A DNA stretch of 64,000 bases from NCBI RefSeq assembly GCF_018780385.1, contig NZ_JADMJO010000016.1:62001-126000 (forward strand), written 5' to 3'. Below, one piece after another: positions 1 to 64,000 of this stretch. A program made the position numbers and the translations under genes. The notes below the pieces were generated by a model, which saw only the letters and a list, made by a program, of their open reading frames with translations, ran no database searches and had not been told where the DNA came from. The stretch is from Hydrogenophaga sp. (GTDB lineage Bacteria; Pseudomonadota; Gammaproteobacteria; Burkholderiales; Burkholderiaceae_C). Each line of letters begins with the position of its first letter. Within the stretch, counting starts at the first letter, position 1.

Positions 1-1013
1 ACGGCTTCCAGGGTCGCTCCTACAGCACCACCGGACAGATCCCCAACCTGCGCCGCACCGGCTTCAACGAACGGGCCTCCTCGGCTGTGGTCACGGGCGA
101 GCGCTGGGAAGTCTGTGAAGAAAACCGGTACCAAGGTCAATGCATGATCCTGCGGCCCGGCCGTTATCCGTCGCTGGAGGCCATGGGTCTGAACGACGAC
201 ATCAGCTCGGTGCGGGCACTGCCGCGCAGTGCCCGTGTGGCCGACAACCGCTATGCGCCTCTGCCGGTGGTGTCACAGATCATGTTCTACGAGCGTGAAG
301 GCTTTGCCGGCCGCACGTTCACCACCGAAACTCCACTGGCCAACCTGCAACGCGCCGGCTTCAACGACCGCGCGGCCTCGGTCGTGGTGGCGGGTGAGCG
401 CTGGGAAGTGTGCGCCGACGCGCGCTTCCGTGGCCAATGTGTGGTGCTGCGCCCCGGGCGCTACGCCTCGCTGGCGTCCATGGGTTTGAACGACCGCATT
501 GTGTCGGTGCGGGAAGCCGAGGGCACCACGCGCGCCAGTGACGAGCGCAACTCGCCCGCCCCGATGCCGGTCTACGACAGCCGCCGCCGCGACAACGAAC
601 GCCTGTATGAAGCCGACATCACGTCATCCCGCGCCGTGCTGGCCACCTCGGGCCAGCGCTGCTGGGTCGAGAGCACGCAGGTGCCGGCCGAGCGCAGTGG
701 TGCCAACATCCCGGGCGCCGTGGTGGGCGCCCTGCTCGGCGGCATTCTGGGCCACCAGGTCGGCAATGGCACGGGCAAGGACATCGCCACCGTGGGCGGC
801 GCGGTCGCCGGTGGGGCCATCGGCGCACAGGTCGGCCGCGACGGCAAGCCCACCAGCCAGGACGTGCAACGCTGCGAAAACGTGCCCGGTGGCGCACAAC
901 CCGCTTACTGGGATGTGACCTACAACTTCCGTGGTGTCGAGCACCGCATCCAGACGGCTTCTGCGCCCGGCAGCCGCATCACGGTCAACGAACAGGGCGA
1001 ACCGCGCCAGTGA
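1..1013 (+). CDS. Beta/gamma-crystallin fold protein with C-terminal glycine zipper (5' end cut off)
   Basis: The reading frame is open from the first base, so the N-terminus lies outside the window. The visible part contains repeated crystallin-like units (F-x-G-R, GFNDRAASVVV, ERWEVC-x6-GQC-x-VLRPG-x-Y) and at least four half-units can be read. Behind them comes a linker and a glycine-zipper stretch (roughly window positions 710-840) of the kind found in outer-membrane/periplasmic glycine-zipper 2TM proteins. The combination suggests an exported structural or stress protein; a precise role cannot be named. It converges on the oxidase gene that follows, with 29 bases between the stops. Confidence 0.8.
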   Translation, partial: GFQGRSYSTTGQIPNLRRTGFNERASSAVVTGERWEVCEENRYQGQCMILRPGRYPSLEAMGLNDDISSVRALPRSARVADNRYAPLPVVSQIMFYEREGFAGRTFTTETPLANLQRAGFNDRAASVVVAGERWEVCADARFRGQCVVLRPGRYASLASMGLNDRIVSVREAEGTTRASDERNSPAPMPVYDSRRRDNERLYEADITSSRAVLATSGQRCWVESTQVPAERSGANIPGAVVGALLGGILGHQVGNGTGKDIATVGGAVAGGAIGAQVGRDGKPTSQDVQRCENVPGGAQPAYWDVTYNFRGVEHRIQTASAPGSRITVNEQGEPRQ

Positions 1014-1042
1014 TCGTTGGCGCTGTGGGCCTGTTCAGCAGC

Positions 1043-2347
1043 TCAGAGCGCGTCGCGCAAACGGTGCCAGAGCATGCCCAGCGCCAGGCTGGGCGTGCGC
1101 AGCAGCGGCCCGCCGGGAAACCGGTGGTGCTGCAGCCGCGCGAACACATCGAAGCGCCCGGCCTGCCCGGCCACCGCCTCGGCCACCAGCTGGCCCGCGA
1201 GGCCCGTGAGCGCCACCCCGTGGCCGCTGAACCCCTGCAGGTAATAGACGTTGTCACCCAGCCGCCCGAAGTCGGGTGCGCGGTTCATGCTGATGTCCAC
1301 AAACCCACCCCACACGAAGTCGATCGGCACCTGCGCCAGCGCCGGGAACACCTCGCCCATGCGCCGTGCCATCAAGGCCGGCAGGTTCGCCGGCGTGCGT
1401 GTGGTGTAGCTCACGCGCCCCCCGAACAACATCCGGTGGTCGGCGCTGAAGCGGAAATAGTCGAGCACGAAGTTGTTGTCGCACACCGCCGCGTTGCGCG
1501 GGATCAGGCGCGCGCAGAGGTTGGGGTCCAGTGGCGCCGTGCCCACGATGTAGGTGCCCACCGGCATGATGCGCGGCGCGATCTCGGGCGCCACCGCCGG
1601 GCCGTATTCCGCCAGCATGCAGTTGCCCGCCAGCACGCCAAAGCGCGCGGTCACCTGGCCTTGTGCCGTGCGCGCCACCACCGTGGCGCCGCGCTGCAGG
1701 CCGGTCACGGGTGAGTGCTCGAAGATGCGCACACCCGCGGCCTGCGCGGCGCGCGCCAGGCCGAGCGCGTACTTCAGCGGGTGCAGGTGGCCCGAGCGCT
1801 GCTCGCGCGCGGCGGCCACATAACGCGGGCTGTTGATCAGGCGCGGCAGGTCGGCGCCTTCGGCCCAGTCGACGTTGATGCCGCGCCGCTGCAGACCTTC
1901 CATCTCCTCGTGAAGGGCGCGCTGCTTGCGAGCGGAGTCGGCCACGTACACATACCCGTTGACCCGATCACAGTCGATGGCGTGTTGCTCGATGCGCGCA
2001 TCGATGAGGTCGATCGCCTCCAGCGACATGTCCCAAGCGCGCTGCGCAGCAACCGAACCGAGCTGGTCTTCAAACGGTTCCTGACCGCTGGCAAAACCCA
2101 CGATGGCCTGACCGCCGTTGCGTCCGCTGGCGCCACTGCCGATGTGGTCGGCCTCCAGCACCACCACCGAGAGGCCGCGCTGCGCGAGTTCGAGCGCGGC
2201 ACTCAGCCCGCTGAAACCCGCGCCCACCACCACCACGTCCACGTTCAGGGATTCGACCAGCGCCGGGCACGCCGGCGGGCGCTCCACGCTGGCTTCGTAA
2301 TAACTCTTCTGGTTGAGCTGGGTGTCGGAGCGCACCAGCGAGGCCAT
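1043..2347 (-). CDS. FAD-dependent amine oxidoreductase, PuuB-like (DAO family)
   Basis: A 434-residue flavoprotein with an N-terminal dinucleotide-binding motif (VVVVGAGFSGLSAALELA) followed by a GSGASGRNGGQ segment typical of gamma-glutamylputrescine oxidase and related DAO-family enzymes. It probably oxidises an amine or glutamylated amine with FAD in the cytoplasm. The start at 2347 is chosen because it sits two bases after the stop of speB; an in-frame start at 2395 would overlap speB. Coupling to speB supports a polyamine/agmatine role, since agmatinase makes putrescine, the precursor of the PuuB substrate. The exact substrate is inferred from context only. Confidence 0.82.
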   Translation of the reverse strand: MASLVRSDTQLNQKSYYEASVERPPACPALVESLNVDVVVVGAGFSGLSAALELAQRGLSVVVLEADHIGSGASGRNGGQAIVGFASGQEPFEDQLGSVAAQRAWDMSLEAIDLIDARIEQHAIDCDRVNGYVYVADSARKQRALHEEMEGLQRRGINVDWAEGADLPRLINSPRYVAAAREQRSGHLHPLKYALGLARAAQAAGVRIFEHSPVTGLQRGATVVARTAQGQVTARFGVLAGNCMLAEYGPAVAPEIAPRIMPVGTYIVGTAPLDPNLCARLIPRNAAVCDNNFVLDYFRFSADHRMLFGGRVSYTTRTPANLPALMARRMGEVFPALAQVPIDFVWGGFVDISMNRAPDFGRLGDNVYYLQGFSGHGVALTGLAGQLVAEAVAGQAGRFDVFARLQHHRFPGGPLLRTPSLALGMLWHRLRDAL

Positions 2348-2349
2348 GC

Positions 2350-3279
2350 TCAAACCCACCCCTGTTTCGCGACTTGCCCACTCAGGTAGGTCCACACGAA
2401 GGTCGCGGCCGCGTTGCTGGTGAGTTCGGCGTGGTCGTAGGCCGGGGCCACCTCCACGCAGTCCATTCCGATCCAGTTCAGGTCGGCCAGTTCTTCCAGC
2501 AGGGTCAGCACCTGCGAGCTCGTCAGGCCACCGGGCTCGGGCGTGCCGGTGCCCGGGGCGAACGCCGGATCCAGGCAGTCGATGTCCAGCGTGAGGTAGG
2601 CCGGCCGCTGGCCGATGCGCGCACGGATCGCGTCGATGGTGGGCTGCAGACCCGCGCCGTCCAGCCCGCGCAGCGCGCGCGCCGTGAAGATCTGCCCGCC
2701 CTGGTCGGCCACATACTCGCGCGCCGCGCGATCGCCGCTGGAGCGGATGCCGATCTGCACCGTGTGCGCCGCGCTCACCAGGCCTTCCTGCAAGGCTTCA
2801 CAGGTCCAGGTGCCGTGGCCCGAGGGCTCGCCGAAGTGGTCGCTCCAGGTGTCGCAGTGCGCATCGAAATGCACCAACGCCAACGGCTCGCCCCCGTGCC
2901 GGACTTTCGCCGCGCGCAACAGCGAGAGCGTCACCGAATGGTCACCGCCCAGAAACACACAGTGGTGCTGCGCCATCAACGCAGCGGCCTGCGCCTCGAT
3001 CTGGCGACGCACCTCGGGCAGCGGCGAAGCGTTGGGCAGGCGCATGTCCAGCGCGTCGCCCAGGTGGGCCAGCGGCGAGACGTTGAACACCGGGTGTGTG
3101 CCGTCGCACAGCATCAGGCTGGCCGCGCGGATCGCCTGCGGGCCGAAGCGCGCGCCCGGGCGGTTGGTCACCACACCGTCGAACGGCACACCGGCCAGCG
3201 CAAACGGCTGGTCGGCCAGTGGCGCGCAGCCCAGGAAACGGTTGCTGTTGTTGGCGTAAGCGAACTGACCCATGGCCAT
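2350..3279 (-). CDS. speB: Agmatinase / ureohydrolase
   Basis: A 309-residue member of the arginase/agmatinase/formiminoglutamase family. The di-manganese ligands are all visible: GGDHS (about residues 111-115), HFDAHCD (137-143) and, further on, DIDCLDPAFAPG followed by TPEPGG. The enzyme hydrolyses agmatine (or a related guanidino compound such as guanidinobutyrate) to an amine plus urea. Start chosen at 3279 (MAMGQF); 3273 is also possible, and a longer frame to 3351 adds residues not typical of the family. It is the first gene of a two-gene unit with the downstream flavin oxidase, which suggests agmatine to putrescine catabolism. Confidence 0.87.
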   Translation of the reverse strand: MAMGQFAYANNSNRFLGCAPLADQPFALAGVPFDGVVTNRPGARFGPQAIRAASLMLCDGTHPVFNVSPLAHLGDALDMRLPNASPLPEVRRQIEAQAAALMAQHHCVFLGGDHSVTLSLLRAAKVRHGGEPLALVHFDAHCDTWSDHFGEPSGHGTWTCEALQEGLVSAAHTVQIGIRSSGDRAAREYVADQGGQIFTARALRGLDGAGLQPTIDAIRARIGQRPAYLTLDIDCLDPAFAPGTGTPEPGGLTSSQVLTLLEELADLNWIGMDCVEVAPAYDHAELTSNAAATFVWTYLSGQVAKQGWV

Positions 3280-3375
3280 GGCAGGTCCTCGGTGGGGTGG
3301 GGCGAAGCGGAGCCAGAAGATACCCCCGAGGGGCTGGGCGCTTGAGTCCAATTCAGCCCCGTGGCCGGCGTCCAG

Positions 3376-4680
3376 TCACTTGCCGAACAGCCCCTTGATG
3401 CCCTCACCGAGGCGGTCGCCCAGGTTGGCGCCCGCGCCCGTGCCCACACCCGGCATGAGCGCGGTGCCGATCGCAGCGCCCAGCAGCGCCGAGCGGCTCA
3501 GACTCACCGAGGGGGCGTCCAGCGTGCCGCCCACGACCAGTGGCACACCCACCAGGTCCCCGCCCGCGCCGCGCGTCACGTCCACGCGCACGCGGCCCGA
3601 CAAGGTCCTGGAGGGCGCCACTGTCACCTCGCCGCTGGCGGCCAGCACGCCCGAGCTGGCCACCAGGTTTGTGAGATCGATCTGCTGCCCGCGCGTGCGC
3701 ACCTGACCGGCCAGCGTGTCCAGCTCGGTGCTGCCGCCGCGCGACAGGCCCACCGTGGCCACCGCCCTGGCCAGGTCCACGCCGTGGACCACCGCGTTGT
3801 TCACCGTGAAGCGGGTCTGGCTGCGCAGTGCGTCGGTCACGCTGGCGGTGCCGGCACGCGGGTTGATGCGGGCCGACAGGGTGGTGCTGGCGTCGAGCCG
3901 CCCGGTGAGCGTGCGGCTGGGGGCGGTGAGAGCGGAGACCTCCACACCGCGTGTTTCCAGCGAGGCGTCAAACACCAGGTCGCGCACCTGGGCAGAGGCC
4001 TGGGGTGTCGTCATCTTGAGCGGCCCCTGCAGCGTGCCGCCGCCCACGTCCACCTTCAGGGTCCACGCGGTCTGGTTGTCGGTCTCGCGTTTGAGCACCG
4101 CCTTCGCGCCCTCCAGCGCGCCGCGGATCACCGCCACCGAGGCGTCGGCAGGCCAGCCGTCCTCGTCCAGGACGAGCTCGGCTTGCACCGTGCTGCTGCG
4201 GCCCTGCGCGCCGATCCAGGTCACGTCGTCCAGCACCACGCGACGCGGCAGCCAGCTCAGGTCGGCGGCCTCGTCGTGGGCGCCGGGTGTGACGGGTTGT
4301 TTGGCCGGGTCCTGCACGCGCGCGCCCAGCAGCACGATGGTGGCCTGCGGCAACACCGCCTGGCGAACGATGAGGGTGGAGACCGCCAGACGGCCCCGCA
4401 GCAGCGCCCACCACACCGGGCGCGCTTCCACGCGCTCCAGCGTGAGGGCCGGTCGGGCCTGGATGTGCAGTCCCTCCAGCGCCACCGCCGGCAACGGAAA
4501 CACATCCACCGTCACGCGCGACAGAGTCACCGGTACACCGAGCGCCGCCGAAGCTTCGCGCTCCAGGCGCTGGCGAAAACCGTGACTGCCGGTCCACTGG
4601 TGCAGGGCGACCACCAGGGCCAGACCCAGCAGCAGGAACAGGGCGGCCAGGATGCCCAAGGGTCGAAGAAAACGTTGCAT
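3376..4680 (-). CDS. AsmA-family protein, short form
   Basis: 434 residues. One N-terminal membrane helix (LGILAALFLLLGLALVVAL) is followed by a beta-rich domain with the AsmA signature (REASAALGVPVTLSRVTVD and VALEGLHIQARP) and ends in a small glycine-rich segment. AsmA proteins are inner-membrane-anchored periplasmic proteins linked to phospholipid transport to, or homeostasis of, the outer membrane. A second, larger AsmA protein is encoded at 29387-31522. This gene is divergent from the glutathione transferase gene with about 117 bases between them. Confidence 0.8.
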   Translation of the reverse strand: MQRFLRPLGILAALFLLLGLALVVALHQWTGSHGFRQRLEREASAALGVPVTLSRVTVDVFPLPAVALEGLHIQARPALTLERVEARPVWWALLRGRLAVSTLIVRQAVLPQATIVLLGARVQDPAKQPVTPGAHDEAADLSWLPRRVVLDDVTWIGAQGRSSTVQAELVLDEDGWPADASVAVIRGALEGAKAVLKRETDNQTAWTLKVDVGGGTLQGPLKMTTPQASAQVRDLVFDASLETRGVEVSALTAPSRTLTGRLDASTTLSARINPRAGTASVTDALRSQTRFTVNNAVVHGVDLARAVATVGLSRGGSTELDTLAGQVRTRGQQIDLTNLVASSGVLAASGEVTVAPSRTLSGRVRVDVTRGAGGDLVGVPLVVGGTLDAPSVSLSRSALLGAAIGTALMPGVGTGAGANLGDRLGEGIKGLFGK

Positions 4681-4797
4681 GGCGGCATTGTGCCGACGCT
4701 GTCGACGCGATGCCCCCCGTCAGGCAGGGAAACCACGCCACCGGTAGCATCGGCCCCGACGCCCCACCCGGAGCGTCCACCCCAGGAAGACCACACC

Positions 4798-5403
4798 ATG
4801 AAGCTCTACTTCTCCCCCGGCGCCTGCTCGCTGTCCCCCCACATCGCCCTGCACGAAGCCGGCCTGGCCTTCGAGGCCGTGCCCGCGCCCACCAAGACGC
4901 ACCAGCTGCCCGACGGCACCGACTACTACACCATCAACCCGCTGGGCTACGTGCCGCTGCTCGAGCTCGACGGCGGTGAGCGCCTGCGCGAAGGCCCGGC
5001 CATCGTGCAGTACATCGCCGACCAGGTGCCGCAGAAAAACCTGGCCCCGGCCAATGGCACGCTGGAACGCTACCGCCTGCAGGAATGGCTGACCTTCATC
5101 GGCACCGAGTTGCACAAGACCTTCTCGCCGCTGTTCAACCCCGCGACGCCCGAAGAATTCAAGACCGTGACCCGGGACAAACTCGCCCAGCGCCTGATAT
5201 GGGTCGACGGCCAGCTCGCCGGCAAGCAGTACCTCATGGGCGAGGCCTTCAGCGTGGCCGACGGCTACCTCTTCACCGTGACCAACTGGGCGCCGCGCGT
5301 CGGCGTGGACATCACCGGCCTGGCCAACCTGGTCGCTTACCGTGCCCGCGTGGGTGCACGTCCCGCCGTGCAAGCCGCGATGAGGGCCGAAGGCCTGATC
5401 TAA
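4798..5403 (+). CDS. gstA: Glutathione S-transferase, beta class
   Basis: A 201-residue protein opening with MKLYFSPGACSLSPHIAL; Cys10 is at the position of the catalytic/mixed-disulphide cysteine of bacterial beta-class GSTs. The thioredoxin-like N-domain (NPLGYVPLLELDGG, EGPAIVQYIAD) is followed by an all-helical C-domain with SVADGYLFTV. It conjugates or binds glutathione in detoxification. The ATG at 4798 is used, preceded by AGGAAGA. A much longer frame running in from 3361 is an antisense artefact over the AsmA gene. It converges on the MFS gene with only 3 bases between stops. Confidence 0.93.
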   Translation: MKLYFSPGACSLSPHIALHEAGLAFEAVPAPTKTHQLPDGTDYYTINPLGYVPLLELDGGERLREGPAIVQYIADQVPQKNLAPANGTLERYRLQEWLTFIGTELHKTFSPLFNPATPEEFKTVTRDKLAQRLIWVDGQLAGKQYLMGEAFSVADGYLFTVTNWAPRVGVDITGLANLVAYRARVGARPAVQAAMRAEGLI

Positions 5404-5406
5404 AGG

Positions 5407-6606
5407 CTAGAGCGCGCGCTGGCGCCACGCCAGCGCCGCGCCCACCCACAGCGCGACGGCCGAGAACACCAGGCCGCGCGCCAGGCCACCCGGGCCGTCG
5501 GCGATGAAGCCCACCACCGTGGGTCCGACGATCTGGCCGGCCGCGAACACGATGGTGAAAGCGCTGATGCCCGCGGCCCACTGCGCAGGCGGCAGGTTGT
5601 GCCGCACCAGCGCCGTGGTCGAGGCCACCACCGACAGGAACACACCACCAAACAGCAGGCCCGAGGCCAGCACCAGCGGCCAGCTCGCGGTGAGCGCGGG
5701 CACGATGGCCGCCACGCCGAGCAGCGCGTTGAGCCGCGCCAGCGCCTGGCCGTCACGGTGCCGGTCCAAGAGGCCGGCCCAGATGCGCGAGGACGCGATC
5801 ACCGCCAGGCCCAGCAGCGCATAGAAGCCGGTGATGGCGCCCGACGAGCTGCCCTGCTCGCGCAACAGCGCAATCACGAAGGTCATGTAGCCGATGTAGC
5901 CCACGCCAAAACCGGTGTAGCCCGCGAGCGCAAAGCCGAAGTCGCGCGCACGGAACACGCGGGCACTGCCGGTGCCCGTGCTGGCCGCGGGTGCCGGCAG
6001 GTTCGCCAGCACGCGCGCGGGCCAGGCCATGAGCGCGGTGGCCAGCAGGCACACCCCCGCCAGCGCCCACCAGGCCCAGGCCCAGCCGTGCGGTTGCGCG
6101 GCGGCCGCGAGCACCGGCGGCACGCCCAGTGCCGAGATCACGATGCCCAGGCCGGTGCCGCCGTAGTAGATGCCGAGCAGGAAGCCGCTGCGCTGCGGTT
6201 GACGCGCGCCCAGCCGCGCCGCCAGCAGGCCACCCGCGATGAACACCAGCGCACTGGCCACGCCGGCCAGCAGGCGCTGCGCCAGCAAGGGCGCGGCGCT
6301 TGTGAAGAAACCGCTCAGGCCCATGAACAGCGAAGCACCCAGCGAGCCGCCGATCAACAGGCCGGTGGGCGTGAAGCGCCGCATCAACCAGGGCGTGGCC
6401 AGCGCGCCGATGAGGTAACCCACCGCGTTGAACGTGTTCATGGCGCCGGCCAGCGTGTAGCTCCAACCCAGGTCCTCGCGCATGGGCGGCAACAGCAAGC
6501 CGTAGGCAAAACGCGTGATGCCCAGCGACACGGCCGCGCCCAGCGACAAGGCGAGTGCCAGGCGGATGTAGGGCGTGTGGTCGGTGGAGATGTCAAGGCG
6601 GTTCAT
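5407..6606 (-). CDS. MFS transporter, YbfB/YjiJ family
   Basis: 399 residues with about 12 hydrophobic segments. The opening LALSLGAAVSLGITRFAYGLLLPPMREDLGWS is the signature of the YbfB/YjiJ branch of the major facilitator superfamily, and TPWLMRRFTPTGLLIGG corresponds to the loop 2-3 region. Inner-membrane transporter; no substrate can be deduced from sequence or context. It is divergent from the aminotransferase at 6701 with 94 bases between. Confidence 0.85.
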   Translation of the reverse strand: MNRLDISTDHTPYIRLALALSLGAAVSLGITRFAYGLLLPPMREDLGWSYTLAGAMNTFNAVGYLIGALATPWLMRRFTPTGLLIGGSLGASLFMGLSGFFTSAAPLLAQRLLAGVASALVFIAGGLLAARLGARQPQRSGFLLGIYYGGTGLGIVISALGVPPVLAAAAQPHGWAWAWWALAGVCLLATALMAWPARVLANLPAPAASTGTGSARVFRARDFGFALAGYTGFGVGYIGYMTFVIALLREQGSSSGAITGFYALLGLAVIASSRIWAGLLDRHRDGQALARLNALLGVAAIVPALTASWPLVLASGLLFGGVFLSVVASTTALVRHNLPPAQWAAGISAFTIVFAAGQIVGPTVVGFIADGPGGLARGLVFSAVALWVGAALAWRQRAL

Positions 6607-6700
6607 GGCCGGGCCATTGTCGGTGCCAATTTGCCGGGCCAGGGGCCAACCACTGCGCCCGTGGCGAAACCCGGCACCCCTGGCGGCTTAAGCTGCCGGC

Positions 6701-8101
6701 ATGACCCACCTTGGCCCCGACACCCTTCGCGCGATGCAGCTCAACGAGCGCGAGCGCTTCATCACCCGCCACCCGCAATCGATGGCGCTGGCGCTCGCCG
6801 CGCAGCAGCACTACCTCTTTGGCGTGCCGCTGCACTGGATGCGCGACTGGCCCAGCCCCGCCACCTTGTTCGTGGCGCAGGCAGAGGGCGCCACCCTCAC
6901 CTGTGCCGACGGTGTTCGGTACAAAGACTTCTGCCTCGGTGACACCGGCGCCATGTTTGGCCACAGCCCCGCGCCACTGGCCCGCGCCTTGGCCGAGCAG
7001 GCCGCACGTGGCCTCACCTGCATGCTGCCGGCCACCAATGCGGTGGCCGTGGGCGAGGCCCTTTCAAATACCTTCGGCCTGCCGATGTGGCAGATGGCCT
7101 TGTCGGCCAGCGACGCCAACCGCTTCGTGCTGCGCTGGGCACGCGCCATCACCGGCCGGGCGCAACTGCTGGTGTTCGACGGCTGTTACCACGGCGCGGT
7201 GGACGACACGCTGGTCGACCTCGACCCCACCAGCGGCAGCACCTTGCCGCGCGCCTCGGTGCTGGGTCAGGTGCACAACCACGCCGCGTTCACGCGCGTG
7301 GTGCCGTTCAACGATCTGCACGCACTGGAAGCCGCCTTGAGAAAAGGCGACGTGGCCTGCCTGCTGGCCGAGCCCGCCCTCACCAACTTCGGCCTGGTGC
7401 CACCCGCGCCCGGCTTCTGGGACCAGGCGCGAGCGCTCTGCCGCCAGCACGGCGCGCTCTTCGTGTGCGACGAGACCCACACCATCTCCACGGCTCTGGG
7501 CGGCTACGCGCGAGCCCATGGGCTGGAGCCCGATGTCATGGTGGTGGGCAAGGCCGTGGCCGGTGGCCTGCCGTGTGCGGTGTACGGCTTCACGCACGCC
7601 GTGGCCGAGCGCATGGTGCAGGCCAAGAACGCCGCCCCCGAAGGCCACAGCGGCATCGGCACCACGCTGGCAGGCAATGCGCTCACCCTGGCCGCGTTGC
7701 AGGCGTCGCTGCAACACCTGCACACCGCCGCCAACTACACCTACATGCTGGACCTGGCTGCGACGCTGGAGCGAGGCTTGCGCGAACGCATCGACGCCGC
7801 CGGCCAGCGCTGGACCGTCACCCGTCTGGGCGCGCGCATGGAGCTGCAGTTCATGCCGCACACACCGCGCAACGCGCAGGACGTGCGCGACCACGCGCAA
7901 GGTGATCTGGAAGCGCTCACCCACCTCTTCATGCTCAACCGCGGCGTGCTGCTCACACCCTTTCACAGCATGATGCTGATCTCACCCGCCACCACGCTCG
8001 ATGACGTGGCGCGGTTGCTCGATGTGTTCGACGAACTGCTCGCCGCGCTCAGGACTCTCCCAGCCCAACCGGTGCCGGCGCGCGCATCACGATCCGTGTG
8101 A
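6701..8101 (+). CDS. Class III aminotransferase (glutamate-1-semialdehyde aminomutase-like)
   Basis: 466 residues. Class III PLP fold with GYSP-type substrate region (GDTGAMFGHSPAPLA), FDGCYHGAVDD around residue 165, FVCDETHT with the PLP-contacting Asp, and VVGKAVAGGLPCAVYG, which holds the Schiff-base lysine. The overall layout resembles glutamate-1-semialdehyde 2,1-aminomutases and broad transaminases, but the usual GGxxxxGAFGG is altered, so this is not assigned as hemL. The substrate is unknown. Its 3' end overlaps the convergent hemerythrin gene by 53 bases. Confidence 0.82.
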   Translation: MTHLGPDTLRAMQLNERERFITRHPQSMALALAAQQHYLFGVPLHWMRDWPSPATLFVAQAEGATLTCADGVRYKDFCLGDTGAMFGHSPAPLARALAEQAARGLTCMLPATNAVAVGEALSNTFGLPMWQMALSASDANRFVLRWARAITGRAQLLVFDGCYHGAVDDTLVDLDPTSGSTLPRASVLGQVHNHAAFTRVVPFNDLHALEAALRKGDVACLLAEPALTNFGLVPPAPGFWDQARALCRQHGALFVCDETHTISTALGGYARAHGLEPDVMVVGKAVAGGLPCAVYGFTHAVAERMVQAKNAAPEGHSGIGTTLAGNALTLAALQASLQHLHTAANYTYMLDLAATLERGLRERIDAAGQRWTVTRLGARMELQFMPHTPRNAQDVRDHAQGDLEALTHLFMLNRGVLLTPFHSMMLISPATTLDDVARLLDVFDELLAALRTLPAQPVPARASRSV

Positions 8102-8645
8102 ACAGCCGGTCGAACTGCGGGTCGCGCGCCCCCTTCTCGTTGAGCGGATCGCGGTGGGTCGCAAACGCGACGTTGAGCGCATGCCAGTCGGCATCCGTCA
8201 GGCTCTTTTCGGCTTCGGGCAACAACACCGTTTCTTCCAGCCGCATGTGGTCCAGATAGAACTGCACGTAGCGCGAAGCCTCGCATTCAAACGTCGCGCG
8301 TCGCGTCTCGCCCAGGTATTCCCAGGCCAACAAGAGATGCATCAGTTCACGCACCCGCACCTCACCGGTCATGTGCTCGCTCTCCAGCCGCTCGATGGTC
8401 GCCATCACGTGCGGCGCCGCGCGTGCCAGACGCGGAAACAGCAGATCCGATTCCTTGGGGTGGTGCAGCTTCTCGGGGAATTCGTCGATGTAGAACAGCA
8501 TGGCGCGCAGCACGTCGAAGTACTGCTCGGGCGTGTGTTTGCCGTCGGCATCCGGCCCGCGCTTGATCATCTGCAGCATCGACTTCAGCATGGCGGCCAG
8601 GCTGGCGTGTTCGTCTCGAATCACGCGCAGGGCAGAGTGGTTCAT
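8049..8645 (-). CDS. Hemerythrin-domain protein (YtfE-like size)
   Basis: 198 residues with the four-helix hemerythrin HHE pattern: DEHASL near the N-terminus, KLHHPKESDLLFP, ESEHMTGE and DHMRLEETVLLPEAE. These His/Glu/Asp residues bind a di-iron centre that handles O2 or NO. The last 53 bases overlap the aminotransferase on the other strand. A perfect-spacing FNR-type dyad lies 63 bases before the start, so oxygen- or NO-dependent expression is likely. In function it may belong with the nitric-oxide genes at 45-52 kb, although this is inference. Confidence 0.85.
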   Translation of the reverse strand: MNHSALRVIRDEHASLAAMLKSMLQMIKRGPDADGKHTPEQYFDVLRAMLFYIDEFPEKLHHPKESDLLFPRLARAAPHVMATIERLESEHMTGEVRVRELMHLLLAWEYLGETRRATFECEASRYVQFYLDHMRLEETVLLPEAEKSLTDADWHALNVAFATHRDPLNEKGARDPQFDRLFTRIVMRAPAPVGLGES

Positions 8646-8707
8646 GGAATGTCTCCTCGGACCTCGTTGGGCTCGCTCAAGCTTCGCTCAACACCGCTGC
8701 AACCGCA

Positions 8708-8721
8708 TTGACCTGCATCAA
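8708..8721. promoter_or_regulatory. FNR/Dnr-type binding site upstream of the hemerythrin gene
   Basis: TTGACCTGCATCAA matches the TTGAT-N4-ATCAA consensus of FNR/NNR/Dnr regulators at nine of ten defined positions. It lies between the copA stop (8739) and the hemerythrin start (8645), about 63 bases upstream of the latter, a workable distance for activation near -41.5. Confidence 0.6.
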
Positions 8722-8738
8722 CAAGTGGCGTGGCGCGT

Positions 8739-11018
8739 TCAGCGCTGGGGCGGTTTCCAGCGCTTGAGCAGCAAGGCGTTGCTCACCACGCTCACCGAGC
8801 TCAGCGCCATGGCCGCACCCGCCACCACCGGGCTCAGGAAGCCGAGGGCCGCCAGCGGAATGCCCGCCACGTTGTAGGCAAAGGCCCAGAACAGGTTCTG
8901 CCGGATCTTGCTCACCGTGCGGCGCGAGATGTCGAGCGCGGCCGCCACCATCAACGGATCGCCCCGCATCAGCGTGATGCCGGCCGCGTGCATGGCCACG
9001 TCCGAGCTGCCGCCCTGGGTGTGGCTCATGGCCATGCCGACGTCGGCCGACGCCAACGCCGGCGCGTCGTTCACGCCATCACCCACCATCGCAACGACAT
9101 GACCACCCTCTTTCAAGCGCCGCACCACCGCCGCCTTGTCACCCGGCAACACCTCGGCCATCACTTCACCCTCACTCGCCCGCAAACCCAGGCGCGCCGC
9201 CATGGCCATCGCGGCGCCCTGGTTGTCACCCGACACCAGAACCAGGCGCATGCCGGCCGCGCGCAGCTCGGCGATGGCGGCCGCTGCGCCGGCCTTGGGT
9301 TCGTCACCGAACGCCAGCACGGCCAGGGGTGACCACACCGCATTGCCAGGGGCCCGACTGGCCAGCGCCGACACGGTGGATCCCTGTTGTTGCAGAGCCT
9401 GCGCACGTTCGGAAAGTGGTCCCAGATTCACACCGAGCTCGTCCATCCAGCGCAGGCTGCCCAGCGACAACAAAGCCCCTTGCACCATGCCCTGGCTGCC
9501 CCGGCCCGCCACAGCCTGCACATCGCTCGCCGCATCGGACAACACCACCAGCGAACGCGCCGTCGCCGCCTCGACCACCGCACGCGCCAGCGGGTGTGCG
9601 CTCTGCACCTGCAAGGCCGCTGCGGCCTGCAGCACCGCCAGTTCGTCCACACCATCCGCGGCTTCGATCACCAGCAGACGCGGGTGGCCCTCGGTCAGCG
9701 TTCCGGTCTTGTCGAAGGCCACGGTGTCCACCTTGTGCGCGATCTCCAGCGCCTGCGCGTCCTTGATCAAGATGCCGTGTTGCGCGGCCACACCCGTGCC
9801 CGCCATGATGGCCGCCGGCGTGGCCAGACCCAGCGCGCACGGGCAGGCGATCACCAGCACCGCCACCGCGTGGATCAGGGCCACTTCCATGGCCGCGCCC
9901 GTCCACAGCCAGCCCAGCATCGTGGCCAGCGCAATGACCAGCACCACCGGTACGAACACGGCCGCCACCTGGTCGACCATGCGCTGCACCGGCGCCTTGC
10001 CGGCCTGCGCGTCCTGCACCAGCGCAATGATCTGCGCCAGCACGCTGTGCGCACCGATCGCGCGCACCTTCACCTCGACCGCGCCTTCGCCGTTGAGCGA
10101 ACCGCCGGTCACGCCGTCACCCACGGCCTTGGCCACCGGCATGGCTTCACCCGTGAGCATGGATTCGTCGGCCTGCGTGCTGCCTTGCACCACCGTGCCG
10201 TCGGCAGCGAAGCGCTCGCCCGGCAACACACGCACCACATCACCCGGCAGCAGTTCGTCCACCGCCACATCGGTGATCTCGGTGCGGCGGATGCCGTCGG
10301 GCAACAGGTGGGCGCGGTCGGGCCGCAAGGCGTGCAGCGCGCGGATGGCGGATGTGGTCTGACGCTTGGCACGCGCTTCCAGCCACTTGCCCAGCAGCAC
10401 CAGCGTGATCACCACCGCCGAGGCTTCAAAGTACAGGTGCAGCATCTCGCCCGGCTCCGAGCGCCACCACAACCAGGTGGACAACGCCCACGCCGCGGTG
10501 GTGCCGATGGACACGAGCAGCTCCATGTTGCCGGTGAGTGCCTTGAGCGCATGCCAGCCGGCGCGGTAAAAGCGCGCACCCAGCACAAACTGCACCGGCG
10601 TGGCCAGCACGAATTGCATCCAGGCCGACAGCATCCAGTGCTGGCCGAACAGATCACCCACCATGGGCAACACCAGCGGTGCCGACAACACGATGCCGAT
10701 GAGCACCGGCAAAAAATCAACTGAAACACCCATCCAGCGCGCGTCGGCCACCGCATCCATGGCTTCCATCGTGCGGGGTTCATAACCCGCGTCGCGCACC
10801 GCACGCTTGATGCGCGCCAGGGCCTCGTGTGTGTCGCCCTCGGCGATCAGCACCCGCGCCGATTCGGTCGCCAGATTCACCGTGGCTTCCGACACACCGG
10901 TTTGTTTCTTCAAGGCCTTCTCCACCCGCAACACGCAGGAAGCGCAGGTCATGCCGCCAATGCCCAGGTCGATCTGGGCGGGCGCAAGGGAAACAGTGGC
11001 AGCGGTGATCGTGTTCAT
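8739..11018 (-). CDS. copA: Cu(I)-exporting P1B-type ATPase
   Basis: 759 residues. One N-terminal HMA domain with GMTCASC (Cys25, Cys28), eight membrane helices, the CPC metal site in helix 6 (VIACPCALGLATPAA, about residue 391), the phosphorylation motif DKTGT (about 434), the HP locus (SAHPLA) and GDGVNDAPA (about 644). It pumps cytoplasmic Cu(I) to the periplasm using ATP. Start taken at ATG 11018; a GTG at 11024 is also in frame, but the predicted -10 element ends at 11025, so the message may begin almost at the ATG. Divergent from copZ-cueR and apparently controlled by CueR. Confidence 0.95.
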   Translation of the reverse strand: MNTITAATVSLAPAQIDLGIGGMTCASCVLRVEKALKKQTGVSEATVNLATESARVLIAEGDTHEALARIKRAVRDAGYEPRTMEAMDAVADARWMGVSVDFLPVLIGIVLSAPLVLPMVGDLFGQHWMLSAWMQFVLATPVQFVLGARFYRAGWHALKALTGNMELLVSIGTTAAWALSTWLWWRSEPGEMLHLYFEASAVVITLVLLGKWLEARAKRQTTSAIRALHALRPDRAHLLPDGIRRTEITDVAVDELLPGDVVRVLPGERFAADGTVVQGSTQADESMLTGEAMPVAKAVGDGVTGGSLNGEGAVEVKVRAIGAHSVLAQIIALVQDAQAGKAPVQRMVDQVAAVFVPVVLVIALATMLGWLWTGAAMEVALIHAVAVLVIACPCALGLATPAAIMAGTGVAAQHGILIKDAQALEIAHKVDTVAFDKTGTLTEGHPRLLVIEAADGVDELAVLQAAAALQVQSAHPLARAVVEAATARSLVVLSDAASDVQAVAGRGSQGMVQGALLSLGSLRWMDELGVNLGPLSERAQALQQQGSTVSALASRAPGNAVWSPLAVLAFGDEPKAGAAAAIAELRAAGMRLVLVSGDNQGAAMAMAARLGLRASEGEVMAEVLPGDKAAVVRRLKEGGHVVAMVGDGVNDAPALASADVGMAMSHTQGGSSDVAMHAAGITLMRGDPLMVAAALDISRRTVSKIRQNLFWAFAYNVAGIPLAALGFLSPVVAGAAMALSSVSVVSNALLLKRWKPPQR

Positions 11019-11024
11019 GAACAC

Positions 11025-11055
11025 AGCATAGGCTTTACCACCATGGGAAGGTCAA
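11025..11055 (-). promoter_or_regulatory. CueR-type copA promoter with 19-bp spacer
   Basis: Read on the minus strand: -35 TTGACC (11055-11050), a 19-base spacer, -10 TATGCT (11030-11025). The spacer begins with TTCCCATGGTGGTAAAG; with the preceding ACC it closely resembles the E. coli CueR box at copA. Overlong 19-20 bp spacers are the hallmark of MerR-family activated promoters. Confidence 0.8.
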
Positions 11056-11063
11056 GCACACAA

Positions 11064-11099
11064 CATCCTTGACCTTCACACCGTGTCAAGGATGACAAT
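11064..11099 (+). promoter_or_regulatory. CueR-type copZ-cueR promoter with perfect dyad
   Basis: Perfect 10-base inverted repeat CATCCTTGAC (11064-11073) / GTCAAGGATG (11085-11094). It embeds -35 TTGACC (11069-11074), a 19-base spacer and -10 GACAAT (11094-11099). Together with the copA promoter it forms a larger 10-base inverted repeat (11047-11056 and 11068-11077), so the two promoters are mirror images. Confidence 0.75.
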
Positions 11100-11131
11100 G
11101 GATTTTTCCATTCAACCTTCAAGGAATTTCC

Positions 11132-11338
11132 ATGAGCGAAGTCTTCACCGTGCAGGGCATGACCTGCGGCCATTGCGAAAAATCCGTGACCACCGCCATC
11201 AAGCTGGTCGACCCGCAGGCGCAGGTCACCATCGACCGGGTCCAGAACCGCGTCGAGGTGGACAGCACTCAGCCCCGCGACACCTTGGCTGCGGCCATTC
11301 GCGAAGAGGGTTATGAGGTGGCGGCGGGAGCGCCATGA
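11132..11338 (+). CDS. copZ: Copper chaperone CopZ
   Basis: 68 residues forming a single HMA domain: MSEVFTVQGMTCGHC places the copper-binding cysteines at positions 12 and 15. It carries Cu(I) in the cytoplasm and can hand it to CopA or CueR. AAGGA precedes the ATG at a good distance. Its stop overlaps the cueR start by four bases, so the two are translated as a pair. Confidence 0.93.
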   Translation: MSEVFTVQGMTCGHCEKSVTTAIKLVDPQAQVTIDRVQNRVEVDSTQPRDTLAAAIREEGYEVAAGAP

Positions 11339-11844
11339 TGGACAACGAGATCGACCTGCGGACAGCGTGGCCGGTCAACATCGGCAAAGCCGCCGAACTC
11401 AGCGGCATCTCACCCAAGATGCTGCGCCACTACGAAACACTCGGGCTGCTGGGTGATGTGGTGCGCACGGACAGCAACTACCGCCAGTACAGCCTGGCCG
11501 ACGTGCATTCGCTGCGTTTCATCCGCCGCGCACGCGACATGGGCTTCGGCCTGGACGCCATCGCCGAGCTGGTGAGCCTGTGGCACAACCGCAAACGCAG
11601 CAGCGCCAGTGTCAAGCGCATCACCCAGAAACACCTGGACGAACTGGCGCAGCGCATTGACGCCCTGCAAGCCATGCAGCGCACGCTGGGCGAATTGATG
11701 CACCTGTGCCCGGGCGATGGCCGTCCGGACTGTCCGATCCTGGACGACCTCGCCCACCCAGCCGCGCTGCCGAAAACCGGCACAAAACTTTACAGACCAG
11801 CCACATCAGCCCCACCGCGCAGAAACACCCCCCGACCACACTGA
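11335..11844 (+). CDS. cueR: Cu(I)-responsive MerR-family activator CueR
   Basis: 169 residues. N-terminal winged helix (NIGKAAELSGISPKMLRHYE), a dimerisation coiled coil, and a metal-binding loop with Cys125 and Cys133 (CPGDGRPDCPIL), the spacing that selects Cu(I)/Ag(I)/Au(I) in CueR. It should activate copA and copZ-cueR through the two 19-bp-spacer promoters in the divergent region. It is about 30 residues longer than E. coli CueR, with an extension at both ends. Confidence 0.93.
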   Translation: MMDNEIDLRTAWPVNIGKAAELSGISPKMLRHYETLGLLGDVVRTDSNYRQYSLADVHSLRFIRRARDMGFGLDAIAELVSLWHNRKRSSASVKRITQKHLDELAQRIDALQAMQRTLGELMHLCPGDGRPDCPILDDLAHPAALPKTGTKLYRPATSAPPRRNTPRPH

Positions 11845-11909
11845 AGTCATTCCACAGCCCACCGACCCAAGCTGTGGTGAATCTTCCTCAACGGTCACTA
11901 GGAGTGAAC

Positions 11910-12473
11910 ATGACATCGATTCCCAAACGCGCCCTGATGGCCGCCGCCCTGGCAGCCGCTTTCGCCGGTCTCTCGGCCACCGCCATCGCCCAAGGCACCA
12001 CGGCAGCCCCCACGGCACCGACCACCACGCAGGCCCAGGAAGGCGCCAAGGACGACCAGCGCGACGCCAAACGCGCCGAGCGCATGGCCAGGATGCAGAA
12101 ACGCATGGCCGAGCACCAGGCGGCCCTGAAGGCCGAACTGAAGATCACCGCCGCACAGGAACCCGCCTGGAATGCCTTCGTGGCACGCACCCAGCCAGAC
12201 GCTCGCCCGGCCCGCCAGGGCCCCCGCGAAGACTGGTCCAAGCTGACCACGCCCCAGCGCCTGGACAAGATGGCGGCCATGAAAGCCGAACGCGATGCCC
12301 GCATGAGCCAGCGCCATGACGCCATCAAGAGCTTCTACGCAGCACTCAACGTCGACCAGCAGAAGGTGTTCGACGCGAAACAGATGCAGGGTTTTCAGCG
12401 CGCCGGCATGAAAGGCCACGGCAAACACCATCACCACGGTGGTGGTCACCACCGCATGGGCGGCACGATCTGA
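11910..12473 (+). CDS. Spy/CpxP-like periplasmic protein with His-rich tail
   Basis: 187 residues. Signal peptide (RALMAAALAAAFAGLSATAIAQG), then a charged, mostly helical region with Spy/CpxP-type LTxxQ-like elements (LTTPQRLDKMAAM, NVDQQKVFDAKQMQGF). The C-terminal 18 residues are rich in histidine and glycine (GHGKHHHHGGGHHRMGG), a probable metal-binding tail. AGGAG precedes the ATG at 11910. The position directly after copZ-cueR (65 bases) suggests a periplasmic copper-stress chaperone or metal sink. The family assignment is good; the copper role is inference. Confidence 0.78.
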   Translation: MTSIPKRALMAAALAAAFAGLSATAIAQGTTAAPTAPTTTQAQEGAKDDQRDAKRAERMARMQKRMAEHQAALKAELKITAAQEPAWNAFVARTQPDARPARQGPREDWSKLTTPQRLDKMAAMKAERDARMSQRHDAIKSFYAALNVDQQKVFDAKQMQGFQRAGMKGHGKHHHHGGGHHRMGGTI

Positions 12474-12506
12474 TCGGCTCCCAAGCCGATGGACTTCTCT
12501 GCGTCT

Positions 12507-12719
12507 TGTTCTTATATATTCCTTTAAATACAAGATAGCAGTAGTAGTAGAGGGCGCTGTCCGCTGTGGACAAGCGCCCTTTCTCTTGTCCGATCAAGGA
12601 CTTGCACCCGCTCAAAGTCTGTGTGAAGGACCCTGGACCCGAACGGGCGAAAAAAGGATAACTGCCAAAAACTGGATGAGCCTGTGGATAAGTGAGGGTT
12701 TGTTCAAAAGATATACACA
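12507..12719. other. Origin-like region: AT-rich island, TAG trinucleotide repeats, DnaA boxes
   Basis: An AT-rich stretch (12507-12538) in GC-rich surroundings runs into five consecutive trinucleotides TAG-CAG-TAG-TAG-TAG (12536-12550), a GC-rich 14-mer (12551-12564) and TGTGGACAA (12565-12573, one mismatch from a DnaA box on the minus strand). Further on is a perfect box, TGTGGATAA (12683-12691), and ATATACACA (12711-12719, one mismatch). This order, unwinding element then DnaA-trios then GC spacer then DnaA box, is that of the bacterial basal origin unwinding system. It could be oriC or a second origin-like element. dnaA itself is not in the window. Confidence 0.55.
12551..12587 (+). terminator. 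Probable terminator after the Spy-like gene
   Basis: GGGCGCTGTCC pairs with GGACAAGCGCCC (one bulged base) around a short loop and is followed by TTTCTCTTG. It lies 78 bases after the Spy-like stop. The stem coincides with the GC spacer and DnaA box of the origin-like region, so the two readings compete or overlap. Confidence 0.5.
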
Positions 12720-12819
12720 GAGTTGTCATATCGGGCACGGAAACATGCCCTGACACCTGGGCACAAGCGTTTGCCGGTCGTGGGGTCCCCGGCTGTTAAA
12801 CTGCGCCGCTTCATGCCCG

Positions 12820-12858
12820 AGCCGATGCAGCGCATCGCCCGCGTCGGCTGCTTTTTTT
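12820..12858 (+). terminator. Hairpin with T-run just before minC
   Basis: AGCCGA (12820-12825) pairs with TCGGCT (12844-12849), with an inner GATG/CATC pairing, and seven T residues follow at 12852-12858. It ends 17 bases before the minC start, so it either stops transcription from the origin-like region or attenuates the min operon. Confidence 0.45.
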
Positions 12859-12875
12859 GTGAGCCTGTTTCGCCC

Positions 12876-13646
12876 ATGTCTGTTGCCCTCGCAGGAAGCG
12901 CGCCCACCACCTTCGAAATCAAGAGCGCGCACTTGCCCCTGGTGGCGCTCATGCTCAAGTCGTCCGATCTCGACCGTCTGGCCCAGGAGCTGACCCAGCG
13001 GTTCGGCGACATGCCCGACTTCTTCGACAACGATCCGCTGGTCATCGACCTGCATCCGCTCAATGTGGCGGAGGCCAACGCCCTGCCCGATTTCGGCGCC
13101 TTGCAAACCCTCTTGCGCCAATACCGGTTGGTGCCGCTGGCCGTGCGAGGCGGCACCATCGAGCAGACCCGCCTGGCCCTGGCCGCCGGTCTCACGAATG
13201 CGCCCGACGCATCGGTGCAGCGCGCCGCCCCCGCCGTGGTGCCAACCGAGATCACCAACGCCCCCGAACCCGTGGCGCCATCGGCACCCGCGCCGGCGCC
13301 CGGCGCCCTCGTCATCGACAAACCCTTGCGTTCCGGCCAGCAGGTCTATGCGCGTGGACGCGATCTGGTTGTGATGGCCATGGTCAATCCAGGCGCCGAG
13401 GTCATTGCGGACGGCCACATCCATGTGTATGCACCGCTGCGCGGCAAGGCCATCGCCGGTGCCCGTGGCAACGCCGATGCACGCATCTTTGCGCTCAGCA
13501 TGGCGCCCGAGCTGATCTCGATCGCCGGCATTTACCGCACCAGCGAAGTCGCACTGCCCGAGTCGATCCTGGGCAAGCCGGCGCAGGTGCGTCTGGTGCC
13601 CGGCCCCGACGGCGACAAGCTGGTGATCGACGCCATCGGCGCCTGA
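12876..13646 (+). CDS. minC: Septum-site determining protein MinC
   Basis: 256 residues. The N-terminal FtsZ-inhibiting domain (FEIKSAHLPLVALML, DLDRLAQELTQRFGDMPDFF) is joined by an Ala/Pro-rich linker to the beta-helical C-domain (SGQQVYARGRDLVVMAMVNPGAEVIADGHIHVYAPLRGKA split across the repeat turns), which binds MinD and dimerises. MinC blocks Z-ring assembly away from mid-cell. Start at ATG 12876; the frame is open further upstream through a hairpin/T-run, which is unlikely to be coding. First gene of minC-minD-minE. Confidence 0.94.
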   Translation: MSVALAGSAPTTFEIKSAHLPLVALMLKSSDLDRLAQELTQRFGDMPDFFDNDPLVIDLHPLNVAEANALPDFGALQTLLRQYRLVPLAVRGGTIEQTRLALAAGLTNAPDASVQRAAPAVVPTEITNAPEPVAPSAPAPAPGALVIDKPLRSGQQVYARGRDLVVMAMVNPGAEVIADGHIHVYAPLRGKAIAGARGNADARIFALSMAPELISIAGIYRTSEVALPESILGKPAQVRLVPGPDGDKLVIDAIGA

Positions 13647-13681
13647 TCCGCCCCCATTTTCAGAACAGAAGGACCTTCACC

Positions 13682-14497
13682 ATGACCAAAATCGTTGTCG
13701 TCACCTCCGGCAAGGGCGGTGTGGGCAAGACCACCACCAGCGCCAGCTTTGCCTCCGGCCTCGCCCTGCGCGGCCACAAGACCGCCGTGATCGACTTCGA
13801 CGTCGGCCTGCGCAACCTGGACCTGATCATGGGCTGTGAGCGGCGCGTGGTGTACGACCTGATCAACGTGATCCAGGGCGAAGCCAACCTGAACCAGGCG
13901 CTGATCAAGGACAAGCAGTGCGACAACCTGTTCGTGCTGGCCGCCAGCCAGACGCGCGACAAGGACGCGCTGAGCCAGGAAGGCGTGCACAAGGTGCTGA
14001 CCGACCTCGCCGCCATGGGCTTCGAGTACATCGTGTGCGATTCGCCCGCCGGCATCGAGACCGGTGCGCTCATGGCCATGCACTACGCCGACGAAGCGCT
14101 GATCGTGACCAACCCCGAGGTCTCCAGCGTGCGCGACTCCGACCGCATCCTGGGCATGCTGGGCAGCAAGACCCAGCGCGCCATCGACGGCAAGGAACCC
14201 ATCAAGGAACACCTGCTCATCACACGCTACAACCCCACGCGCGTGGCCGACGGCCAGATGCTCTCACTCGAAGACATCCAGGACATCCTGCGCATCAAGC
14301 TGATCGGCGTGATCCCCGAGAGCGAAAACGTGTTGACCGCGTCCAACCAGGGCACGCCGGCCATCCACCTCAAGGGCACCGACGTGGCCGAGGCCTACAG
14401 CGACGTGATCGACCGTTTCCTGGGCGCCGACAAGCCGCTGCGCTTCATCGAGGCCAAAAACGCTGGCTTCTTCAAACGCCTGTTCGGGGGGAAATGA
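13682..14497 (+). CDS. minD: Septum-site determining ATPase MinD
   Basis: 271 residues with the deviant Walker A motif SGKGGVGKTTT (Lys11 and Lys16), the DFDVGLRNLD switch region and a C-terminal amphipathic membrane-targeting helix (AGFFKRLFGGK). MinD binds the membrane in the ATP form, recruits MinC and oscillates with MinE. AGAAGG precedes the ATG. It lies 35 bases after minC and 3 bases before minE. Confidence 0.97.
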   Translation: MTKIVVVTSGKGGVGKTTTSASFASGLALRGHKTAVIDFDVGLRNLDLIMGCERRVVYDLINVIQGEANLNQALIKDKQCDNLFVLAASQTRDKDALSQEGVHKVLTDLAAMGFEYIVCDSPAGIETGALMAMHYADEALIVTNPEVSSVRDSDRILGMLGSKTQRAIDGKEPIKEHLLITRYNPTRVADGQMLSLEDIQDILRIKLIGVIPESENVLTASNQGTPAIHLKGTDVAEAYSDVIDRFLGADKPLRFIEAKNAGFFKRLFGGK

Positions 14498-14500
14498 CGC

Positions 14501-14761
14501 ATGTCGATCTTTTCCTTTCTGCTCGGCGAGAAGAAAAAAACCGCCAGCGTGGCCAAGGAGCGGCTGCAGATCATCCTGGCGCACGAGCGCAATGGCCGCA
14601 GCGCCTCCGAGCCCGATTATTTGCCCGCGCTGCAGCGTGAGCTGGTCGCCGTGATCAGCAAATACATCAAGATCAACCCGGACGACATCAAGGTCCAGCT
14701 CGACCGCCAGGACAACCTGGACGTGCTCGAAGTCAAGATCGAACTGCCCGATCGCAAGTAA
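14501..14761 (+). CDS. minE: Cell-division topological specificity factor MinE
   Basis: 86 residues. The membrane-binding N-terminus ([13 protein letters not shown]), the MinD-contact helix ([16 protein letters not shown]) and the C-terminal topological specificity domain ([12 protein letters not shown]) are all present. MinE stimulates MinD ATPase and drives the pole-to-pole oscillation that places the division site. Last gene of the min operon. Confidence 0.96.
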
Positions 14762-14774
14762 CGGCAACGGTGTC

Positions 14775-15811
14775 TCAGCTGGCTGCCTTGTTCGGCCGGC
14801 GCGCGAGCAGCGCCATCAGCGCACATTCGGTGGCACGCAAACCCCGGGTGCCATGCGCTTTGCTGCCGTGTGGTGCGGCCCACCTTTCTTCGAAACAGCG
14901 CTGCACGGCGGGATGGATGTAGAACTTGCGGCAAACGGCTTCTGTATTGCCGATCTGTTGCGCAACCTGTCGCACCACCTCGCTCCAGGTGCTGCGTCGG
15001 GCGGCATTTCCAGGCCGCTCAGCACCTCGAGCGCGTGCACGCTGGCATGCCAGGTGCGAAAGTCCTTGGCGGTGAAATCCTCACCGCCGACTTCGCGCAG
15101 GTAGGCGTTCACGTGATGGGAACTCACCGCCCCGCGTCGGCCTGTCTCATCGATGTACTGAAAGAGGTGCTGACCCGGCAGATCCTGGCAGCGCTGCACG
15201 ATGCGTGCCGCGTGGCGGTCGGTCAGCCGGGCGCGCTGCTCGATACCGCCTTTGCCGCGGAAAGAGATGACGATCTCGTCCGCGCTTGTTTGAACGTGCC
15301 GATCGCGCAGTGTGGTCAGGCCGAACGAGCCGTTGTCCGCCGCGTACTCGGCATTGCCCACCCGCATCGCAGTGCGGTCGAGCAGGCGCACGATGGCGGC
15401 CACGACGGTTCTCCGGCGCGGTTCGTCACTGCGCAGGTCGCGCGCAACAGCTCGGCGAATGTGCGGAAGTCGGCGGCCGAATTCGCGCATGCGGCCGAAC
15501 TTCTTCAGGTCACGCTGGCTGCGCCAGGCCGCGTGGTAGCGGTATTGTTTGCGTCCGCGCGCATCGCGCCCGGTGGCTTGCAGATGGCCGCGTGCACTGG
15601 GGCAGATCCAGACATCGGTGTAGGCGGGCGGTATGGCCAGGCGGCGAACGCGTTCAAGTTGGGCGGCGTTGAGCACGGTCTGCCCGGACGCGGTGAGGTA
15701 TGAAAATCCCCGGCCGCGGCGCACACGGCGCCAGCCAGGCATGCTGTCTTGCACGTAGCGAAGGTCAGAATTCTTCAAGGGGGCTTGTTTCCAATGTTGC
15801 TCTGCGCGCAA
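14775..15811 (-). pseudogene. DNA topoisomerase IB, frameshifted before the catalytic tyrosine
   Basis: The first frame (15811 to about 14990) carries the poxvirus-type topoisomerase IB core: RVGNAEYAADNGSFGLTTL (catalytic Arg), FRGKGG (Lys) and FTAKDFRTWHA (Arg). Around 14985-14992 (GACGCAGCACC on the coding strand) homology jumps to the next frame, where TWSEVVRQVAQQIGNTEAVC and RKFYIHPAVQ hold the nucleophilic tyrosine and run to a stop at 14775. One missing base explains it. Without correction the protein lacks its tyrosine and runs on to a stop at 14816. Either a recent pseudogene or a sequencing/assembly error. Start uncertain (15811 or 15742). Confidence 0.82.
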
Positions 15812-16202
15812 GGAGCAAACGGTGTGCCGTAGCTTGTCGAAGGAGCCCGATCCAGCACGTTTCGCGATGCCGTGCTATCATGCGTGGTCGCCTTGAGCGA
15901 CCAGCCGCGCCCGGGTCCACAGCCCAAACGCACCGCCCCCGGCAGAGGGGCTGCTGGTCCAGCCCCTCCAAGGTGCGCCACCCCGCTTTCTCACAGCACC
16001 GTGGCCTTTCCCTCCCTGCTTTGCCTGAACACCTGCCGTGGTTCGTGCGCTGGTCTTGGTCGGTTGCTTCCCGCAACGACCGATGACCGGATCAAGCGGT
16101 GAGACACCCCGGCGCTGGGGCTGCCAATGGTTTTTGATTTTTGATTCGGGTCTTTCCGACGCTGCGGCGAACGCCGCGCGCCCCGACCCACCGATGTTTT
16201 TG
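15812..16202. other. Intergenic region of about 390 bases with one strong hairpin
   Basis: No gene is recognised between the topoisomerase start and the small protein at 16203. The only clear structure is a perfect hairpin, GAGGGGCTG (15945-15953), six-base loop, CAGCCCCTC (15960-15968), with no T-run on either side. A TATCAT element at 15876-15881 could be a -10 box but has no convincing -35. No tRNA, tmRNA, RNase P or 6S RNA signature was found. Confidence 0.4.
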
Positions 16203-16472
16203 ATGATTCACACGATTTCCACGATTCCAACCACGAATCCCTCTCCGCTCACCTTGGGCAAGTACCGCATTGCGGCTTTGCCGCGCCCCTTGCCGTGCGG
16301 CCAGTTCGCCGCGCAGGTGTCCATCGCCAGCGGCGTCGGCAGTGCCTCGACCGCCCGCGTGATGCGTTTTGACAGCGCCTTCCCCACACACGCCGCCGCG
16401 GCCGACTACGGCCTGGCGCAGGGCATCGACTGGGTGCACGACACCACCCGCCTGGCGGCCCGGCCGAACTGA
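16203..16472 (+). CDS. Small conserved-looking hypothetical protein upstream of infA paralogue
   Basis: 89 residues from ATG 16203 (another ATG at 16194). The sequence [19 protein letters not shown] then [18 protein letters not shown] and [14 protein letters not shown] has the feel of a compact single-domain cytosolic protein, with no signal peptide or membrane segment. I do not recognise a named function; it looks like the short Burkholderiales proteins found beside cold-shock or IF-1 genes. It precedes the IF-1 paralogue by 28 bases and may share its transcript. Confidence 0.6.
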
Positions 16473-16500
16473 CCCGTACACTTCAAGCAAAGGAAACACC

Positions 16501-16755
16501 ATGGCCAAAGAAGAACTGATCGACATGATGGGCATCGTCAACGAGGTGCTGCCCGACACGCGCTTTCGTGTGACGCTGGACAACGGTCACCAGCTGATTG
16601 CCTATTCCGCTGGCAAGATGAAGAAGAACCACATCCGCATCCTCGCGGGTGACCGCGTTTCGCTCGAACTCTCGCCTTACGACCTGACCAAGGGCCGCAT
16701 CAACTTCCGCCACATCGAAGGCCGTGGCCCGATGGTGCCGCGCAAGCCGCGCTGA
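16501..16755 (+). CDS. infA: Translation initiation factor IF-1, long paralogue
   Basis: 84 residues with the S1/OB fold of IF-1: [27 protein letters not shown] and [23 protein letters not shown]-1 binds the ribosomal A site during initiation and melts RNA secondary structure. It differs from the standard 72-residue IF-1 in its N-terminus ([20 protein letters not shown]) and in a C-terminal extension ending [11 protein letters not shown]. Several betaproteobacteria carry such a second infA in addition to the copy in the ribosomal operon. AAAGGAAA lies just before the ATG. It converges on the patatin gene, 4 bases apart. Confidence 0.87.
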
Positions 16756-16759
16756 TCCT

Positions 16760-17784
16760 TCAGTAGAACAAGGCTTCGAGGTCAACGCTGCTGCGTTGGC
16801 CCACGTCGGCGTGGTGCGCCGACAGCCACGCGCTGCCGTGCTCACGACCCAGCGCGAACAGCATCTCGAAGAAGCGCATGTTCGCCGCGGCCTTGCTCTC
16901 GGCGCTGAGCGCGCCCAGCACTTCGCTGGCTTCAATCACGTGAAAGTGCGTGCCGGCCAGGCGCCGGTCGAGCTCGCCGCGCTGCCACCACGAGCTGCGC
17001 GCAGCGCGCTCGCGCAAGTGGGCAAACATGCGCATCTCACGCAGGAACGTGGCGTTGAACGCCAGCTCCATCATCCGGCTCTTGATGTCCACCGCCGACT
17101 GCGGTGTGGCGCTGTGCTTCAGTGGGGCCAGCATCACCAGCATGATGTCGCGCGCGCTGCACTCGTGGAACAGCGGAAACACCGCCGGATTCGCCGCATA
17201 GCCCCCATCCCAATAGGTTTCCCCATCGATCACCACGCCGCGGTGCATGGTGGGCAGGCAGGCCGAGGCCAGCACTGCGTCGGGCGTGAGCTCTGGCGCG
17301 CGGAACAGCCTCAGCTTGCCGGTGTTGACGTTGGTCGCGGCCACGAACAGCTTGACCGGACTCTGCGTGCGAAGGCGCTCGAAATCCACCTGGCTTGAGA
17401 GGATTTTGCGCAGCGGATTGAGGTCGAACGGGTTGAGCTGCTCGGGTGAAAAGTAGTGCGTCCATTGCAACATCAGCTGCATCGCCGGTGCCAGCCGCAT
17501 GTCCTTGCCATCGGCCGTGGGCATGGCCACCTCGAACGGCATGCTGGCCGCCACGGCACTCCAGAACTCGCGCAAGGCGGTGCGCGCACCGTCCCGCCCT
17601 CCCGCCATCAGGCCTTGCGCCAGCATCACGGCGTTCATCGCGCCCGCGCTGGTGCCACTCACGCCATCGAAGCGCAGGCGCCCGTCTTCCAGCAGCGCAT
17701 CGAGCACGCCCCAGGTGAAGGCGCCGTGCGCGCCACCGCCTTGCAGCGCCAGGTTGATGGCCGGCGGGCCGCGCCAGGGCAGGT

Positions 17785-17788
<4 letters not shown>
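16760..17788 (-). CDS. Patatin-like phospholipase
   Basis: 342 residues. Oxyanion hole motif LQGGGAHGAF near the N-terminus, nucleophile elbow GVSGTSAGAMNA, and the catalytic-dyad Asp in YWDGGYAANPA. Patatins hydrolyse acyl chains from phospholipids. No signal peptide; likely cytoplasmic or membrane-associated. The ATG overlaps the aroG stop (ATGA), so it is translated with aroG, an unexplained pairing with aromatic amino acid synthesis. Confidence 0.9.
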
Positions 17789-18885
<1,097 letters not shown>

Positions 18886-19042
18886 GGAGACAGGAGGGCG
18901 GGAAAAGAGGAAGAGCGGCGAAGCCCGCAACTGCGTGGCATTGGGCACCCATTTTGGGGCTTGCCCGATTCAAGAAGCGCCGGGCGACGACCGAAACAAA
19001 GAGAAACCGCTGGCTTTAGCGAAACGTGTCCGAGAGGTCTCC

Positions 19043-19537
19043 ATGATGAACACTCCCACCGCCTGCGCCCTGCTGGCTGCAATCACACTCACCGCGCCGG
19101 CAGCGCTGGCGGAGTCGTCCACCACGCTGGACCTCTCCCCGGCGTCCAGCTCGCAACTCTGGCTCAACGTGGGCGGCTTCTCGCGGCACTTCAAACGGCA
19201 AAACGGCTACAACGAAAACAACCTCGGCCTGGGGCTCGAATACCGCACCAGCCCCGAGATCTCGTACATGGCCGGCAGCTATTACAACAGCGTGCGCGAG
19301 AACACGACGTACGCCGCGGTCAATTGGCAACCCTGGTCCCTGGGCGGATTCAAGCTCGGTGCGGCGGTGGGCTTGATGAACGGCTATCCGGCAATGAATC
19401 GCGGCGGCAATTTTTTCGCCGCGTTGCCCATGGTCACCTACGAGGGCCAACGCTTCGGCATCAACGTCGGGCTGGTCCCATCGATCAAGAACGTGGACAG
19501 CGCGGTGATCGTGCAGTTCAAGGTGCGTGTGAACTGA
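19043..19537 (+). CDS. Predicted outer-membrane beta-barrel protein, unknown function
   Basis: 164 residues. Cleavable signal (CALLAAITLTAPAALAES), then alternating hydrophobic/polar strands with many aromatic residues (LWLNVGGFSRHFKRQNGYNE, NLGLGLEYRTSP, GGFKLGAAVGLMNGYP) ending in FKVRVN. The YNENNLGLGLEY and MNGYP segments recur in small proteobacterial outer-membrane proteins of the PagP/lipid-A-modifying size class, but no catalytic residues are recognised. GAGAGG precedes the ATG. The last 20 bases overlap the convergent exonuclease gene. Confidence 0.65.
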   Translation: MMNTPTACALLAAITLTAPAALAESSTTLDLSPASSSQLWLNVGGFSRHFKRQNGYNENNLGLGLEYRTSPEISYMAGSYYNSVRENTTYAAVNWQPWSLGGFKLGAAVGLMNGYPAMNRGGNFFAALPMVTYEGQRFGINVGLVPSIKNVDSAVIVQFKVRVN

Positions 19538-20180
19538 CCGTCACAGGAGATCGCTGTGCGCTGAAGAAGCGCGGCAACTGGTTGCGCGCGCAGCGCTGCA
19601 ACCCCATCAGGAAACCGTGGTCCGGCCGACCCACGCCGTGCTGCGTGCGCAGATCGTGCTGGATGCGCGCCAGCAGCTCGGCAGCCATTTCGGCGTCGGC
19701 CAGGGCGCGGTGAGCCTGGCCCGTGCGCGGCAGACGGAAGAAGTCCACCAGCGAGCCCAGCTTGTGGCTGGGTGCCTGCGGGTAGAGCCGGCGCGAGAGC
19801 AGCACCGTGCAGGCAAAGGCGTGCGACGCGGGCTCACCCGCCAGCGCCAGCTCGGCCTGCCAATAACGGCGATCAAAGGACGCGTTGTGCGCGACCATGG
19901 GAACCCCACCCACGAAACGCGCCGCGTCGCGCATCACAGCGGCGGCCGGTGGAGCACAGGCCACCATGTCGTTGGTGATGCCGGTGAGTTGCGTGATGAA
20001 CGACGGGATGCGAACGCCTGCGTTCATGAGACTCTGAAAACGGTCCACCACCCGGCCTTGTTCGGTGATGACGATGGCCACCTCGGTGGCTCGGTCGCCC
20101 ATGGAGGGCGAGATGCCGGTGGTTTCAAAATCGATGACGGCGATCGGAGAGGGCATGGACGGCGGGTTGAACGGGTGCAT
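19518..20180 (-). CDS. 3'-5' exonuclease, DnaQ/DEDDh family
   Basis: 220 residues. ExoI motif DFETTGISP, ExoII region NASFDRRYW and ExoIII motif HRALADAEMAAEL match the DEDDh exonuclease fold of DNA polymerase III epsilon and related proofreading or RNA-trimming enzymes. It lacks the polymerase-binding tail of DnaQ proper, so it is a stand-alone relative. ATG 20180 is used; ATG 20156 would also retain the whole domain. The start overlaps the end of the histidine kinase gene. Confidence 0.86.
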   Translation of the reverse strand: MHPFNPPSMPSPIAVIDFETTGISPSMGDRATEVAIVITEQGRVVDRFQSLMNAGVRIPSFITQLTGITNDMVACAPPAAAVMRDAARFVGGVPMVAHNASFDRRYWQAELALAGEPASHAFACTVLLSRRLYPQAPSHKLGSLVDFFRLPRTGQAHRALADAEMAAELLARIQHDLRTQHGVGRPDHGFLMGLQRCARNQLPRFFSAQRSPVTVSSHAP

Positions 20181-21573
20181 CAAAGGGATGCAACGAGCTT
20201 AGCGCAGCGCAGGCTCCTGGGTTTCGCACGAATCCCCCCTCGATTTGCGCCCTGCAAGGCAGCTCCGCGACGATGTGCGTGCCCTGCCCGGGACTGCTGT
20301 TGATGGTGAGGTGGCCGCCGTGGGACTCCACGCGCACCCGCATGCCGATCAGGCCATGGTGGCGAGCAGGCACGCTGTGGGTATGAAACCCGCAGCCGTT
20401 GTCCAGCACGCTCACCCGCACCCAGTCGCCCTTGCCCTCCAGCTCCACCGTCACCTGCCGGGCCCGCGCGTATTTGCTGATGTTGGTGAGCGACTCCTGC
20501 ACCAGGCGGAAGACGGTGAGCTCGCATTCCTTGTCCAGGCTCACCGTCTCCAGCTGGGCGGTGACGGGAATGCCCAGGCTGCTGGCCACTTCCTGGCACA
20601 GCACTTCCAGCGCTGAAGCGAGACCCAGTTGGTCGAGCGATGAGGGCCGCAGGTTTTCGATGATGCGGCGCTTCACGGCAATGCCTTCGTTCAGGCGTTG
20701 CTCGATGCCGCTCATGCGCTCCAGCGCGGTGGTGGGCATGTCGGCCACCCGACGCAGACGCGCGAGCTCAAGCTTCATGGCGGTGAACAGGCCGCCCAGC
20801 TCGTCGTGCAGTTCGCGCGCCAGCCGGCCGCGCTCGTCTTCGCGGGTGTTGACCAGGTGACCAGCCAGTTCGCGCAGCTCGGCGGTGCGCAGGGCCACCT
20901 GCGACGCGAGGTATTCACTCTCGCGCGCCTTCTGTGCGTCGCTGTAGCGCAACTGGCGGGTGAACAGCACCAGACCCAGGACCGACATCAGCACCAGCAG
21001 GTGCAGCGCCACCCGGTTGATCATGATGGCGTCCAGCAGCGACCCACGCGCGCGATCCTGGAGCGCAGACGCGCGCCCCAGCACCAGATCGAACTCGCTG
21101 CGCAGTTCGGCGTAGCTGGCGCGCCCGCGGTCGCTGCTGGCCAACAGGCGGGCCTGGGTGCGCCGGCCTTGCTCGGCCGTGTCCATCCATTCCTCCATGG
21201 CGCTCACACGCGCCTGGATGCGCATGCGCACGGCCTCCACCGACACGGTGCGCTGGGGGTCCACATCGGCGATGAGCTGGAAAGCGCCGCGCTGCGCTTG
21301 CGCCAGCGCGGTGATGGATTCGCGATAGGCGTCGCGGTCGGCCGCCTGGCCATTGATGAGGAAGGCACGGGCGGCGAGTTCAGCGTCGGTGAGGTTTTGC
21401 AGAATGCGCCCGGCCTGAAGCCGCGCATCGGTCAGCGCGATGCCCTGCGCCAGTGTGGAGCGTGAGTGCTGGAACGCGCCTTCGATGACCACGACGGCGA
21501 CCACCGCCAGGGCCAGCACCACCGGCATCACGTACCGCGTGCGCGCCACGCGCTCGATCGACGACTTGATCAT
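20125..21573 (-). CDS. Sensor histidine kinase, CHASE3-like sensor with HisKA_3 (NarX/LiaS type)
   Basis: 482 residues. One membrane helix (YVMPVVLALAVVAVVVIEG), a periplasmic helical sensor resembling CHASE3 (residues about 45-185), a second helix (LHLLVLMSVLGLVLF), then the HisKA_3 phosphoacceptor (RELHDELGGLF) and a HATPase domain (DNGCGF, HHGLIGMRVRV, SPGQGTHI). It likely phosphorylates the NarL-type regulator at 23522 and/or the lone receiver next door. GGGAG precedes ATG 21573. The C-terminal ~30 residues beyond the HATPase overlap the exonuclease gene and may be non-functional. Confidence 0.9.
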   Translation of the reverse strand: MIKSSIERVARTRYVMPVVLALAVVAVVVIEGAFQHSRSTLAQGIALTDARLQAGRILQNLTDAELAARAFLINGQAADRDAYRESITALAQAQRGAFQLIADVDPQRTVSVEAVRMRIQARVSAMEEWMDTAEQGRRTQARLLASSDRGRASYAELRSEFDLVLGRASALQDRARGSLLDAIMINRVALHLLVLMSVLGLVLFTRQLRYSDAQKARESEYLASQVALRTAELRELAGHLVNTREDERGRLARELHDELGGLFTAMKLELARLRRVADMPTTALERMSGIEQRLNEGIAVKRRIIENLRPSSLDQLGLASALEVLCQEVASSLGIPVTAQLETVSLDKECELTVFRLVQESLTNISKYARARQVTVELEGKGDWVRVSVLDNGCGFHTHSVPARHHGLIGMRVRVESHGGHLTINSSPGQGTHIVAELPCRAQIEGGFVRNPGACAALSSLHPFDAPVQPAVHALSDRRHRF

Positions 21574-21622
21574 CCCGGCTCCCGGTGGCTGCGCATGGCG
21601 CAAGCCTTGTTGTTTTCAGCTT

Positions 21623-22027
21623 CTACCGCAACTCACCCGGCCGCGTGGCCGAGCCGTCCGACACCCGGGCGCAGTACGCAATGAGGTCGTCGAGCTCACA
21701 CGACTTGTCGAACACCCGGTCGGCCCCCAGCGCGGCGCAACGTTTGCGGATGTCGGCGGTGGCGTAATTGGTGAGCACCACGGTCCTGGAGGGCAGTTGC
21801 GCATCTTGCGCTGCCTTGAGCACGCCCAGACCCGAGCCGGACATCAGGAATATATCGACGATCAGCAGATCCAGCGAGGTGCCCTCGCTGCGCAACCAGC
21901 GCACAGCACTGTACTCGTCGACAGCGTTCCCGACCACTTCAACGTCGGTGAGTTCCTGCAGCGTGGAGACCAGGTTCTCGTAGATGACTTGGTTGTCTTC
22001 GACGATGAAGGTTTTCAGCGCAGGCAT
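21623..22027 (-). CDS. Stand-alone response regulator receiver
   Basis: 134 residues: a single CheY-like receiver with acidic pair Glu10/Asp11, phospho-acceptor Asp58 (LLIVDIFL), Thr86 and Lys108 (VFDKS), and no output domain. It could be a phosphate sink, a protein-protein switch or a sponge for the kinase 49 bases downstream. A perfect TGTAGG-N6-CCTACA dyad lies about 90 bases upstream of its start. Confidence 0.88.
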   Translation of the reverse strand: MPALKTFIVEDNQVIYENLVSTLQELTDVEVVGNAVDEYSAVRWLRSEGTSLDLLIVDIFLMSGSGLGVLKAAQDAQLPSRTVVLTNYATADIRKRCAALGADRVFDKSCELDDLIAYCARVSDGSATRPGELR

Positions 22028-22115
22028 GGTGTGTGGTGGGTGAAACGAAGCCGGGGCGCCGATGCATCACTGCGTCGTGCGCCCCGTGGAGCGTCGTTGA
22101 AAAAGCCCATTGCGT

Positions 22116-22135
22116 CTGTAGGCGGCGTCCTACAG
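22116..22135. promoter_or_regulatory. Perfect dyad CTGTAGG-N6-CCTACAG upstream of the lone receiver
   Basis: Seven-base arms with a six-base spacer, about 89-108 bases before the receiver start at 22027. The same TGTAGG half-site recurs upstream of the NarL-type regulator/CsbD pair and the DUF1328 gene. Confidence 0.5.
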
Positions 22136-22155
22136 CGCTCAGGGCGGGGTGGTGG

Positions 22156-22467
22156 TCAGCGCACCAGGATGTCGTTGCGAACCGCTTGCACACCCGGGGT
22201 GGACCGGGCCAGTCGCTCGGCTGCGGAGCGCTCTTCAGCCGACTTGGCGAAACCCGAAAGCTGCACCGTGCCCTTGAGCGTTTCTACGCTGATGGAGGTG
22301 GCGCTGACGGTCTTGTCTTCGGCCATGCGGGCCTTCACGCGGGTGGTGAGGGCGGCATCGTCGATGTAGGAGCCCACGGACTGCTGGTCGCGGGCGACCG
22401 CGCAGCCGGTGAGTTGAACGAGGGTGAGGGTGGCGGCTGCGGCCAACACGGCGTGTGCGAGTTTCAT
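22156..22467 (-). CDS. BON-domain lipoprotein (OsmY-like)
   Basis: 103 residues. Lipoprotein signal with lipobox LTGC, followed by one BON domain (DDAALTTRVKARMAEDKTVS, TLKGTVQLSGFAKSAEER). BON domains bind phospholipid; proteins of this type protect the envelope under osmotic or membrane stress. A second, unrelated-in-detail BON lipoprotein follows upstream at 22507, so the two may have arisen by duplication. Confidence 0.85.
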   Translation of the reverse strand: MKLAHAVLAAAATLTLVQLTGCAVARDQQSVGSYIDDAALTTRVKARMAEDKTVSATSISVETLKGTVQLSGFAKSAEERSAAERLARSTPGVQAVRNDILVR

Positions 22468-22506
22468 GGTGTCCTCCGGTGTTTGAATGGGGTGTGAGAT
22501 GAGCGC

Positions 22507-22953
22507 TTAGCTGTTCTTTTTCTCGACGGTCAGGCGGTTGTCCACGGTGACCACGCCGTCAACGGCCGCCGCCAGGGTGGTGGCGCGCTGGCGCGAGGCT
22601 TCGTCGGGAGCCGTGCCTTTCAGCGCGACGTTGCCTGCTTCGGTGTCGACGTCGATCTTCAGTGAACTGAGCTTGTCGTCGGCGGCCAGAGCAGCGTTCA
22701 CCTTGGTGGTGATGGCCATGTCGGTGGCGTTTTTGGACACCGTGTCGGCGGCTTTCGAACCAGCCGTCTGTGCGTCGTTGGCGGCGACCTGGGCGTCGTT
22801 CTTCAACTCGGTGCCGGCCGATTGCACCGTGGCCGTGGAGTTGTCGATTTTCTGCCCGACGGTGGTGTCGTCAACCTTTTCGCCGCAGGCGGCAATGAGC
22901 ACGGTGGCTGCGGCGGCGGCGAACAGGGCGGAGTAGCGGTGTGTGGTTTTCAT
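22507..22953 (-). CDS. BON-domain lipoprotein with helical linker
   Basis: 148 residues from ATG 22953. Signal ending in LIAAC, then about 60 residues of alanine/asparagine/aspartate-rich helix (NSTATVQSAGTELKNDAQVA), then a BON domain (DMAITTKVNAALAADDKL, EAGNVALKGTAPDEASRQRA). Probably a periplasmic lipoprotein spacing its phospholipid-binding BON domain away from the membrane. The frame is open to 22998, but that start lacks the signal at its N-terminus. Confidence 0.85.
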   Translation of the reverse strand: MKTTHRYSALFAAAAATVLIAACGEKVDDTTVGQKIDNSTATVQSAGTELKNDAQVAANDAQTAGSKAADTVSKNATDMAITTKVNAALAADDKLSSLKIDVDTEAGNVALKGTAPDEASRQRATTLAAAVDGVVTVDNRLTVEKKNS

Positions 22954-23013
22954 GTCGATTCCTTCAAGAGAAGGCCGGACGCATCCGGCGGATGTCACGG
23001 TGGTCAGTTGGGC

Positions 23014-23259
23014 TCAGACTTTGTCGGTCGGGCGCTTTTTGGGGCTGGCAAACCAGTCGTCGCCGGCGTGGCGCTCCCATGCAGCCACCTGGCGCTCGGC
23101 TTCGTCCTTGGCCACGCCATAACGTTCCTGGATCTTGCCGGCGAGCTGATCGCGGCGACCCGCCACGACGTCGAAGTCGTCATCGGTGAGCTTGCCCCAC
23201 TGCTCGGTCACGCGGCCTTTGAGTTGCTTCCAGTTGCCTTCGATTCGGTCCCAGTTCAT
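23014..23259 (-). CDS. CsbD-family stress protein
   Basis: 81 residues beginning MNWDRIEGNWKQLKGRVTEQ, the CsbD/YjbJ signature, with GKLTDDDFDVVAGRRDQLAGKIQ. A hydrophilic, abundant stress protein of unknown molecular function in many proteobacteria. It follows the BON lipoprotein genes in the same orientation and diverges from the NarL-type regulator, with a 262-base control region between them. Confidence 0.9.
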   Translation of the reverse strand: MNWDRIEGNWKQLKGRVTEQWGKLTDDDFDVVAGRRDQLAGKIQERYGVAKDEAERQVAAWERHAGDDWFASPKKRPTDKV

Positions 23260-23355
23260 GTGCTTTACTCCTGTTGAGGTTTGCTGAGGTCGTTGGGTCG
23301 GTGTGTTCGCCGCCCTCGACTCGGTGCTGATGTCAGCGTCAAGCCGTGCCTTCAC

Positions 23356-23449
23356 TGTAGGTGGGGGGGTCTGCCCGGTGTGTCGGGCAGCGTGCCGTCG
23401 CCCTGTAGGACAACGCCCATCGTCCGGGCCGCCGCGTGTAGGCGTTGTC
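23356..23449. promoter_or_regulatory. Cluster of three TGTAGG motifs between csbD-like and narL-like genes
   Basis: TGTAGG occurs at 23356-23361, 23404-23409 and 23437-23442. The second and third are part of a nine-base inverted repeat, GACAACGCC (about 23409-23417) / GGCGTTGTC (23441-23449). The 262-base gap holds no gene and should contain the divergent promoters. Confidence 0.45.
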
Positions 23450-23521
23450 TGACGGCGCCCTCGGTCGGGGCCTGTTAGATTTCCGCATCCGCCCAAAGCG
23501 CTCACCCTCACCCAGACACCC

Positions 23522-24154
23522 ATGATCAGAATCGGCATCGTCGACGACCACGCCGTCGTGCGCACCGGGCTGCGGCAGTTTCTTGCCGAGCATGTGGACC
23601 TGCGCGTCACCGGAGAAGCCAACAACGGACGCGATGCGCTGGAGCTGGCGCGCGGTGGTGAGGTGGATGTGCTGCTGATGGACATCTCCATGCCCGAGCA
23701 CGGCGGCGTGGATGCACTGCAGGCGATCAAGGCGCGCTTTCCCGACCTGGCGGTGCTCATCCTCAGCGGCTTCCCCGAAGCGCAGTACGCCACCACCCTG
23801 CTGCGCTACGGCGCCAGTGGTTACCTCAACAAGGATTGCGCGCCCGAGGACATCGTCAACGCCATCCGCACCGTGGCGCGCGGCCGGCGCTACGTGAGCC
23901 CGGCGGTGGCCGAGTTGCTGGCCGATGGCGCGGCCGGGGCGGCAGAACAGGCGCCGCACGAACTGCTGTCGGAGCGCGAACTGCAGGTCTTCCTGCGGCT
24001 GGCCCAGGGCGAGACCATCGGCCACATGGCCGAACAGATGTTCCTGAGTGTCAAGACCGTGAGCACCTACCGCTCGCGGGTGATGGAGAAGCTCAAGCTC
24101 ACCAGCAACAGCGACCTCACTTACTACGCGCTCAAGAACGGCCTGATCCAGTGA
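23522..24154 (+). CDS. NarL/FixJ-family response regulator
   Basis: 210 residues. Receiver with Asp8/Asp9, phospho-acceptor Asp54 (LLMDISMP), Ser82 and Lys104 (YLNKD), then a LuxR-type helix-turn-helix (LSERELQVFLRLAQGETIGH, MFLSVKTVSTYRSRVMEKL). It is the only DNA-binding partner near the CHASE3-type kinase and so the best candidate for reading the TGTAGG dyads. It ends 16 bases before the convergent phospholipase gene. Confidence 0.92.
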   Translation: MIRIGIVDDHAVVRTGLRQFLAEHVDLRVTGEANNGRDALELARGGEVDVLLMDISMPEHGGVDALQAIKARFPDLAVLILSGFPEAQYATTLLRYGASGYLNKDCAPEDIVNAIRTVARGRRYVSPAVAELLADGAAGAAEQAPHELLSERELQVFLRLAQGETIGHMAEQMFLSVKTVSTYRSRVMEKLKLTSNSDLTYYALKNGLIQ

Positions 24155-24170
24155 CCGGGGCCTGAGCGCG

Positions 24171-25586
24171 TCAGAGGAAGCGCTCCACGATCCGGCTCAG
24201 CGTTTCCATCGCGCGGTTGTTCAGACCGCGCCGGCGCCAGGCCTCCAGCGTGATCGGTTTGGAAGCTGCGCGGTCGCGTTCGAACAACGCGTTCATCTCG
24301 CCACCAAAGTCGTCGCCCAGCACGATCACGTTGAGTTCGCTGTTCGCCACAAAGCTCAGCCAGTCCAGGTTGCTCGAACCCACGGTGGAGAACACGCCAT
24401 CGATCACCGCCGTCTTGGCGTGCATCAGGGCGTGCTCCATTTCGTAGATGCGCACCCCGGAGGAGAGCAGGTCGTCGTAGTACGAACGCCCGGCGTGAAA
24501 CGCCAGCGACGAGTCGCTGCGTCCGGGCAGCACCAGTTCGACCGCCACACCGCGTGTGGCGGCGTTGCGCAAGGCGTTGACAAAATCGGTGCCGGGCGCG
24601 AAATACGCCATGGTGAAACGAACGTCGACCTGCGCGGCGTCCACCGCGGCGAGCAGGGCGCTGTAGATGCGGTTCTCCTTGTCGCGCGGATCGCTGGCCA
24701 GCACTTTCACCACGCGCTGGCCGGGCTCACCCGCGGCCTTGCTCGTGGCCTTCTGGCCGAGCGAACCCTTGCAGCCCTGCTCCTCCCAGGTGGCCTCGAA
24801 CACCTGGGCCAGCGCCGGTGCCACGGGTCCGCGCAGTTCAATCTGTGTATCGCGCCAGCCGTCGTCGTCATCGGCGCGGTCACGGGGTTTGCCCCGGCGG
24901 CCAAACGAGCTGGAGCCATAGACGCGACTGATGTTGATGCCTCCGGTGAAGGCAACCTCGTCGTCCACCACCAGCAGCTTGCGGTGGTCGCGGTGGGTCA
25001 GGCCCCAGTAGCCCGGGCGCTTGGTCGGGTTGATCGGGTTGAAGGCGCAGACCGAGACGCCGCCGTCGACCAGGCGCTTGAAGAAGGCATCGGGCGTGGT
25101 GATCGAGCCCACCGCGTCGTAGATCATGGCCACCGTCACACCCTGCGCTGCGCGCGCGATGAGCAGATCGGCCACCTCGGCCGCCACACCCTGGTCTTCG
25201 ACGATGTAGCTCAGCAGCAGCACGCGGCCCCGTGCCTGCGCGATGGCCGCCTTCATGGCGCCGAAGGTGGCCGGTCCGTCGATCAGCAGGCGCGTGCGGT
25301 TGCCGCGGTACAGGTCCGCGTCGCCGCTGGCGGTGAGCGTTTTCAGGTGGTGGATCACGAGGTCCTTCTTGCCCTCGTTGACCAGACCCTGCAGTGCCTT
25401 GCGCTCGGCCACGGCCGACACCTGCCCGGCTGCGCCGCTCACCGTCACCGTGCCGGTCTGCCCGTCGGGAATGTCGGCGGTTTTGGGGGGCAGGCTGGAG
25501 CAACCCGCCACCAACAGCAGGCCCGTGAGTGCAAGGCCGCACAGCCGGCGCAGGTTTGGGGTCTTCGAGGGACGTGGCGTGTTCAT
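24171..25586 (-). CDS. Phospholipase D / cardiolipin synthase-like lipoprotein
   Basis: 471 residues from ATG 25586. Lipoprotein signal (LALTGLLLVAGCSS), then two HKD phospholipase-D motifs: HRDHRKLLVVDD and HAKTAVIDGVFSTVGSSNLD. This is the layout of ClsC-type cardiolipin synthases or phosphatidyl transferases, but on a lipoprotein anchor, so the enzyme should act in the periplasm. A large ORF extension to 25727 is not used because the signal would be internal. It follows the MCE transport operon in the same direction after a 137-base gap that contains a GCGTG-N6-CACGC dyad (25618-25633). Confidence 0.88.
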   Translation of the reverse strand: MNTPRPSKTPNLRRLCGLALTGLLLVAGCSSLPPKTADIPDGQTGTVTVSGAAGQVSAVAERKALQGLVNEGKKDLVIHHLKTLTASGDADLYRGNRTRLLIDGPATFGAMKAAIAQARGRVLLLSYIVEDQGVAAEVADLLIARAAQGVTVAMIYDAVGSITTPDAFFKRLVDGGVSVCAFNPINPTKRPGYWGLTHRDHRKLLVVDDEVAFTGGINISRVYGSSSFGRRGKPRDRADDDDGWRDTQIELRGPVAPALAQVFEATWEEQGCKGSLGQKATSKAAGEPGQRVVKVLASDPRDKENRIYSALLAAVDAAQVDVRFTMAYFAPGTDFVNALRNAATRGVAVELVLPGRSDSSLAFHAGRSYYDDLLSSGVRIYEMEHALMHAKTAVIDGVFSTVGSSNLDWLSFVANSELNVIVLGDDFGGEMNALFERDRAASKPITLEAWRRRGLNNRAMETLSRIVERFL

Positions 25587-25723
25587 GGATTCAACGGATG
25601 GTGGGGAAGACCCCGGTGCGTGGGTATACACGCGAGTGTGGACGCAGCGCTCATCCCGGTGTGTCGGCGGGGGCTCTGCGCGACTGTCGGACACATCTGA
25701 CAGCACAGGCCTTCCGCGCGCGT

Positions 25724-26314
25724 TCATGGAGCGGTGGTGATGCGCTGGGCCAGGCGCCAGATGGCCAGGCGGTGGGCGGCGGCCAGCGCGTCAACCGAGC
25801 GATCGGGCAGTTCGATCTGGATGTCCGCGGTCTCCATGGTCGGGGCTGTGGTGGGCGTGGCGAGGGTGAACCACCAACGTGCCCGCATGCGCAATGCCTG
25901 ACGCGCCTCATCGGCCACCAGCGTGTCGATCTCCACCCGCAGGCGGCGCGCCACGCTCACCCCGGGGGGCGCGGGCGACAACCACACCAGACCTTCGCCA
26001 CGCAGCAGCGCCAGATCGGCCGCGAGCCGCACGGGAATGCTGTCGCGAAGCGGTTCGACCCAGCGATGACCCTCCAGGGGCACCACACCCGCCGCACCGC
26101 TGGCGACCACCAGCGTGTCCCGCTCCAGCGTGCCGGGCAGTCGCATGCGCCCCGACAGTTCCCACACCGTCCCGTCACCAGCACGGGCTGCGGGTGAGGC
26201 TTCGGGAGGCGCGCTCTTGAGTTCGTACCAGTGCGTGGGCGTTGGCGTCGACGCGCAACCCACCAGCAGCAGGGGCACCAGACCGGCCAGGATCAGCGTG
26301 TCGCGGCGCTTCAT
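25724..26314 (-). CDS. PqiC/ABC-type transport auxiliary lipoprotein
   Basis: 196 residues. Signal with lipobox LLLVGCAS, then THWYELKSAPP and a PqiC/YmbA-like domain (VWELSGRMRLPGTLERDTLV, PVRLAADLALL). Such lipoproteins sit under the outer membrane and partner MCE-domain tunnels. Its ATG overlaps the end of the MlaD-type gene by four bases, making it the last gene of the four-gene transport operon. Confidence 0.84.
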   Translation of the reverse strand: MKRRDTLILAGLVPLLLVGCASTPTPTHWYELKSAPPEASPAARAGDGTVWELSGRMRLPGTLERDTLVVASGAAGVVPLEGHRWVEPLRDSIPVRLAADLALLRGEGLVWLSPAPPGVSVARRLRVEIDTLVADEARQALRMRARWWFTLATPTTAPTMETADIQIELPDRSVDALAAAHRLAIWRLAQRITTAP

Positions 26315-27318
26315 GGGGTCACCTTGCGGCCGCGCAGCACGGCGTCGGGTTGTTGTTCCAGCGTTTCGGCCAGATCGCGCAAGGCGCGGGCGGCGCGCGC
26401 CAGGTCTTCCAGTGCGCGGTCGGCACCGATCCGCAGACTGGAGTCGTCCGCGGTGGCTTCGCGCAGCGAGGCGGCGCTGCGGCCCACCTCGTCGGCGGCG
26501 CGCTGCAGGTTCTGCACCAGCGGCGCGTTGGGCGCGAGCAGCTCGGACACCTGATCGGAGGTGTTGTTGACCGAATCGGCCGCGCGGCTCAGGTCGTCCA
26601 TCGCGGTGCGCGTTGACGAGAGCGAGCGCTGCAGTTCGTTGGCCAGCGGATCGATGCGTTTGTCCAGCCGTGTGGAGACGCGATTGATGGTGGCCGTGAT
26701 GTCGGCCAGGTCGGCCAGCGCCTGCTTGAGCTCCGGGCCCGAGACCAGGGCGCGGGCAGATGCCGCGATGGCCGAGACGTCTTCGGCGATCTTGCGGAAA
26801 TCCATGCCTTCGAGCTGGTTCTTCAGGGCCTGGATGGCCGTGGCGGTGGTGGGAATTTCGGTGACGTCGCGGTAGGTGCCGCGCAGCTTGCCCGGGCGCT
26901 CGGGCCGCAGGTCCAGGTCCACGTACAGCTGGCCGGTCAGCAGGCTCTGCATGGAGAGCTGGGCGCTCAGGCCGCGCTCCACCAGGGCAGGCAACGCCAG
27001 ACCCACGCCCTCGGTCCTGCGGCCGTCGAGCCCGCTGACGGCATCACCGTCCAGCGCCACCAGCACCGGGATGGAGAAGTCGTCGGACTTGCGGTCGTAA
27101 AAGACCGCAACCGATTCCACGCTGCCCACACGCACGCCGCGAAACACCACCGGCGCGCCCACCTGCAGTCCATAGACCGAGCCACTGAAAAACATGACGG
27201 CTTTCTCCTTGCGGGTGAACAGGCTGTTGCCCGCCAGCGCGATGATGGTGGCGGCGATCAACGACAGACCGACCACCACGAAGGTGCCGATCAAGGTGGG
27301 GCTCAGCTGGCGCTTCAT
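26311..27318 (-). CDS. MCE-domain protein, MlaD family
   Basis: 335 residues. N-terminal membrane anchor (TLIGTFVVVGLSLIAATIIALAG), one MCE domain (VMFFSGSVYGLQVGAPVVFRGVRVGSVESV cut by loops), then a long helical region rich in coiled-coil heptads (about 170-320). MCE proteins form hexameric periplasmic tunnels for lipids. The long helical tail, absent in E. coli MlaD, suggests a needle- or syringe-like assembly. ATGA overlaps on both sides tie it to the ATPase and the PqiC-like lipoprotein. Confidence 0.9.
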   Translation of the reverse strand: MKRQLSPTLIGTFVVVGLSLIAATIIALAGNSLFTRKEKAVMFFSGSVYGLQVGAPVVFRGVRVGSVESVAVFYDRKSDDFSIPVLVALDGDAVSGLDGRRTEGVGLALPALVERGLSAQLSMQSLLTGQLYVDLDLRPERPGKLRGTYRDVTEIPTTATAIQALKNQLEGMDFRKIAEDVSAIAASARALVSGPELKQALADLADITATINRVSTRLDKRIDPLANELQRSLSSTRTAMDDLSRAADSVNNTSDQVSELLAPNAPLVQNLQRAADEVGRSAASLREATADDSSLRIGADRALEDLARAARALRDLAETLEQQPDAVLRGRKVTP

Positions 27319-28082
27319 GCGGGCTGCGCCTCGGGTTGCACAGCGCCACGGCGCAGGAACGCCTGCACGCCGGGCGGGCCATGGTGCAGCAATTCGTCAG
27401 GGGGGCCGAGTGCGGTCATGGTCTTGCTTTCTGCGTCGAGAAACAGCACGCGGTCGGCCAGCGCGAAGATGCTGCCCAGCTCGTGGCTGACCATCACCAC
27501 GGCGGTGCCCAGGTCGTCGCGGAGGTGCCGGATGAGTTCATCGAGGTGGGCTGAGGTGAGGGGGTCGAGGCCGGCCGATGGCTCGTCCAGAAACAGCAGG
27601 GGTGGGTCCAGCGCGAGCGCGCGGGCGATGGCGGCGCGCTTGCGCATGCCGCCGCTCAGGCGCGCGGGCTCGGACTCGAAGCTGTCGGCCAGCCCCACCA
27701 GCGCGAGCTTGAAGCGCGCCGCCTGCTCGCAGGCCTCCGGGCTCAGGGCGGTGAACAACTGCAGCGGCAGCATCACGTTTTCGCCCACCGTCATGCTGCT
27801 CCACAGCGCGCCGGCCTGAAACGCCACGCCAAAACCCTGGCGCAGCACGCCCAGGGTTCTGGCGTCTGCCGTGTACAGGTCTTGCGTGCCGTGCAGCACC
27901 TGGCCCTTGGCCGGCGCTTGCAGACCGATGAGGTGGCGCAGCAAGGTGCTCTTGCCACAGCCGCTGCCCCCGGCAATCGCCAGCACTTCACCGGGCAGGA
28001 TGTCGAAGTTGAGGTCGTGCTGCACGACGACGTCGCCGAAGGCCATCGTCATGTCCTGCACTTGGATCAGAGGAGTGTCCAT
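27315..28082 (-). CDS. MCE lipid-transport ATPase, MlaF-like
   Basis: 255 residues from ATG 28082. Walker A GGSGCGKST, Q-loop AGALWSSMTV, signature LSGGMRKRAAIARAL and Walker B LLFLDEPSAGLD are typical of MlaF ATPases. It powers lipid movement through the MlaE-type permease. The start four bases after the permease stop indicates translational coupling. Confidence 0.92.
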   Translation of the reverse strand: MDTPLIQVQDMTMAFGDVVVQHDLNFDILPGEVLAIAGGSGCGKSTLLRHLIGLQAPAKGQVLHGTQDLYTADARTLGVLRQGFGVAFQAGALWSSMTVGENVMLPLQLFTALSPEACEQAARFKLALVGLADSFESEPARLSGGMRKRAAIARALALDPPLLFLDEPSAGLDPLTSAHLDELIRHLRDDLGTAVVMVSHELGSIFALADRVLFLDAESKTMTALGPPDELLHHGPPGVQAFLRRGAVQPEAQPA

Positions 28083-28086
28083 CGCG

Positions 28087-29208
28087 TCACCAGCCCAGTT
28101 GTTGAAAGACCACGGTGAGCACCGAGGCCACGGCCACGATCCACACGATGGCCTGCACCACCGCCGCGGTGGTGGCATCGCCCACGGCTTGCGCGCTGCG
28201 CCCGGCCGACATGCCCTGCAGGCAACCCGACAAGGCCACGAGCACCGAGTAGGTCGTGCCCTTGAGCAGACCCACCAGCACGTGCGGCAAGGTCAAGGAC
28301 TGGGCGCTGGCGTACACATACTCCAGCGAAGTGACGCCGTAGATGCCCACGGCCACCAGCCAGCCCACCGCCATGCCCACCAGCGCGGCGAACGCCGTGA
28401 GCAACGGCCCCACAAACAGCAGGGCCAGCACGCGTGGCAGCACCAGGAAATCGACCGGGTTCACCCCCATGGTGGCCAGTGCGTCCACCTCTTCGTTGGC
28501 CCGCATGCTGCCGATCTGCGCCGCGAACGCCGCGCCCACGCGGCCCGCGAGCACGATGCCCACCAGCAGCGCTGCCACTTCCCGCACCACACCCACCGTC
28601 ACCAGGTCGGCAATGAAATTTTGCGCGCCGAACCGCTGCAACTGGGCCGCACCCATGTAGGCCACGATCAAGCCGACCAGAAAACTCACCAGCGCCACGA
28701 TGGGCAGGCTGCGCGGCCCGGTCTGCTCGATCTGCCACGCCAGGTCGCTCCAGCGCATACCGCTCTTGCCACGCAGCAGGCGACCCACCGACAACAACAC
28801 CTCGCCCACGAATGTGAGCGAGCGGCGCCCCTCGGACCACCAGGCCTGGGTGGACGCACCGAGTGCCGCAAGGCGGCCCACATGGGGTTGGGGCACATCG
28901 GCTGTCGGTGCATCGGACAGTGCCAGCGACACGATCTCGCGCAGGCCCGCGGGCAGGCCGCGCAGGTCCAGCTGCACCGGCGGGCGGGCCAGCGCGTTCA
29001 AGCGTTGCCACAGGTTGGATGCCAGCGCTGCGTCCCACGAGCGCAGTGTGGCGGTGTCGAAGCGGACCTCGCCCTCCACGAGCGAACCCGGCGCATCCGG
29101 CAGAGGACCTTGGTGCCCACGCCATTCGCCTCCGATGCCGAGTACCCAGACATCGTCTTGCTGCAACCACTGCGCGCTGGCGGCTTGCGTGGGCTCAGGC
29201 CGCACCAT
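28087..29208 (-). CDS. MCE lipid-transport permease, MlaE-like with N-terminal STAS-like domain
   Basis: 373 residues. The C-terminal ~260 residues are the MlaE permease (LPIVALVSFLVGLIVAYMGA, NFIADLVTVGVVREVAALLV, GSMRANEEVDALATMGVNP). The first ~110 residues look like an MlaB/STAS domain fused in front (GSLVEGEVRFDTATLRSWDA, VQLDLRGLPAGLREIV), so no separate mlaB gene is needed. First gene of the leftward operon permease-ATPase-MCE-PqiC. Confidence 0.9.
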   Translation of the reverse strand: MVRPEPTQAASAQWLQQDDVWVLGIGGEWRGHQGPLPDAPGSLVEGEVRFDTATLRSWDAALASNLWQRLNALARPPVQLDLRGLPAGLREIVSLALSDAPTADVPQPHVGRLAALGASTQAWWSEGRRSLTFVGEVLLSVGRLLRGKSGMRWSDLAWQIEQTGPRSLPIVALVSFLVGLIVAYMGAAQLQRFGAQNFIADLVTVGVVREVAALLVGIVLAGRVGAAFAAQIGSMRANEEVDALATMGVNPVDFLVLPRVLALLFVGPLLTAFAALVGMAVGWLVAVGIYGVTSLEYVYASAQSLTLPHVLVGLLKGTTYSVLVALSGCLQGMSAGRSAQAVGDATTAAVVQAIVWIVAVASVLTVVFQQLGW

Positions 29209-29386
29209 GGCATCCGATGCGATCTGAGGGACAGCGTCGGGATGCCGGGCATGCGGACAGCAACTCGTTCATCGCCATATCCTAGTCGCATGCACGTGGC
29301 ATGGTCCGTTCGTTGTCACACACTCCGCATGAAATATGACCACTCAAAAAAGGGAACACGGCGGGCCTGACAGGTTCCAATGGGGG

Positions 29387-31522
29387 ATGAACGCAAACCC
29401 AGTCACGGCCCCTGCTTCACCCCGCCTGACGCGACGCGCGCGTGTCGCGTTGGCGGTGGGCGGCGTGTTGGGCCTCGTGTTGCTGGGCGTGGTGTGGGGT
29501 GAGGTCAGTGGCTGGCCCGTGTTGCGCCAACCGATGGAGCGGGCCATGACGCGCAGCGCGGGCGTGCCGGTGCAGCTGGAGGGTGCCGTGAAGCTCCACC
29601 TGCTGTGGCGCCCGCGACTGGAAGTGGATCATTTGCGCATTGCGTCCGACGAACGCTTCAAGGTGCCGCACCTGATGGACGCCCAGCGCGTCACGCTGGC
29701 GTGGACCTGGGGCGATGTCTGGCGCTGGCGCCAGGGAGACCAGCTGCGGGTGCAGGCCCTGCGCGCCGGTGAACTCGACGCGCACCTGGTGCGCCTCGAG
29801 GATGGTGTGGCCAACTGGCAGCTGGGCGCACCCACCGCACCGAAAGACCCCGACGCGCCGCTCGGTCTGCCGCGCTTTGGCTCGCTGATCACGGACCGGG
29901 GTCGCATCACCTGGACCGACGCGGTGCAGGACGTGGACCTGAAGGTGGCGGTGCAAGGGCGCGAAGGCGACGCCCTGCAAGGCGCTGCGTCGGGTTATGT
30001 GGCCACCTTCAATGGTCGTTACCAGGCCCTGCCCCTGAAGCTGCAGGTGGAGGCCGGCAGCACCTTGCCGCTGCTGCAGGACGCCGACGCCACCACCGCT
30101 GCGCCCTGGGTGCCCATGCGCGTGGAAGGCAGCGTGGGTTCGTCGCGCCTGCTGTTCGACGGCCAGGCCGCCGCCTTGCTGGGCACACCGCGCCTGGAGG
30201 GCAAGCTGCAGTTCAAGGGGCGCTCGCTCGCCGATGTGGGTGACCCACTGGGTGTCACCCTGCCGCGCACACCGCCCTTCGATCTGCGCGGCACGCTGGC
30301 GCACGAAGGCGGCGCCTGGCGCCTGCAGGCCTCCAGCGCCGCCATCGGCAGCAGCCGGCTCGCCGGTGATCTGCTGTTTGATCGTCGCGTGAAACCCGCC
30401 AAGCTCAGCGGCCGGCTCACCGGCTCCAAACTGGCGTTTGCCGATCTGGGTCCGGCGATCGGCACCCAGGGATCCACGGCCGCAGAACCGGACACCACCC
30501 CGCCCGGACGCGTGTTGCCGCAGCGCCGTTTTGATCTGCCCTCGCTCAAGGTCATGGACGCCGACGTGCAGGTGAACATCGACGTCGTGGATTTCGGCAC
30601 CCCGGCGATGGCGCCCATGAAGGCCCTGCAAACCCGCTTGCAACTGGACGGCGGCGTGCTGCGCCTGGGCGCGTTGCAAGCTGCGGTGTCCGGGGGATCC
30701 ATCAAAGGCTCCACCCAGCTCGACGCCAACGCCAGCCCGGCCGCGTGGGCCGCCGAACTCGACTTCACCGGCATCGACATGGCCGGCTGGGTGCCCGGCA
30801 TGAGCACCAGCGAAGCGTCCGCCACACCCCCCGCGCCCAAGGGTGCGGCCACGCTCAAGCGCGAACGCAACCAGGCTCGCAAGGGGGGTGACCAGGCCGT
30901 GAAGTCCTACCTCACCGGGCAACTGTTCGGTCGCGTCAACGTGCGTGGCGCGGGCCGATCCACCGGCGAAATCCTCGCCAGCCTGGACGGCCCGGTGCAC
31001 CTGTCCTTGCGCGACGGCACGCTGTCCCACCTGGCCACCGAGGCGATGGGCCTGGACGTGGCCGAATCGCTGGGCGTGCTCATCCGGGGCGACCAGCCCC
31101 TGCCCCTGCGCTGCGCCCGCTTCGACTTGACGGCCCGAAACGGCGTGCTCACGCCCACGCTGGCGGTGATCGACAGCGCCGACAGCACCATCCGCATCAC
31201 CGGCCAGGTCAGCCTGCGCGACGAGTCGCTCGCGCTGCGTTTTGTCACCCGTTCCCACGACTGGTCGCCGCTGTCCTTGCGCACGCCGGTCACCGTGGCG
31301 GGCACGCTGGGCGATCCGCAAGTGGGCATCGAGGCCAAGGGCCTGGTGGGTCGGGTGCTGGGCGCCGTTGCCCTGGGCGTTGCGGTGGGCCCGGCGGCGG
31401 CCTTGCTGCCCCTGGTTGAAAGGGGCTCCACCAACGCGGTGGACCCTTGTACCGTGGCAGCGGCCCCCGCAAAGGCAGCCCCGGCCAAACCCGCCGCCCC
31501 GCCCTCGGGTCAGAAGCCCTGA
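29387..31522 (+). CDS. AsmA-family protein, large form
   Basis: 711 residues. One N-terminal helix ([19 protein letters not shown]), then an AsmA N-domain ([20 protein letters not shown]), a long beta-rich middle and an AsmA C-terminal domain ([39 protein letters not shown]). Large AsmA-like proteins are thought to form lipid bridges between the two membranes. It diverges from the MCE operon with 178 gene-free bases. ATG 29387 is used; the frame is open to 29336, adding a hydrophilic leader. Confidence 0.86.
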
Positions 31523-31535
31523 GCGTCGGCGTTTT

Positions 31536-31589
31536 CCTACAGCCGGTCAGGGCGGCGGCTTGCAGAAGCCGCGGGCGGGCCTGCCTACA
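31536..31589. promoter_or_regulatory. Two CCTACA motifs upstream of the DUF1328 gene
   Basis: CCTACA at 31536-31541 and 31584-31589. The first, read on the minus strand as CTGTAGGAAAACGCC, matches CTGTAGGACAACGCC upstream of the NarL-type regulator in 14 of 15 bases. Confidence 0.45.
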
Positions 31590-31667
31590 TTGGAGCCAGC
31601 GCAACGGCAGTCGTTGCGACCCAACCCGCCGAGGCGCTCAGCGTCCAGGCACAGCCAGGAGCCCGTC

Positions 31668-31832
31668 ATGCTGCATTACGCCGTCGTCTTTTTCGTCATT
31701 GCCCTGATCGCCGCCGTGCTGGGCTTCGGGGGCTTGGCTGCCGGTGCCGCGGGCATCGGCAAGGTGCTCTTCGCCATCTTCATCGTCATGGCCATCGTGA
31801 CGATCGTGGCCGACCTCGTGCGTCGCCGCTGA
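31668..31832 (+). CDS. DUF1328 small membrane protein
   Basis: 54 residues made of two hydrophobic segments ([20 protein letters not shown] and [21 protein letters not shown]) ending VRRR, the DUF1328/YtjA pattern. Such peptides are common inner-membrane stress proteins without known function. CAGGAG precedes the ATG. The paired CCTACA motifs just upstream link it to the CsbD/BON group. Confidence 0.9.
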
Positions 31833-31856
31833 GACTGAAGCTTCCAGCATCCGCGA

Positions 31857-32576
31857 TCAGGAAGTGCCGCGAGGAGGAGGCAACAAGGCCTTGGCCGCTT
31901 CGACACGCAACGCCAGCGGCGCTGACGCATCGTTCATCACCGACATCAGGAACTGCCTGGGCTCCATCGGCGCATTGCCGGGGGGCTCGGGCGGTTTTGT
32001 TTGTGCGGGCGCGTGCGCGGGCTGAGTTGGCGGGATCTCCGCCGTATTCATGCGCCGCAGGGCGTGGGCCCATTCATCGGGCTGGATGCATTTCAGCCGC
32101 GACAACAGCTCGGCTTGTGCGTCCAGGCCGGGCGCCATGTCCAGCCACGGGTCTTCGCCAAACACGGCGGGCAGATCCGGGCTGACAAACGCCGACCAGT
32201 TGCCGGTGGCTTCCTGGCGCGCCGGCACGGCGGGGGCACGGCGAACCTGCTCTGGTGACGCCACGTCGACGGGTGGCCACCGCTGGATGCGCGCGGGCGC
32301 GACGTCGGGCAGGTAACGTTGGCGCAGCTGCTCCAGGAAGCGCCGCGCCTGTTCCAGCGGCACCGGTTGGGCCAGCGAGAACCACAACTGGTAGCTGTCG
32401 GTGCCGGAGACCGCGATGGCCGGGGCGGGCAGTTCCAGGTCGGCCTGCACGCCTTGCCAGACAGCGCGCAGCGCGGCCCAGTCGGCGGGCCGGGCCAGGC
32501 CCAGCATCAAGGTCCGCGTGTGCCCGTCGGTGGCGTCGGAATAGAGGCGCTGCTGCTCGGTGTCGAGCCGGCTCAC
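31857..32576 (-). CDS. Uncharacterised protein coupled to the cyanophycin DUF1854/ABC operon
   Basis: 239 residues starting at a GTG that overlaps the DUF1854 stop (GTGA). I do not recognise a family. Residues 58-90 (SGTDSYQLWFSLAQPVPLEQ, ARRFLEQLRQRYL) form the best-looking domain core and vaguely recall a primase-like or RepB-like TDSYQLWF strand. A proline-rich linker then leads to a C-terminal helix (RQFLMSVMNDASAPLALRVE). No signal peptide or membrane helix. Its place as third gene of the operon points to a cyanophycin-related role. Confidence 0.7.
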   Translation of the reverse strand: MSRLDTEQQRLYSDATDGHTRTLMLGLARPADWAALRAVWQGVQADLELPAPAIAVSGTDSYQLWFSLAQPVPLEQARRFLEQLRQRYLPDVAPARIQRWPPVDVASPEQVRRAPAVPARQEATGNWSAFVSPDLPAVFGEDPWLDMAPGLDAQAELLSRLKCIQPDEWAHALRRMNTAEIPPTQPAHAPAQTKPPEPPGNAPMEPRQFLMSVMNDASAPLALRVEAAKALLPPPRGTS

Positions 32577-33061
32577 AGGAAACGCTCCAGGTAGCGACGC
32601 GACACGCGATCCAGCTGGTTGCGGTCGGGGATGTCGAACACCACCCCGTGGGCGCTGGTGATCAGCAGGCGGCGCTGGCCCGGCAGGCGGCGGATGTCTT
32701 CCTCCACCTTGAGCACGAGCTCGGTGGGGCCACGGTCGGTGTCGACCTGCCAGGTGCTGGGGGTGCTGAAGGTGCTTACCTCGCGGATGCGCAACACCAC
32801 CGGCGAGAACTCACGCTCCGACATCGCCTGCACCAGCGCGGCCTGGCGGGGCGCATCGAGCGTGTCGAGCCGTGCCACGAACACCATCTCGTGGCCGTCG
32901 GGGCCGACGATGGAGATGGCCTCCGTGGGCGCACTCAGGGGGAACGAACGCACCACCTGCACGCCCACCTGGGGCTCACCATCGGCCACGCGGCACACCC
33001 AGCGGCCCAGGGCATCGGGGAAGAGATCGAAGTCGGCCAGGGTTGGGGTGTGGGTGGTCAT
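32573..33061 (-). CDS. DUF1854 protein, cyanophycin-metabolism associated
   Basis: 162 residues: DFDLFPDALGRWVCRVADGE, FVARLDTLDAPRQAALVQAM and DTDRGPTELVLKVEEDIRRL are characteristic of DUF1854. In betaproteobacteria the family accompanies cphA and an ABC transporter. Both ends overlap neighbours by four bases, so it is made together with the ABC protein. Its biochemical function is unknown. Confidence 0.88.
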   Translation of the reverse strand: MTTHTPTLADFDLFPDALGRWVCRVADGEPQVGVQVVRSFPLSAPTEAISIVGPDGHEMVFVARLDTLDAPRQAALVQAMSEREFSPVVLRIREVSTFSTPSTWQVDTDRGPTELVLKVEEDIRRLPGQRRLLITSAHGVVFDIPDRNQLDRVSRRYLERFL

Positions 33062-35355
33062 GGCGGGAGGTTGCCGGTGTGCGCCGAGGGCTGCGGCAGG
33101 TGGTGGGCCAACGCGTTGTCGATGTGGTCGGGGTCTTCGGCGGCGGCCTGGCGGGCCTGGGCCTCGTGCAGGCGCCAGTAGTGGCCCTGGCGCGCCATCA
33201 GTTCGTCGTGCGGGCCCACCTCCACCACCTCGCCGCGGTCCATCACCACGAGCCGGTCGGCCTTGCGCAGCGTGGACAGGCGGTGCGCAATCGCAATCGT
33301 CGTGCGGCCCTGCACCAGGTTGTCCAGCGCCTTCTGGATTTCCTTCTCGGTCTCGGTGTCCACCGCCGAGGTCGCTTCGTCCAGGATCAGGATGCGCGGG
33401 TCGATCAGCAGCGCGCGCGCGATGCTGATGCGCTGGCGCTCGCCGCCCGAGAGGCCCTGGCCGCGCTCACCCACCAGCGAGTCGTAGCCATGCGCCAGCC
33501 GCAGGATGAAGTCGTGCGCGTGGGCGGCGCGTGCGGCAGCCACGATCTCTTCGCGCGTGGCGCCGGGCTTGCCGTAGGCGATGTTGTCGGCCACGGTGCC
33601 GAAGAACAGAAAAGGCTCCTGCAGAACCAGGCCGATGTGGCGACGGTAGTCGGCCACGCGGAAGCGCCGGATATCGGTGCCGTCGAGTTCGATGCGGCCT
33701 TCGCTCACGTCGTAGAAGCGGCAGATCAGGTTGACCAGCGTGCTCTTGCCCGATCCGCTGTGGCCGACCAGCCCGATCATTTCGCCGGGGCGGATGTCCA
33801 GGTTCAGGTCGCGGATCACCGAGCGGTTGCCGTAGCGGAATGCGATGCCGTGGATGCTCAGACCGCCGCGCACCGTCACGTCCTGCACCGGCTCGGCGGG
33901 CTCGGGCACGTTGGACACGTGGTCCAGGATGTCGAAGATGCGCTTGGCCCCGGCAGCGGCCTTCTGCGTCACCGAGACGATGCGGCTCATGGAGTCGAGC
34001 CTGCCGTAGAAGCGGCCGATGTAGGCGATGAAGGCGGTGAGCACACCGACCGTGATGTCGCCCTTGGCGATCTGCCAGATGCCGAAGGCCCAGACCACCA
34101 GCAAGCCGATGTCGGTGAGCAAGGTGACGGTGGGCGTGAACAGGCTCCAGGTCTTGTTGATGCGGTCGTTGACCACCAGGTTCTGGTCGTTGGCCTCGTG
34201 AAAACGGCCCGACTCGCGCCGCTCCTGCGCGAAGGCCTTGACCACGCGGATGCCGGGAATGGTGTCGGCCAGCACGTTGGTCACATCGCCCCACACGCGG
34301 TCGATCTTCTCGAAGCCGGTGCGCAGGCGGTCGCGCACGCGGTGGATCATCCAGGCAATGAAGGGCAGCGGCAGCAGCGTGACCAGCGCCAGCCAGGGGT
34401 TGATGGAGAACAGGATGGCCGAGGTCATGAGCAGCATCAGCACGTCGGTGGCGAAGTCCAGTGCGTGCAGCGAGAGGAACACCGAGAGCCGGTCGGTTTC
34501 GGAGCCGATGCGGGCGATCAGGTCGCCGGTGCGCTTGGCGCCGAAGTAATCCAGCGAGAGGCCCAGCAGGTGGTCGAACGCGCTGGTGCGCAAATCAGCG
34601 GCGATGCGCTCGGACACCAGCGCGAGCAACCAGGTGCGCGCCCAGCCCAGCCCCCAGGCCACGAGACCCGCGCCCAGCAAACCCGACAGCAACAAAGCCA
34701 CATAGCCCGTGTCGATCTGCTGACCGTTCTGGAACGGGATCAGCACGTCGTCCATGAGCGGGATGGTCAGGTAGGGCGGGACCAGCGTGGCGGCGGTGGA
34801 GGCCAGCGTGAGCAGGAAGCCCGCCAGCAACTGCCAGCGATAGGGCCGCGCGAATCGCCACAGGCGCAGCAGCACCCAGGTGGAGGGGATGTCGGCCAAC
34901 TGCCGAGCGCAGACCTCGCACTCCTCGCTGTCGGGGTTCAGGGGCGACTGGCACGACGGGCAGCGCTGGACGGCTTCGGGGGCGGGTGCCGCGCCGCCCT
35001 GCAGGCGGGCGATGGCCTGGTCGAACTGGCGCACCAGCCGCAGCGCGGCCGGGTTCTGGGCCAGGGTGAAGCGCCAGCGCGTGCGCAGGCCGCTGGCGTC
35101 CAGCAGGTCCAGCGTGGCCACGCCGGCCAGGTCGGTGTGCTGCAGACGCAGCGTGCTCTCCAGGGGCCAGGCCTGCCGGCTGCCGTGGGCGGGCAGCTGC
35201 ACCAGTTCGCTCGGGGTGAGCAGCAGTTCGCCGGCGGCGAAGTGACCTTGCTCGTCCAGATCGAGGGTCATGCGGGCCAGCACGTCCGTTGGTGGGGTGT
35301 CGGCCGACGAGGGGCCGAGGGGGGCGGGACGGGGTGTGGCAGCGGTGGTTTGCAT
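33058..35355 (-). CDS. Cyanophycin-associated ABC transporter (fused permease-ATPase with zinc-ribbon-like N-domain)
   Basis: 765 residues from ATG 35355. The N-terminal ~200 residues are soluble and contain CPSCQSPLNPDSEECEVC, a likely zinc ribbon. A six-helix exporter-type membrane domain follows, then an ATPase with Walker A GHSGSGKST, signature LSGGERQR and Walker B ILILDEATSA. The layout is a homodimeric ABC exporter. It is divergent from cphA' with 210 bases between and heads the operon with the DUF1854 gene. The substrate is unknown; context suggests cyanophycin or its dipeptide. Confidence 0.88.
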   Translation of the reverse strand: MQTTAATPRPAPLGPSSADTPPTDVLARMTLDLDEQGHFAAGELLLTPSELVQLPAHGSRQAWPLESTLRLQHTDLAGVATLDLLDASGLRTRWRFTLAQNPAALRLVRQFDQAIARLQGGAAPAPEAVQRCPSCQSPLNPDSEECEVCARQLADIPSTWVLLRLWRFARPYRWQLLAGFLLTLASTAATLVPPYLTIPLMDDVLIPFQNGQQIDTGYVALLLSGLLGAGLVAWGLGWARTWLLALVSERIAADLRTSAFDHLLGLSLDYFGAKRTGDLIARIGSETDRLSVFLSLHALDFATDVLMLLMTSAILFSINPWLALVTLLPLPFIAWMIHRVRDRLRTGFEKIDRVWGDVTNVLADTIPGIRVVKAFAQERRESGRFHEANDQNLVVNDRINKTWSLFTPTVTLLTDIGLLVVWAFGIWQIAKGDITVGVLTAFIAYIGRFYGRLDSMSRIVSVTQKAAAGAKRIFDILDHVSNVPEPAEPVQDVTVRGGLSIHGIAFRYGNRSVIRDLNLDIRPGEMIGLVGHSGSGKSTLVNLICRFYDVSEGRIELDGTDIRRFRVADYRRHIGLVLQEPFLFFGTVADNIAYGKPGATREEIVAAARAAHAHDFILRLAHGYDSLVGERGQGLSGGERQRISIARALLIDPRILILDEATSAVDTETEKEIQKALDNLVQGRTTIAIAHRLSTLRKADRLVVMDRGEVVEVGPHDELMARQGHYWRLHEAQARQAAAEDPDHIDNALAHHLPQPSAHTGNLPP

Positions 35356-35520
35356 GAACCGGAAATTGTGCGCCAAGTCGCCAGCGTTGCTGGTGTGACA
35401 TAGAGCCACAATTTGTCGTGCCTGGCTCAGGCGCATGGCCCCGGGACAGCGCAAAATGCGGGAGTCGGGTGCACGGGCACCTGCACCGGGCGGCGCCTCA
35501 GGCGTGCGTCCACCGTTGAC

Positions 35521-35544
35521 AGCCGGGCCCACTGCCCGGCTTTT
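35521..35544 (+). terminator. Hairpin plus short T-run in the leader of cphA'
   Basis: AGCCGGGC (35521-35528) and GCCCGGCT (35534-35541) form a perfect eight-base stem, followed by TTT. It ends 21 bases before the cphA' start, consistent with an attenuator or a translation-blocking hairpin in the 5' leader. Confidence 0.45.
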
Positions 35545-35565
35545 GTGCGTTCAATCCCAGGTTTT

Positions 35566-37716
35566 ATGGATTCAAACCGTTTTGCGTTGACTGTGCTTCG
35601 CCATCGTTTTCTGGGTGGACCCAACATCTGGACCTACCGCTCCGCGATGGAGGTCTGGCTGGATCTGGGTGAGCTGGAGCAGCGACCCTCACACACCATC
35701 GAGGGCCTCACCGACCGCTTGCTTGCCCTGTTGCCGGGCCTCGCATCGCACCACTGCGGCGTGGGTGAGCCCGGTGGGTTCCTGCAGCGGCTGCGTGAAG
35801 GCACCTGGGCCGGCCATGTGCTGGAGCACTGCGTGATCGAGTTGCTCAACCTCTCCGGCATGCCCACCGGTTTCGGCCAGACGCGCAGCACCAGCCAGCC
35901 GGGTGTGTACCGCATGGTGTTTCGCGCCCGCAACCGCGCCATTGCCGAGGGGGCCCTGAGCCACGGACATGCGCTGCTGCAGGCGGCGATGAACAACGAA
36001 CCCTTTGACGTGGCGGGCGCGGTGAAGGCCCTGCACGACGTGGTCGACGCGACCTGGCTTGGCCCCTCCACCTGGGCCATCGTGAGCGCGGCCACCGAGC
36101 GCGGCATCCCGCACCTGCGCCTGACCGACGGCAATCTGGTGCAACTCGGCCAGGGCGCGCGCCAGCGCCGCATCTGGACGGCAGAGACCGAGCTCACCAG
36201 CGCGATCGCCGAGAACATCGCCGGCGACAAGGACCTCACCAAATCGCTGCTGCTGAGCTGCGGCGTGCCGGTGCCCGAGGGCCAGATCGTGGCCAATGCC
36301 GCCGAGGCCTGGGAAGCGGCACAAGACATCGGTCTGCCGGTGGTGGTCAAGCCCAGTGACGCCAACCACGGGCGCGGTGTCTCGCTCGAACTCAGCGAGC
36401 AGGCCGACATCGAGCGCGCCTTCGCCATTGCCGATGCCGAAGGCAGTGACGTCATCGTCGAGCGTTACATCCTGGGCAACGAGCACCGCGTGCTGGTGGT
36501 GGGCGGGCGCGTGGTGGCGGCCAACCGGGGCGAGAGCCTGTGGGTCACCGGCGACGGCGTGGCCGACGTGAAGACCCTCATCGACCTGCAGCTCAACAGC
36601 GACCCGCGCCGTGGCGAGGCAGAAGAATTTCCGCTGGAGACGATCCGGCTGGAGCGCGAGCCGGCCATGGCCCTGCTGCTGGAGCGCCAGGGCCTGGGGC
36701 CCGACGCCGTGCCCGCCGCGGATCAGCGCGTGCTGGTGCAGCGCAACGGCAACATGGCCTACGACTGCACCGACGAGGTCCACCCCGAGGTGGCCTACAT
36801 GGCGAGCCTGGCGGCCCGCGCCGTGGGCCTGGACATCGCGGGCATCGACATGGTCACGCAGGACATTGGCCGCCCCTTGCACGAGGTGGGCGGCGCCATC
36901 GTGGAAGTCAACGCCGGCCCCGGGTTGCTCATGCACCTGCGCCCGGCCATCGGCCAGCCGCGCCCGGTGGGTGAAGCCATCGTGGCGCAGTTGTTCGATC
37001 CGGCCACGCCCATGGCCGGGCGCGTGCCCCTCATCGGTGTGAGTGGCACCCGGGGCACCGCTCTGCTGGCCCGCGCCGCGGCCTTCCTGCTGGATCTCGC
37101 CGGGGCACCGGCCGGCCTCGCCTCGAGCGAAGGCATCCACATCGGGCGCCGTCGCATCGAGCGCGCCGGTGCCGACTACTGGGAGCAGTGCCAGCGCCTG
37201 CTCATGAACCGCGAGATCCAGGGGCTGGCGGTGGAGACCGCGCCCTCGCTCATCCTCGACCACGGCCTGCCCTACGACCGTTGCCTGGTGGGCGTGGTCA
37301 CCGACCTCGGTGGCTGGGAAGGCCTGACGCACCACGACATCTTTGACGCCTCGGGCATGCCGCGGGTGCTGCGCACCCAGGTCGATGTGGTGCTGGAGCA
37401 AGGTGCCTGCGTGCTCAACCTGGACGAGCCCGGCGTGGCCGATCTGGCACGCCACTGCGACGGGAGCAGCCTGGGGTATGGCGCCGGCCCGGTGCCGGCC
37501 GATGTGGCGATGCCGCGCACCGTGCGCTGGCAAGGCCAGGCGGTGTGCCTCATCGACAACGGCGAGGTGATCGCCCGCGCGCCGCTGACAGGCATCGCCG
37601 ACGCCTCGACTGCCCACATTCTGTGCGGTGCGGCCGCAGCAGCCTGGGCCGCCGGCATGAGCCCGGTGCTGGTGGCCGCCGGCCTGCAGCGCTTTGACAC
37701 GCTGCCGCGCGCCTGA
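35566..37716 (+). CDS. Cyanophycin synthetase paralogue with degenerate Mur-ligase site (CphA')
   Basis: 716 residues. N-domain, then an ATP-grasp domain (DKDLTKSLLLSCGVPVPEGQ, PVVVKPSDANHGRGVSLEL, VEVNAGPGLLMHL). The Mur-ligase-like C-domain has GVSGTRGTALLARA (about residue 492) where active synthetases have GTNGKTTT, so the P-loop lysine is missing, and the domain is about 140 residues shorter than in CphA. One of the two amide-bond steps is therefore probably lost, as in cphA'/CphA2-type proteins. 55 bases before cphA; they likely form one operon and perhaps a mixed complex. Confidence 0.9.
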   Translation: MDSNRFALTVLRHRFLGGPNIWTYRSAMEVWLDLGELEQRPSHTIEGLTDRLLALLPGLASHHCGVGEPGGFLQRLREGTWAGHVLEHCVIELLNLSGMPTGFGQTRSTSQPGVYRMVFRARNRAIAEGALSHGHALLQAAMNNEPFDVAGAVKALHDVVDATWLGPSTWAIVSAATERGIPHLRLTDGNLVQLGQGARQRRIWTAETELTSAIAENIAGDKDLTKSLLLSCGVPVPEGQIVANAAEAWEAAQDIGLPVVVKPSDANHGRGVSLELSEQADIERAFAIADAEGSDVIVERYILGNEHRVLVVGGRVVAANRGESLWVTGDGVADVKTLIDLQLNSDPRRGEAEEFPLETIRLEREPAMALLLERQGLGPDAVPAADQRVLVQRNGNMAYDCTDEVHPEVAYMASLAARAVGLDIAGIDMVTQDIGRPLHEVGGAIVEVNAGPGLLMHLRPAIGQPRPVGEAIVAQLFDPATPMAGRVPLIGVSGTRGTALLARAAAFLLDLAGAPAGLASSEGIHIGRRRIERAGADYWEQCQRLLMNREIQGLAVETAPSLILDHGLPYDRCLVGVVTDLGGWEGLTHHDIFDASGMPRVLRTQVDVVLEQGACVLNLDEPGVADLARHCDGSSLGYGAGPVPADVAMPRTVRWQGQAVCLIDNGEVIARAPLTGIADASTAHILCGAAAAAWAAGMSPVLVAAGLQRFDTLPRA

Positions 37717-37771
37717 AGCGTCCCTGCCCGACCGTTTCCCGACCGAACTCCAACCGAATTCCGCCCTCCCC

Positions 37772-40351
37772 ATGGACATTTCCCGCATCCGTGCCTTGCG
37801 TGGTCCCAACCTCTGGACCCGCCAGACCGCCATTGAAGCCATCGTCCACTGCCCGCCCGAGGAGCGCTCCCTGAGCTCCCTGCCCGGCTTCGAGGCTGCG
37901 CTGCGCGAGCGCTTCCCGCAGCTCGGTCGCTGGCCGCGCCCGGCCAGCGACCTCTCACTGGCCAACGTGCTCAAGCTGGTGGCGCTCGCCCTGCAGGCCC
38001 AGGCCGGCTGTCCGGTGAGTTTTTCGCGCTGCACCGAAACCGTGGTGCAGGGCACCTACCAGGTGGTGGTGGAGTACACCGAGGAGGCCGTGGGGCGCGA
38101 GGCCCTCAAGGCGGCCGAGCAACTCATCGCGATCGTGCGTGGTCTGAAGGACGAGGCCTTCGATGTGGAGGCCGTCATTGCCCGCCTGCGCGAGCTGGAC
38201 GAAGACGTGCGCCTGGGCCCGTCCACCGGCGCCATCGTCAACGCGGCGGTGGCCCGCGGCATCCCCTACCGCCGCCTCACGCAGGGCTCGCTGGTGCAGT
38301 TCGGCTGGGGCTCGCACCAACGCCGCATCTGGGCCGCCGAGGTCGACACGACCAGCGCGGTGTCGGAGAGCATCGCGCAGGACAAGGACCTCACCAAGAA
38401 CCTGCTGCGCGCCGCTGGCGTGCCGGTGCCCCTGGGCCGCCCCGTGGACAGCGCCGAGGAAGCCTGGACCGTGGCGCAGTACATCGGCCTGCCGGTGGTG
38501 GTGAAGCCGCGCGACGGCAACCAGGGCAAGGGCGTGACGGTGAACATCGTTTCGCGCGAACACCTCGAGCTGGCCTACCGCGCGGCTGTCGAATACGGCC
38601 AACCGATGGTGGAGAAGTACCTGCCCGGCAGCGACTACCGCCTGCTGGTGGTGGGTGACAGGCTGGTGGCCGCGGCGCGGCGCGACCCGCCGCAGGTGAC
38701 GGGCGACGGCGTGCACACCGTGGCCCAGTTGGTGGACGCGGTCAACGCCGATCCCCAGCGCGGCGATGGCCACGCCACCTCGCTCACGCGCATGCGCATC
38801 GACGACATCGCCCTGGCCCGCCTGCAGATTCAGGGGCACACCCCCGATACCGTGCCCGGCAAAGGTCAGCGCGTGGTGCTGCGCAACAACGCCAACCTCT
38901 CCACCGGTGGCACCGCCACCGACGTGACCGACGACGTGCACCCCGAGGTGGCGGCGCGCGCCGTGGCCGCGGCCCGCATGGTGGGGCTGGACGTGTGCGG
39001 CGTGGACGTGGTGTGCGAGACCGTGCTCACACCGCTGGAAGACCAGAGCGGCGGTGTGGTGGAAGTGAACGCGGCCCCCGGCCTGCGCATGCACCTGAGC
39101 CCCTCGTACGGCAAGGGCCGCGCCGTGGGCGAGGCCATCGTCGACCACCTGTTTCCGCCCAACCAGAACGGCCGTGTGCCGGTGGTGGCCGTGACCGGCA
39201 CCAACGGCAAGACCACCACCGCGCGCCTGATCGCGCACCTGTTGCACACCCAGGGCATGCGCGTGGGCATGACCAACACCGATGGCGTGTACGTGAACGG
39301 CCGCCAGACCGACAGCGGCGACTGTGCGGGTCCACGCAGCGCGCGCAACGTGCTCATGCACCCCGAGGTGGATGCGGCGGTGTTCGAGACCGCGCGCGGC
39401 GGTGTGCTGCGCGAAGGGCTGGGCTTTGACCGCTGCCAGGTGGCCGTGGTCACCAACATCGGCTCGGGCGATCACCTGGGCCTCAACTACATCACCACCG
39501 TGGAAGACATCGCGGTGCTCAAGCGCGTGGTCATCCAGAACGTGGCGCCCACCGGCTACGGCGTGCTCAACGCGGCCGATCCGCACTGCGTGCGCATGGC
39601 CGAGGTCTGCACGGGCAAGGTGATCTTTTTCTGCAGCGACGCCCACAACCCGGTGCTGGCCACGCACCGGGCGCAGGGGCGCCGCGCGGTCTGGGTGGAG
39701 GGAGAACACATCGTCGCCACCCAGGGCGAACGCCGCCACCAGGTGGCCCTGGCCGACATCCCCATGACCATGGGCGGTCGCATCGGTTTCCAGGTGGACA
39801 ACGCCATGGCCGCCCTGGCCGCGGCCTGGGGCCTGGGCATTCCGTGGGCCCGAATCCGGCAAGGACTGGCCACGTTCCAGAGCGACGCGGGCAGCGTGCC
39901 TGGCCGCTTCAACCTGATGAGCCTGCGCGGCGCCACCGTGATCGCCGACTACGGTCACAACCCGGACGCCATGCGCGCCCTGGTCGCGGCCGCCGAGGCC
40001 ATGCCGGCCCAGCGCCGCATCGTGGTGATCAGTGGCGCGGGCGACCGGCGCGACGAGGACATCCGCGAGCAGACACGGATATTGGGCGCGGCCTTCGACG
40101 AAGTGATCCTGTACGAGGACGCCTGCCAGCGCGGCCGCACCGAAGGCGAGGTCACGGGACTGCTGCGCCAGGGACTCGAAGGCGCCACGCGCACCCACCG
40201 CATCGACACCATCCAGGGCGAGTTCGTGGCCATCGACACGGCGCTGGAGCGCCTGCAACCCGGCGACCTGTGCCTGGTGCTGATCGACCAGGTGGAGGCC
40301 TCGCTGCGCCACCTGCGCGAGCGGTGCGCAGAAGGCAACACCACCGCCTGA
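37772..40351 (+). CDS. cphA: Cyanophycin synthetase
   Basis: 859 residues. N-domain, ATP-grasp domain (DKDLTKNLLRAAGVPVPLGR, PVVVKPRDGNQGKGVTVNI, VEVNAAPGLRMHLSPSYG) and Mur-ligase domain with an intact P-loop VTGTNGKTTTARL (about residue 475) and DYGHNPDAM. The enzyme adds aspartate and then arginine alternately to grow the multi-L-arginyl-poly-aspartate storage polymer, using two ATP sites. It follows cphA' and converges on the acyltransferase. A cyanophycinase gene was not seen in the window. Confidence 0.96.
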   Translation: MDISRIRALRGPNLWTRQTAIEAIVHCPPEERSLSSLPGFEAALRERFPQLGRWPRPASDLSLANVLKLVALALQAQAGCPVSFSRCTETVVQGTYQVVVEYTEEAVGREALKAAEQLIAIVRGLKDEAFDVEAVIARLRELDEDVRLGPSTGAIVNAAVARGIPYRRLTQGSLVQFGWGSHQRRIWAAEVDTTSAVSESIAQDKDLTKNLLRAAGVPVPLGRPVDSAEEAWTVAQYIGLPVVVKPRDGNQGKGVTVNIVSREHLELAYRAAVEYGQPMVEKYLPGSDYRLLVVGDRLVAAARRDPPQVTGDGVHTVAQLVDAVNADPQRGDGHATSLTRMRIDDIALARLQIQGHTPDTVPGKGQRVVLRNNANLSTGGTATDVTDDVHPEVAARAVAAARMVGLDVCGVDVVCETVLTPLEDQSGGVVEVNAAPGLRMHLSPSYGKGRAVGEAIVDHLFPPNQNGRVPVVAVTGTNGKTTTARLIAHLLHTQGMRVGMTNTDGVYVNGRQTDSGDCAGPRSARNVLMHPEVDAAVFETARGGVLREGLGFDRCQVAVVTNIGSGDHLGLNYITTVEDIAVLKRVVIQNVAPTGYGVLNAADPHCVRMAEVCTGKVIFFCSDAHNPVLATHRAQGRRAVWVEGEHIVATQGERRHQVALADIPMTMGGRIGFQVDNAMAALAAAWGLGIPWARIRQGLATFQSDAGSVPGRFNLMSLRGATVIADYGHNPDAMRALVAAAEAMPAQRRIVVISGAGDRRDEDIREQTRILGAAFDEVILYEDACQRGRTEGEVTGLLRQGLEGATRTHRIDTIQGEFVAIDTALERLQPGDLCLVLIDQVEASLRHLRERCAEGNTTA

Positions 40352-40361
40352 GCCGGCTCAG
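40348..40361. repeat. 14-base palindrome containing both stop codons of a convergent gene pair
   Basis: CTGAGCCGGCTCAG is a perfect palindrome; it includes the TGA of cphA and the reverse-strand TGA of the acyltransferase. There is no T-run, so a classical terminator is not supported. Confidence 0.4.
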
Positions 40362-41437
40362 CGGGCTGGCGCGGCCCGGCCCAGCTGGCCCACGCGTTGC
40401 TCCACCCCATGGTGGAACGCCGCGCCGGCCAGGTTGCACGCCAGCCAGGCCACCAGCACCCCGAGCGTTTGCACCCAGGCGTCGGGGCTGGCGTAGCGCG
40501 TGAACCAGGCGTTCACCACCAGCGCCACCGGAAAGTTCAACAGGAACACCCCGTACGAGATGCGGCCCAGATAGCTCAGCGCGCGGCTGCGTGGCCAGGT
40601 GAAGAGCCAGCCGCTGCGGTGCGCCCAGGCCAGGGCCAGCGCCACGCACAGCGCCAGCGCGATGCGGGTGCGCCAGTCCAGGGCGAGCGCCAGGGCGGTG
40701 AGCAACACCATGCCCACCAGCCACGCCGGCGCGCGCCGCCCGGAATCTGCGCGGCTCACCCAGTACGCCAGCGCCCCCAGGCCGTAGGCGCCGAAAAAGT
40801 AGATCGCCCAGTTGTCCCAGTCGCTGTCGCGGTTGAAGTGAAAGAGCGATGCCAGCACCATGGCCACCACCAGCAGCGGCGCCAACGCGCCCGACCGCCG
40901 AGTCGCCCGTTGTTCCAGCCACAGCAGACCGAGCAGCAGCGCATAGAGCTGCACGTCGATGGCCACATACCAGACGCCCGCCGACAGCGAGTCCACACCG
41001 AGCACGCTGTGGATCAACAGGGCGTGTGCCACAAACTGCCACAGCGTGGGTGGAGCGGGTAGCGAGTCGTGCGTCATCCAGTACCGTGCGATCTCGGTGC
41101 ACACCATGGCCAGCAGCAGGGCCGCCATCAGCGGCAGGCTCACGCGCAAGAAGCGTTGCCACAGCAAGGCCAGCGGGCGCTCGGTGCGCAAGCGCCCGCC
41201 AGGCGCCAGGCTGCGCGCGGCCAGGAAGCCCGCCACCACCAGGAAGATCTGCACCGCGATGCGCGCGTGCTGGCTGAACCAGCCCACCAGGCCCGGGGCG
41301 AGCTGGTGCGTCCAGTCCGACATGGGGCCGTAGAACGCCAGGTGGTGCAGCACGATGAGCTGTGAACCGACAGCTTTGAGCGCGTCGATGAAGGGCATGC
41401 GCTCGCTGGTGGCGGCGGGGCGGTGGGAGGTGGGCAT
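40358..41437 (-). CDS. Acyltransferase family 3 membrane protein (OafA/YrhL-like)
   Basis: 359 residues with about ten hydrophobic segments. FIDALKAVGSQLIVLHHL places the conserved histidine in helix 1, and FLVVAGFLAARSL, SYLGRISYGVFLLNFPVALV also fit the acyl_transf_3 family. Such proteins transfer acetyl or other acyl groups to extracytoplasmic sugars or lipids. The start at 41437 begins the protein at MPTSHRPAATSERMPFIDAL; a longer frame upstream overlaps nothing recognisable. Confidence 0.85.
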   Translation of the reverse strand: MPTSHRPAATSERMPFIDALKAVGSQLIVLHHLAFYGPMSDWTHQLAPGLVGWFSQHARIAVQIFLVVAGFLAARSLAPGGRLRTERPLALLWQRFLRVSLPLMAALLLAMVCTEIARYWMTHDSLPAPPTLWQFVAHALLIHSVLGVDSLSAGVWYVAIDVQLYALLLGLLWLEQRATRRSGALAPLLVVAMVLASLFHFNRDSDWDNWAIYFFGAYGLGALAYWVSRADSGRRAPAWLVGMVLLTALALALDWRTRIALALCVALALAWAHRSGWLFTWPRSRALSYLGRISYGVFLLNFPVALVVNAWFTRYASPDAWVQTLGVLVAWLACNLAGAAFHHGVEQRVGQLGRAAPAR

Positions 41438-41618
41438 GGTGGGGATTGCAGAGGAGATCAGGTCGGCATCATCGCCGCTGCGTGCTCCGCCGCTTCCCGC
41501 ATGGCATGCAGCGCAGAAACGAAGGGCCCGAGAAGGCCGGGGATGGCGTGGCAGTTCGGGTCTTCCGCGCGTTTTCAGAAGCACACACTGTGAAGCTTCT
41601 CCCCCAGGCGCAAACCCC

Positions 41619-44600
41619 ATGACCTCCCCCACAAAAAGAAGCAGGCGCCTCAAGCAACTGGAGCGGTTGGCGGTATCTGCCACGCCCCGTCTGAGCATCG
41701 TTGCGGCCGCGGTGATGCTGTGCGGTTCGGGACTGGCGCAGGCCCAGCAGACCATCTCTTCCAGCACCACCTCGACCGTCACCGCCACTGGCGGGGACAT
41801 CGTGGTCAACGCCGGCGTCACCGTGGGCAGTGGTTCTGGCGTCGTCACGCCCATCGTGGTTGACGGCGTCGATGTCGGCAACCTGACCAACCACGGCAAC
41901 CTGCTCAGCAGCACGAGTGGTGGAACGGGGCTGTATTTCAACAGCACCGCCAGCCTGGCGAACATCGTCAACAACGGACAGCTGACCAGCAAGGGCGGCA
42001 TCCAGCTGCGCTCGGCGGCATCGATCGTCAACAACGGGGCCATCCTGGGCACCGACCGCGGCATCACGGTCTACGCGACCGCCACCGGTTCGAGCATCAC
42101 CAACAACGCCTACCTCAATGCCTTCACCCAGAGCTTCTCGGCGATTGCGAATCAGGCGGGCAGCACGCTGGTCTCGGTCACCAATGGCGCCAGCGGCCTG
42201 ATCAGCGGGCTGTACGCGGTGGAGAACCACGGCGTGATCACGACCTTGACCAACCACGGCTCCATGTGGTCCCGGCACTGGGTGCCCCTCGCCGCCATCG
42301 GTGGCGGCGGCAGCATCACCACGTTGATCAACCACGGCAGCATTTCTGGCGCCGGCTCGGCGGCGGCCATCGACCACACCGTGGTCAACCTGGTGAACGC
42401 GCAAGGGGGCGGTTCGCCCCTGAGCATCACCATCCAGCCCACCAACTATTCCATCGTCATCCAGTCACCGACGGCGTACGGCAAGTTGTCGGTGCGCAGC
42501 GCCAACGGCGCGATGAACTTCGGCATCCACACGGGCTCCTCGGTCACCTCGGGCTACTACTACGGCGCCGTTCTGAGCGGTGTCACGGGCAGCTACCTGG
42601 CCAACACCTCGGGAACCTACGGCAGCACCGCCTGGAACCTGAGCCTGGCCTCGGGCAGTGACAACATCTGGAACCTGTGCTTCGGCGGCGGGGCCTGCTC
42701 CTACACGCTTTCCAGTGACATCCTGCCGGGGCAGACCTACCCTTCCTCCGGTCTGGGAACGTCGGTGAACAGCAGCTTCGATGGCGGCACGCTGGAGATG
42801 TCCAGCGCCTCCACCGTCACCCAGAATTTCACCATCAGCGCGAACGACGGCACCATCGACCAGCAGGCCCTGGACTCGACCTTCACGGGGAATTTTTCCG
42901 ATGCCTCCGTGGGCGCGGCCGGCAAACTGATCATCAGCAACAGCGGCACCGCGCGCCAGGGCTCGATCACCCTGTCCGGCATCAACACCCACACCGGCGG
43001 CATCGAGGTGCAGGCCGGCGCGATGCTGGTGATCTCGGCCCCCTCGGCACTGGGCACCGGCACGCTGGCCCTGGTCGGTTCGGCCACGGTGCCCGCCGCC
43101 CTGGGCACCACGCAGACGATGACCATCACCAACGCCATCACCGTGGCCGGTGACCCGGTCTTCAACGTGGCCCCCGGCACGACGCTGACGGTGAGCAGCC
43201 CCATTGCCGACGGTGCCACGCCGGGCGACATCGAGATCGCGGGCGGAGGCACGCTGTTGCTGACCGCGGCCAACACCTACACCGGCCCAACCCTCATCGA
43301 CGTCGGCTCGACGCTGGCGCTGGCGGGCGCAGGATCGATCACCCCCACATCGGCCGTGAGCAACAACGGAACTTTCAACGTATCCGCCGCCAGCCAGACG
43401 GTCAGCCTGGGCGGCAGCCTGGTCCAGTCCGCGACCGGCAACCTGGTCGTGCGCGCCGAGCCCACCAGCTTCCAGCGGATCGACGTGGCCAGCACGGCCA
43501 CGCTCGCCGGAACCCTGACGCTCAACGCCACCGCCGGCACGTACCGGATGGGTCGCTATACCCTGCTCACCGCCAACGGCGTGGGCGGCCGCTTCACCAC
43601 GCTGTCGACCAACCTGGGCTCGGTCACACCGCTGGGCTATTTCCTGAGCTACGGCGCCAACGACGTGTACCTCACCCTCGCGCCCTCCGCTGCCCACACG
43701 CTGCAGGACATCCAGGACAACGCCCGCCAGATGGCCACGCTCTACAGCCTGCAAGGGGCGGCGCTGCAGGCCGGCCTGTCGTACGACTGCAGCAGCTACG
43801 ACCGACACGGCATTTGCGTGGGCCTCGGTGGCCGCCGCAGCCAGACCAATGGCAGCCAGGGGCGCCATGTGCAGGCGGCCCAGGTGGTCGTCGCTTACCG
43901 CGCGGCCCCGGGCCTGCAGGTGGGCGCATTCGCCGACTGGTCCGTCAGCGCCAAACTGTCCGATCAGATCCGTCTGCGTGGCACCCGCCCCATGGTCGGC
44001 TTGTTTGGTCAGTGGAACCACAACGCCGACAGCAGCGGCTGGGCCGTGCGGGCATCGGCCGCCTTCTCCGACAACGCGCTGGCCATTGACCGCAGCGGCG
44101 GTGATTTCAGCGAAGCCGGACAAGGCCGCACGCGCGTCAATGCGCAGGCTTACCAGCTGATGGCGAGTTACACGCACGCACTCGCAGACCGCGTGACGGC
44201 CGCTCCCTACCTCGGCGTGCGCCATTCCCGCATCCACACCCGCGGCTACACCGAGGCCGCCAGCAACGATGTCGCCAGCCCCCTGAGCTTCGACGCACAG
44301 CGCCAGCGTGCCGTCGTCGCCCTGGTCGGCGTGGGTGTGCGGGCACAGATGGCCGAACAGCTCACTGGCAACGTCACGGTGGGTGTTCAACACGACCTGA
44401 GCCGCTCGATGGGCCACTACGCGGGCAGCAGCGAGATCCCCGGCCTGAGCAATTTCAGCGTTGCAATGCCGGACGCACAACGGACCCGGGTCACGGCCTC
44501 GGCCGGCCTGGACTACCGGTTCAAGAAGAACGAGCGCCTGGGCGTGAACCTGGTCTGGCAGGAGCAACCCATCGGCAAAAGCGTGCTCACGGTCTTCACG

Positions 44601-44621
44601 GGCTACACCCTGGGCTTCTGA
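41619..44621 (+). CDS. Type Va autotransporter with beta-helix passenger
   Basis: 1000 residues. Long signal peptide (RLSIVAAAVMLCGSGLAQAQ), a passenger rich in Ser/Thr/Gly/Asn with repeated N-(H/N)-G turns (LTNHGNLL, IVNNGQLTS, IVNNGAILG, LTNHGSMWS, LINHGSISG) between about residues 85 and 250, an autotransporter-associated beta-strand repeat (GSITLSGINTHTGGIEVQAG, LLTAANTYTGPTLIDVGSTL), and a C-terminal autotransporter barrel from about residue 735 ending FTGYTLGF, with the required final Phe. A surface-exposed or secreted adhesin-like protein; ligand unknown. 181 gene-free bases precede it. Confidence 0.9.
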   Translation: MTSPTKRSRRLKQLERLAVSATPRLSIVAAAVMLCGSGLAQAQQTISSSTTSTVTATGGDIVVNAGVTVGSGSGVVTPIVVDGVDVGNLTNHGNLLSSTSGGTGLYFNSTASLANIVNNGQLTSKGGIQLRSAASIVNNGAILGTDRGITVYATATGSSITNNAYLNAFTQSFSAIANQAGSTLVSVTNGASGLISGLYAVENHGVITTLTNHGSMWSRHWVPLAAIGGGGSITTLINHGSISGAGSAAAIDHTVVNLVNAQGGGSPLSITIQPTNYSIVIQSPTAYGKLSVRSANGAMNFGIHTGSSVTSGYYYGAVLSGVTGSYLANTSGTYGSTAWNLSLASGSDNIWNLCFGGGACSYTLSSDILPGQTYPSSGLGTSVNSSFDGGTLEMSSASTVTQNFTISANDGTIDQQALDSTFTGNFSDASVGAAGKLIISNSGTARQGSITLSGINTHTGGIEVQAGAMLVISAPSALGTGTLALVGSATVPAALGTTQTMTITNAITVAGDPVFNVAPGTTLTVSSPIADGATPGDIEIAGGGTLLLTAANTYTGPTLIDVGSTLALAGAGSITPTSAVSNNGTFNVSAASQTVSLGGSLVQSATGNLVVRAEPTSFQRIDVASTATLAGTLTLNATAGTYRMGRYTLLTANGVGGRFTTLSTNLGSVTPLGYFLSYGANDVYLTLAPSAAHTLQDIQDNARQMATLYSLQGAALQAGLSYDCSSYDRHGICVGLGGRRSQTNGSQGRHVQAAQVVVAYRAAPGLQVGAFADWSVSAKLSDQIRLRGTRPMVGLFGQWNHNADSSGWAVRASAAFSDNALAIDRSGGDFSEAGQGRTRVNAQAYQLMASYTHALADRVTAAPYLGVRHSRIHTRGYTEAASNDVASPLSFDAQRQRAVVALVGVGVRAQMAEQLTGNVTVGVQHDLSRSMGHYAGSSEIPGLSNFSVAMPDAQRTRVTASAGLDYRFKKNERLGVNLVWQEQPIGKSVLTVFTGYTLGF

Positions 44622-44648
44622 GTTCGTGTGGGCTGCTTTCAGGCAAAC

Positions 44649-46682
44649 CTACCGCTTCACCAGCCGCTGCAACCAGTCCAGCAACACGGTCGGCAGCGCG
44701 CCCGGCGTCGACAGGAGGGCGTGTTGGTGAGCACCGAACACGGCGGGCAGGTAGCTGGCGGCCTGCCGGTCCACCGCCAGGCAAAACGGCGAGATGCCCT
44801 GCAATCTGGCTTCGGTCACGGCCTGGCGGGTGTCTTCGATGCCGTAGCGGCCTTCATAGACGTCGCAGTCGTTGGGTTTGCCGTCGGACAACAGCAGCAG
44901 CAGCCTGTGGGTGGCGTCTTCGCGCATGAGCGTGGCGCTGGCATGGCGCAAGGCGGCGCCTGTGCGCGTGTACTGATCGGGTTCGAGCGCCGCGATGCGC
45001 AGCGCCACGGTGGGGCTGTAAGGCTCATCGAAGCGCTTGATGTCCCACAGGCTCACCGCGGCGGGCCCATTGCCGGAGAAGGCCTGCACCGCGAAAGGTT
45101 CGCCCATCACGCCCAGGGCAATGCACACCAGCAGCAAGGCTTCGCGTTCGACGTCGATGACGCGGCGGCTGTTCGAGATCCAGCCATCGGTTGAACCACT
45201 CACGTCGATGAGGATCAGGATGGCCATGTCGCGGCGGGCGCGCTGTTGCGAGCAATACAGGTCGTCGGCCATGGGCCAGCCGGCGCGCATGTTCACCATG
45301 CCTTCAACGCAGGCTTCCAGATCGATGTCATCGCCGTCTGTCTGGCGGCGTCGCAGCGTGCGCCGAGGGCGCAGTGCCGCGAAGCGCTGACGTATGGCGC
45401 CGAGCAACGAGCGGTGTTCGGCCAGGGTGTCGTCCACCCACTGTTGGGTGCCGATGGGTGCCGCCAGCAGCCGAACTGTGGCGCCGGGGTGGCGGTAAGC
45501 CTCGATCCGGCCATCCCACTCGGGGTAGCAGAACGCTTGCGGTGCGTCTGCAGCGGCGGCGTTCGTGTGTCTGGGCTGCACTGCAGGCGGGTCGTCGGAC
45601 AGCAGCACCTCGGGGGCCTGGCCCGGGGTCCAGACCAGCCGCGCCTGTGCGAGCTCGGAGACGAGGTCGGCGAACTCGTCGGCACCCGCAGACTGGTCGC
45701 GATCGGTGGGCCGCTGCATCCCGAACGGATCCTCGGCCTGTTCGTGGGGCACGTCGGGCGGGATCATCCACGCGCCCTGCGTCTTCTCGTCTTCCTGCTC
45801 GGCGCCCTCGCGCACCTCGGGGCGGCGCGTCAGGCGTGCGCTGCGCGGCGCGCAGGTGGTGGCGTTGTCGGCCGCGTCATTGCCCGCCAGCGCTGAGCCC
45901 GTGGCCGCGCCGGGCGGGCGCAGATCGCCGGTCCAGCTGTCGCGGAACAGGGGCGATGGGCCCAGGCGCCCAGCGCTGGGTAAGTCGCGGACCATTTCGG
46001 CCGCGAGGAGGTGTGCGATGTAGGCCGATTCTTCCGGCGACGTATGGGTGGGTGCGTGCACATTCGGCCCCTCGCAAGGCTGCGCGATCAATTCGCGCAC
46101 CCAGGCTTCCAGCGGGCGGCGCGACGCGGTGAACTGCGACAAAGGAGGGCGGGCCGCGAGCGCGGCGCTGCGCAGGCTGTTCAAGGCCCTCGCCATGCCG
46201 GGCAACAGCCGCGCCAGCGCCGCGTCGGCCGCCACCGCCTCGATCAACAGGTAGAGGTCGAGCACCAGCGGTGAGGCACAGCGGTCCAGGCCTGCGGCAC
46301 TGCCTCGGCTCGCTCGCATGGCCTGCACCAGGGCCATGGTGCGAAAGCGGTCCATGGACAACTCGGTATCGGCGAGGCCGGTATCCGACGGTAACCAGAT
46401 GCACTGGCCATCGGTGGCGGGCAGCGCGACGGTCGCCTGCGGGAACGCATGGCGCTGGAACGTGTGGGCGAGCAAGGTGGGGCGTGCCGGCGCTTGCGCC
46501 GTGCGCAAGCGGTAGGAGGTACCGAACACCGCCTCGATCAGCAGGTCCAGGCGTGGCGCCACATCCGACAGCAGGGTCACCGGCCGGGACGGCGCCTTGG
46601 CCCGGTGCCGCTGCCACAGGGTCTGTGTGAAGACCGTCGCGTGCCGGGCCACGTCGGTGATCACGTCCTCGGCTTCGGCCAT
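44649..46682 (-). CDS. norD: Nitric oxide reductase activation protein NorD
   Basis: 677 residues. A C-terminal von Willebrand A domain with a MIDAS site (ILIDVSGSTDGW, followed by TRTGAALRHA and LLLSDGKPNDCD) and a long N-terminal helical region. NorD works with the NorQ ATPase to insert or activate the non-haem iron of NorB. 15 bases after norQ. The final gene of the leftward nitric-oxide operon. Confidence 0.92.
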   Translation of the reverse strand: MAEAEDVITDVARHATVFTQTLWQRHRAKAPSRPVTLLSDVAPRLDLLIEAVFGTSYRLRTAQAPARPTLLAHTFQRHAFPQATVALPATDGQCIWLPSDTGLADTELSMDRFRTMALVQAMRASRGSAAGLDRCASPLVLDLYLLIEAVAADAALARLLPGMARALNSLRSAALAARPPLSQFTASRRPLEAWVRELIAQPCEGPNVHAPTHTSPEESAYIAHLLAAEMVRDLPSAGRLGPSPLFRDSWTGDLRPPGAATGSALAGNDAADNATTCAPRSARLTRRPEVREGAEQEDEKTQGAWMIPPDVPHEQAEDPFGMQRPTDRDQSAGADEFADLVSELAQARLVWTPGQAPEVLLSDDPPAVQPRHTNAAAADAPQAFCYPEWDGRIEAYRHPGATVRLLAAPIGTQQWVDDTLAEHRSLLGAIRQRFAALRPRRTLRRRQTDGDDIDLEACVEGMVNMRAGWPMADDLYCSQQRARRDMAILILIDVSGSTDGWISNSRRVIDVEREALLLVCIALGVMGEPFAVQAFSGNGPAAVSLWDIKRFDEPYSPTVALRIAALEPDQYTRTGAALRHASATLMREDATHRLLLLLSDGKPNDCDVYEGRYGIEDTRQAVTEARLQGISPFCLAVDRQAASYLPAVFGAHQHALLSTPGALPTVLLDWLQRLVKR

Positions 46683-46697
46683 CGGGCAGTGCCTCGA

Positions 46698-47543
46698 TCA
46701 GACAAAGGTCGCGTCGACCAGATCGTGCATCGCACCCACCAGCGCTTCGTCGTCCGACAGCGGCGACACCACGGCGCTCCGGCAAGCCTGCCGTATCGGT
46801 ATGCCGCTGACCACCAGCGCGGCCGCCGCGATCAACAGGCGGGTGCTCGGTACCTCGGCCAGACCGCGGTCGCGCAGCGCGCGCAAGCGTTGCCCGAGCG
46901 ACACCAGCGCCATGGCGGTGCCATGGTCGGCTCCGGCCTCGCTCTCGATGATCGCCGCCTCACGCAAGGCCGGTGGAAAGTCGAAGTCGAGTGCCACGAA
47001 GCGCTGCCGCGTGCTGGGCTTGAGGTCCTTGAGCATGCGCTGGTAGCCCGGGTTGTAGGAGATGACCAGCTGAAAACCGGGTGCTGCCACCAGCGTCTCG
47101 CCCGTCTTGTCGATCGGCAAGATGCGGCGGTGGTCGGTCAATGAATGCAAGACCACCATGGTGTCTTGCCGGGCTTCGACGACTTCGTCGAGGTAGCAGA
47201 TGGCGCCCTCGCGCACGGCGCGGGTGAGTGGCCCGTCCTGCCAGGCGGTGCCGTCGTGCCGGATCAAAAAACGGCCGATCAGATCACTCGCGCTCAGGTC
47301 GTCGTGGCAGGAGATCGTGATCAGAGGGCGCCGCAGCTTCCAGGCCATGTGCTCGACAAAACGCGTCTTGCCGCAACCGGTGGGGCCTTTGAGCATCACG
47401 GCCAGCCGCAGGGCGTGGCAGTGCTCGAAGACGGCCACTTCCGAACCCGAGGACAGGTAATACGGCTCGCTGGCGGGCAACCGCTCGGGCCCGTCCAGCG
47501 GGCCAACGGTGTGGAGCAGCGCAGCAGCCAAGGGGTTGCTCAC
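46698..47543 (-). CDS. norQ: MoxR-type AAA+ ATPase NorQ
   Basis: 281 residues. Walker A GPTGCGKTRFVEHMA, Walker B ICYLDEVVEAR and the arginine-finger/sensor region SYNPGYQRMLKDLKPSTRQR match MoxR/NorQ proteins. A GTG start overlaps the norB stop (GTGA). With NorD it forms the chaperone needed for functional cNOR. Confidence 0.94.
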   Translation of the reverse strand: MSNPLAAALLHTVGPLDGPERLPASEPYYLSSGSEVAVFEHCHALRLAVMLKGPTGCGKTRFVEHMAWKLRRPLITISCHDDLSASDLIGRFLIRHDGTAWQDGPLTRAVREGAICYLDEVVEARQDTMVVLHSLTDHRRILPIDKTGETLVAAPGFQLVISYNPGYQRMLKDLKPSTRQRFVALDFDFPPALREAAIIESEAGADHGTAMALVSLGQRLRALRDRGLAEVPSTRLLIAAAALVVSGIPIRQACRSAVVSPLSDDEALVGAMHDLVDATFV

Positions 47544-48916
47544 GAGGTGGACAAGACCGGCTCGGTGGCAGAGCGTGGCGCAGTGGTGTCCGCCACGACA
47601 TCAAAGCGGGGCGCATGGCGGAAGAAGTCGTAGATGAACAGTCCCACGCCGATCGCGAACAGCGACCCGGTGGCGATCAACATCACGAAGTGCACCTGTA
47701 TCTTCAACTGCGCGTCGAGATAGCCCATGCCCATGATGCGCTCCAGGTAGACCTGCGCGATGCCGGCGGTGGCGAACGACAACGTCATGCCGAACATACC
47801 GCCAATCTGCATCCAGAACGCCCAGTAACCCAGGCTGCTGCCTTGCTCGCTGCGCCCCGGCGCCATCGCCGGCAGCGCATAGGTGATCATCGCCAGCACG
47901 ATCATGGCGTAGGCCCCGTAGAAGGCCGCGTGTCCGTGCATCGCGGTGATCAGCGTGCCGTGGGTCCACTTGTTGACGTCGGGGAACGTGTGGGCCAGAC
48001 CCAGCAGACCGGCGCCGAACAAGGTGAACAGCGCGCTGCCGATGGTCCAGTGCAGGGCCAGCGTGTTGGGGTGCGAAAAGCCCGCTCGGCGCATGGCCGA
48101 ATACGCGAACATCGCCATGCCAACGAGCGCCGCTGGCTCCAGTGCGCTGAAGATGCCGCCGATGGGCAACCAGTACGAAGGAACGCCGACCCAGTAGTAG
48201 TGGTGCGCCGTGCCCAGAATGCCGGCGATGAAGACCAGGCCCACGATCACGTACAGCCACTTCTCCATGACCTCCCGGTCAGCGCCGGACAGGCGGATCA
48301 GCAGGTAGGCCAGGAAGCCGCCCTGGATCATCACCCACACGCCCTCGACCCAGAGGTGGATCGTCCACCAGCGGTAGTAGATGGACACGGTGTAGTTCTC
48401 GTACTCCAGCAGCGCGGGCAGGTACAGCAACGCGGCCAGACCGAGGCCGAGCACCAGCACGCCTTCGGTGGTGGTGAAGCGCTTGGAGCGCCAGATCGTC
48501 ATGCCGATGTTGTAGAGAAAGATCAGCATGCAGATCACGATCACGATCTTGTGCGGCAGGGGCTGTTCCAGCAGCTTGTTGCCGGTGCCGTAGCGAAACA
48601 GATAGCCCACCACGGCGGTCACGCCCATCAAGGTCCACAGGACCAGTTGCACGTAGGCGAGCTTGGTGCTGTAGAGCTCGGTGCGCGATTCGTCGGGCAC
48701 CATCCAGTAGGTCGCGCCCATGAAGCCGGTCAGCACCCACACGATCAGCAGGTTGGTGTGGATCACCTTGGTCACATCGAACGGCAGGATGTTCAGCAGC
48801 GGATCGGGGCCGAGGTACTTGGTGGCCGACAGCAGCCCGAACACCAGCTGCAGCCCGAACAACACCATGGCCACGGCGAAATACCAGTAGGCAACCGATT
48901 GAGACCTGTAGCGCAT
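47540..48916 (-). CDS. norB: Nitric oxide reductase, cytochrome b subunit
   Basis: 458 residues, twelve membrane helices of the haem-copper oxidase superfamily. The cNOR-specific motifs are seen: RWWTIHLWVEGVWVMIQG with the conserved glutamate, the pair of histidines in GTAHHYYWVG, and HGHAAFYGAYAM. It reduces NO to N2O with electrons from NorC. AAGGAG precedes the ATG at a good distance. Being the short NorB without a quinol extension, it is the cytochrome c-dependent type. Confidence 0.96.
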   Translation of the reverse strand: MRYRSQSVAYWYFAVAMVLFGLQLVFGLLSATKYLGPDPLLNILPFDVTKVIHTNLLIVWVLTGFMGATYWMVPDESRTELYSTKLAYVQLVLWTLMGVTAVVGYLFRYGTGNKLLEQPLPHKIVIVICMLIFLYNIGMTIWRSKRFTTTEGVLVLGLGLAALLYLPALLEYENYTVSIYYRWWTIHLWVEGVWVMIQGGFLAYLLIRLSGADREVMEKWLYVIVGLVFIAGILGTAHHYYWVGVPSYWLPIGGIFSALEPAALVGMAMFAYSAMRRAGFSHPNTLALHWTIGSALFTLFGAGLLGLAHTFPDVNKWTHGTLITAMHGHAAFYGAYAMIVLAMITYALPAMAPGRSEQGSSLGYWAFWMQIGGMFGMTLSFATAGIAQVYLERIMGMGYLDAQLKIQVHFVMLIATGSLFAIGVGLFIYDFFRHAPRFDVVADTTAPRSATEPVLSTS

Positions 48917-48984
48917 GTCGAAACTCCTTCAGGGGTGGCGGCGGTGGCCCGCTGCCTGTGTGGGCTGGACGGCTTCGAAGCCCG

Positions 48985-49818
48985 TTACTTGAAGGTCGCC
49001 AGGTAGGCCGCGAGGTGGCCGACCTGCTCGGGTGTCAGGTCCTTTTCGTAGGTGTTCGGCATGAACGAGACCCCGTTGGCCGAGTACATCGCGCCCGCGA
49101 CCAGGTGCGCGCTGGGTCGGGTGATGGATTCCCGGATGAAGGTCTCCAGATCGGTGGCGGAGCCCTTGTAGCCCGGAGACGCCAACGTCTGTTGCGTGCG
49201 TGTGGCGATGCCGGCCAGCGATGGGCCCGCCATGTCGGCGCCGGCCGTGAGGGAATGGCAGGCGGTGCAGGCGGGTGCGGCGGTCCGGAACACGCGCTCC
49301 CCGAGGATCACCGGATCTTTGTCGGACACCGCTGCGGTGGATGTCGCTGCGGCTGCGGGCACCGGGGCGTTCCCTGCCGTTGCGCCCAGGCCGGTGACCA
49401 TGATCGGCCGCGGTGGCCAGCCCTGGTTGTCCACCTTGCTCACCCAGTCCAGAAACGCGATCAGACCGTCAATGTCGGCATCGCTCAGATTCTGCTGGGG
49501 CATCAGCCTGCGATGGCGTTGCTCGTCGTAGAACTTCGAGGGATCTTTCAGGAAGGCTCGCAGGTAGGGCGCGCCGCGCTGTTGCGCGATCTTGGTGAGG
49601 TCGGGTGCGTAGTACGCACCTTCACCGAACAGGGTGTGGCAGTTGATGCAGTTGTTCTTGTGCCAGACGTTCTTGCCCAGAGTGACCGCGGGCGTGATGT
49701 TCTGCGCGTTCGTCAGTTTTGGAAACTGGCGATGGCTGTCGACGGTAAGACCCAGAAAGATCAGCGTGGCGAGCAGGGTTGAGCCGATCGCGAAGTAACG
49801 TGCCTGACGCTTGTTCAT
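48985..49818 (-). CDS. norC: Nitric oxide reductase cytochrome c subunit with an extra C-terminal haem c domain
   Basis: 277 residues, against about 150 for ordinary NorC. Residues 1-150 are a normal NorC: membrane anchor (YFAIGSTLLATLIFLGLTV), CINCH (57-61) and GAYYAPDL. An Ala-rich linker (about 145-165) leads to a second cytochrome c domain with CTACH (184-188) and a possible axial Met in SFMPNTYEKDLT. The two haems could form an electron relay from a soluble donor to NorB. 68 bases before norB. Confidence 0.93.
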   Translation of the reverse strand: MNKRQARYFAIGSTLLATLIFLGLTVDSHRQFPKLTNAQNITPAVTLGKNVWHKNNCINCHTLFGEGAYYAPDLTKIAQQRGAPYLRAFLKDPSKFYDEQRHRRLMPQQNLSDADIDGLIAFLDWVSKVDNQGWPPRPIMVTGLGATAGNAPVPAAAATSTAAVSDKDPVILGERVFRTAAPACTACHSLTAGADMAGPSLAGIATRTQQTLASPGYKGSATDLETFIRESITRPSAHLVAGAMYSANGVSFMPNTYEKDLTPEQVGHLAAYLATFK

Positions 49819-49833
49819 AGGTGTGCACCGGCG

Positions 49834-49950
49834 TCAGACGCTGATGCCCGTCCAGTAAATGACGCTGATGGTGGCTGCGTACACGATGCCGGCGACCATC
49901 AAACCGAGCACGACATGGCTGAACACCTTGAGACTTCGGTACGCGGTCAT
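49834..49950 (-). CDS. 38-residue membrane peptide inside the nitric-oxide operon
   Basis: Short frame just upstream of norC: MTAYRSLKVFSHVVLGLMVA then GIVYAATISVIYWTGISV. A basic N-terminus and one or one-and-a-half hydrophobic helices suggest an inner-membrane peptide. It sits 15 bases before the norC start on the same strand. It resembles in size and place the small accessory subunits of oxidases, or NorF-like peptides, but I cannot assign homology. Confidence 0.6.
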   Translation of the reverse strand: MTAYRSLKVFSHVVLGLMVAGIVYAATISVIYWTGISV

Positions 49951-50041
49951 GGGCAGCACCTCGACGGTTGCGTCGGCGTTTTCCCAAGAGCGAGAAAAGC
50001 AGGCAGACGGTGCATGTTGACGAGTCCGCCTTGCTCGGTCC

Positions 50042-50055
50042 GTACGGAAGCGTAC
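50042..50055. promoter_or_regulatory. GTACG-N4-CGTAC dyad between fdxA and norC
   Basis: Perfect five-base arms around GAAG in the 121-base gap between the fdxA stop and the membrane peptide start. The geometry equals that of FNR-type sites, but the half-site sequence does not match. Confidence 0.3.
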
Positions 50056-50071
50056 TTAGTGGCGCTGTGCC

Positions 50072-50395
50072 TCATCGCTTCAGCTCGCCGAGTTTCGATT
50101 CGATGTGGCTCCACTCGTCGGCATCCGGCAGTGGCAGCTTGGTGCGGACGATGGGTTTCCATTCGCGCGCCAGCTCGGCATTCAGGGCCGTGAAGTGCAG
50201 TTGATGGCCCGGCACATCTTCCTCGGCATAGATGGCATTGACGGGGCACTCCGGGACACACACGGCGCAGTCGATGCAGTCGTCGGGATCGATGACGAGG
50301 AAGTTCGGCCCTTCGCGAAAGGCGTCGACCGGGCACACGTCAACGCAGTCGGTGTACTTGCAGCGTATGCACGCTTCGGTGACAACAAAGGTCAT
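50072..50395 (-). CDS. fdxA: 7Fe ferredoxin
   Basis: 107 residues. The N-terminal part has [18 protein letters not shown] and [16 protein letters not shown], the pattern of one [3Fe-4S] and one [4Fe-4S] cluster of FdxA proteins; a helical C-terminal extension follows. A soluble one-electron carrier. Its placement six bases after nnrS and before the nor genes is unusual and suggests a role in NO-related electron transfer or metal-centre repair. Confidence 0.95.
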
Positions 50396-50401
50396 GGCGG
50401 C

Positions 50402-51607
50402 TCAGCCGTCCTTGCCGTCGAGACGGGGCGCGACCAGCCAGGGCGCAAAGACCAGCAGGTACAGCGCGAATGCCAGGCCCCAGGCCAAGGCAGCGGCCAC
50501 CAGCCAGATGACGAGGTGCTGCGGCGCCAGCAGCGGCAGCAGGACCCGGGCCACGGCCGCGCCGGCCACCAGCAGGTAGGCGGCCACCTCAAGGCGCGAC
50601 ACCTGCAGCGCCCGCCCGGTGTGACCGCGTGCGGTGCGGGTGATCATGCCGATGATGAGCCCGCCGGTGGCGCCCACCGCCAGCGCGTGGATGCCGGACG
50701 AAACGCCCACCAGGCCGAGCTGCGACAGCGCGAGCAGCACCAGGCCGACGGGCAGCCAGGCATACGCGAGGTGCAGCACCCACAGGATGGGGCGCGAGCG
50801 CGTGCGAACCGGCTTCCAGCGCCACAGGCGCTGGGCATGCAGCAAGGCAGCGGCACCGAGAACAATGGCGGTGAACACGTTGGGCGGTGCCAGCACCCAC
50901 AGGGCCAGCGCCAGGGCCGTGGTGCCGAGCGTGACCTGCTCGAGCAGCGGGGGCACCTGCAATCTCACGCCGGGCAGCGCCGACAGGGTGAACGCCGGGA
51001 TCACACGCCCGGCGATCACGCACTCGATCATCACGACCAGCGCCAGCCCCGCGTGCAGGGCACGGACCGGTGCGATGTCGAGGACACCGCTCACGGCCGC
51101 GTGAAACGCCGCGTTGGCCAGGGCCAGCAGCAACAGGATGGCGCCGAGTGGCAGGTTGCGCCGGTTGCCGGCGCGCAAGAGCACGCGGATGAGGACGGCC
51201 GCCACCAGCGGCAACAGCAGCAGGTCCAGCAACGCGTAGACCACATAGGGCGCGAACACGGCCGCGAGCCGGGCGGCCAGCCACAGCCCGGCGAGTGCGG
51301 CCAGCACGGCGCCGCGCGGCGTGTCCAGGCCGGTCCATGCTTTGCCTGCCGTCAGCAGAAAGCCCACGATCACGGCCCCGGTGAAGCCGAACAACATTTC
51401 ATGGGCGTGCCAGAGCACGGGTGAGACCGTCAGAGCCAAAGACACCCGACCCAGCAGAAGCGCGATCCACAGCGGGATGGCCAGCATGCTGTAGGCGGCG
51501 GCGCCCAGGTAAAACGGACGGAAGCCGAGCCGCAGCAGTGGCCACCCGTGGGGCGAGGGCGCGGGGGCTGGCGCGTTGGCGGTGAGCATTGCGAGGGGAG
51601 TCGTCAT
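50402..51607 (-). CDS. nnrS: NnrS family haem/copper membrane protein
   Basis: 401 residues from ATG 51607, about twelve hydrophobic segments. LLRLGFRPFYLGAAAYSMLA, WHAHEMLFGFTGAVIVGFLL, TAGKAWTG and RVIPAFT are the NnrS signature. NnrS relieves nitrosative stress, and in several bacteria is required for growth during denitrification. First gene of the leftward operon; its promoter carries an NsrR-like site. Confidence 0.94.
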   Translation of the reverse strand: MTTPLAMLTANAPAPAPSPHGWPLLRLGFRPFYLGAAAYSMLAIPLWIALLLGRVSLALTVSPVLWHAHEMLFGFTGAVIVGFLLTAGKAWTGLDTPRGAVLAALAGLWLAARLAAVFAPYVVYALLDLLLLPLVAAVLIRVLLRAGNRRNLPLGAILLLLALANAAFHAAVSGVLDIAPVRALHAGLALVVMIECVIAGRVIPAFTLSALPGVRLQVPPLLEQVTLGTTALALALWVLAPPNVFTAIVLGAAALLHAQRLWRWKPVRTRSRPILWVLHLAYAWLPVGLVLLALSQLGLVGVSSGIHALAVGATGGLIIGMITRTARGHTGRALQVSRLEVAAYLLVAGAAVARVLLPLLAPQHLVIWLVAAALAWGLAFALYLLVFAPWLVAPRLDGKDG

Positions 51608-51652
51608 GGGAGGCACAAGCTTCGGATCGGTGCGTATCCCAGGAGCGGGATA

Positions 51653-51699
51653 AACATTCATTTGAAGTGCATCTTAAAGAGATCCGCTTGTGAAAGCAA
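51653..51699 (-). promoter_or_regulatory. nnrS promoter overlapped by an NsrR-like site
   Basis: Minus strand: -35 TTGCTT (51699-51694), 17-base spacer, -10 TAAGAT (51676-51671). A 23-base site at 51653-51675 matches the AAGATGYATTT-N-AAATRCATCTT NsrR consensus at all but three of the 22 arm positions, with the GCATCTT arm perfect, and covers the -10 and start region. An NO-sensitive repressor should bind here. Confidence 0.7.
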
Positions 51700-51703
51700 C
51701 ACG

Positions 51704-52603
51704 TCACGGCGTGAATGTCAGCGCATCGGTCCAGTTCGGCAGGTGTTCACGCAAGATGCGAATCGCCGGCGCCTCCTGACGCTTGGCCAGGGTGACCAGC
51801 CCGAAGCGCGCCGTGGCGTCCAGGCCGGGTGACACATCCAGGCGGACCAGATCCGCCGCCACAGCATGGACGGTGAGCAAGACGGCGTTGCTGCGCCGGG
51901 CCACTTCAACGATGCTCATCGTCTCGTCACAGCGCAGGGTGACCATGTCGTCCGGGTTGGCTTGCGGGCCGTAGCGGGCAATCAGGATGCGCGCGACTTC
52001 GTCGCTCAAGGGTGTGGATGCCACCGGATAGGCCATCACGTCCTCAATACTGACCGGACCGCTGCGTAGTGCCATGGGGTGGTCCGGTCGCACCAGAAAA
52101 CCGGCGGTCAGCTCAAAGGCCAGCGACACCTTCAGTTCGGCTGAAGGGCGCATGTCCCGGATGTCCACGATCGCAGCGTCCAGATGCTGTTCGCGCAACG
52201 CATTGAGCAGCACGGCGGTTCTGCCACGCGAGATGTGAACCTGAAGCCGGGGGTGGTGCTCCGCCATGTGCAGCATCAGTGGTGTGCTCAGGAGCGCGCC
52301 CGGTGCTGAACTCAGACCCACGCGGAGTTGGCCGATGAGCCCCGCGTGCAGCCCCTGGCCAGCTTGTTTGAGTGCCTCGGCGTCGCTCACCAGTCGTCGT
52401 GCTCGCGCCAGCACCTCGTCGCCGAACGGGGTCAGTGAAATGCGCCGCCCCAGGCGGTCAAACAAGGCGCCGCCCAGCTCCTCCTCCAGCGCGTGAATGC
52501 TGCGGGTGAGAGCGGGCTGGGTCAGAAACAGGACCGCCGATGCCTGCACGAACGAGCCCACGTCGGCCAAAACCACAAAGTGCCTCAGCTGCACCAGCGT
52601 CAT
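51704..52603 (-). CDS. LysR-family transcriptional regulator
   Basis: 299 residues from ATG 52603 with GGAG upstream. N-terminal winged helix (LRHFVVLADVGSFVQASAVL, LTQPALTRSIHALEEELGGA) and a periplasmic-binding-type effector domain. Divergent from the M20 amidohydrolase, which it probably controls through a TTGGA-N7-TCCAA dyad in the shared 138-base region. Effector unknown; an N-acyl amino acid would fit the target genes. Confidence 0.92.
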   Translation of the reverse strand: MTLVQLRHFVVLADVGSFVQASAVLFLTQPALTRSIHALEEELGGALFDRLGRRISLTPFGDEVLARARRLVSDAEALKQAGQGLHAGLIGQLRVGLSSAPGALLSTPLMLHMAEHHPRLQVHISRGRTAVLLNALREQHLDAAIVDIRDMRPSAELKVSLAFELTAGFLVRPDHPMALRSGPVSIEDVMAYPVASTPLSDEVARILIARYGPQANPDDMVTLRCDETMSIVEVARRSNAVLLTVHAVAADLVRLDVSPGLDATARFGLVTLAKRQEAPAIRILREHLPNWTDALTFTP

Positions 52604-52648
52604 GTCGGATCTCCACTGAAAGTTATTGATCGTTGATCTGCAATGCAT

Positions 52649-52678
52649 TGGACTTTAATTCCAACGCTTTCTAGCATG
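52649..52678 (+). promoter_or_regulatory. Promoter and LysR-type dyad before the M20 gene
   Basis: TTGGA (52649-52653) and TCCAA (52661-52665) form a T-N11-A type dyad. The same TTGGAC serves as a possible -35 with TAGCAT (52673-52678) as -10 after an 18-base spacer. A second loose dyad, ATTG-N12-CAAT, lies at about 52626-52645. Confidence 0.45.
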
Positions 52679-52741
52679 CAACAAAGTTCATGAAACTGGT
52701 CGCCAGCGGCACTTGAATGCCGCTTTGCACAACCCACCGGA

Positions 52742-53926
52742 GTGTCTGCCTTGGAACGTCTCAGCGATTTCGCGGTTCAGGAGTTCGTCGCACTGCGGCG
52801 CGACATCCATCGCCATCCCGAGTTGGCCTTCGACGAGCACCGCACCAGCGCCCTGGTGGCTCAGAAGCTGCAGGCCTGGGGTTACGCGGTCACCACCGGC
52901 CTGGGCGGCACCGGGGTGGTGGGGCAACTGCGCCGCGGCAACTCGAGACGCGCCATTGGCCTGCGCGCGGACATGGACGCGCTGCCCATCGTCGAAGACA
53001 GCGGCGCGGACTGGACCAGTTGCCACCACGGTGTGATGCACGCCTGCGGTCACGACGGCCACACCGCCATGCTGCTGGCCGCCGCGCAGCACCTGGCCAC
53101 CCGGGGCACCTTCGACGGCACGCTCAACCTGATCTTCCAGCCCGCCGAAGAAGGCGGTGGCGGAGCCGTGAAGATGATGGAGGACGGCCTGTTCGAGCGC
53201 TTCCCGTGCGATGCCATCTTTGCCATGCACAACATGCCCGGCTTCGCGCAGGGCCAGTTGGTGTTCCGCAGTGGCCCGACCATGGCATCGTCCGACTACG
53301 CCACGGTGACGCTGCACGGTGTGGGTGGCCACGGCGCCATGCCCCACAAAGCCACCGACGTGGTGGTGGCGGCGGCCTCCATCGTCATGGCATTGCAGAC
53401 CGTCGTCTCGCGCCATGTGGACCCGATGCAGCCGGCCGTGGTCACCGTGGGCGCCGTGCACGCGGGCCAGGCCAACAACGTGATCCCGGCCTCGGCCCGG
53501 CTGGAGCTCAGCGTGCGCGCGCTGGACCCGCAGGTGCGTCGCAGCGTCGAGCAGCGCATCCGCGAACTGGTCCGCCTGCAGGCCGACAGTTTCGGTGTTC
53601 GCGCAGAGCTGGACTGGCGCCCGGGTTACGCGGTGCTGGTCAACGACGCGCGACAGACCGAGCTCGCACTCGCAGTGGCTCAGGCCCACTTCCCGCCCGA
53701 ACAGGTGGTGGCCCAGGGTCCCATGCTCACCGGCAGCGAAGACTTCGCCTTCATGCTCGAACGCGTGCCGGGCAGCTACCTGTTCATCGGCAACGGCACC
53801 GGCCAGGAGCCCGGCGCCTGCATGGTGCACAACCCGGCCTACGACTTCAACGATCACAACATCGCCACCGGCTCCGCCTACTGGATTGCGCTGGTCGGTG
53901 AACTGCTTTCCCCCACCCACCCCTGA
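52742..53926 (+). CDS. M20-family amidohydrolase (hippurate hydrolase-like)
   Basis: 394 residues from a GTG start. Metal and active-site motifs of the M20D group: RRDIHRHPELAFDE, GLRADMDALPI, HACGHDGHTAMLL, FQPAEEGGGGA, and TGSEDFAFML. These enzymes cleave the amide of N-acyl amino acids such as hippurate (benzoyl-glycine). A glycine riboswitch two genes downstream makes a glycine-releasing activity attractive. Followed by a Bug-type binding protein after 18 bases. Confidence 0.9.
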   Translation: MSALERLSDFAVQEFVALRRDIHRHPELAFDEHRTSALVAQKLQAWGYAVTTGLGGTGVVGQLRRGNSRRAIGLRADMDALPIVEDSGADWTSCHHGVMHACGHDGHTAMLLAAAQHLATRGTFDGTLNLIFQPAEEGGGGAVKMMEDGLFERFPCDAIFAMHNMPGFAQGQLVFRSGPTMASSDYATVTLHGVGGHGAMPHKATDVVVAAASIVMALQTVVSRHVDPMQPAVVTVGAVHAGQANNVIPASARLELSVRALDPQVRRSVEQRIRELVRLQADSFGVRAELDWRPGYAVLVNDARQTELALAVAQAHFPPEQVVAQGPMLTGSEDFAFMLERVPGSYLFIGNGTGQEPGACMVHNPAYDFNDHNIATGSAYWIALVGELLSPTHP

Positions 53927-53944
53927 ACCCCATTGGAGACAACC

Positions 53945-54937
53945 ATGACCAGCCCCTTCAAGACCTTGATGACCGCTGCGGCCATCGCCCTGGCCAGCCT
54001 GTCGAGCCTGGCGCAGGCGCAGAGTTACCCCACGCGCCCGGTGACGCTGATGGTTCCTTATCCGGCGGGTGGCTTGTCGGACGTGATCGCGCGTTCGGTC
54101 AACAACACGCTGGGCAAACAACTGGGCCAGCCGGTGGTGATCGAAAACCTGGGTGGCGCCAGCGGGTCCATCGCGGCGCAGAAAGTGCTCAACGGTTCCA
54201 GCGACGGCTACACGGTGTTCCAGGGTTCGCCCAACGAACTCATCCTGGCCCCGCTGGCCATCGCCTCCATCAAGTTCAAGAGCGAAGACTTCCGCCTGGT
54301 GCAGATGATCGCCACCGCGCAGATCGCCTTTCTGGCCCGCAAGGACTTCCCTGCAAACACCGTGGACGAGTTCCTGGACCAGGCCCGCAAGGCAGCTCAA
54401 CAGGGCCGGCCCCTGACCTTCGCCAGCGTAGGCCCGGGCTCGTTCTACCACCTGCTCGGCGAGCACCTGTCCAAGGTCACCGGCATTCCCATGGTCCACG
54501 TGCCGTACAAGGGCGCGGCACCGGCCGAGCAGGACCTGCTGGCCAGCCAGGTCGACTTTTTCCTGGCGCCCTACGGCAAGAAGTACGACGACATGCACAA
54601 GAGCGGTCGCGTCAAGGTGCTGGCCATGCTCAACAGCGAACGGCTGGAGAGCGTGAAGAACTACCCCGCCATCACCGAGAGCACGCAGCTCAAGGACTTC
54701 ACCTTCAACATCTGGACCGGTTACTTCGTGAAGAAGGACACCCCGGAGCCCGTGGTGAACGCGCTGCACAAGGCCATCACCGAGACGCTGGCCGATCCGG
54801 GGGTGCACCAGGCGCTGGAAGCCAACAGCCAGCTGCTGGCCAAACCACTGTCATTGAAAGCGGTGGACAAGGCTTACGCCGACGGCATCCAGCAGTTCCG
54901 AGCCATCGCGAAGTCCATCCAGCTGCAGGCACAATAA
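53945..54937 (+). CDS. Bug-family (TctC) periplasmic solute-binding protein
   Basis: 330 residues. Signal peptide (LMTAAAIALASLSSLAQAQ), then SYPTRPVTLMVPYPAGGLSD, NLGGASGSIAAQKV, VPYKGAAPAEQDLL, the hallmarks of Bug proteins of tripartite tricarboxylate transport systems. It binds a small carboxylate or amide outside the inner membrane. No TctA/TctB membrane genes are nearby, as is common for orphan Bug proteins. GGAG precedes the ATG. Confidence 0.93.
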   Translation: MTSPFKTLMTAAAIALASLSSLAQAQSYPTRPVTLMVPYPAGGLSDVIARSVNNTLGKQLGQPVVIENLGGASGSIAAQKVLNGSSDGYTVFQGSPNELILAPLAIASIKFKSEDFRLVQMIATAQIAFLARKDFPANTVDEFLDQARKAAQQGRPLTFASVGPGSFYHLLGEHLSKVTGIPMVHVPYKGAAPAEQDLLASQVDFFLAPYGKKYDDMHKSGRVKVLAMLNSERLESVKNYPAITESTQLKDFTFNIWTGYFVKKDTPEPVVNALHKAITETLADPGVHQALEANSQLLAKPLSLKAVDKAYADGIQQFRAIAKSIQLQAQ

Positions 54938-54949
54938 GGGCCTCAACAC

Positions 54950-55136
54950 GTCGACCGGGAGAGACTGGCTTGCAAGACAAGCCGGCGCCGAAGGAGCAAC
55001 CGCCCCGGAAACTCTCAGGCAAAAGGACCGGTCGACACGCAACACACTCTGAAGAGTGGTCGGGATTCGTCCCCCGGCCCACCGCAGGAGCAAGCCAGCC
55101 CCATGGGCCGGTGAATCTCTCAGGTCACAAACAGAG
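54950..55136 (+). promoter_or_regulatory. Tandem glycine riboswitch
   Basis: Two consecutive glycine aptamers. Aptamer 1: a perfect nine-base P1, GTCGACCGG (54950-54958) / CCGGTCGAC (55028-55036), enclosing GCCGAAGGAGCAA and the conserved ACTCTCAGGCAAAAGGACC. Aptamer 2: P1 CTCTG (55047-55051) / CAGAG (55132-55136), enclosing CCGCAGGAGCAA and ATCTCTCAGGTCACAAAC. Downstream, a CCGCAC/GTGCGG hairpin (about 55148-55164) may form the expression platform. It starts 13 bases after the Bug stop and lies upstream of dadA. Confidence 0.95.
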
Positions 55137-55207
55137 GGGGTCATGATCCGCACACGGTGTGCGGGTCGTGTCCTTCATTGTTTGACGACTTCGAAAGCGA
55201 GATTCCC

Positions 55208-56458
55208 GTGGCACACCTCATCGTCATCGGCGGCGGCATCACCGGCGTCACCAGCGCCTACGCCCTGGCCCGTCAGGGCCACCAGGTCACCCTCATTGAA
55301 AAGCACCGCTACGCGGGCATGGAAACCAGCCATGCCAACGGCGGTCAGCTCTCGGCCTCCAACGCCGAGGTCTGGACCCATCCCTCCACCCTTCTCAAAG
55401 GGCTGAAGTGGATGTTCAAGGCGGACGCGCCGCTGCTGGTCAACCCCACGCCCAGCTGGCACAAGCTCAGCTGGTTCGCCGAGTTCGTGGGCTCCATCCC
55501 GAAGTACCGCAGCAACACCGTGGCCACCACGCGCCTGGCCATTGCGGCGCGCGAGCATCTGTTCGGCTGGGCGCAGGCCGAGGGTATCGACTTTGATCTG
55601 AAGCAGCAGGGCATCCTGCACATCTACCGCGACCGGGCCGGTTTCGAGCATGCGGGGAAGGTTTCCGAGTTGTTGGCCGAAGGCGGTCTGCCGCGCCGCG
55701 CCGTCACGCCTGAGGAGATGCGCGACATCGAACCCACCCTGCAGGGCAACTACTTCGGCGGCTACTACACCGAGAGCGACAGCACCGGCGACATCCACAA
55801 ATTCACCCATGGTCTGAGCCTGGCCTGTGCTCGCCTGGGCGTGACGCTCCTGACCGGCCAGACGGTTGCCCGTGTGCGCAGCACCGGCACCAGCGCGCAG
55901 GTGACGCTGGCCGACGGGGAGGTGGTGAACGCCGACGCCGTGGTGATCAGTGCGGGCGTGCACAGCCGTGCACTCGGCGCCCAGCTCGGCGACCGGCTCA
56001 ACGTGTATCCGGTCAAGGGTTACTCCATCACCGTGATGCTCAACGACGAACAGAGTCAGGCCGCCGCGCCGCAGGTGAGCCTGCTGGACGACGAGACCAA
56101 GCTGGTCACCAGCCGGCTTGGGGTGGATCGCTTCCGCGTGGCCGGCACGGCCGAATTCAATGGCATCAACCATGACATCCGTGCCGACCGCATCCGACCC
56201 TTGGTGAACTGGGTGAACCAGTGCTTCCCTGGCGTCAGCACGCGGCGGGTGGAGCCTTGGGCCGGCCTGCGTCCCATGATGCCCAACATGATGCCGCGCG
56301 TGGGTGCAGGCTGCCGGCCCAACGTGTTCTACAACACCGGCCACGGCCACTTGGGCTGGACGCTGTCGGCCATCACGGCGCACCAGCTCGGCGAGCATGT
56401 GGGGCAGTGGGAGCGGACGCGGGCACCCATGTTGATGCCTGTGGCAGCCGCTGTTTGA
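55208..56458 (+). CDS. dadA: D-amino-acid dehydrogenase (DadA-like)
   Basis: 416 residues from GTG 55208. FAD-binding motif LIVIGGGITGVTSAYALARQ, then SHANGGQLSASNAEVW and the C-terminal GLRPMMPNMMPRVGAG and NTGHGHLGWTLS, all typical of DadA. It oxidises D-amino acids (possibly glycine too) and passes electrons to the respiratory chain. The glycine riboswitch ahead implies control by glycine. No alanine racemase gene lies beside it. Confidence 0.92.
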   Translation: MAHLIVIGGGITGVTSAYALARQGHQVTLIEKHRYAGMETSHANGGQLSASNAEVWTHPSTLLKGLKWMFKADAPLLVNPTPSWHKLSWFAEFVGSIPKYRSNTVATTRLAIAAREHLFGWAQAEGIDFDLKQQGILHIYRDRAGFEHAGKVSELLAEGGLPRRAVTPEEMRDIEPTLQGNYFGGYYTESDSTGDIHKFTHGLSLACARLGVTLLTGQTVARVRSTGTSAQVTLADGEVVNADAVVISAGVHSRALGAQLGDRLNVYPVKGYSITVMLNDEQSQAAAPQVSLLDDETKLVTSRLGVDRFRVAGTAEFNGINHDIRADRIRPLVNWVNQCFPGVSTRRVEPWAGLRPMMPNMMPRVGAGCRPNVFYNTGHGHLGWTLSAITAHQLGEHVGQWERTRAPMLMPVAAAV

Positions 56459-56531
56459 CGGTGGTGCCCTGCTCCTCGCCGGCTTCTGTTTTCGTCCATG
56501 CCGCAGCTGTCGCTGAACCCAGGCTTTGCGC

Positions 56532-56849
56532 TCAAGGCAGAAAGACGAACGAAGGCAAGGCGCTGAACAACACCGCAACCGTGGCAATGGCCATAGCGCC
56601 CAGCGCGAAGTGGTAGTTCCAGTCCGGGAGTCCGCCAACAGCGTGTTGGGCTTTCACTCGCACGAAGTGCACACCCACTGCAAGCAACGCGATGGCGGTG
56701 GCCCCCCAGGCCACCGCGTTGGCGGTCCAATGGTGCGGCCAGATCTCGCTCGCTCCCCAGATCACCATGAAGTGCACGAACCAGATCACGAAAGCCGTCA
56801 CCATCGGCCGCCAGCTCGTTTGCTTCAGCGCTTTCACAAGCCGCCCCAT
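56532..56849 (-). CDS. Small membrane protein at the end of the caa3 oxidase operon
   Basis: 105 residues from ATG 56849, overlapping the oxidase gene end by 16 bases. Three hydrophobic segments: MVTAFVIWFVHFMVIWGASE, AVAWGATAIALLAVGVHFV and YHFALGAMAIATVAVLFSAL. Likely an accessory membrane subunit of the oxidase (subunit IV-like or assembly factor), but the family is not recognised. It converges on dadA with 73 bases between stops. Confidence 0.7.
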   Translation of the reverse strand: MGRLVKALKQTSWRPMVTAFVIWFVHFMVIWGASEIWPHHWTANAVAWGATAIALLAVGVHFVRVKAQHAVGGLPDWNYHFALGAMAIATVAVLFSALPSFVFLP

Positions 56850-59434
56850 GGCAACAACCGCGGCAGCAGCAGGCCGGCGGCACCCTCGAGCGCGGCGTAG
56901 ATGAAGAGGATGCGCAGCGCCTCCAGCGTCTTGTTGGCCGGGGCTGGCGCAAGACCGCGCATCCAGCGTGCCAGGTAGTAGAAAGCCGACAACACGACCG
57001 CGAGCACGATGGTTCCGTGCCACGCCAACATGGCAAAGATCGTCGCGCCCTGCCCGCTGGCATCCCCACGCAGCCCGGCGTTCCACCAGTCGAGACCGTC
57101 CACCGCCAGCGCAGCCACCAGGCACACCATGCTCAGCGTCATCGTCCCGGCGCTGAGCCCGCTGCCGCGCTTGAACCTCGCCATCAACGGCCGGGCCGCG
57201 AAGGCCAGGCCCGCCGATGCACCCAGGAGCAGCGTGCCGGGCACCAAGGCGCCACGTGGCGCGGCGACCTTCCACCAGTCGGGATGGGCACCGAACAGGT
57301 ACAGGTATGAAAACATCGACATCAGAAAGATCATCCCGAGGACGACGACCAGCAGCACCGCGGCCCACCAGCCGTGCGATGGCGGGCCGGTCACATAGGT
57401 CGGCAGGATGATGCCAGCGCCCGCGTCGACCTGCTTCTGCGGGATGTGTCGGTCGTTGCTCCAGACCCACCGCATCACGCACACGACGGTCAGCACGCCG
57501 CAGATCGCGCTCAGTGTCATGGCCTTCACCGTCAGCAGCAGGAAGAAGCCCGCGGTGAAGAGCGCCGCCAGCAGCGGCCACCAGGAAGGCCCCGGCATGA
57601 TCTGCACGTACTGCGGCTCCGCGCGCGAGCTGCTCGTGATCAGCGTCTCACGCGCGCCGGTGGCGGTGCCGGGCAGGAAGTAGCGCCCGGCCTCGACGTC
57701 CTGGCGCAACCGGGGATCGGCCCACAAGGGCTCGAGGTCATGGACGACAGGGATCGAACGTATCCCGTAATTGCCGGTGGCCAGCCACTCCAGCGTGCCG
57801 CCCTTGTACACGTTGCGGGCGTCCCCCCCGACATTGCCCTGGCGACCGTAGCAGTGGATGGCGTCGATCAGGAACAGCAGCACCCCGGCCGCCATGATGA
57901 AGGCGCCCACGGTCGAGATCAGGTTCGGCACCTCCATGGCCCGGCCTGGCAGGTAGGTGTCGACGCGCCTGGGCATGCCCATCAGCCCGCTCAGGTGCAT
58001 GGGCAGGAAGCAGACATGCACGCCGATGAAATTGAGCCAGAAGACCCAGCGCCCCACGCGCTCCGACAGCTGCTGGCCGTTGATCATCGGCGTCCAGTAA
58101 TAGAACCCGGCGAACAGCGGGAACACCATGCTGCCGATCAGCACGTAATGAAAGTGCGCGACGACGAAGTAGGTGTCGTGGGCCTGGCCGTCGAAAGCGA
58201 CCATGCCCACCATCACGCCGGTGAGGCCACCCATCACGAAGATGAGGATGCCGCCGACCAGAAAAAGCGACGGCACGTTGCGCTGGACCTTGCCTGAAGC
58301 AAGCGTGGCGATCCAGGCGAACACCTGGGCGCCCGCCGGAATGGCCACCGCCATCGACGCCGCGGAGAAGTAGCCGGCCGACAACCCGGGCAGGCCCACC
58401 GTGAACATGTGGTGTGCCCAGACCCCGAAGCTGATGAAACCGGTGGCGATCAACGCCAGCACGACGATCTCGTGGCCCACCAGCGGCTTCTGCGCGACCG
58501 TGACGATCATTGCCGACACCATTGCCGAGGCCGGGATGAAGATGATGTAGACGTCGGGGTGGCCGAAGAACCAGAACAGGTGCTGGTACAGCAGCGGATC
58601 GCCGCCGCGCGTGGCGTCGAACAGCGGCCAGTTGAAGGCGCGCTCGAGTTCCAGCAGGAAGGTCACCATGATCATCGCCGGGAAGGCCAGGATGATCATC
58701 ACGCCGAAGATCAGCACCGCCCACGCATAGATCGGCATCTTCGCCAGCGTCATGCCGGGGGCGCGTGTGCGCAGCACGCCCACGATGAGTTCGATGGCGC
58801 CGGCAATCGCGCTGATCTCGATGAAGCCGATGCCCAGCAGCCAGAAGTCGGCGTTGATGCCCTTGGCGTAGACCCCCGAGCTGAGCGGCGGGTACATGAA
58901 CCAGCCACCGCTGGGTGCCAGGCTGAAAAAGATCGAGCAGAAGAAGACGACACCGCCGATCAGGTAGGCCCAGTACGAGTAGGCCGACAGCCGCGGGAAC
59001 GGCAGGTCGCGCGCCGCGATCATCTGCGGCAGCAGCAGCACGGCAATGGCCTCGACGGCCGGCACGGCGAACAGGAACATCATCACCGAGCCGTGCATCG
59101 TGAACAGCTGGTTGTAGGTCTCCTGCGGCACGATGCCCGCCAGCGGCGCGGCCAGCTGCACGCGCATCACCAGCGAGAGGATGCCGGCGGCGACGAAGAA
59201 ACCGAAGGCCGTGACGATGAACAGGAAGCCGATGAAGTTGTTGTTGACGGCGCTGAAGGCTCGCCACCCGGTCGGCGTTTCCCAGACCTTCTTCAGGGCC
59301 TCGAATTCGCCTGGCGGCCTGTTGCCTTGGGTGGGGAATCGCTCGTAGAGCGTCGTGTCGAAGCCGGTCTCCGACGGCTGGGTTGCTGCATCGCGGACGG
59401 CACCCGCCACGCCCGGGGGGGCGCTGCGCGTCAC
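56834..59434 (-). CDS. ctaD: Cytochrome c oxidase subunit I fused to subunit III (caa3 type)
   Basis: 866 residues. Residues about 50-590 are subunit I: MHGSVMMFLFAVPA, the WFFGHPDVYIIFIP loop with the cross-linked His/Tyr, GVWAHHMFTVGL with the CuB histidines, and VVAHFHYVLIG with the haem ligands. From about residue 635 a further helical region resembles subunit III (YLYLFGAHPDWWKVAAPRGA, AMLAWHGTIVLAVVLSAFYY). GTG start overlaps the coxB stop (GTGA). Terminal oxidase reducing O2 with cytochrome c. Confidence 0.93.
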   Translation of the reverse strand: MTRSAPPGVAGAVRDAATQPSETGFDTTLYERFPTQGNRPPGEFEALKKVWETPTGWRAFSAVNNNFIGFLFIVTAFGFFVAAGILSLVMRVQLAAPLAGIVPQETYNQLFTMHGSVMMFLFAVPAVEAIAVLLLPQMIAARDLPFPRLSAYSYWAYLIGGVVFFCSIFFSLAPSGGWFMYPPLSSGVYAKGINADFWLLGIGFIEISAIAGAIELIVGVLRTRAPGMTLAKMPIYAWAVLIFGVMIILAFPAMIMVTFLLELERAFNWPLFDATRGGDPLLYQHLFWFFGHPDVYIIFIPASAMVSAMIVTVAQKPLVGHEIVVLALIATGFISFGVWAHHMFTVGLPGLSAGYFSAASMAVAIPAGAQVFAWIATLASGKVQRNVPSLFLVGGILIFVMGGLTGVMVGMVAFDGQAHDTYFVVAHFHYVLIGSMVFPLFAGFYYWTPMINGQQLSERVGRWVFWLNFIGVHVCFLPMHLSGLMGMPRRVDTYLPGRAMEVPNLISTVGAFIMAAGVLLFLIDAIHCYGRQGNVGGDARNVYKGGTLEWLATGNYGIRSIPVVHDLEPLWADPRLRQDVEAGRYFLPGTATGARETLITSSSRAEPQYVQIMPGPSWWPLLAALFTAGFFLLLTVKAMTLSAICGVLTVVCVMRWVWSNDRHIPQKQVDAGAGIILPTYVTGPPSHGWWAAVLLVVVLGMIFLMSMFSYLYLFGAHPDWWKVAAPRGALVPGTLLLGASAGLAFAARPLMARFKRGSGLSAGTMTLSMVCLVAALAVDGLDWWNAGLRGDASGQGATIFAMLAWHGTIVLAVVLSAFYYLARWMRGLAPAPANKTLEALRILFIYAALEGAAGLLLPRLLPWGGL

Positions 59435-60429
59435 TTCAACGACTCCATGTAGGCGGCCAATGCGTTGAGTTCGGCGGCCTCCAGCGAGCGGTAGGCAGGC
59501 ATGCGGTTGTTGGGCTTGATCGACTGGCTGTCGCCGATCCAGCCGATCAGCGTGCCGCGGGTGTTGGGCAAGATGCCGGCGCCCAAGGACTGACGCGAGC
59601 CGATGTGCGTCAGGTCGGGGCCTGACAGACCCTGCGCGGAGGTGCCAGCGATGCGGTGGCAGGCAGCGCAGCCGGCCTCGCCGAAGAGCTTTCTGCCGCG
59701 CGCCACTTCGTCGTTTTCAGGTGCCGCAGCCGCGGCAGGCGGTGGACGCTGGCGCGCAAGCCGCGCATCGTGCCAGCGCTGCCAGTCGGCGGGCTCGTGC
59801 GCCACGACCACGAAACCCATCAGCGCGTGTGCCCCGCCGCAGAATTCGGCACATTGCCCGCCGTAGACGCCCACCTTGTCGGCCTGCAGCTTGAGCCGGT
59901 TGGTGCGGCCCGGGATCATGTCCATCTTGCCGCCCAGCTTGGGCACCCAGAAGCTGTGGATCACGTCTTCGGAAACCATGTCGATGACGACAGGGCGGCC
60001 GACCGGAATGTGCAGTTCATTGGCATCGGCATGGGTCTCGTTGCCCGCCGCATCGAGGTAGGACACGCGCCACCAGTAGATGTTGCCGGACACCCGCATG
60101 CGCAGCTCGTCGCCCTGGATCGTCGTCATGCCGGCGACCATCGTCGTGCCCCAGGCCAGCAGCAGGAAGAGCACGCCGGCCGGCACGATCAACCCGAACC
60201 ATTTGACGACGCCCTCGCCGCCGAGCCTGGCGCGCAGCGCGTCGCTGCCGTACAGCGCCACCCACATGGCCGCGCAGACCAGCACAAAGATCAGCGTGAC
60301 GAGTGCGATCAGCACCCAGGTGAGCGAAGTGACCGTGTTCGAGAACGGGCCGTGCGGATCGAGCACGGGCGGGGGCCAGCCGCTCAAGGCCTCAGCGAGG
60401 TTTGAGCGTGAGGAGGTAGGCTGTGACAT
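59431..60429 (-). CDS. coxB: Cytochrome c oxidase subunit II with fused cytochrome c (caa3 type)
   Basis: 332 residues. Two N-terminal helices, the cupredoxin domain with the CuA motif CAEFCGGAHALM, and a C-terminal cytochrome c domain with CAACH and NNRMPAY. Fusion of haem c to subunit II defines caa3 oxidases. The start lies inside the upstream cytochrome lipoprotein gene (38-base overlap). No CuA residue is missing. Confidence 0.95.
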   Translation of the reverse strand: MSQPTSSRSNLAEALSGWPPPVLDPHGPFSNTVTSLTWVLIALVTLIFVLVCAAMWVALYGSDALRARLGGEGVVKWFGLIVPAGVLFLLLAWGTTMVAGMTTIQGDELRMRVSGNIYWWRVSYLDAAGNETHADANELHIPVGRPVVIDMVSEDVIHSFWVPKLGGKMDMIPGRTNRLKLQADKVGVYGGQCAEFCGGAHALMGFVVVAHEPADWQRWHDARLARQRPPPAAAAAPENDEVARGRKLFGEAGCAACHRIAGTSAQGLSGPDLTHIGSRQSLGAGILPNTRGTLIGWIGDSQSIKPNNRMPAYRSLEAAELNALAAYMESLK

Positions 60430-60790
60430 CGCGGGCTTCCTGGTCAGTCATCGAGATGGCCGGCATGGCCGTCCCGGGCACCAGCCCGGGGGCGTTTCTG
60501 ACGAACTGCATCAACACGCCGGGCTGGTTCGGCAGCCGCCCGGCAATCAGACCCTGTCGGGCGAAATCTTCCATAGACGGCCCCAGCCCGCCGCGCGGCC
60601 ACTTCACATCGGGGAAGGTGTGACAGGCCACGCAGCCCTTGTCGGTGACGAGCAGCCGACCTTTTGCGGCGTCGGCGTCGCGCAGCGTCGGCGTGCGGTC
60701 GGGCGGGCCATCGCAGGCCACGAGGCTGAAGCAGGCCAGCACCAGCCAGCGGCCAGAAAGGCCCCTCGGTGCACTGCCGGGCCCCGGCAT
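60392..60790 (-). CDS. Monohaem cytochrome c lipoprotein
   Basis: 132 residues from ATG 60790 (60811 also possible). Lipoprotein signal with SLVACDG, one haem motif CVACH and a likely axial Met in GTAMPAISMTD. Probably a membrane-tethered electron donor to the caa3 oxidase encoded just downstream, whose coxB gene it overlaps. Confidence 0.85.
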   Translation of the reverse strand: MPGPGSAPRGLSGRWLVLACFSLVACDGPPDRTPTLRDADAAKGRLLVTDKGCVACHTFPDVKWPRGGLGPSMEDFARQGLIAGRLPNQPGVLMQFVRNAPGLVPGTAMPAISMTDQEARDVTAYLLTLKPR

Positions 60791-60809
60791 GAACGATGAT
60801 CTAGATTCC

Positions 60810-61496
60810 ATGCGCAAACACCCGTCGCTGCACGAACACGGGCCCGCGAACTTCGGCGGCCTGTTGCTGGCCCTGTGCGCCATGGGTCTGACGACGGCGT
60901 GCACCGATCGCATGGACAGCAGTGACGACCGCTTCAGTCGCAGCGGCGAGCTCATCGCGATGAGCGGCGGCGAAGGTGGCGCACGCTACGCCTGCGGGAC
61001 TTGCCACGGCGTGCGTGGCGAGGGCAACGGGTTCGACGCGCCGCGGCTGGCTGGCCTGCCGGCGGGTTACCTGCAAAAGCAGATGGAAGACTACGCCACA
61101 GGCTTGCGGCCGCACGAGGTGATGCGCGACGTGGCGCGCTTTCTCGACAGCCATGAGCGCGTGCGGGTGGCCAACCACTACGCTGCGCTGCCGCCGCAGG
61201 CCTTGTCGCCCGTCACCGACGAAACCATCGCTGCGGCGACGCCGAGGCTGTACGCCCGCGCGTGCCAACAGTGCCATGGCGTCGACGGTGTGGGCACCGC
61301 GAACGGGCCGCCGCTGAACGCCCAGCCGGCCTTCTACCTGATCCAGCAATTGCAGGACTGGCAGGTGTCGAAGAGGCGCAATGACGGCAATCATGTGATG
61401 TTGAAGGTGGCGCAGGAGCTCAAGCCCGAGGAGGTCAGGCAACTGAGCCTTTATCTGGCGGGGATCCCACCACGCCCGGCGAGTCCGGTCCGTTGA
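60810..61496 (+). CDS. Dihaem cytochrome c lipoprotein (c4/c553-like)
   Basis: 228 residues from ATG 60810; an ATG at 60789 overlaps the start codon of the divergent gene. Signal with GLTTACTD, two haem motifs CGTCH and CQQCH, each followed by a GVRGEGN/GVDGVGT-type loop, as in cytochrome c4. Periplasmic electron carrier, perhaps between a dehydrogenase and caa3. Its end overlaps the convergent b-type cytochrome gene by 62 bases. Confidence 0.88.
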   Translation: MRKHPSLHEHGPANFGGLLLALCAMGLTTACTDRMDSSDDRFSRSGELIAMSGGEGGARYACGTCHGVRGEGNGFDAPRLAGLPAGYLQKQMEDYATGLRPHEVMRDVARFLDSHERVRVANHYAALPPQALSPVTDETIAAATPRLYARACQQCHGVDGVGTANGPPLNAQPAFYLIQQLQDWQVSKRRNDGNHVMLKVAQELKPEEVRQLSLYLAGIPPRPASPVR

Positions 61497-62082
61497 GGTC
61501 GAACATCGAAGGCAGGACGCGGTCCCGTTTGACCACGTAGTGCAGCACGGCCGCCCCGGCATGGCCGGGAATGATGAGCGCCGTGATCCACACGATGTAG
61601 AAGTGGGTCGTCGCGGCCCACTGCATCAGGCGGTGCTGCAGGCCCTCGGACAACTGATCGAAAGGCAGGTTGGGAAACGGGATCACGCCTGCAACCGACA
61701 ACGGCAGATCACTGGGCAAGGTGGACCACATGACCCAGCCGCTGATGGGCAAAGCGAAGAAGCTGAAATAGAACCAGGTTTGCAGCAGACGGCTGGCCTT
61801 GCCTGCCAACGAGGCCTCGTCGACGGTGTCGGGTCCGCTGAGCTGGCTGTGCCAGAAGATGCGCAACGTGCCCAGCAGCATGATCGTGAGGCCGATCTGC
61901 GTGTGAGTTTGATAACCGACGTACTTGTCGCCTCCCACCGGTTGCCATCCCAGGTACCACCCATGCGCCAGCTGGAAGATCATGAGCGCCGCCATCACCC
62001 AGTGGAAAGTGACGCCAATCGGCGAGTACAGGCCGCGCCGGTGGTAGCCCTCGGCCCATTCGATGGCGGCAATGAGGTTCAT
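61435..62082 (-). CDS. Cytochrome b561-type membrane protein
   Basis: 215 residues, four or five helices. VTFHWVMAALMIFQLAHGW, YQTHTQIGLTIMLLGTLRIF, and QWAATTHFYIVWITALIIPG place the haem b histidines as in prokaryotic b561 proteins. It may move electrons from quinone or a periplasmic donor. ATGA overlap with ctaG upstream; convergent overlap with the dihaem cytochrome gene. Confidence 0.88.
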   Translation of the reverse strand: MNLIAAIEWAEGYHRRGLYSPIGVTFHWVMAALMIFQLAHGWYLGWQPVGGDKYVGYQTHTQIGLTIMLLGTLRIFWHSQLSGPDTVDEASLAGKASRLLQTWFYFSFFALPISGWVMWSTLPSDLPLSVAGVIPFPNLPFDQLSEGLQHRLMQWAATTHFYIVWITALIIPGHAGAAVLHYVVKRDRVLPSMFDLNGPDSPGVVGSPPDKGSVA

Positions 62083-62843
62083 GCGGGGTCGGCGCGCAAG
62101 CCGCGCGCACGTTCAGCGTCCAGCCAGCGCCAGCCGATCCACATGGCCACAGCCAGGTAGGCGATGCTGCCCGGCGCCCACATCGTGATGCCGGCGAGTT
62201 GCTGGTCTTGCAGCGGCGAAACACCCCAGCTCAGGGTGGACGCGAAGTGCGGGGCATACAGCGGCCGCGCGGCGAAGGTGATCAACGCGCCCAGCAGTCC
62301 CATCAACACCGTCGTGACCAGGATGGCGCCCATGGCCGCAGTCGGGCCCGATCTGCGCACCGCGATCCAGAAACCCATCGCGCTGGCCAGCAGCGTGAAC
62401 TGCATCAGCGCGTAGATCAGGTCCGACGACAGGGCTGCCGCGTAGGGGGCCGGCGCATGCCAGGTCCAGAACACCATGGCGGCGATGGCCGTGGCGCTCC
62501 ACAGCGGCGTCGGCAGCCTCCGAAGCCAGGGTTCCAACCCGAATACCAGCAACGGCGCCATCACCAGCACGAGCGCGAGGTGATGGATCACGCGCACCGT
62601 GAAGAATGCCGAGCTCAGGGCACACAGCGGTGACACATAGAGAACGACCGTGAGGGCCCACGCGCAACGCAGGCTCAGGAGCCGCCTGGGCGTGACGTCT
62701 TGACCCACCGACACGCGCCACAGCGCCAGCGCAAGCAGCAACAGGACTGCCCCGAGCACCGGATCGACATTCCACCGGCTCAGCCAGATCTCCGGGCCGG
62801 GCGCCTCGCCGCAGTACGGGACCCACCTCCTCAGTTCGTCCAT
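62079..62843 (-). CDS. ctaG: Cytochrome c oxidase assembly factor CtaG (caa3_CtaG type)
   Basis: 254 residues from ATG 62843 with GGAG upstream. Seven hydrophobic segments; YCGEAPGPEIWLSRWNVDPV, VRVIHHLALVLVMAPLLVFG, MVFWTWHAPAPY and QDQQLAGITMWAPGSIAYL match the caa3_CtaG family, needed for copper insertion into caa3 oxidases. This is the polytopic Bacillus-type CtaG, not the single-pass Cox11. Confidence 0.92.
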   Translation of the reverse strand: MDELRRWVPYCGEAPGPEIWLSRWNVDPVLGAVLLLLALALWRVSVGQDVTPRRLLSLRCAWALTVVLYVSPLCALSSAFFTVRVIHHLALVLVMAPLLVFGLEPWLRRLPTPLWSATAIAAMVFWTWHAPAPYAAALSSDLIYALMQFTLLASAMGFWIAVRRSGPTAAMGAILVTTVLMGLLGALITFAARPLYAPHFASTLSWGVSPLQDQQLAGITMWAPGSIAYLAVAMWIGWRWLDAERARGLRADPA

Positions 62844-62958
62844 GGCATGTTTCTCCACGTTGGGCGCACGCCCGGTCCAGGGCGGCGACTCCCATTGGCA
62901 TCACATCACGGAGAGACAAACGCGCACTGTTCGGTGGCGAACAGACGCCTCTTTTGCA

Positions 62959-63384
62959 ATGGCGATCATGGCTGTTCCCCAGCTGTGTGTGAACACCCGA
63001 ATGCATGCCATCTTCGCCTTGACCTCCGTGCCGCTGTTCCTGGGCGCGTTGCTCAGCGACTGGGCCTACTTCAGCAGCCACGAGATCCAGTGGGTCAACT
63101 TTGCCGCGTGGTTGATCGCAGGAGGCTTGCTGATTGCGGGCCCGGCGCTGCTGTGGGGTGGAGTGGATGTGCTGCGCTCGTCGGCCAACCGCCATCGTCC
63201 AGGCCTGATCTATCTGACGCTGCTGCTGGCGACCTTTGTTGTCGGCTTCATCAATGCCTTGGTCCACGGCAAGGATGGCTGGGCAGCAATGCCGACCGGA
63301 TTGATCCTGTCGGCCGTGGTGGTGGTGCTCGCCGCGACGGCCAGCGCGATCGGGCTCGCAGGCTATTTGCGGAGGACGGCATGA
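62959..63384 (+). CDS. DUF2231-like membrane protein
   Basis: 141 residues with four hydrophobic helices: MHAIFALTSVPLFLGALLSD, FAAWLIAGGLLIAGPALLWG, LIYLTLLLATFVVGFINALV and LILSAVVVVLAATASAIGLA. The pattern fits DUF2231 membrane proteins, which are often paired with PQQ-dependent dehydrogenases. ATGA overlap with the dehydrogenase that follows. An earlier start at 62842 would overlap ctaG. Confidence 0.75.
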   Translation: MAIMAVPQLCVNTRMHAIFALTSVPLFLGALLSDWAYFSSHEIQWVNFAAWLIAGGLLIAGPALLWGGVDVLRSSANRHRPGLIYLTLLLATFVVGFINALVHGKDGWAAMPTGLILSAVVVVLAATASAIGLAGYLRRTA

Positions 63385-64000
63385 CGACGCGGGCCCGGTG
63401 GCTGGGCACCACGTTGGCCTTTGCAGTCTTGGCGGAGGCCGGCGCGAGCGGCGCACAGCCCGCCCATCCGGACCTCCCGCCTCCCCAGCGGGGCCTGCTG
63501 CCGAGCATGCGCATCGCAGAACCCGCAGCGTGGGGCGACCGCCGTCCCGCAGTGCCGCAAGGCTGGACGATCAAGTCCATCGCCACCGACCTGAAAGTCC
63601 CGCGGCAGACGCTGGTGCTGCCCAATGGCGACATCCTGGTGGCCGAGGGCAAGGGCGGGGGCGCCCCCGTCCTGAAGCCCAAGGATTACATCGCTGGCTT
63701 CATCAAGTCCAAGGGCAACACGTCCGTCAAAGGCGGCAACCAGCTGACCTTGTTGCGGGATGCCGATGGCGATGGCACCTACGAAGGCAGATGGGTCTAC
63801 GCGAAAGACCTCGATGCACCGTACGGCCTGGCACTGGTTGGGAACAAGCTGTATGTCGCCAACCAGGATGCGCTGGTGCGCTTCGAGTACGTGGTCGGGC
63901 AGACCCAGGCCACGGCAGCGCCCGTGACGGTGACCAAGCTGCCTTCAGCGATCAACCACCACTGGACGAAGTCCCTCGCGGCCGATGCCGACGGCCGCTA
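63381..64000 (+). CDS. PQQ-dependent sugar (sorbosone-type) dehydrogenase, 3' end cut off
   Basis: 206 residues are visible before the window ends. A signal region (WLGTTLAFAVLAEAGASGAQ), then WTIKSIATDLKVPRQTLVLP, NGDILVAEGKGGG and LRDADGDGTYEGRWVYAKDL are typical of the soluble glucose/sorbosone dehydrogenase beta-propeller that binds PQQ and calcium. It oxidises an aldose or similar sugar in the periplasm and passes electrons to cytochrome c. Its start overlaps the DUF2231 gene. Confidence 0.88.
   Translation, partial: MTTRARWLGTTLAFAVLAEAGASGAQPAHPDLPPPQRGLLPSMRIAEPAAWGDRRPAVPQGWTIKSIATDLKVPRQTLVLPNGDILVAEGKGGGAPVLKPKDYIAGFIKSKGNTSVKGGNQLTLLRDADGDGTYEGRWVYAKDLDAPYGLALVGNKLYVANQDALVRFEYVVGQTQATAAPVTVTKLPSAINHHWTKSLAADADGR

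Follow-up and report, generated by a model that had tools for sequence, protein, structure and literature searches.

Between an LTXXQ/CpxP-like gene (end 12473) and minC (start 12876), a Hydrogenophaga chromosome segment carries an AT-rich stretch, a tract of TAG trios, and several DnaA boxes. This raises the question of whether the site is the chromosomal origin of replication displaced from dnaA, an origin of the chromid or plasmid type, or a DnaA-controlled site that ties division to replication, all of which had been considered in a sequence-only reading of this DNA. The window, i.e., the whole stretch of 64,000 nucleotides that was analyzed, corresponds to C161:62001-126000 of a 5.38-Mb assembly in 161 contigs (G000). 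As detailed below, approximately positions 12500-12730 very probably constitute the oriC of the chromosome, at a location displaced from dnaA.

Architecture of the site upstream of minC

The motifs described in the sequence-only reading could all be read directly from the sequence at their positions, and the polarity like that of the basal unwinding system (BUS) was confirmed, with the AT-rich stretch, the TAG trios, a 14-base spacer, and TGTGGACAA being followed by further boxes. The features of the site and its neighborhood are:

8739..11024: copA, oriented away from the site
11335..11844: MerR-type gene, oriented towards the site
end at 12473: LTXXQ/CpxP-like gene, oriented towards the site
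12507..12538, plus strand: AT-rich stretch, the likely DNA unwinding element, read from the sequence
12531..12608, plus strand: core matched by the sequence model R1 with 83.8 bits, the sole match in the genome
12536..12550, plus strand: DnaA-trio tract TAGCAGTAGTAGTAG (TAG-CAG-TAG-TAG-TAG), recognized by sequence, shuffles, and alignments
12551..12564, plus strand: GC-rich 14-base spacer AGGGCGCTGTCCGC between trios and box
12551..12580, plus strand: inverted repeat AGGGCGCT...AGCGCCCT around the first box, with a T-rich tail, a possible terminator of the left gene
12565..12573, minus strand: putative DnaA box adjoining the trios, TTGTCCACA (TGTGGACAA on the plus strand), one mismatch to TTATNCACA
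12595..12604, plus strand: block CAAGGACTTG, conserved in same-genus alignments
12620..12627, minus strand: block TGTGTGAA, conserved in the 30-row alignment, possibly a weak DnaA box
12656..12661, minus strand: block GGATAA, conserved in the 30-row alignment, possibly a weak DnaA box
12683..12691, minus strand: perfect DnaA box TTATCCACA (TGTGGATAA on the plus strand), at a position conserved in relatives
12711..12719, plus strand: DnaA box ATATACACA, which is TTATNCACA in some relatives of the 30-row alignment
12876..13646, plus strand: minC, the first gene of minCDE (PF03775, 8.4e-31; PF05209, 3.5e-17)

The BUS search rule asks for at least three trios in the right order and at most 16 bp from a DnaA box (PMC8287927), and the site has five trios, one of which is CAG, in this order and with a 14-bp spacer. 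The two further BUS features were found as well: an AT-rich stretch beyond the trios, present at 12507-12538 and in relatives, and a cluster of further boxes, namely a perfect one and one with a single mismatch, whose positions are conserved. The trio tract exceeds what chance would give: the search with up to two mismatches gave this single match in 64 kb and a mean of 0.00 in 100 shuffles. Perfect TTATNCACA occurs once in the 64-kb window (0.16 expected; at least one in 15 of 100 shuffles), and the sequence TTATCCACA has 10 copies across the 5.38-Mb assembly. Across the window as a whole, there is no excess of boxes when up to one mismatch is allowed (10 observed, 10.4 expected). Three of these ten boxes, however, cluster within 155 bp at the site.

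The spacer and the first box together form the inverted repeat, a feature that the sequence-only reading does not mention. It has a perfect stem of 8 bases with a T-rich tail behind it, and the folding energy over 12545-12595 is -24.6 kcal/mol (z -4.76). Sigma-70-like promoters were not detected in a consensus scan of the site for promoters and terminators, the hairpin was absent from the output of that scan, and an Rfam search over 11900-13200 gave no match. The only repeat detected in the gap was a direct repeat of 12 nt, present in two copies spaced by 336 bases; iterons were not found there.

The claim that the flanking genes point away from the site holds for minCDE on the right and for copA, but not for the MerR-type and LTXXQ/CpxP-like genes just to the left, which face it. 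To the right, a gene for a bacterial topoisomerase IB (14816-15811) is convergent to minE and about 2 kb from the proposed origin.

Conservation in Hydrogenophaga and in the family

A DNA search with 12500-12730 gave matches in 59 of 67 Hydrogenophaga genomes at E values up to 0.01, the weakest being short partial matches. In a 30-row Hydrogenophaga alignment, the trios, TGTGGACAAG, CAAGGACTTG, CTGTGTGAAG, GGGGAYAA, CTGTGGAYAA, and ACACAG are largely kept, and many bases between these blocks vary. The trio tract is retained with variations in the 30 same-genus rows and in family loci, and the TGTG of the first box is invariant across a 28-row alignment (A3). In 29 family loci, the 38-base stretch that matches the AT-rich part has 56-82% A+T. 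The absence of trios and boxes from close relatives had been named as an outcome that would speak against an origin; they are, in fact, kept. The block CAAGGACTTG beside the first box matches no motif known to us and is possibly the site of another origin-binding protein.

The sequence model R1 comprises 83 positions of the core and was built from 28 of the 30 same-genus loci, L065 and L066 being excluded because they are close to L068. It matched 325 of 398 family genomes, representing 100 of 115 genera; the other 73 genomes gave no match with the stricter filters applied in that search, which counts against the element being a general family origin. In an order-wide sample, 10 of 150 genomes were matched, four of which are family members. 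For the present genome and for three further Hydrogenophaga genomes (G015, G028, and G047), the R1 match is at this place alone. One match (L308 in G531) lies inside a coding gene and was discarded as a chance match. A genome from another family of the order (L305 in G504) may have a displaced origin as well, as it showed two weak R1 matches, one of them at 1501-1574, that are 0.8 kb apart and away from dnaA.

Across the species collection, 67 stretches were recovered with a strict pattern in which 20 bases are fixed. The titles of 64 of these records name Burkholderiales, its families, or genera belonging to it, and the remaining ones are titled Pseudomonadota, Proteobacteria, and Methylotenera; one of the records is flagged as unverified contamination. 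The exact match in a metagenome-assembled genome titled Methylotenera (L184) is possibly due to a mis-binned contig.

Perfect boxes also accompany the element. In a set of 29 loci that omits second copies and L273 (the same site as L233), and of which four are from Hydrogenophaga, exact TTATNCACA occurs 26 times in the 8,700 bp made up by the 300 bp downstream of each core, versus 14 times in the remaining 103,611 bp of these loci, and is thus 22-fold denser next to the core, although it is absent within these 300 bp in 13 of the 29 loci.

Position relative to minC and dnaA

Element and minC could be compared on one contig in 53 of the 59 matching Hydrogenophaga genomes, the other 6 not being comparable. 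The distance to minC is at most 500 bp in 32 of the 53, 0.5-3 kb in 18, and 10-19 kb in 3, the element being upstream of the gene in each case. In another genus (G382 and G448), it adjoins minC in the opposite orientation, and in G123 minC is 53 kb away. Because of this large distance in G123 and the varying position and orientation elsewhere, minC is not a required but a frequent neighbor of the element.

The dnaA gene of the present genome is on a different contig (12 kb), and in all ten Hydrogenophaga genomes with mapped dnaA, the element is on the same contig as dnaA, at a distance of 48-210 kb. With R1, no match was found in the 12-kb dnaA contig of the present genome or in 3-kb loci around the dnaA C-terminal domain of the ten Hydrogenophaga genomes. 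We also mapped dnaA in 30 other family genomes, which were picked for contiguity, score, or distance and not randomly. In 24 of them, all R1 matches share a contig with dnaA and are no closer to it than 32 kb, the nearest match being 32-459 kb off; in G144, match and dnaA are on separate contigs. The other five have an R1 match that is separated from the C-terminal domain of dnaA by about 0.2 kb, and in these loci (L222 and L299-L302) the element is between dnaA and dnaN. The same arrangement is found in two of four examined loci from outside the family (L307 and L309). With the element in their dnaA-dnaN gap, some other lineages thus have it where oriC is canonically located. In several genomes, a contig starts within 1.5 kb of dnaA, with the element tens of kb away.

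Two or three R1 matches are present in 21 of the 30 family genomes. In G296, one copy is at dnaA-dnaN and a second one is 28 kb away on the other strand. Trio-box modules in two or three copies (G047, G066, G070, G187, G197, G198, G296, G320, and others; L150 and L154) are commonly 0.3-10 kb apart, the spacing being 46 kb in G198, and the copies in G197 are inverted.

GC skew and parS-like sites

An origin at this site had been predicted to coincide with the minimum of the cumulative GC skew. As the present genome is split into 161 contigs, the skew evidence comes from six genomes of relatives, which were picked for contiguity, score, or distance and not randomly. In G111, G123, and G382, all from genera other than Hydrogenophaga and having the largest dnaA-to-element distances (264-459 kb), the cumulative skew computed from roughly half of the sequence has its minimum next to the element rather than at dnaA. 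A one-switch model with 5-kb blocks favored the element over dnaA by lnL differences of +6.8, +5.9, and +4.4, respectively, with the best switch 8, 35, and 4 kb from the element. The Hydrogenophaga genomes behaved differently: G028 (+2.0 for the element, best switch 84 kb off) and G015 (+0.4 for the element, best switch 127 kb off) did not decide between the two places, and G047 leaned to dnaA (-1.9). Since raw and third-position skew in these Hydrogenophaga genomes is weak and mixed, the skew argument rests on the three genomes of other genera, in which the skew minimum elsewhere that would have spoken against an origin at the element was not seen.

We also searched nine genomes for parS-like sites with up to one mismatch to a parS pattern, and a reversed control pattern gave no match in the nine genomes. 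Each genome had one group of such sites, which was a single site in G111. The distances to the element and to dnaA, respectively, were 9 and 275 kb in G382, 9 and 190 kb in G289, 21 and 285 kb in G123, 30 and 89 kb in G015, 33 and 129 kb in G304, 34 and 244 kb in G028, 51 and 171 kb in G047, and 165 and 624 kb in G111. In the present genome, group and element share a contig and are 36 kb apart, with dnaA on another contig. Hence, in all nine genomes the parS-like sites are either closer to the element than to dnaA (eight genomes) or on the contig of the element. Most parS sites lie within an origin domain that covers 20% of the chromosome around oriC (PMC7022226), and as this domain is wide, the closeness supports the element but would be weak support by itself.

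Weighing the explanations

A regulatory role could be considered, in which DnaA at this site controls minC and thereby ties division to replication, with the origin located at dnaA. In Hydrogenophaga, the element is indeed 0.1-3 kb upstream of minC in 50 of the 53 genomes and shares the strand of minC in 52 of them, the skew of G047 leans to dnaA, and the dnaA-rpmH gap of the present genome contains one perfect and one single-mismatch box. However, the element is far from minC in the three Hydrogenophaga genomes with 10-19 kb and in G123 with 53 kb, it is found in the dnaA-dnaN gap of other genera, and the skew of three genomes switches near the element and far from dnaA. Moreover, a repressor site would not be expected to have trios and an unwinding stretch. 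It is therefore improbable that DnaA acts here solely as a regulator of minC, as proposed in the sequence-only reading. Even less probable is that the site is just the intrinsic terminator of the LTXXQ/CpxP-like gene, with the letters of box and trios being coincidental. The perfect 8-base stem with its T-rich tail and its folding energy, facing the end of this gene at 12473, would fit a terminator, but a terminator has no need for conserved trios or for boxes 120-150 bp further on. In addition, the stem is not conserved along with the other motifs. A hairpin of -12 kcal/mol or better is formed in 24 of the 28 rows of A3, which are the best Hydrogenophaga DNA matches. Family-wide, however, only 5 of the 39 matches whose box was recognized, the window included, form one (the full set has 42 matches, of which 3 without a recognized box were left unfolded), while trios and box are kept much more widely. 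None of the weaker Hydrogenophaga matches in the family-wide set (L213, L216, L219, and L231) reaches -12 kcal/mol, and the stem is weak in L060, L063, L067, and L070, where the trios are kept and the box is kept or differs by one base. In addition to an origin role, the stem may also end transcription from the left.

The third option, an origin of the chromid or plasmid type, has the suggestion in the sequence-only reading in its favor and is highly improbable. With no iterons in the gap and no rep gene among ten neighboring proteins tested, the hallmarks looked for are missing; the contig carries minCDE as well as every parS-like site that the search at up to one mismatch detected in the assembly, and the element is on the contig of dnaA in all ten Hydrogenophaga genomes with mapped dnaA. 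The displaced chromosomal origin is favored over the regulatory site and over the terminator because of the copies in the dnaA-dnaN gap, the skew switches in three relatives, and the close parS-like sites, and it is this option of the sequence-only reading that the data support.

Comparison with known origins and a possible mechanism

In the BUS model, DnaA that is bound to a box assembles along the trios and thereby opens the duplex (PMC8287927). The site resembles the BUS of Bacillus subtilis and others in having TAG trios (consensus 3'-GAT-5') that adjoin a DnaA box with a spacer within 16 bp, but it has one box at the trios, whereas a tandem pair is predicted in 57% of origins, and its spacer of 14 compares to a peak at 10-13 (PMC8287927). 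The published model fits the site. By analogy to that work, DnaA would bind all three boxes (12565, 12683, and 12711), perhaps along with weak sites in between. Starting at the 12565 box, a DnaA filament would then grow over the spacer, reach the TAG trios, and melt the AT-rich stretch, where the helicase would be loaded. Unlike the BUS module, the Hydrogenophaga site is not beside dnaA.

The oriC of Escherichia coli is neighbored by gidA and mioC and has several DnaA boxes beside an AT-rich region. The Hydrogenophaga site is similar in its location away from dnaA and in its several DnaA boxes beside an AT-rich region, but its trios are clear and its neighbors are minCDE; E. coli oriC, also described as separate from dnaA, has a weak BUS score (PMC8287927). 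Displaced origins are already known, for example from Cupriavidus metallidurans (PMC2864759). On chromosome 1 of strain CH34, the skew transition is about 90 kb from dnaA-dnaN-gyrB, by a region of 213 nt that contains three perfect DnaA boxes (PMC2864759). This resembles the skew switches near the element and far from dnaA in G111, G123, and G382, but trios or a conserved family element are not mentioned for the CH34 origin in the available text of that paper (PMC2864759). For chromosome 1 of Burkholderia cenocepacia, the exact origin was left uncertain in the corresponding text (PMC4948915).

Implications

What is added to current knowledge is a defined trio-bearing element that recurs throughout the family. 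It is found in the dnaA-dnaN gap and also at displaced positions, and most of the Hydrogenophaga genomes examined have it beside minC. An origin beside minC in this group was not described in the titles and abstracts among the matches listed from the open-access literature. It is tempting, albeit speculative and rather doubtful at present, to view the family origin as a portable cassette that was copied from the dnaA-dnaN gap to remote places via multi-copy stages, with subsequent loss of the dnaA copy, and that settled beside minC in Hydrogenophaga, where origin-bound DnaA could also time minCDE transcription.

The element may be useful for finding the origins of many related bacteria. Should it be oriC, hundreds of species would have a marker for their origin, mini-chromosomes could be given a defined oriC, and the way would be open to study how origins move away from dnaA.
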